Below, one piece after another: positions 1-19,337 of a stretch of 19,337 nt of DNA. The stretch spans positions 1-19,337 of the forward strand of contig JAQVZR010000004.1 in assembly GCA_028708105.1 (NCBI GenBank), in the 5' to 3' direction. Position numbers and translations under genes: made by a program. Below the pieces are notes generated by a model. The model worked only from the letters and a program-made list of their open reading frames with translations. It made no database searches and was not told the DNA's origin. Within the stretch, counting starts at the first letter, position 1. The number at the start of each line of letters is the position of its first letter. The DNA is from Desulfoplanes sp. (GTDB lineage: Bacteria; Desulfobacterota; Desulfovibrionia; Desulfovibrionales; Desulfomicrobiaceae).

Positions 1-2
1 GC

Positions 3-137
3 TATCCCCAGCCAGCCATGAAATGGGTTCATGGAGCCTGCAATTTTGCTACCCATGTCAAAGCAATCGTTGACAAGTCCGGGAAGGTCAAGATCAATCC
101 GCTGAAAGCTTCCAAGCGCGCAGCTCACGGACGTTAA
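3..137 (+). CDS. C-terminal end of an unidentified protein (partial)
   Basis: This is an open frame of 44 codons entering from the left edge and ending at TAA 135-137. It reads YPQPAMKWVHGACNF near the start and finishes with a Lys/Arg-rich tail (ASKRAAHGR). The base composition and the strong terminator immediately downstream (164-192) support a real gene end on this strand. I do not recognise the family: the visible part has no diagnostic motif beyond one Cys and a basic tail. Nothing is said about function. Confidence 0.55.
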   Translation, partial: YPQPAMKWVHGACNFATHVKAIVDKSGKVKINPLKASKRAAHGR

Positions 138-163
138 ATCAAGCACACCAATCCATACGCACT

Positions 164-192
164 ATCCGGCAGGGATCTCCCTGCCGGATTTT
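164..192 (+). terminator. Rho-independent terminator of the upstream partial gene
   Basis: Perfect 12-base inverted repeat: ATCCGGCAGGGA at 164-175 and TCCCTGCCGGAT at 178-189, followed by T residues (189-192). The innermost A-T pair cannot form, so the working loop is four bases. It separates the unidentified left-edge gene from the M20 hydrolase gene. Confidence 0.85.
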
Positions 193-257
193 CATTCCAT
201 CCGCACACCTCCTATCCGCCCCGCGACCCGTCGCCACCCAGGGACAAAGGATCCATT

Positions 258-1481
258 ATGTTGCAAACACTTCTTGATCATATTGCCGGTCAGCAGGACG
301 AACTCATCGACCTGCAGAAACATCTCGTTGCCATTCCAGCTCTTGGTCCCTCCAACGGAGGGCAGGGCGAAAAAGCCAAAGCCGCTTTTCTTCGAGACTA
401 TCTGAAAAAAATCAATATCGAGAATGTTTCGGAAATCCATATCCCGGATACGAGGGTTGCATGCGGTTACCGCCCAAGCATTGTGGCCAGAATTGCAGGC
501 AAGGACAGCACCAGAACCTTATGGATCATCGGACATATAGATATAGTCCCTGCCGGCGACGAGACATTGTGGCGCACACCTCCCTTTGAACTGCATCGGG
601 ACGGCGACCTGATTTTTGGTCGGGGCGTGGAGGATAACCATCAGGGGCTGACCGCCGCTCTGCTAGTGGGTAAAGGACTCATGGACCTGAGCATTGTTCC
701 GGACATCAACCTTGGACTTATTTTTGTGGCTGATGAAGAAACAGGCAGCAAATATGGACTGGACGCCATTATCGATAAGCATCCGGAACTGTTTGCCCCG
801 ACGGATCTTTTTCTGATCCCGGACAGCGGGGTGCCTACCTCGGACATGATCGAAATTGCGGAAAAAAGCCAACTCTGGGTTAAAGTGACCGTCACTGGCA
901 AACAATGCCACGCATCCACACCCCAGGAAGGCATCAACAGCCTGCGAGGAGCAGCAGCCATGATCCTGGCTGTTGACGAAATGCATCAAAAATTTTCCGC
1001 CAGTAATCCCCTGTTTTCTCCACCTATATCGACATTCTCCCCAACCAAAAAAGAGGCCAATGTCGACAACATAAACACCCTCCCAGGCAAAGACGTCTTC
1101 TATATTGATTCCCGGATTCTTCCCGAATACCCCATCGATACGGTCCTTGAGGAACTGGAACGCATCAGTGACCGGGTTGGACGGGAATATCAGGTGGCCA
1201 TATGCTGCGAAACCGTGCAGCGTGAAGACGCAGCTCCCCCGACGGACCCCAACAGCGACTTTGTTCGTGGACTGGCCGCAGCCATCAAAAAAATTTACAA
1301 GGTTGAAGCTACCACCCAGGGAATCGGCGGCGGCACAGTGGCCGCGATTCTACGCCGTAAAGGCTATCCGGCCATTGTCTGGAGCACACTGCTCAACTAC
1401 GCCCACCAGCCCAACGAACGCGCATCCCTGACCAACACCCTCAAGGACTCTCAGGTCATGGCCTGTATGCTGTTTAACTAG
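258..1481 (+). CDS. M20 family metallo-hydrolase (ArgE/DapE/YgeY-like)
   Basis: Predicted cytoplasmic zinc-dependent amidohydrolase of 407 residues, the usual M20 length. The metal and catalytic motifs are all present in order: GHIDIVP (His93, Asp95), GRGVEDNHQG (bridging Asp126), ADEETGS (Glu160-Glu161, general base and ligand), PDSG (Asp189), the lid-domain motif GKQCHASTP around residues 214-222, and NYAHQPNE with His383 near the C terminus. The QGIGGGT loop lies at about residues 354-360. The start at 258 is supported by AAAGGA at 246-251. The family includes succinyl-diaminopimelate desuccinylase, acetylornithine deacetylase, carboxypeptidases and the selenium-associated YgeY hydrolases; the sequence alone does not give the substrate. 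It is monocistronic here, with terminators on both sides, so it is not in an operon with the distant dap genes. Confidence 0.9.
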   Translation: MLQTLLDHIAGQQDELIDLQKHLVAIPALGPSNGGQGEKAKAAFLRDYLKKINIENVSEIHIPDTRVACGYRPSIVARIAGKDSTRTLWIIGHIDIVPAGDETLWRTPPFELHRDGDLIFGRGVEDNHQGLTAALLVGKGLMDLSIVPDINLGLIFVADEETGSKYGLDAIIDKHPELFAPTDLFLIPDSGVPTSDMIEIAEKSQLWVKVTVTGKQCHASTPQEGINSLRGAAAMILAVDEMHQKFSASNPLFSPPISTFSPTKKEANVDNINTLPGKDVFYIDSRILPEYPIDTVLEELERISDRVGREYQVAICCETVQREDAAPPTDPNSDFVRGLAAAIKKIYKVEATTQGIGGGTVAAILRRKGYPAIVWSTLLNYAHQPNERASLTNTLKDSQVMACMLFN

Positions 1482-1573
1482 TGTTTGGCAAAGAATGCAT
1501 CCCCATCTGCTGCGAAAAGTGAATTCTTAGCGAGCTGGCGAGGTTAGACGATCTTACGCTTTTTGTACTGCGG

Positions 1574-1625
1574 AATGTTGGAATCCTCATGTACACGCGT
1601 ACACTGCGATTTCAACATTTTTTTT
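1574..1625 (+). terminator. Two-tier hairpin followed by eight Ts
   Basis: Outer arms AATGTTGGAATC (1574-1585) and GATTTCAACATT (1608-1619) pair with one mismatch. Inside them a symmetric 4x4 internal loop leads to a second stem, TGTAC/GTACA (1590-1594 and 1599-1603), with the tetraloop ACGC. Eight Ts follow (1618-1625). It can terminate the M20 gene. The unusually regular two-storey fold and the ordered sequence upstream of it (from about 1486) suggest that it may be one end of a larger intergenic element. Confidence 0.7.
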
Positions 1626-1688
1626 GCGCCCTGCATATGAACACATTTTCATCCCAACCCACCTTTTCGTTCAGGCATTCCCAAATAT

Positions 1689-3566
1689 ATGAAACCATCT
1701 CCTCCGGAAACCTTTGATCTCATCGTAGTTGGTGCTGGCCACGCCGGTTGTGAAGCAGCCATGGCCGCTTCACGCATGGGCTTGTCCACGTTGCTGATCA
1801 CCAACAATATTGACCGAATCGGTCATCTGTCCTGCAATCCTGCCATTGGTGGACTTGCCAAGGGGCATATGGTTCGGGAAATGGATGCCCTGGGTTCCAT
1901 GATGGGCCTGTGGGCCGATCAGGGCGGTATCCAGTTCAGGATTCTCAATACCCGCAAAGGTCCGGCAGTTCGGGCATCACGTGCCCAGATCGACCGTGAA
2001 GTTTATATGCAGGTAGTCAAAGGCGATATCTTTTCCCAGAAGCATCTTTATGTCCGCCAGGCAATGGCTGAAGAGATCCTGGTACGCGATGGCAGAATAC
2101 AGGGCATAAAGACCCTGATCGGGGAAATCATTCGAGCCCGAACGGTTCTTCTGACCACAGGGACCTTCATGCAGGGCCTCATCCATATCGGCCTGGCCCA
2201 TTATCCGGGCGGACGATTTGGCGATCCTGCAAGTATGGGACTGTCCGCAAGCCTTCGAGCGGCGGGCATTGAGCTTGGTCGACTGAAAACAGGTACTGTC
2301 CCCCGTCTGCTCAAAGAAAGTGTTGATACAGCCGGACTGGAAATCCAATACGGAGACAATCCCCCCAAGCCTTTCAGTTTCCATTCGCCGGGAATTCACC
2401 TCCCCCAATTACCTTGTCATGTTACCTACACCAATGAACGAACCCATGAGGCCGTCCGTAAAGGTTTTGACCGCTCGCCCCTCTCTCAGGGGGTGATCAA
2501 AGGGACCGGGGCACGGTATTGTCCATCCATCGAAGACAAGGTGGCCCGTTTTCCTGAAAAACCCCGGCATCAAATTTTTATTGAACCCGAAGGGATCAAC
2601 AATCCCGAGGTGTATCCCAACGGAATTCCCACAAGTCTGCCCCTGGACATCCAAAAAGAGATGCTCAAAACCATACCCGGTCTCGAACAAGCCATCATCG
2701 TTCGCCCAGGATATGCCATTGAATACGACTTTATTCCCCCGACCCAGCTCAAACCTACCTTTGAAACCAAGGCAGTCTCCGGCCTCTACCTCGCAGGCCA
2801 AATCAATGGTACGTCCGGATATGAAGAAGCTGCAGCCCAGGGCTTGTGGGCGGCCATCAATGCCTGCTGTGCACTCCGGGGAGAAAAACCCTTTCTCCTT
2901 TCCAGGAATCAAGCCTATATGGCCGTATTAGCAGACGACCTGGTGACCAAGGGGACCAATGAGCCTTACCGCATGTTCACCTCGCGAGCCGAATACCGGC
3001 TATTACTGCGCGAAGGCAATGCCGACCTGCGCCTGACACCCATTGGCCGCGACCTTGGCCTGGTTGGCGATGAACAATGGAATCTATTTTCGCGCAAAAA
3101 AAAACAGATCGACGAAATATTGGAAGCCATGTCTTCCATCAGCCTGCGACCAGATGCGGCCACGTGTGAGGCGCTCAAAACCTTGGGGGTCACTCCGCCC
3201 AAAAAAAGCGTCTTTCTCGCCGATATTCTCAGACAGCCCGGCATAACCATCAAGCACCTTGCTTCCTTTTGTCCACAGCTTGAGGCCATGCAGGAAGACG
3301 CTCTGGAAGAGGCTGAAATTCAGTGCAAATATGCCGGATACTTGGTCCGCCAAGAAGAATTGGTAGCCCGGTTTACCAAATTGGAACAAATCGTCATTCC
3401 TGAAAATACTTCGTACACCGATATTCCCGGACTTTCCCGGGAAGTCGTGGAGAAGCTTACCCGCATCACCCCGCATACTCTCGGCCAGGCAGGCAGAATC
3501 TCCGGCATCACACCGGCGGCCATATCCTGCCTGGAGATTTTTCTCAAAAAAACCGGAGTGATCTAA
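1689..3566 (+). CDS. mnmG: tRNA uridine-5-carboxymethylaminomethyl(34) synthesis enzyme MnmG (GidA)
   Basis: FAD-dependent subunit of the MnmE-MnmG complex, which installs the carboxymethylaminomethyl group on U34 of certain tRNAs in the cytoplasm. The protein has 625 residues against about 629 in E. coli. The N-terminal dinucleotide-binding fold has [12 protein letters not shown] at residues 13-24. The first active-site Cys region (CNPAIGG) follows. Family signature 1 appears as [17 protein letters not shown], and signature 2 as [17 protein letters not shown]. The C-terminal helical domain that binds tRNA and MnmE ends with the usual [11 protein letters not shown]. No strong Shine-Dalgarno precedes the ATG at 1689, but the N terminus aligns well with the family. 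A terminator follows at 3632-3670; no rsmG (gidB) partner lies next to it. Confidence 0.97.
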
Positions 3567-3631
3567 AAAATTCCTGAACAAGCAATGTGCATGGATACCC
3601 ATGAGTTCGTGCATTCCCTGTCTGCACCTCG

Positions 3632-3670
3632 AACAGCCCTGAATCAATATGCTTGATTCAGGGCTGTTTT
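3632..3670 (+). terminator. Rho-independent terminator after mnmG
   Basis: Perfect 16-bp stem: AACAGCCCTGAATCAA at 3632-3647 and TTGATTCAGGGCTGTT at 3653-3668, with the loop TATGC and a T tract ending at 3670. It lies inside the longest possible open frame of the next gene, which argues that this gene starts downstream, at 3710. Confidence 0.92.
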
Positions 3671-3709
3671 ACCCTTTTCAAGATTCCCGTTAGAGGATAT
3701 ACATGCCTC

Positions 3710-4489
3710 ATGAGCGCAACATTTATCTCCACCCTGGGTTCAAAAGCAGTGGACAGTATCGGGATGTGGTTTGTCATTGGCACCATCCTGCGTAGAACAT
3801 TGCGAAGCACCCTACGGCTGGAGTTCCTCAATCATGCCGTATTCCGGGTCATTATCCGCCAGATATACTTTACAGCCTTTCAGGCCATTCCCATCGTATG
3901 CGCAACGGCTCTGGTTCTTGGCACCATTACCGTTAATTACCTGCTCCATTTTCTCACCAATCTGGGTGCATACGATCAAATCGGGAAATATCTGATCATA
4001 GTGATCACCCAAGAGCTTGCCCCCCTGACCTGTACCATGATTCTGTTGTTACGTTCCGGCTCCGCAGTACTTTCTGAAATAGCTCTCATGAAAATCAATA
4101 GAGAGATGGATACGCTGTCCATGCTAGGCATACGTATCGAAAACTATCTCTACCTGCCCCGGATTCTGGCTTTCAGTATTGCGGGCCCCAGCTTGACCAT
4201 CGTCTTTTCCCTGGTTGCCATTTTAGGAGGATATTTCACTCTGGGATATTTCCATAATATTACCTTTAACAACTATATCGATCAGATAAGCTATGCCGTT
4301 GATCTCAGAAGTATTATCTGTTTCATACTCAAACCCTATTGCATGAGCCTTGCAGTAGTCCTTATTGCCATTGAAAAAGGCATCACCGTTCGTAATGCCT
4401 TTACCGAGGTGCCCATCAAACTGATCCGGGGCATGATGCATACCGCTGGCTGCCTGATTTTTATTGAAATGACATTCAACTTTTTTTAG
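3710..4489 (+). CDS. MlaE/YrbE-like permease of an MCE lipid-transport system
   Basis: Predicted inner-membrane permease of an Mla/MCE-type phospholipid or hydrophobic-substrate transporter, 259 residues, close to the 260 usual for MlaE. The N-terminal amphipathic helix is followed by hydrophobic segments near residues 52-80, 93-118, 150-178 and 201-222. The MlaE coupling region is recognisable as RSGSAVLSEIALMKINREMD at 115-134, equivalent to the family's RAGSAI.AELGTMKV.EEIDAL. The C-terminal family block rich in Gly (GYYT..GA.GVG.ATT) is strongly altered here to KGITVRNAFTEVP. The frame is open from 3653, but that start lies in the mnmG terminator; the ATG at 3710 has AGAGGA at 3692-3697. 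It is the first gene of a compact operon with an ATPase-like protein and an MCE protein. Confidence 0.88.
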   Translation: MSATFISTLGSKAVDSIGMWFVIGTILRRTLRSTLRLEFLNHAVFRVIIRQIYFTAFQAIPIVCATALVLGTITVNYLLHFLTNLGAYDQIGKYLIIVITQELAPLTCTMILLLRSGSAVLSEIALMKINREMDTLSMLGIRIENYLYLPRILAFSIAGPSLTIVFSLVAILGGYFTLGYFHNITFNNYIDQISYAVDLRSIICFILKPYCMSLAVVLIAIEKGITVRNAFTEVPIKLIRGMMHTAGCLIFIEMTFNFF

Positions 4490-4501
4490 GCAGATCTGAC
4501 C

Positions 4502-5014
4502 ATGACCATTTTCCACCATTACGCTCCCTTGCTCATGCAAGAAGACAATCTTGTGATCACCGCGAACAATGAACCTGCCCTGAATGAGCTCTCTTCGATG
4601 GTTGTGCAGGATACGAGCAAGATAGGGATCATTGGAGATGAATTTCCTTTCATTTCCAATCTGAACCTTCTGGAAAATATCACTCTTGGAACCATGTATC
4701 ATCAAAACATCCCGTTGGCACAGGCCCGGCAAGACATCCAGCCATCAATAAACGCCTTGAACATGGAACACACGCTGGGACGTCGCAAAGAAATGCTTTC
4801 GCCAAAAGAACTCATCTTAAGCCAGATTCTGCGCGGTATATCCTGCGGCAACAGCATTTTATTCATGCTCTCACCCCCAACCATTCTGACGGATACCGTT
4901 ATCCATGCCGTTGCCATGGTTCCTCATCCGTTGAAAATATGGATTGCCTGCCATATCAAAGCGGCAGCGGCATACGATTATCTCAGATTTACAACTTTCA
5001 ACATCGACGGGTAA
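4502..5014 (+). CDS. Degenerate MlaF-like ABC protein without Walker motifs
   Basis: The gene sits exactly where the MlaF ATPase belongs, between permease and MCE genes (12-nt and 6-nt gaps), but encodes only 170 residues against about 250-270. From residue 40 on, the order of ABC landmarks can be followed: a Q-loop-like start (KIGIIGDEFPF), the LLENITLG helix, LSPKE at 99-103 where LSGGQ belongs, the hydrophobic strand ILFMLSPP at 119-126 where the Walker B Asp-Glu should be, and IWIACH ending in His151 at the H-switch position. There is no GxxGxGK[ST] anywhere, and residues 1-39 do not look like the Walker A region. So it should not hydrolyse ATP. The frame is uninterrupted with normal codon use, so it is either a retained non-catalytic subunit or an early pseudogene. 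The assignment to the ABC fold rests on motif order and context. Confidence 0.7.
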   Translation: MTIFHHYAPLLMQEDNLVITANNEPALNELSSMVVQDTSKIGIIGDEFPFISNLNLLENITLGTMYHQNIPLAQARQDIQPSINALNMEHTLGRRKEMLSPKELILSQILRGISCGNSILFMLSPPTILTDTVIHAVAMVPHPLKIWIACHIKAAAAYDYLRFTTFNIDG

Positions 5015-5020
5015 GCGTTT

Positions 5021-6001
5021 ATGGCTCAAGAATATAAAACCATGGAATTCCGGGTGGGGATATTCCTGATTACGGTTCTCGTGGCCATCCTCGCCATTAT
5101 CGTCTATGTTGGAATCCAGAATGACCTGTTTGCCGACAAAGTAACCTATTATGTAAGCAGCAATACCGGTGAAAATATCGAACGGGGAATTCCCGTGCGC
5201 GTATCCGGATTCAAAATCGGCAATGTCCAAAAGGTGTATCTTGATAATGTAGGGAATATCAAAGTGGAGCTGGAAATTCTGGAACGGTATCAAAAATGGA
5301 TCCGCAAAGACTCCAAGATTATTTTGGACCAGGAGGGCATTATCGGGAATTCATATTTCAAGCTCATTCCCGGCAGCGACACAAGCCCGATGCTCAAAGA
5401 AGATGCAATCATCAAGCTTTCCAAAGTAGCTGGCCTCAATGAACTGATTCAGGATGCCGAACCCGTCATCAAAAATCTTAAAGAAATTGTGGCTAACATC
5501 CGTGATATTACGAACAGTTTTTTGGATAAAAAAGGACAAGTGCAATCCATCCTGACGAATACGGAACAAATATCAGAACGGATTCTGAGAAATAAAGGCA
5601 TGCTTTATTACCTGACAGAAGATCCACGCCCCGTGGACCAGCTTAACTCCATTTTGGCCAGAACCGACCATGCGGTACAAAGTATCGACCGACTGGTGCA
5701 AAATTCAACGGCCAGAATCAACGATCTGCAACCCATTCAGGAAGAACTGGTCAACATTCTCAAAGAAGGGCAAACCTTCATTACCAGCCTTGACTCCATC
5801 CGGGCCGAGCTCTCACCGACCCTTGCCAATGCCGCTCAGATCAGTGAGAATGTAAAAAATGCAACCACTGACCTGGTCCAATTGCGCCGCCAGGGAGAAT
5901 ACACCATCAGACTTGGCACGGAACTTTTGCAGCGGCTCAAGGAAACCTGGCCTTTTGCTCGTGGAAAAATGGAACAAAACATAACCTATCCGGCACCATG
6001 A
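5021..6001 (+). CDS. MCE-domain substrate-binding protein, MlaD-like
   Basis: Membrane-anchored periplasmic MCE (mammalian cell entry) protein of 326 residues. A single N-terminal transmembrane helix lies at about residues 12-31. The MCE domain spans roughly 39-117, with the core pattern GENIERGIPVRVSGFKIGNV and the closing GIIGNSYFKLIPGS. The remaining 200 residues are predicted helical with coiled-coil character, typical of longer Desulfobacterota and Chlamydia-type MCE proteins. By family knowledge, MCE domains form hexameric rings or tubes that shuttle lipids between inner and outer membrane, driven by MlaE/MlaF. The stop overlaps the next start in an ATGA arrangement (5998-6001), so the downstream lipoprotein gene is translationally coupled. 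Confidence 0.92.
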   Translation: MAQEYKTMEFRVGIFLITVLVAILAIIVYVGIQNDLFADKVTYYVSSNTGENIERGIPVRVSGFKIGNVQKVYLDNVGNIKVELEILERYQKWIRKDSKIILDQEGIIGNSYFKLIPGSDTSPMLKEDAIIKLSKVAGLNELIQDAEPVIKNLKEIVANIRDITNSFLDKKGQVQSILTNTEQISERILRNKGMLYYLTEDPRPVDQLNSILARTDHAVQSIDRLVQNSTARINDLQPIQEELVNILKEGQTFITSLDSIRAELSPTLANAAQISENVKNATTDLVQLRRQGEYTIRLGTELLQRLKETWPFARGKMEQNITYPAP

Positions 6002-6771
6002 CCGAACAACTGCGCCCCCGACGCTCAATAATGGCAGCGACACGTTGCATACGCCTTCGTCACCTGACTTTTGGCCTGCTGATCTGCCTTGCGTGTGGAG
6101 CATGCACCATGCTGCAGAAGACACCTGCTCCCTACGCTCCACCGGACAGACTGACCCTAGCGGCATCCCTGCGCCAGGATTTTGTGCAGGAATTTCTCGC
6201 AGGCAGGTGGTGTGCTGCCCGGGTCCTCTTTCTTCAAGCCCAAGAATATTATCTCCGTCAGGATGATTTCTGTTCCGTGGCCCAAACATATGTACTGGCC
6301 TACAAACTCCATGCCTACCTCGGGGTTAAATTTCCTCATCTCCTTGACAAAGCGATGAATTTTGCTCAGCAGGGGCTGGATTGCACAACAGACATCCTTG
6401 ATACGGAAGGACAACCGCTTGCGGGGGAACAGGACAAAGCAATGAACGCCCTGCTTGACGCCCATGCCTGGCCAACCATTTTCACCCAGCTCAACCACAA
6501 ACGAGATCCGCTTTTTGCATCAGTCTATGCTCGCAAGGCTGCCAGGAAGGCCCTGCAAACGACCCCACAATGGTCCATAAAATTTCTGGAACTGGCCCAT
6601 AACATTGACAGCCGCCAGGGTTGGGTACTCTTTCTCATCCAAGACTGGAAACTCCAACGGACTATTGAATCAAATCCTCAACGCCAAACGTGGATAGACC
6701 AACGGATTGCCACCTTGTACGACCTTATTGAGCCTTGCGAACAGCCCTTTTCCGGGCCAGATAATATATGA
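5998..6771 (+). CDS. Putative lipoprotein of the MCE operon
   Basis: Hypothetical 257-residue protein with a positively charged N terminus and a hydrophobic segment at about residues 22-35 (LTFGLLICLACGAC). Cys33 or Cys36, each preceded by Ala, could be the lipidated residue, although neither fits the lipobox perfectly. The mature part is helical and rich in Gln, Leu and Ala, with a TPR-like look (for example YLRQDDFCSVAQTYVLAYKL near residue 90), but no repeat can be defined. It starts at the ATGA overlap with the MCE gene and ends in another ATGA overlap with the following PilZ-like gene. By position it is a candidate outer-membrane or periplasmic partner of the MCE transporter, replacing MlaA/MlaC, which are not present nearby. 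This role is inferred. An internal ATG at 6031 is an alternative start. Confidence 0.7.
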   Translation: MTEQLRPRRSIMAATRCIRLRHLTFGLLICLACGACTMLQKTPAPYAPPDRLTLAASLRQDFVQEFLAGRWCAARVLFLQAQEYYLRQDDFCSVAQTYVLAYKLHAYLGVKFPHLLDKAMNFAQQGLDCTTDILDTEGQPLAGEQDKAMNALLDAHAWPTIFTQLNHKRDPLFASVYARKAARKALQTTPQWSIKFLELAHNIDSRQGWVLFLIQDWKLQRTIESNPQRQTWIDQRIATLYDLIEPCEQPFSGPDNI

Positions 6772-7545
6772 CACCCCACATACAACTAATTATTTTTTCA
6801 GAACAATTCAAAAATTCCTTTGCATCCACTGGAATAAATCAGGATCTTGTCACCTTATTGATCTGGGTCCTGGGCAGCACCATGGTTATTTTGGAGTGCG
6901 GCATCGTCGTTCGTGTCATACAACACAGACTCCGACCCCCAAAGCACATTGGCAATATTGAAGATACAAAAAAAATCATCAACCTTCTGGGAACATGCCT
7001 GCAAAAACGTAGCCGGTTCGAAATAACCTTTTGGGAAAAAATTATCCACGGACAGGGCATTTATTGTTCCCTGCTCTCCGTTGCTGCCAAGGAACTTCTG
7101 TTTGCAATTCCAGGATATGTAACTTCTAGGTTAGCCTGGGGCGGCCGTCCCATAGAAGCATATTTTTCCCTAACGTCCACAACAACCCCCACCTACTACA
7201 CTTTTACCTCCCCTGTTTTGGCCCTTACCCCCAAAACGAACAAGGCATCATAAAACCATGCGCATAACCCTGCCTCTATCAATCCGACGGGGACAACGCC
7301 GCATGCATGATCTCCTCGGGAAAATTTGCGTATTGTTCCGGGATACGATCAGCAAAGGACTCTCTCTTGGCATTCAATTTGTCATGCAGGGCAACATTGG
7401 CAACAAAACGCAAAAATACATAACCTGAAAACCCATCCGCACGGATGAAGGATTAGCGGACGTAGGCAACGGGATTTTTACGCAACATTTGACGCTCTTT
7501 CGGCAGGAAGAAAGGCAGGACGATGATGATAACGATGAAAATGAT
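6768..7545 (+). pseudogene. Decayed YcgR-like PilZ-domain gene
   Basis: The first 161 codons (6768-7253) are intact and encode an N-terminal membrane segment (about residues 27-48) and a YcgR-N-like domain (KRSRFEITF, LLFAIPGYVTSRLAWGGRPI, YYTFTSPVLAL). They end at TAA 7251-7253. The protein logic continues in the next frame: LTPK is followed by MRITLPLSIRRGQRRMHD from 7258, matching the linker and basic motif at the start of a PilZ domain. It then jumps to GLSLGIQFVMQGN, which resembles the end of a PilZ domain, so the central part with the c-di-GMP-binding D/NxSxxG motif is missing. A TGA at 7426 in this second frame sits where Trp is expected, and the tail (IFTQHLTLFRQEERQ, then an acidic run) ends at TAA 7543-7545. 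A frameshift, an internal deletion and a stop together make a pseudogene, or at most a truncated N-terminal domain. It is coupled to the MCE operon by ATGA. Confidence 0.72.
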
Positions 7546-7702
7546 ACGTAACTGACGATACGTTGCAGGGTGTATAGATGGACCAAAAACCAAAATGGAT
7601 CAGGAGCCAGCGGGTGCCCCCCAGCATTCTGCTTGCTTGTTGATTTTTTTCTCTATAGTTTTATCAGATACTTTTTTTCAATGCACAACATAAGGAGAAC
7701 GG

Positions 7703-8548
7703 ATGGAAGACGGCCCAGAACATAGAAATTTCTGGAATAAACTCCAAAAACTTTTTGGGCAACGCCAGGATACACCCATCGAAGAGGCCATTATGGAGGC
7801 CAATGAAGATGGAGAAATCGAAAATGACGAGGTTTCCATGCTGCTCAATGTCCTACACTTGGACACCAAACTGGTTACAGAAATAATGATTCCCAGGACA
7901 GAAATGGTCTGTGCTGAAGAAAATGAATCACTCAAGGATATAGCCAATCTGATCATCGAAAATGGCCATTCCCGGATTCCTATCTATCGCCAGAGCAAGG
8001 ACAACATTATCGGCCTGATCCATGCCAAAGATCTTCTGCCTTTTTTTGTGCACCCGGAAACACAAAAAGCCGATCTGACAAGTATCCTCCGGTCAACGCT
8101 GTTCATTCCAGACACCAAAAATGTTCGTGATATCCTTTTGGAATTTCAAGCAAAGAGTCTTCATATGGCCATAGCATTGGACGAATATGGTGGTACGTCC
8201 GGTCTGGTTACCTTAGAAGATGTACTGGAAGAAATCGTCGGGGAAATTGAAGATGAGTATGATACGCCCAAACCAGATGCGATTCAGGAGATCGAAGAAA
8301 ATAAGCTGCTTATCTCTGGCCGGACTTCACTGGATGCGATCAAGGAAGAATGCGGCATTGATTTGATTTCCGACCAGGTTGAAACTATTGGCGGCTTTTT
8401 ATGCGAACAGGCAGGTAAGGTACCTCAGCGGGGAGAATCTCTGACTATTAAGGACCATATTTTTGAAATCAAAGAGGCGGATAAGAAGCATATCCTCTGG
8501 GTTATTGTCATGCCCGCCAAAAAGTCACAAGATGCTCACATCCAGTGA
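7703..8548 (+). CDS. corC: CorC/YbeX-type CBS-pair protein (HlyC/CorC family)
   Basis: Cytoplasmic protein of 281 residues without transmembrane segments, so it is the short CorC type and not the membrane CNNM/YfjD type. Two CBS motifs lie at about residues 57-118 (VTEIMIPRTEM, HSRIPIY, GLIHAKDLL) and 125-182 (ALDEYGGTSGLVTLEDVLEEIVGEI), followed by the CorC_HlyC domain at about 195-275. E. coli CorC has been linked to magnesium/cobalt efflux; an adenine-nucleotide-sensing role through the CBS pair is known for the family. A consensus AAGGAG lies just before the ATG. It is followed by lnt, the same pair as in the E. coli ybeX-lnt cluster; ybeY and ybeZ are not in the window. Confidence 0.93.
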   Translation: MEDGPEHRNFWNKLQKLFGQRQDTPIEEAIMEANEDGEIENDEVSMLLNVLHLDTKLVTEIMIPRTEMVCAEENESLKDIANLIIENGHSRIPIYRQSKDNIIGLIHAKDLLPFFVHPETQKADLTSILRSTLFIPDTKNVRDILLEFQAKSLHMAIALDEYGGTSGLVTLEDVLEEIVGEIEDEYDTPKPDAIQEIEENKLLISGRTSLDAIKEECGIDLISDQVETIGGFLCEQAGKVPQRGESLTIKDHIFEIKEADKKHILWVIVMPAKKSQDAHIQ

Positions 8549-8620
8549 ACACCGGTTGCTGATCACCGGTCCCAATAAAAAAGGTCATATTTTCGTGTAT
8601 TGCCTTACAGCGCAGCCACT

Positions 8621-10225
8621 ATGCCCATAATCTATCGTCCCCAAGCATTCTCATCCCGTACTTTTTTGGGCCTCACAACCCTTGTTGCCGTAATAGGAGC
8701 ATGGTTTGGGTTTACCAACCCTATTCTTCATCTACCGCTGCTCATTTTTCTGTTTCCCATGGCACTGGCTTTTACCGCATATACGTCAGTGTCACACGCC
8801 CAGGCAGGAAAAAGGGGCTGGATTATCGGCATGGCGGTCTCCACAAGCTGTCTGTACTGGGTGATCATTCCCGTCCATCAATACGGGCACATCCCTCTTA
8901 TGCTCGCCCTTCCCTGCCCCTTTCTTCTAGGATCTTTTCTAGGATTATACGCTTCTGTATACACGCTGGCCTTGTTCCATCTTCGCTCGCGCCTCGCGTG
9001 GCCATTACTGGGTCTTTTTTCCGGAACACTCTGGGCAAGCCTTGAAATACTGCAGGGGTGGCTGTTAACAGGCTTCCCCTGGCTGACGTTACCGTCAGCC
9101 CTGAGCATTTGGCCCGAGGCTATTCAAACGGTCCGCTATGTGGGTTCGTATGGTCTCGCCGGTGTCATGGCCATGGTGGCCTTATGGGGAGTCCAAGGAT
9201 TCTGGAAAAAACAAACCATGGGAGGGATTATCCTGGTCCTCGGTCTGTGTGCATTGCCAGCCGTCTTTCCATCTCCCCAACCGCACAAGGGCAAACCGGT
9301 ACGGACCATTATCGTGCAGGGCAACATCAATCAGGACCACAAATGGGACCCCGCATTCCAACATACGACAGTCAACACGTATGATCGTCTTTCAAGACTC
9401 AACGCCCGGGACAATGCAACGGATCTGATAGTCTGGCCTGAAACAGCAATGCCCTTCTATTTCCAAGAAGAAACAGCATTCCGACTTCAGATTGCATCCC
9501 TTGTGCGGGATAAAAATATTGTGCTCATAACCGGGGCACCGGGTTATACGCTCACCCCCAAAACATCTCCGCCGGGCTATAAATTGTATAACAGGGCCTT
9601 CCTTGTAACCCCCGAAGGTCGTTGCACAACATGGTACGATAAACGTCATCTTGTTCCCTTCGGTGAATATGTCCCCTTTGGAAATCTGATCCCTATGATC
9701 AGAAAAATAGTTATCGGTACGACGGATTTTTCTCCAGGACAAACAAGTACACCTCTTCGCTACAAAAATTTAGCGTTGGGAACACTCATTTGCTATGAAG
9801 CCATTTTCCCCGATCTGGCCCAGGAAGATGTGAACAATGGAGCTACTATTCTGGTCAACATCAGTAACGACACATGGTTCGGAAGATCTTCAGCCCCTGC
9901 TCAGCATTTGAATATCAGCGTCTTGCGTGCGGCAGAGCAAAACCGATATCTCATCCGGAGTACCAATACCGGTATATCTGCATTTGTTGACAATTACGGC
10001 CATATCCTCAATACTTCTCTATTGTTCAAGGAACAGGCTCTCCTATGGGACACGGTGTATCCGATGACGGAGACCACCTTTTATCACCGGCACTATACGG
10101 TCATCCACTGCGGTTTTCCCATTATCGCGCTGCTCATTGGTCTGCCAGCCTGGTTTAGGAGAAACAAGCGAGCCATCTTTACGGGCACACAGACAGCAGG
10201 CCAATCTGCGGCCTTCTTTACGTAG
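8621..10225 (+). CDS. lnt: Apolipoprotein N-acyltransferase Lnt
   Basis: Inner-membrane enzyme that transfers an acyl chain from phospholipid to the N-terminal Cys of apolipoproteins, the last step of lipoprotein maturation. From the ATG at 8621 the protein has 534 residues. About six hydrophobic helices occupy the first 210 residues. The periplasmic nitrilase-like domain has the catalytic triad Glu274 (VWPETAMPF), Lys341 (YDKRHLVPFGEYVPFG) and Cys391 (LICYEAIFPDL), at almost the same positions as E267, K335 and C387 of E. coli. NISNDTWFGRS and the final transmembrane helix follow. A TTG at 8600 would add seven residues; neither start has a good Shine-Dalgarno, and ATG was preferred. It is downstream of corC and upstream of prfB (75-nt gap), probably in one transcript. 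Confidence 0.95.
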   Translation: MPIIYRPQAFSSRTFLGLTTLVAVIGAWFGFTNPILHLPLLIFLFPMALAFTAYTSVSHAQAGKRGWIIGMAVSTSCLYWVIIPVHQYGHIPLMLALPCPFLLGSFLGLYASVYTLALFHLRSRLAWPLLGLFSGTLWASLEILQGWLLTGFPWLTLPSALSIWPEAIQTVRYVGSYGLAGVMAMVALWGVQGFWKKQTMGGIILVLGLCALPAVFPSPQPHKGKPVRTIIVQGNINQDHKWDPAFQHTTVNTYDRLSRLNARDNATDLIVWPETAMPFYFQEETAFRLQIASLVRDKNIVLITGAPGYTLTPKTSPPGYKLYNRAFLVTPEGRCTTWYDKRHLVPFGEYVPFGNLIPMIRKIVIGTTDFSPGQTSTPLRYKNLALGTLICYEAIFPDLAQEDVNNGATILVNISNDTWFGRSSAPAQHLNISVLRAAEQNRYLIRSTNTGISAFVDNYGHILNTSLLFKEQALLWDTVYPMTETTFYHRHYTVIHCGFPIIALLIGLPAWFRRNKRAIFTGTQTAGQSAAFFT

Positions 10226-10300
10226 ATAATATACCCGCCAACGATACCGCAGCCCCCGTGCACGGGTACTCAATCCACCCACAACACCATTAAGAATACT

Positions 10301-11417
10301 ATGCTCCAATTCGCAGATTTAAAAAACCAATGTACGGATCTTATCAAATCCTTTGCATCCATCTGGGGGCGTCTTTGACCTCGGGACAAAACGCGAACGC
10401 CTTCTGGAAATTGAGGCTCAGCTCTCCCAACCAGGTGCATGGGATTCACCGGAGATACTGACTCCTATCCTGCAGGAAAAAACACAGCTTGAGGAAGAAA
10501 TAGACAAGTGGATGACGCTGGAGAAAGCAAAAAAAAATACCCTTGAATGGCTGGAACTTGCAAACGAGGATAAAAGCGAAGAAACGCTGACGGTTCTACA
10601 GGAAGAACTCTCTCATCTGGCCCACCAACTCCGCCTTGCGGAGATGGAGACCCTGCTTTCCGGTCCCCAGGACGGGGCCCCGGCGATCCTTGAAATCCAT
10701 CCAGGAGCAGGCGGAACCGATTCCCAGGACTGGGCCGAAATACTTCTTCGAATGTACAAACGTTGGACCGAAGCCAAGGGCTTTACACTCGAGTTTTTAA
10801 ACTACATCCCAGGAGATGAAGCCGGCATTAAAAGTGTCACTCTTCAGATCACCGGCCCCAACGCCTATGGTCTGCTCAAGGGAGAAAAAGGCATCCATCG
10901 ACTCATCCGCATCTCTCCATTTGATACATCAGGCCGCAGACATACGTCCTTTGCATCCGTTGATATCTGCCCCCAAATCGGTCAAGATATAGAAATAGAG
11001 ATACGTGACGAAGACCTGCGGATCGATATTTTTCGATCAAGCGGTCCTGGCGGACAGCACGTCAATAAGACAAGTTCGGCGGTTCGGATTACGCATCTGC
11101 CAACCAATATCGTTGTCCAATGCCAAAATGAACGGTCCCAGTTCAAGAATAAAGACACGTGCATGAAAGTTTTGCGAGCACGTCTCTATGAGCAGGAACT
11201 GGAGAAAATAGAACGGAAAAAACAGGCCGAATATGCTTCCAAAAATGCGATCGCCTGGGGGAGCCAAATCCGGACCTATACCCTCCATCCCTATCGCCTA
11301 GTCAAGGACCACAGGACAGGAATGGAGGTCAGCAATGTGGATGCAGTTCTCAATGGGGAACTTGACGGATTGATACAAGGCTATCTCCTTTTTCTTCACG
11401 AACAAAAGAAACACTAG
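10301..11417 (+). CDS. prfB: Peptide chain release factor 2 (programmed +1 frameshift)
   Basis: Release factor for UGA and UAA codons. The gene is split across two frames. Frame one runs from ATG 10301 through CTT 10373-10375 to the in-frame TGA 10376-10378 at codon 26. Shifting by one base at CUU-U continues with GAC at 10377 and runs to the stop at 11417, giving a 371-residue protein. With this reading the SPF recognition tripeptide falls at 205-207 and GGQ at 250-252, the same numbering as E. coli RF2, which confirms both the start and the shift. HPGAGGTDSQDWAEI marks the conserved central domain. A start inside the second frame alone (10353) would lose the true N terminus. The family uses the UGA as an autoregulatory sensor of RF2 level. 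Confidence 0.97.
10365..10379 (+). promoter_or_regulatory. prfB programmed +1 frameshift signal
   Basis: An internal Shine-Dalgarno-like GGGGG (10365-10369) is followed by three bases and the slippery CTT TGA C (10373-10379). The spacing equals that of the E. coli prfB site. Slow decoding of UGA when RF2 is scarce favours slippage of the CUU-reading tRNA by one base. Confidence 0.95.
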
Positions 11418-11429
11418 AGCAGACCGTCA

Positions 11430-11830
11430 ATGCGTAACGAGCTGCAAAAACTTTTTGATGATCTGGAACATCTCAATGGCCGCATAGCATAGTCTGCAAA
11501 AACAGCAGACAGGTCACGACCAAACGAACCAGCTCTAGCCCTGGTCAGAATAATCAAGGGCATGACGCCTGAAACATGGGAAAAGATGTTCGGCCATGAG
11601 CAGTTTCCTCATCGGTCCGCCGTCAAAACCCGCTGCTCAAGTGGGCTCCCGACAGTCCGGCGGCATGCAACATCAAGACTATTGCCCAGGCGTTGCACCG
11701 ACAACACACAGCTCTTATATGCAATTTTATTGCGAAATCTCCCATTCTGCGGACAAAAAACTAAGCCACGCTTTTTCCCAGAATGCCCGGCAAAACGGTT
11801 CCCATCGCCCTTCTAAAAGGGAAAAAATAA
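11430..11830 (+). pseudogene. Unidentified decayed gene between prfB and the HU gene
   Basis: The stretch keeps protein-like sequence but in pieces. From ATG 11430 the frame reads MRNELQKLFDDLEHLNGRIA, meets TAG at 11490-11492, and continues in the same frame through ALALVRIIKGMTPETWEKMFGHE to about 11610. Protein-like sequence then moves to another frame, opening at 11600, as NPLLKWAPDSPAACNIKTIA and then HTALICNFIAKSPILRTKN to TAA 11762-11764. The same frame goes on with ATLFPRMPGKTVPIALLKGKK to TAA 11828-11830. One frameshift and two or more in-frame stops indicate an inactivated gene. I do not recognise the family. It may be a former member of the prfB transcription unit, starting 12 nt after the prfB stop. 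Confidence 0.5.
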
Positions 11831-11838
11831 AACAACGT

Positions 11839-11858
11839 AAAAATGTTCGACATTTTTT
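11839..11858 (+). terminator. Weak AT-rich hairpin with T tract
   Basis: AAAAATGT (11839-11846) pairs with ACATTTTT (11850-11857) around the triloop TCG, followed by a further T. The stem contains a single G-C pair, so it is weak. It would end transcription from the prfB side before the HU gene. Confidence 0.35.
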
Positions 11859-11868
11859 GTAAAAATAC

Positions 11869-11909
11869 TTGACCTTCTCTTTAATTATCAGCAATGTTTA
11901 TATATATTT
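11869..11909 (+). promoter_or_regulatory. Possible promoter of the HU-family gene
   Basis: TTGACC at 11869-11874 is a good -35 candidate. The expected -10 window (around 11892-11898) holds only CAATGT or AATGTT; the stronger AT-rich TATATATTTT lies further down, at 11901-11910. The region between the decayed gene and the HU start is notably AT-rich, as is common upstream of nucleoid-protein genes. The exact boxes cannot be fixed by eye. Confidence 0.35.
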
Positions 11910-11966
11910 TGTCCAGTCTAAGGCCAGTTTTCTCCTCACGCAACTATTCAGCCAGGAGGCGATCTC

Positions 11967-12242
11967 GTGAACAAAAGCGAATTGATCAAAACATTATCTG
12001 AAGAAAACAATATCTCCATGGAAGAAGCCGTTATCGTGGTGAATACCTTTTTTGACTCCATCCGGGAAGAATTGGTACAGGGCAACAGAGTCGAAATCCG
12101 AGGGTTTGGAAGTTTTAAAATCAAGGAATATGAAGGTTATCAGGGACGTAACCCTAAATCAGGCAAACAGGTAGCTGTCCAACCGAAAAAACTTCCGTTT
12201 TTTCGACCAGGTAAAGAACTTAAAGAATATCTCAATAAATAA
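11967..12242 (+). CDS. HU/IHF-family DNA-binding protein
   Basis: Small nucleoid-associated protein of 91 residues, the standard size. The dimerisation helices (MNKSELIKTLSEENNISMEE) are followed by the beta-saddle. The family signature region appears as VEIRGFGSFKIKEYEGYQGR and then NPKSGKQVAVQPKK, with the DNA-intercalating loop tip near NPKSGK, and closes with FFRPGKELKEYL. It could be HU or an IHF subunit; VAVQPKKLPFFRPGKELKE is closer to the HU/IHF-alpha-like proteins found in multiple copies in sulfate reducers. The start is GTG at 11967, fixed by a perfect AGGAGG at 11954-11959 seven bases upstream. Its stop is 16 nt before the UshA-like gene, suggesting co-transcription. Confidence 0.95.
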   Translation: MNKSELIKTLSEENNISMEEAVIVVNTFFDSIREELVQGNRVEIRGFGSFKIKEYEGYQGRNPKSGKQVAVQPKKLPFFRPGKELKEYLNK

Positions 12243-12258
12243 CTGGCTGATATAATTT

Positions 12259-13176
12259 ATGATGTCTTTTCGGATTTTTATTTGTACGCTTTTCTTTATT
12301 GTTACATTGGGAAAAACAGGATCGGCCAAGCCGCTTCTAACAGTCCTTTATACTGCCAACACGTGGGGTTACCATAACCCATTGCGTGCCTGAGGAGGAA
12401 AAACCCTTGGAGGGATGGCCCGGCGGGCCACTATTTTTTCAAAATACAACGACACTATCAATACGTTGCGGATCGCCGGTCCTTACGAGTTCAATAAATG
12501 GGATGGCAGTAGTAACTTGCCTGACAGATATGACGATCCCCTTTTCCAGGGATACACAGCCCTTGGTTATTCACTGGGCATCCTTGGCCATGAGGAAACA
12601 CACGCCGCACATTTTTTCCAAAGAAACCAGCCGGGATCGTGGGTTTCTTTATCCGCGCACCCGACGGTGCAATATATCCCCACCCACGACGGAAAAATAG
12701 CAGTGGTGATTTTTCCTGACGTCCAAAAAATACAAACAGTTTCCAAAGCCATGTTCTTGGATGTACAAAACGTTATCAAGACACTTCGCGCTGATTCCGA
12801 TATAAAATTGATCATCGGCATCAGCCCTTGGGGTAGACAGCAAGAACAAAAATTTTTAGATTCTCATGCAGAGGGTTGCGATGTTCTGCTGGGAAGTGGA
12901 CCTGGCGCCGGGCTCACCTCTTCCCTGAGCCCAAACCACCAGACATTATGGGTACGAGCCTATAGCAAAGGGCGAACCGTAAGTATGTTGCAAATTGAAC
13001 ATTTTCCATCCCGTACGGCAAAATTTTCTTGGCGGATCGGAAAAAATATTACATCCAACCTTCTTGTTCTTAACGAAAAAGTGCAGGCAAATTCAGCCAT
13101 GCAAAAAATATTGGCCCCGCTGGATACCCAGGCAAAAAGATCAGAATCTCCTCGCAAAACCTCCTGCGGCCACTAA
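12259..13176 (+). CDS. UshA-like periplasmic protein, candidate selenoprotein (in-frame UGA, Sec45)
   Basis: Reading from ATG 12259 (or the adjacent ATG 12262) gives a signal peptide (SFRIFICTLFFIVTLGKTGSA), then KPLLTVLYTANTWGYHNPLRA, an in-frame TGA at 12391-12393, and without any shift GGKTLGGMARRATIFSKYND and 240 further residues to 13176. The total is 305 residues. The part before the UGA supplies the first beta strand (LTVLYTANTWG, equivalent to the LHTNDxHG strand of 5'-nucleotidase/UshA metallophosphatases). The part after it supplies the GGxARRAT helix, so the UGA falls inside one conserved domain. In homologues I recall a Cys stands just before the GG..LGG.ARRAT stretch, which is where Sec replaces Cys in other families. 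Later blocks include LRIAGPYEF, LGYSLGILGHEE, LIIGISPWGRQQEQ and DVLLGSGPG. An ATG at 12415 could begin a shorter product, but it would lack export signal and first strand. Decay by a nonsense mutation is the main alternative. Confidence 0.65.
12398..12440 (+). ncRNA. Possible bacterial SECIS-like structure after the UGA
   Basis: Just downstream of UGA 12391-12393 lie two adjacent GC hairpins: CCCT-TGG-AGGG (12404-12414) and TGGCCC-GGC-GGGCCA (12416-12430). The flanking GAAAAA (12398-12403) and TTTTTC (12435-12440) can close the whole as an outer stem. The second hairpin presents G at the start of its loop, 28 nt after the UGA, inside the roughly 16-37 nt window described for bacterial SECIS elements. 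The structure is by-eye pairing only. Confidence 0.4.
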
Positions 13177-13219
13177 CGTTAGATACCAACCACGGGCAAC
13201 CCCGATCAGGACGCAACAC

Positions 13220-14077
13220 ATGACATCCTCCCAGGCGCAGACCGTTCCCTTCTATAAAATGCAGGGTAGCGGCAATGATTTTATTCTCTTTGACAACCGA
13301 TCTCTGAGACTCCCCACTTCATCCATGCAACGCTGGGCACAAAAACTTTGTGCCAGGGCATTCAGCATTGGTTCGGACGGACTGATTTTTATCGACCACC
13401 CTCCCGTAGGCAGTTCCCTGGATTACATCTGGCATTTTTATAATGCAGACGGGTCAAGGGCAGAGATGTGCGGCAATGGATCACGATGTGTAGCCAAATT
13501 GGCGTATAAACTAGGTATCGCCGGGGAATCCCAGACCTTCGGAACCGATGCAGGTCCCATCCGGGCAACCATCCTGCCGGAGATAAACGAAGTCAAAGTT
13601 CAGCTTACAAAACCTTCCGAAGAGCAATTACACCTCACCATCACCAAAGACAGCGGTGAAGAGATGGACGTACATTTTATAAACACCGGCGTCCCCCATG
13701 CCGTCCTTTTCGCCAATGATGTCAAAAAGGTGGACGTCGCTCAAATGGGCAAATCAATCAGGTACAATCCTCAATTTGCACCGGCAGGGACCAATGTAAA
13801 TTTTGTCCAGATTCAGGACAGAGAGCATATTCTTTTGCGCACCTACGAACGCGGCGTTGAAAATGAAACGTATGCCTGCGGCACGGGAGCGAGTGCGTCC
13901 GTATACATAGCCCATGCCCTGGGGAAATGTTCAGAACATGTGGCGGTTACGACTACAGGAGGAGAAAGCCTCACAGTCCACTTGGAGAACAGCGATGTGT
14001 TTCTCCAAGGACATGCGCAACTGGTCTATACCGGTCATTTTCAACCCCAAGCCCTTGGCTTGGAAATCCCTGAATAA
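13220..14077 (+). CDS. dapF: Diaminopimelate epimerase
   Basis: Cytoplasmic PLP-independent epimerase converting LL- to meso-diaminopimelate for lysine and peptidoglycan synthesis; 285 residues against 274 in E. coli. The two active-site cysteines are visible: Cys84 in AEMCGNGSRC and Cys220 in YACGTGASAS. The N-terminal MQGSGNDFILFDNR and central NTGVPHAV are also typical. The frame is open much further upstream (to 12995), overlapping the UshA-like gene, but the family N terminus begins near VPFYKMQGSGNDF. The ATG at 13220 has AGGA at 13208-13211, so this start was chosen. It is followed by dapA after 89 nt, so two enzymes of the same pathway are adjacent. Confidence 0.96.
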   Translation: MTSSQAQTVPFYKMQGSGNDFILFDNRSLRLPTSSMQRWAQKLCARAFSIGSDGLIFIDHPPVGSSLDYIWHFYNADGSRAEMCGNGSRCVAKLAYKLGIAGESQTFGTDAGPIRATILPEINEVKVQLTKPSEEQLHLTITKDSGEEMDVHFINTGVPHAVLFANDVKKVDVAQMGKSIRYNPQFAPAGTNVNFVQIQDREHILLRTYERGVENETYACGTGASASVYIAHALGKCSEHVAVTTTGGESLTVHLENSDVFLQGHAQLVYTGHFQPQALGLEIPE

Positions 14078-14166
14078 TGAAAACATATGCGTAATTTCGT
14101 CCAATCATTTTCTCGTAGCGTACCGCTACCAGTGATTTCTTACTTTATCTCCAAAGGGAGGAACTG

Positions 14167-15045
14167 ATGGAATGTAAAGGCGCACTGACCGCCCTTGTAA
14201 CTCCGTTTAAAAACGGAGCAATAGATGAACAGGCCTACCGCAACTTCATTGAGTGGCAGATTGAATGCGGCATCAACGGCGTGGTTCCCTGCGGCACCAC
14301 GGGGGAATCCGCGACCTTGAGTCACGCCGAACACAAACAGGTTATCCGTATCTGTATTGATCAGGTCAAGGGGCGGGTGCCCGTCATCGCGGGATCAGGT
14401 TCCAATAACACTGTTGAAGCCATAGAACTCACCAAATTCGCCAAAGCAGCTGGTGCCGATGGTGCGCTCATGATCACCCCTTACTATAATAAGCCCACTC
14501 AAGAAGGCCTCGTAGCCCACTTCAAGGCCATAGCCCATGAAGTCTCCATGCCGTTTATCGTCTACAATGTTCCCGGGAGAACCGGTACCAATCTGCTCCC
14601 CAAAACCCTCGGCCGTATGGCCCGGGAAATCCCGGAAGTTGTTGGTGTCAAGGAAGCCACAGCTGATTTAAAACAGGCTGCTGAAATCGTGGAGATATGC
14701 GGAGAAGATTTCACCTTACTTTCGGGGGATGATTTTACCATTCTTCCCTTTCTCGCTCTGGGCGGCAAAGGGGTCATCTCGGTAATATCCAACATCGAAC
14801 CAGCCAAAGTCAGTCAGATGTGCGCGGCATGTCTGAAGAACGATTGGATACAGGCAAGAAACCTCTTTTATAACCTGAGTCCACTAACCCGAGCCATGTT
14901 TCTTGAATCCAACCCCATTCCAGTCAAAACAGCGGCAGCCTTGATGGGTAAAATGGAACCAACCCTGCGTCTGCCCATGTATCCTCTGTCCAAGGAGCAT
15001 ACTCTGGAACTGGAAACATTATTAAAACAACGCAAACTGATATAG
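14167..15045 (+). CDS. dapA: 4-hydroxy-tetrahydrodipicolinate synthase
   Basis: Class I aldolase condensing pyruvate with aspartate semialdehyde, the first committed step of the diaminopimelate/lysine branch. The length of 292 residues equals the E. coli enzyme. Thr44-Thr45 (CGTTGES), Tyr133 and Arg138 (YNVPGRTG) and the Schiff-base lysine Lys162 (VGVKEAT) are all in place. Gly-rich GSGSNNT and ITPYYNKP complete the family pattern. AAAGGGAGG just before the ATG is a strong ribosome binding site. A small hairpin (GTAGCG/CGCTAC, 14115-14129) lies in the dapF-dapA gap, with no T tract. A strong terminator follows at 15083-15121. Confidence 0.98.
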
Positions 15046-15082
15046 TACCTTATACTCCATAGAGTGACTATCACAAAAGTAG

Positions 15083-15126
15083 AGAGGGTGAAGCAGCGCG
15101 CTAAGCGTTGCTTCACCCTCTTTCTT
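15083..15126 (+). terminator. Rho-independent terminator after dapA
   Basis: Perfect 13-bp stem: AGAGGGTGAAGCA (15083-15095) and TGCTTCACCCTCT (15109-15121), followed by TTTCTT. On the other strand the hairpin is followed by a weaker CTACTTTT, so it may also stop transcription from the convergent - strand gene. Confidence 0.9.
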
Positions 15127-15351
15127 ATATAGTCACATCCACGAATCCTGTTCTCACGTATCACATCAAGAGAACAGATAAAAATTTCTGGATCTCTCCT
15201 GCTTTGCCCTTTCAGGATAACCGCCATAATTTGTCCTCAATGCAGGGGCGTCTTGTATCCATTTCCAATCGTTCCAGACACTACTCAGTGCTTTAAAATC
15301 CTGGCAGATCACCGGATAAATGGCCGATCACCAGAGATATACATCAGATAG
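15127..15351. other. Non-coding stretch between convergent genes
   Basis: Between the dapA terminator and the end of the - strand hydrolase gene I see no convincing gene, tRNA or repeat. Short open frames here lack ribosome binding sites and protein-like composition. A GATCACC heptamer occurs twice (in 15301-15335), with no evident meaning. Confidence 0.5.
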
Positions 15352-16329
15352 TTATGTCCTCAAGCTGAGAAAAAAATCTCCAGCCCTTTGTTCCGACCAA
15401 TAAACATTCTCTCTCCCTCGCAAATGAAAACCCACATGACCGCCATACATTGGAATTTCCAAAAATACATTGGGACTGGCCTCTGCTTCCCTCCAAGGAT
15501 AACAGGACGGGGATAAAAAAGGATCATCTTTGGCCTGAACAACAAGGGATGGCACGCAAATGGAAGACATAAACGGCTTGCATGAGGACTGGGCATAATA
15601 GTCGGCAGCATCCAGGAACCCGTGGATCGGTGCGGTATATCGGTCATCAAAGATCTGAAATGTTCTGATCCCCTCCAGCCCCTCTGTATCAAAAAGCTCA
15701 GGGAACATCGTCGCCTTGATCTGCACCTTGTGGCGAAGTCCCTTCATAAAGTATTTCATATACAGACAATTGACTGGTCTATCCATGACCTCTGCCGACC
15801 CAGCTAGGTCACATGGCACAGAAAAAACAGCGGCTCCCTGCACCTCAGGCGGAATAATGCCCGGGTTCTCCCCTAGATATTTCAAGGTCTGGTTGCCTCC
15901 CATGCTGAATCCCACCAGAAAAATCCGTCGGTATCCGTTATGTATCCCATGGAGAATGACAGTATGCAAATCATCTGTGACGCCGCTGTGATATAAACGC
16001 GGCAGACGGTTGGGCTGACCGGAACAACCTCTAAAATTAAGACAGATGGCATCAAAACCGATCCGATTCATCTGCCTGGCCATGCCCAATGGGTATTTTT
16101 TTCTAGCATTCCCTTCCAGGCCATGACTGATAACCACCAGCGTATCAGCATGGTTTTCGGGACACTCATGCCAGTCGATATCCAAAAAATCCCCGTCTGG
16201 TGTTTCCAAGCGTTCCCGGCGGGGAAACGTTGGAGGCACGGTGCGGAATAACGTGGGATAGATCGTATGCATATGCCCATTGGTCAATGGCAGAACAGGA
16301 TGATACGCAGGAACCGGCAAAATAGGCAT
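15352..16329 (-). CDS. YheT-like alpha/beta hydrolase
   Basis: Predicted cytoplasmic serine hydrolase of 325 residues of the YheT/ABHD1-3 family. Near the N terminus the family-typical NGHMHTIYPTLFR appears. The oxyanion region is VVISHGLEGNARKKY at 65-79. NFRGCSG follows at 98-104. The nucleophile elbow is GFSMGG with Ser142. The acid is Asp268 or Asp269 (VQAKDDPFLS), and the catalytic His298 lies in GGHVGFH. Substrates of YheT proteins are poorly defined; a carboxylesterase or lipase-like role is likely. The ATG has AAGGA about 12 nt upstream. It lies downstream of the permease gene but is separated from it by a strong terminator, so it is probably expressed on its own. Confidence 0.93.
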   Translation of the reverse strand: MPILPVPAYHPVLPLTNGHMHTIYPTLFRTVPPTFPRRERLETPDGDFLDIDWHECPENHADTLVVISHGLEGNARKKYPLGMARQMNRIGFDAICLNFRGCSGQPNRLPRLYHSGVTDDLHTVILHGIHNGYRRIFLVGFSMGGNQTLKYLGENPGIIPPEVQGAAVFSVPCDLAGSAEVMDRPVNCLYMKYFMKGLRHKVQIKATMFPELFDTEGLEGIRTFQIFDDRYTAPIHGFLDAADYYAQSSCKPFMSSICVPSLVVQAKDDPFLSPSCYPWREAEASPNVFLEIPMYGGHVGFHLRGRENVYWSEQRAGDFFLSLRT

Positions 16330-16498
16330 CGGAGAGGAGTCCTTAGATTGGTGTATAAACCGCGAACAGACGCAGGCGGATCTTGATTAAACAACCATGG
16401 CCGCACAACTTCTCAGCTACAGCAAAAAAAATGTTCCCAGAACAGATACTGAAGATATGTAAGCAAATTAATCCACCCAACAGGTTTGCGCAATTGTG

Positions 16499-16537
16499 AA
16501 AAAAGGGCTCACTGAGGATTCAATTCCTCTGGAGCCC
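16499..16537 (-). terminator. Rho-independent terminator of the APC permease gene
   Basis: Read on the - strand: GGGCTC (16532-16537) pairs with GAGCCC (16505-16510). An inner stem GAGGA/TCCTC makes a long two-part hairpin, and six Ts follow (16499-16504). It starts 35 nt after the permease stop. Confidence 0.88.
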
Positions 16538-16571
16538 ATGCGACCATTTTATGCTCAACCTTCAGAGGCAG

Positions 16572-17906
16572 CTACTTTTTACCGCTATTCATCAACACAT
16601 AACCAACCAAAAGGATAAACAATGAAATAAGAAGAAAATGTATGAACATATCCTTCTGGATCGCGCCCCAGATGATATATAAAGATCCGGCGCCGGCTAG
16701 AAACGGGCAGACAAAACGGCTGAATCCACCCAGATCAGTAAATTTCCGCATGACCCAAATGTAGATGGAAATATAGATCACGTACAAAAAAGCGATAGGC
16801 AGCTCAGAAATATCCATGAACTGCCCCCACCAGCCAGCAAAATTACCGTACCATACCCCCAGCCACATCATGGACAGGATGTAACCGATACGAGCAGAAT
16901 GGATGGTACTGTTGGTGTGGGGATTCACGACACTGAAGAATTCAGATTTGGGTCCCAGATTTCTGGAGGCAATGGAATACATGCCCCGTGCGGAGCCCAT
17001 GATCAACCCGTTCAATGTTCCCAGACAAGAAATAATGACGAAGACCGTCAATAACGTACCACTCACTCTGCTAAAGATCAGAGCGATGACATTTACGGGA
17101 GCGGCATCCCCGGCTGCGATAACTTGATCGTTGGTCAATACACCTGAGATACCCAGATAATAGAGCATATAAATGACAACAACGGCAATGGTTCCGAAAA
17201 CAAGTGCCCTGGGCAGCGTTTTTTTGGCGTCGCGCAGTTCCGCATTGATACAGGTCGCAATAATCCATCCCTCATAAGCGAAGGCTGTGGACAATGTGGC
17301 CACAGCCAGACCGCCGCCGCCATCTCCTACGCTCTGAGCGCATTGGACAAAATTCTGCAGGGTCTGCCCAGTCTTAAGTCCGTAAATGGCACCCACTATG
17401 GCCACAAATCCCAGGGGGATCAATTTGATGACCGTTGACGTAATCTGCCATTTCCCAGCCAGGACCGGGGAATAATAATTAAGAAGGAAAAAACCCGTAA
17501 GATATACAACCGACAATTTCCACACGCTGTCCGGATAAGCAATAAGCCCCGCAGTATAGTTGGCAGATACCCAGGCCAGGACAGCCACCAATGTGGGATA
17601 ATAAATAAAATTCATGAACCACGCGACCATATACCCGGCCTTTTGGCCGTACGCCTCTTCAAAATAGTCCACAACACCATTTACGCGTTCAATGCGTGTG
17701 GCAATTTTTGAAAACACATAGGCCGTGACAACCATAATCGAACCACCAATCAGCCATGCCAGCAATGCCGTGGACAAATCTCCGCCGGACGCCTTGAGAA
17801 CATCATCAGCCTTAAAAAATACCCCCGAACCAATGACAATACCCACAACCATGGCAGTTGCTGTCCAGAAACCATACTTTTTTTGAAGATTTTCCATGTC
17901 GTTCAT
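16572..17906 (-). CDS. APC-superfamily amino acid permease
   Basis: Polytopic inner-membrane amino acid/polyamine transporter. From the ATG at 17906 it has 444 residues. The first helix carries the APC substrate-binding signature VVGIVIGSGVFFKADDVL. About twelve hydrophobic segments follow, including FAYEGWIIATCINAELRDAKKTLPRA (helix 6 and the conserved loop) and GSARGMYSIASRNLGPKSEFF before helix 9. The sequence resembles the L-type (LAT/SteT) subgroup of exchangers; the actual substrate cannot be read from it. Start choice: a TTG at 17960 would give 462 residues, and ATGs at 17906 or 17897 are alternatives. None has an ideal Shine-Dalgarno; AAGG lies just before the 17906 ATG. The gene is transcribed toward its own terminator at 16499-16537. 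Confidence 0.9.
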   Translation of the reverse strand: MNDMENLQKKYGFWTATAMVVGIVIGSGVFFKADDVLKASGGDLSTALLAWLIGGSIMVVTAYVFSKIATRIERVNGVVDYFEEAYGQKAGYMVAWFMNFIYYPTLVAVLAWVSANYTAGLIAYPDSVWKLSVVYLTGFFLLNYYSPVLAGKWQITSTVIKLIPLGFVAIVGAIYGLKTGQTLQNFVQCAQSVGDGGGGLAVATLSTAFAYEGWIIATCINAELRDAKKTLPRALVFGTIAVVVIYMLYYLGISGVLTNDQVIAAGDAAPVNVIALIFSRVSGTLLTVFVIISCLGTLNGLIMGSARGMYSIASRNLGPKSEFFSVVNPHTNSTIHSARIGYILSMMWLGVWYGNFAGWWGQFMDISELPIAFLYVIYISIYIWVMRKFTDLGGFSRFVCPFLAGAGSLYIIWGAIQKDMFIHFLLISLFILLVGYVLMNSGKK

Positions 17907-18148
17907 CAACCTTGTTGTTGGATCAATAATTTTTACCTGCCTGTCATCCAAAAATATCAAGGGCGGATAAAGGAACCAGTCCTCATATGGATTTCAGCAA
18001 TACTGACATTAACGATGTATTTTTCCTAAGGATACCCAATAAAATCTCTGCTTCTCACGATCTCGAATGCACTCTGATTCAAAATGGTATAACGCAAATG
18101 TACTAAAAAACCAAAAAAATATGTAACCGTTTTTTTTTGCGCTGAAAT

Positions 18149-18157
18149 TGCTACAAT
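18149..18157 (+). promoter_or_regulatory. Extended -10 promoter TGCTACAAT
   Basis: TGCTACAAT matches the extended -10 pattern TGnTATAAT with one mismatch and follows a run of Ts (18130-18138). No good -35 box is visible at the usual distance. Transcription to the right would produce a leader of about 200 nt before the ATG at 18372. The rest of the gap (17961-18148) is AT-rich and should hold the promoter of the divergent permease gene; I could not fix its boxes. Confidence 0.45.
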
Positions 18158-18255
18158 GTCCAGAATCTTTTATCTTTTACAGCACAGAGCGTAGACTACA
18201 TATAAAATTCCCGGATATAGAAATTCTGCTCTTGTTCAGGGTAAGACTTCAGAAC

Positions 18256-18320
18256 GACCCCATACCATTAGAAAATGGGATTACTCGAAGGTGCGGGGTC
18301 CCATTGAGGGTGCCCTTTTT
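18256..18320 (+). promoter_or_regulatory. Attenuator-like leader with mutually exclusive hairpins
   Basis: GACCCCATACC (18256-18266) can pair with GGTGCGGGGTC (18290-18300) with two mismatches. Its CCCAT can instead pair with ATGGG (18275-18279), and AATGGGA (18274-18280) can pair with TCCCATT (18299-18305). A compact GC hairpin GGG-T-CCC-ATTGA-GGG-TG-CCC (18296-18315) is followed by TTTTT (18316-18320), like an intrinsic terminator, and it would be disrupted by the 18274-18305 pairing. This is the architecture of a transcription attenuator or riboswitch expression platform. No known aptamer was recognised. Confidence 0.4.
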
Positions 18321-18371
18321 GGATGACACGACCACACTCTACACGTTTCTGAACATACAAGGAGCAACCCC

Positions 18372-18461
18372 ATGTGCCCACAAAGGGCAGACACGGGGAT
18401 CTGCCCCGAATGGCACTTACTTAAGCAAATTTTCTTGAAAAAATATATTTCAACTCATTGA
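18372..18461 (+). pseudogene. Start of a small gene, apparently cut by the IS4 insertion
   Basis: ATG 18372 is preceded at seven bases by a perfect AAGGAG (18359-18364) and opens a 29-codon frame beginning MCPQRADTG. It then runs into the GATCTGCCCCGAATGGCAC region, which is likely the IS terminal sequence, and stops at TGA 18459-18461. The good ribosome binding site, promoter and structured leader suggest a genuine gene start whose remainder was displaced by the insertion. The product is unidentifiable from so few residues. A short leader peptide is the alternative. Confidence 0.35.
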
Positions 18462-18474
18462 ATATACATGGAAA

Positions 18475-18542
18475 GATGGCTGGCAAGATGATAGATTGGT
18501 TGCGACCAAACACCCAACTATTATCCGGAGTCGCCAGCCATC
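18475..18542 (+). promoter_or_regulatory. Inverted repeat caging the transposase start
   Basis: GATGGCTGGC (18475-18484) and GCCAGCCATC (18533-18542) are perfect inverted repeats, the second ending right before the transposase ATG. A smaller hairpin TTGGT-TGCG-ACCAA lies in the loop, and the likely Shine-Dalgarno GGAG (18527-18530) is also in the loop. In a transcript entering from outside the element, the stem could limit translation of transposase. Confidence 0.5.
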
Positions 18543-19337
18543 ATGCAACAATCTACAGGTCAAAGAATAAAGAATCAACAACAGTATATCGCTAATCATG
18601 TTCACAATTCAGATTGCTCTGATTTTTTCAATCTGCTGACCGGCCCAGAATTACTGGATGTTGTTGAAGCACATTTACCCGCGCATCGTGAACGTCTCTA
18701 CACACCAACGGTGACGCTTTCGTTATTTATGACCCAGGCGCTGAGCAGCGATAAATCTTGCCAGAGCACCGTCAATGCCTACGTGATTAATCGTGTTTTC
18801 AAAGGTCTGGACACTTGTAGCACGGGGACAAGCGCCTATTGTAAAGCCCGGAAGAATCTACCGCTGGAGATGGTTAACAGTATCGCGAGGCAGGCGGGGC
18901 GGGTGATCGTTGAACACACGTCAAATGCGTGGCACTGGCGAAATCGACAAGTCAAGTTGGTCGATGGCACAACGGTAACGATGCCAGATACGCCAGAAAA
19001 CCAAGCGATTTATCCTCAACAGAATGGTCAAAAACCGGGACTTGGTTTTCCAATTGCTCGGATTGTTGGACTCATTTGCCTGGGGAGTGGTGCTATACTT
19101 GATGCGGCCATCGGCCCGTTCAAGGGTAAGAGTACCGGCGAACACGTGTTGTTTCGCCAGTTGCTAAATTCTTTGAATCCTGGCGACGTGGTGTTGGCAG
19201 ATCGGTACTACAGTAGCTATTGCTTGATTGCTCAATTGTTGGCCAAGGGTGTAGATATAGTTTTTGGGCAGCACGGCAGCCGTAAAACCGATTTCAAAAA
19301 AGGCAAACGCCTGGGAGCTTGTGATCATATCGTTGAA
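18543..19337 (+). CDS. IS4-family transposase (C terminus beyond window)
   Basis: DDE transposase, 265 residues visible, open to the window end. The N-terminal helical domain (FFNLLTGPELLDVVEAHLPA, then TLSLFMTQALSSDKSCQ) is typical of IS4-group enzymes. The first catalytic Asp is in VDGTTVTMPDT (Asp141), and the second in LADRYYSSY (Asp220). The YREK-type Glu motif would come after the window edge. ATG at 18543 is the first in-frame start, with GGAG 12 nt upstream. The gene is not interrupted in the visible part, so the element may still be active. Orientation is to the right. Confidence 0.93.
   Translation, partial: MQQSTGQRIKNQQQYIANHVHNSDCSDFFNLLTGPELLDVVEAHLPAHRERLYTPTVTLSLFMTQALSSDKSCQSTVNAYVINRVFKGLDTCSTGTSAYCKARKNLPLEMVNSIARQAGRVIVEHTSNAWHWRNRQVKLVDGTTVTMPDTPENQAIYPQQNGQKPGLGFPIARIVGLICLGSGAILDAAIGPFKGKSTGEHVLFRQLLNSLNPGDVVLADRYYSSYCLIAQLLAKGVDIVFGQHGSRKTDFKKGKRLGACDHIVE

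Follow-up and report, generated by a model that had tools for sequence, protein, structure and literature searches.

UshA-like (COG0737) selenoproteins with a CxU motif were reported from ocean metagenomes in 2008 (PMC2398784), and a UshA-like/COG0737 CxU selenoprotein appears in the list of a review (PMC9312934), as far as the accessible parts of both articles extend. The accessible portion of the 2008 article makes an exception of the UshA-like proteins when it describes conserved Cys-based redox motifs in the major families, though its table gives CxU for them (PMC2398784). A UshA-like family 2, with the motif CxxU and the remark 'GenBank annotated', is listed in the available part of a 2026 review (PMC13188914), and the available main texts of four further articles make no mention of UshA (PMC5029168, PMC12013277, PMC1794560 and PMC1914089). 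Across the literature searched, part of it in excerpt, UshA-like selenoproteins are not assigned a function, and no loss of the CxxU cysteine in family 2 was found in the selenoprotein papers, which is not proof of absence.

Here we describe a locus in a 19,337-nucleotide stretch of DNA from Desulfoplanes sp. (order Desulfovibrionales), referred to as the window, in which one gene contains a stop codon that almost certainly specifies selenocysteine; the product of this gene, probably exported, belongs to UshA-like family 2. The features are collected in Table 1.

Table 1 Features of the UshA-like selenoprotein locus and its neighbours in the window
Feature	Position	Strand	Remarks
HU-type DNA-binding protein gene (presumed), upstream	11967..12242	+	tblastn of the window HU: homologue nearby in 72 of 88 loci
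Selenoprotein gene, UshA-like (seleno)protein family 2	12259..13176	+	305 residues, Sec at 45, TAA stop 13174-13176
Probable signal peptide, residues 1-23	12259..12327	+	Hydrophobic core then GSA/K; judged visually on the translated sequence
Codon 42 (Leu) at the Cys position of CxxU	12382..12384	+	Cys in 98 of 100, Ile in congener G018
In-frame UGA, selenocysteine 45	12391..12393	+	Frame and alignment column of relatives
Probable SECIS hairpin TGGCCC-GGC-GGGCCA, in the coding region	12416..12430	+	22 nt after the UGA codon
Codon 207 (Cys)	12877..12879	+	Alignment column 257; Cys in window and congener proteins only (n = 100)
Codon 303 (Cys), tail TSCGH	13165..13167	+	Congener ends SSCGQ
dapF (presumed), downstream	13220..14077	+	Present at 31 of 88 loci
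dapA (presumed), after dapF	14167-15045	+	Present at 66 of 88 loci

Assignment to UshA-like family 2

The window protein gave 269.8 bits against the NCBIfam model NF049981 (cut-off 140), covering model positions 1-261 of 262, and the protein of a congener, G018, also scored above the cut-off with 264 bits. The same model was matched by all 60 aligned members at E 0.01 or better. As the window protein lies above the cut-off, it belongs to a family that is already named, UshA-like family 2, and whose function is uncharacterised. The window protein has in common with this family the full-length match, the Sec/Cys column, a GGLARRA-type segment after Sec, a single domain and a probable signal peptide. 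It differs by Leu in place of the CxxU cysteine (Ile in the congener) and by the additional Cys 207 and C-terminal Cys, the latter in a tail that lies outside the model, which stops at residue 285. The sequence before the UGA reads PLRAU in the window protein and PIKAU in the congener, whereas the other 98 of 100 proteins carry the motif cysteine; assignment as a typical CxxU member was thus rejected, and the window protein is regarded as a variant of family 2.

Against the CxU model NF041198, UshA-like (seleno)protein (PCGU), the window protein reached 30.7 bits, below the cut-off of 275. Both share the UshA-type fold family and a Sec before GG.ARR, but CxxCH haem motifs occur in 35 of 38 untruncated CxU UGA forms and are lacking in the window protein. 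Relatives of the CxU/PCGU type, including those at L184, L192, L197, L205, L208, L209, L212, L214 and L215, carry fused regions that contain CxxCH haem motifs. E. coli UshA, the CD73 5'-nucleotidases and SoxB share with the window protein the catalytic-domain fold and a weak profile match; unlike them, it does not keep the metal-ligand motifs, has Sec instead, and at 305 residues, compared to more than 500 in that group, has no second large domain. Searching Pfam with the window protein gave no match, and a further Pfam search gave scattered weak matches with E 0.026 or worse. Nine UGA/Cys relatives from outside the order, drawn from L172-L176, L186, L190 and other phylum-level loci, were scanned in addition; seven of them fell below the cut-offs of both NF049981 and NF041198, so unnamed groups of UshA-like selenoproteins seem to exist outside the order.

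Conservation of the in-frame UGA

A relative was found in 184 of 348 genomes of the order by single-sequence search and in 186 by alignment search, in which the class seemingly comprised these 348 genomes again. Most of the listed order matches contain one inner TGA. Ninety loci were read: the top 30 matches, plus a further 60 selected to spread over genera and to include all 15 listed matches seemingly without an inner TGA. In the 100 distinct order proteins obtained from 88 of these loci, the UGA column shows a UGA codon in 81 and a cysteine in 19, with no third state, a ratio that is no random sample because the 15 seemingly TGA-less matches had been fetched on purpose. With further, partly repeated loci the counts are 129 UGA and 45 Cys in 174 rows. 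At the phylum level, 169 of 395 genomes gave a match. Six of the 169 lie inside the order, and the others matched more weakly; the 26 outside-order rows that were read comprise 23 with UGA, one with Cys and two partial rows lacking the column. The congener G018, estimated to be 100% complete, has the same UGA in the same column, and the window protein conforms to the family's invariant columns. The cysteine that the first-pass annotation had placed at this site in homologues is therefore borne out by the column, and the residue other than Cys or Sec that it had named as counter-evidence is absent from site 45 in the 100 order proteins.

Tandem pairs occur in genus g54, where the UGA form (PCPSU) lies next to a Cys form (PCPTC) of the same family, as if both were needed (L034, L040, L045, L050-L054, L056-L059 and L061). 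The coexistence of UGA and Cys forms, such tandem paralogues, and the Cys forms in genomes that lack Sec machinery constitute natural experiments on Sec, which bear on the role of this residue on a nucleotidase scaffold.

Loss of the motif cysteine in one genus

The new part of the finding is the genus variant without the CxxU cysteine. The window and congener proteins are 46% identical overall, and both have acquired-looking cysteines elsewhere (Table 1). No cysteine occurs in the last 16 residues of the other 98 order proteins, so that in this set a tail Cys is present precisely where the motif Cys is missing (2/2 vs 0/98), a coincidence that may reflect one event in one genus. G018 was the single congener that the search returned. 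At column 257, which corresponds to Cys 207, the other relatives mostly have Val, Leu or Phe, and Cys 207 may accordingly be buried. It is also probably far from Sec 45 in the structural model described below, since it precedes strand 209-212, whose other end should face the former metal site.

In most family members, an oxidised Sec would be resolved by the cysteine three residues before it (CPxU). Since this cysteine is gone in the genus, another thiol must take over this step if Sec 45 is oxidised, and the candidates would be the tail Cys 303, Cys 207 or an external thiol. A relocated resolving thiol is possible, with counter-examples in other lineages. Enzymes such as thioredoxin reductase or MsrA use a tail-swing mechanism of this type. 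We put forward only tentatively, as a rather doubtful proposal, that the resolving thiol has moved from CxxU to a flexible C-terminal Cys-Gly tail that swings towards Sec on a once-nucleotidase scaffold, and perhaps has done so independently in a few other lineages. The competing view, in which Sec 45 has no internal partner and functions alone together with an external reductant, and in which Cys 207 and Cys 303 either have nothing to do with it or form a structural disulfide, has about an even chance of being correct. It draws support from the probable distance of Cys 207 and the mostly hydrophobic character of its column, and from relatives that lack both a neighbouring and a tail cysteine (L204/G680, L235, L267, L278 and L290); the exact coincidence of tail Cys and motif loss in the genus speaks against it, with the reservation that this is perhaps a single event. 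Any resolving partner of Sec 45 is putative, and the genus variant allows the question of this thiol to be addressed by two point changes in a laboratory protein.

The association of a tail cysteine with the absence of a neighbouring one was also counted more widely, in 225 distinct proteins collected with a GG..R[RK]-type pattern, which may miss odd members. After leaving out 44 Cys forms and three truncated UGA forms, 178 UGA proteins remained. A cysteine in the last 14 residues was present in six of the nine without a neighbouring Cys, in none of the 131 with CxxU and in 20 of the 38 with CxU (Fisher p 9e-9, relatedness ignored). Two order loci, L167 and L168, were placed in the phylum bin of this count. 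Among the phylum-level UGA proteins without a neighbouring Cys, the tail Cys was found in four of seven (L186, L190, L256 and L259, and not L204, L235 and L267). Within the taxonomic family to which L190 belongs, three proteins read from genus g281 have inner cysteines at about +75 and about +95, with a tail Cys in one of the three, and G731 has a single, different cysteine. Taken over the four members read that lack the neighbouring Cys (three of g281 and one of g302), a tail Cys occurs in one, two of the four having been counted already. This mixed pattern in g281, g302 and the phylum implies that loss of the cysteine is often accompanied by a cysteine elsewhere, following no single rule; the expectation that a missing neighbouring Cys goes with a C-terminal Cys is only partly borne out.

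Fold and putative function

AlphaFold2 modelling with 60 sequences gave a confident structure (pLDDT 91.1, pTM 0.88), for which the best PDB matches in Foldseek were CD73 and other 5'-nucleotidases (E 1e-14, TM by query 0.64), with UshA (1ush) matched at E 5e-13. The model places Sec 45 after strand 27-32 and ahead of helix 53-61. When the family profile was aligned to 5'-nucleotidases and SoxB, the matches were weak (E 0.003 to 0.11), and in them the motifs ND.H, GNHE, SH and GHTH, which we take to be the metal ligands of these enzymes, are aligned to ant.y-type, tpee, Sp and GpGp, respectively, in the family profile. The metallophosphatase-type domain proposed in the first-pass annotation is thus retained as a fold, whereas the metal-ligand motifs are not kept in these weak profile alignments.

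Because the 5'-nucleotidase ligand motifs are not kept, a redox role is likelier than a phosphatase. We also considered a catalytically active UshA-like nucleotidase, or a metallophosphoesterase of another kind, that would use Sec as a metal ligand, and rejected it: the fold does match 5'-nucleotidases, but the loss of the ligand motifs, as judged from the weak profile alignments, leaves this assignment very unlikely. The preferred reading, to which we attach fairly good confidence, is a redox role. The mature protein would adopt the N-terminal domain fold of 5'-nucleotidases (UshA) but lack conserved metal ligands. Sec 45 would occupy the loop that follows the first strand and adjoin the former metal site, a placement based on the model and on analogy with the nucleotidases, and the protein would most likely be a periplasmic selenol/thiol redox protein. 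Two points speak against a redox role: the exception made for UshA-like proteins in the 2008 article (PMC2398784), and the absence of even the CxxU cysteine from the window protein. Export is suggested by the probable signal peptide in the translation.

Selenocysteine machinery

The source draft genome (2.26 Mb in 392 contigs, 77.6% complete) contains selA (612 bits), selD (330 bits) and selB in two contig-edge pieces covering model positions 1-148 (201.8 bits) and 142-580 (187.9 bits), each of which alone is below the cut-off of 242 and which we infer to be one gene. For tRNA-Sec, the best hit in this 77.6% complete draft gave 42 bits, under the cut-off of 47; the congener G018 has selA and a tRNA-Sec of 82.4 bits. 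The sel gene check called for by the first-pass annotation therefore came out in favour as to selA, the selB pieces and selD, and left the tRNA-Sec missing in the draft itself and present in the congener. The selD gene of the same genome (L018, G000:C157) carries an in-frame TGA of its own, in the GUAAK motif, and SelD is probably itself a selenoprotein, judging from this codon.

Across the order, selA was found in 276 of 348 genomes. Two lists were compared by hand, and 27 order genomes carry a relative while lacking selA. Of the 27, eleven were read as having the Cys form only, and ten of the eleven have no tRNA-Sec above 50 bits: G177, G187 and G191 are barely over the Rfam score of 47 with 47.8-48.4 bits, compared to 76-86 bits for clear tRNA-Sec genes. 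The remaining one, G182, has a tRNA-Sec of 77.4 bits together with a Cys form and no selA. Fifteen of the 27 have the UGA form, assigned by stop count only for G067, G073 and G008, and G329 has a UGA form plus a Cys copy; the 27th genome, G341, has no inner stop and stands outside the form counts. A tRNA-Sec of at least 77 bits was present in ten of the 14 UGA-form selA-less drafts searched, so that the missing selA is probably a gap there; in the other four (65-84% complete) none was found. Counter to a strict link, G064-G066 (genus g18) use Cys despite having selA and tRNA-Sec. In genus g35, selA was not found in the Cys-form genomes (L125-L127, L129, L133-L135 and L137), and the congener G181 (L120) keeps the UGA; this genus is perhaps a natural Sec-to-Cys switch.

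These distributions also bear on the decoding of the UGA. Through reassignment or a suppressor, a conserved in-frame UGA might specify some amino acid other than Sec; it might also serve as a regulatory stop with low-level readthrough, recoded UGA not always being Sec. However, Cys is the only alternative residue at the site, and the Cys-form selA-less genomes mostly lack a tRNA-Sec that most of the UGA-form drafts possess. TGA also terminates three of the 13 other main open reading frames of the window (5021-6001, 5998-6771 and 7703-8548), indicating that it is a general stop and not reassigned. Decoding other than as Sec is on these grounds highly improbable.

A probable SECIS hairpin within the coding sequence

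A bacterial SECIS element is a hairpin just downstream of the UGA with a G in its apical loop, and 12416-12430 forms such a hairpin after the UGA with G in the loop. Codon constraint was analysed in 53 UGA forms below 70% identity and ten non-redundant Cys forms, the latter so few that single-column bias in them is noisy. In the UGA forms, codon bias at positions +8 to +12 after the UGA amounts to 0.97, 0.78, 1.72, 1.15 and 0.50 bits, compared to 0.29 bits or less in 41 of 42 other conserved columns; the exception, Ser at +161 with 0.69 bits, is biased in the Cys forms too. Arg at +10 is encoded by CGG in 49 of the 53 UGA forms vs three of nine Cys forms (p 2e-4, relatedness ignored). Each of the six stem positions in the constrained stretch is paired in 48 to 53 of the 53 UGA forms, with a GG[C/A] loop in 52, vs pairing in five to nine of the ten Cys forms and a GGC loop in three.

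By folding energy, the stretch 12391-12440 is unremarkable (z -0.53 vs shuffles). The Rfam SECIS model RF00031 gave no match in the source genome and was silent also in the 14 control genomes of that search, and an Rfam search around the UGA returned chance-level matches only. The probable SECIS is thus detectable via codon constraint though not via folding energy. Of the two GC hairpins that had been noted after the UGA, the second, at 12416-12430, is supported by codon conservation, and the first shows little codon constraint. It is proposed that SelB with Sec-tRNA, guided by the second hairpin, would read the UGA as selenocysteine 45; such insertion is inferred from conservation and machinery.

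Integrity of the reading frame

The frame 12259-13176 has stops at codons 45 (TGA) and 306 (TAA) only. Not one of 20000 base shuffles of the gene gave at most one in-frame stop, and the remaining five frames have 7 to 14 stops each across the gene. The single in-frame UGA in an otherwise unbroken frame, as originally described, was accordingly confirmed, and the mechanical list of open reading frames does begin this frame at 12415 (253 aa), the truncated start that had been foreseen for a gene caller. That the UGA is a sequencing error, or a genuine nonsense mutation in a gene under decay, as its breaking of the gene in that mechanical list and the draft state in 392 contigs might suggest, has a negligible probability against the same UGA in the same column of 81 of 100 proteins, including the congener with its estimated completeness of 100%, and against the retention of the invariant columns with no second lesion over 305 codons. 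The absence of other signs of decay, claimed earlier for this gene, holds equally. With the UGA/Cys column, the Sec machinery and the codon constraint all supporting the candidate selenoprotein of the first-pass annotation, we assign the gene with high confidence to the selenoproteins of UshA-like (seleno)protein family 2.

Genomic neighbourhood

The gene stands between HU and dapF, as had been stated, with dapA following; these gene names are presumptive and partly follow the first-pass annotation. The 16 bases between the end of HU and the start of the selenoprotein gene suggest that the two are co-transcribed. The counts of neighbours in Table 1 refer to loci most of which extend 1500 bases each way, and a neighbour that was not found may simply lie farther off. 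At the far edge of the window, an open reading frame (18543-19337) runs off the contig end and resembles, by eye, the DDE transposase of an insertion element, and the contig break may have arisen from such a repeat.
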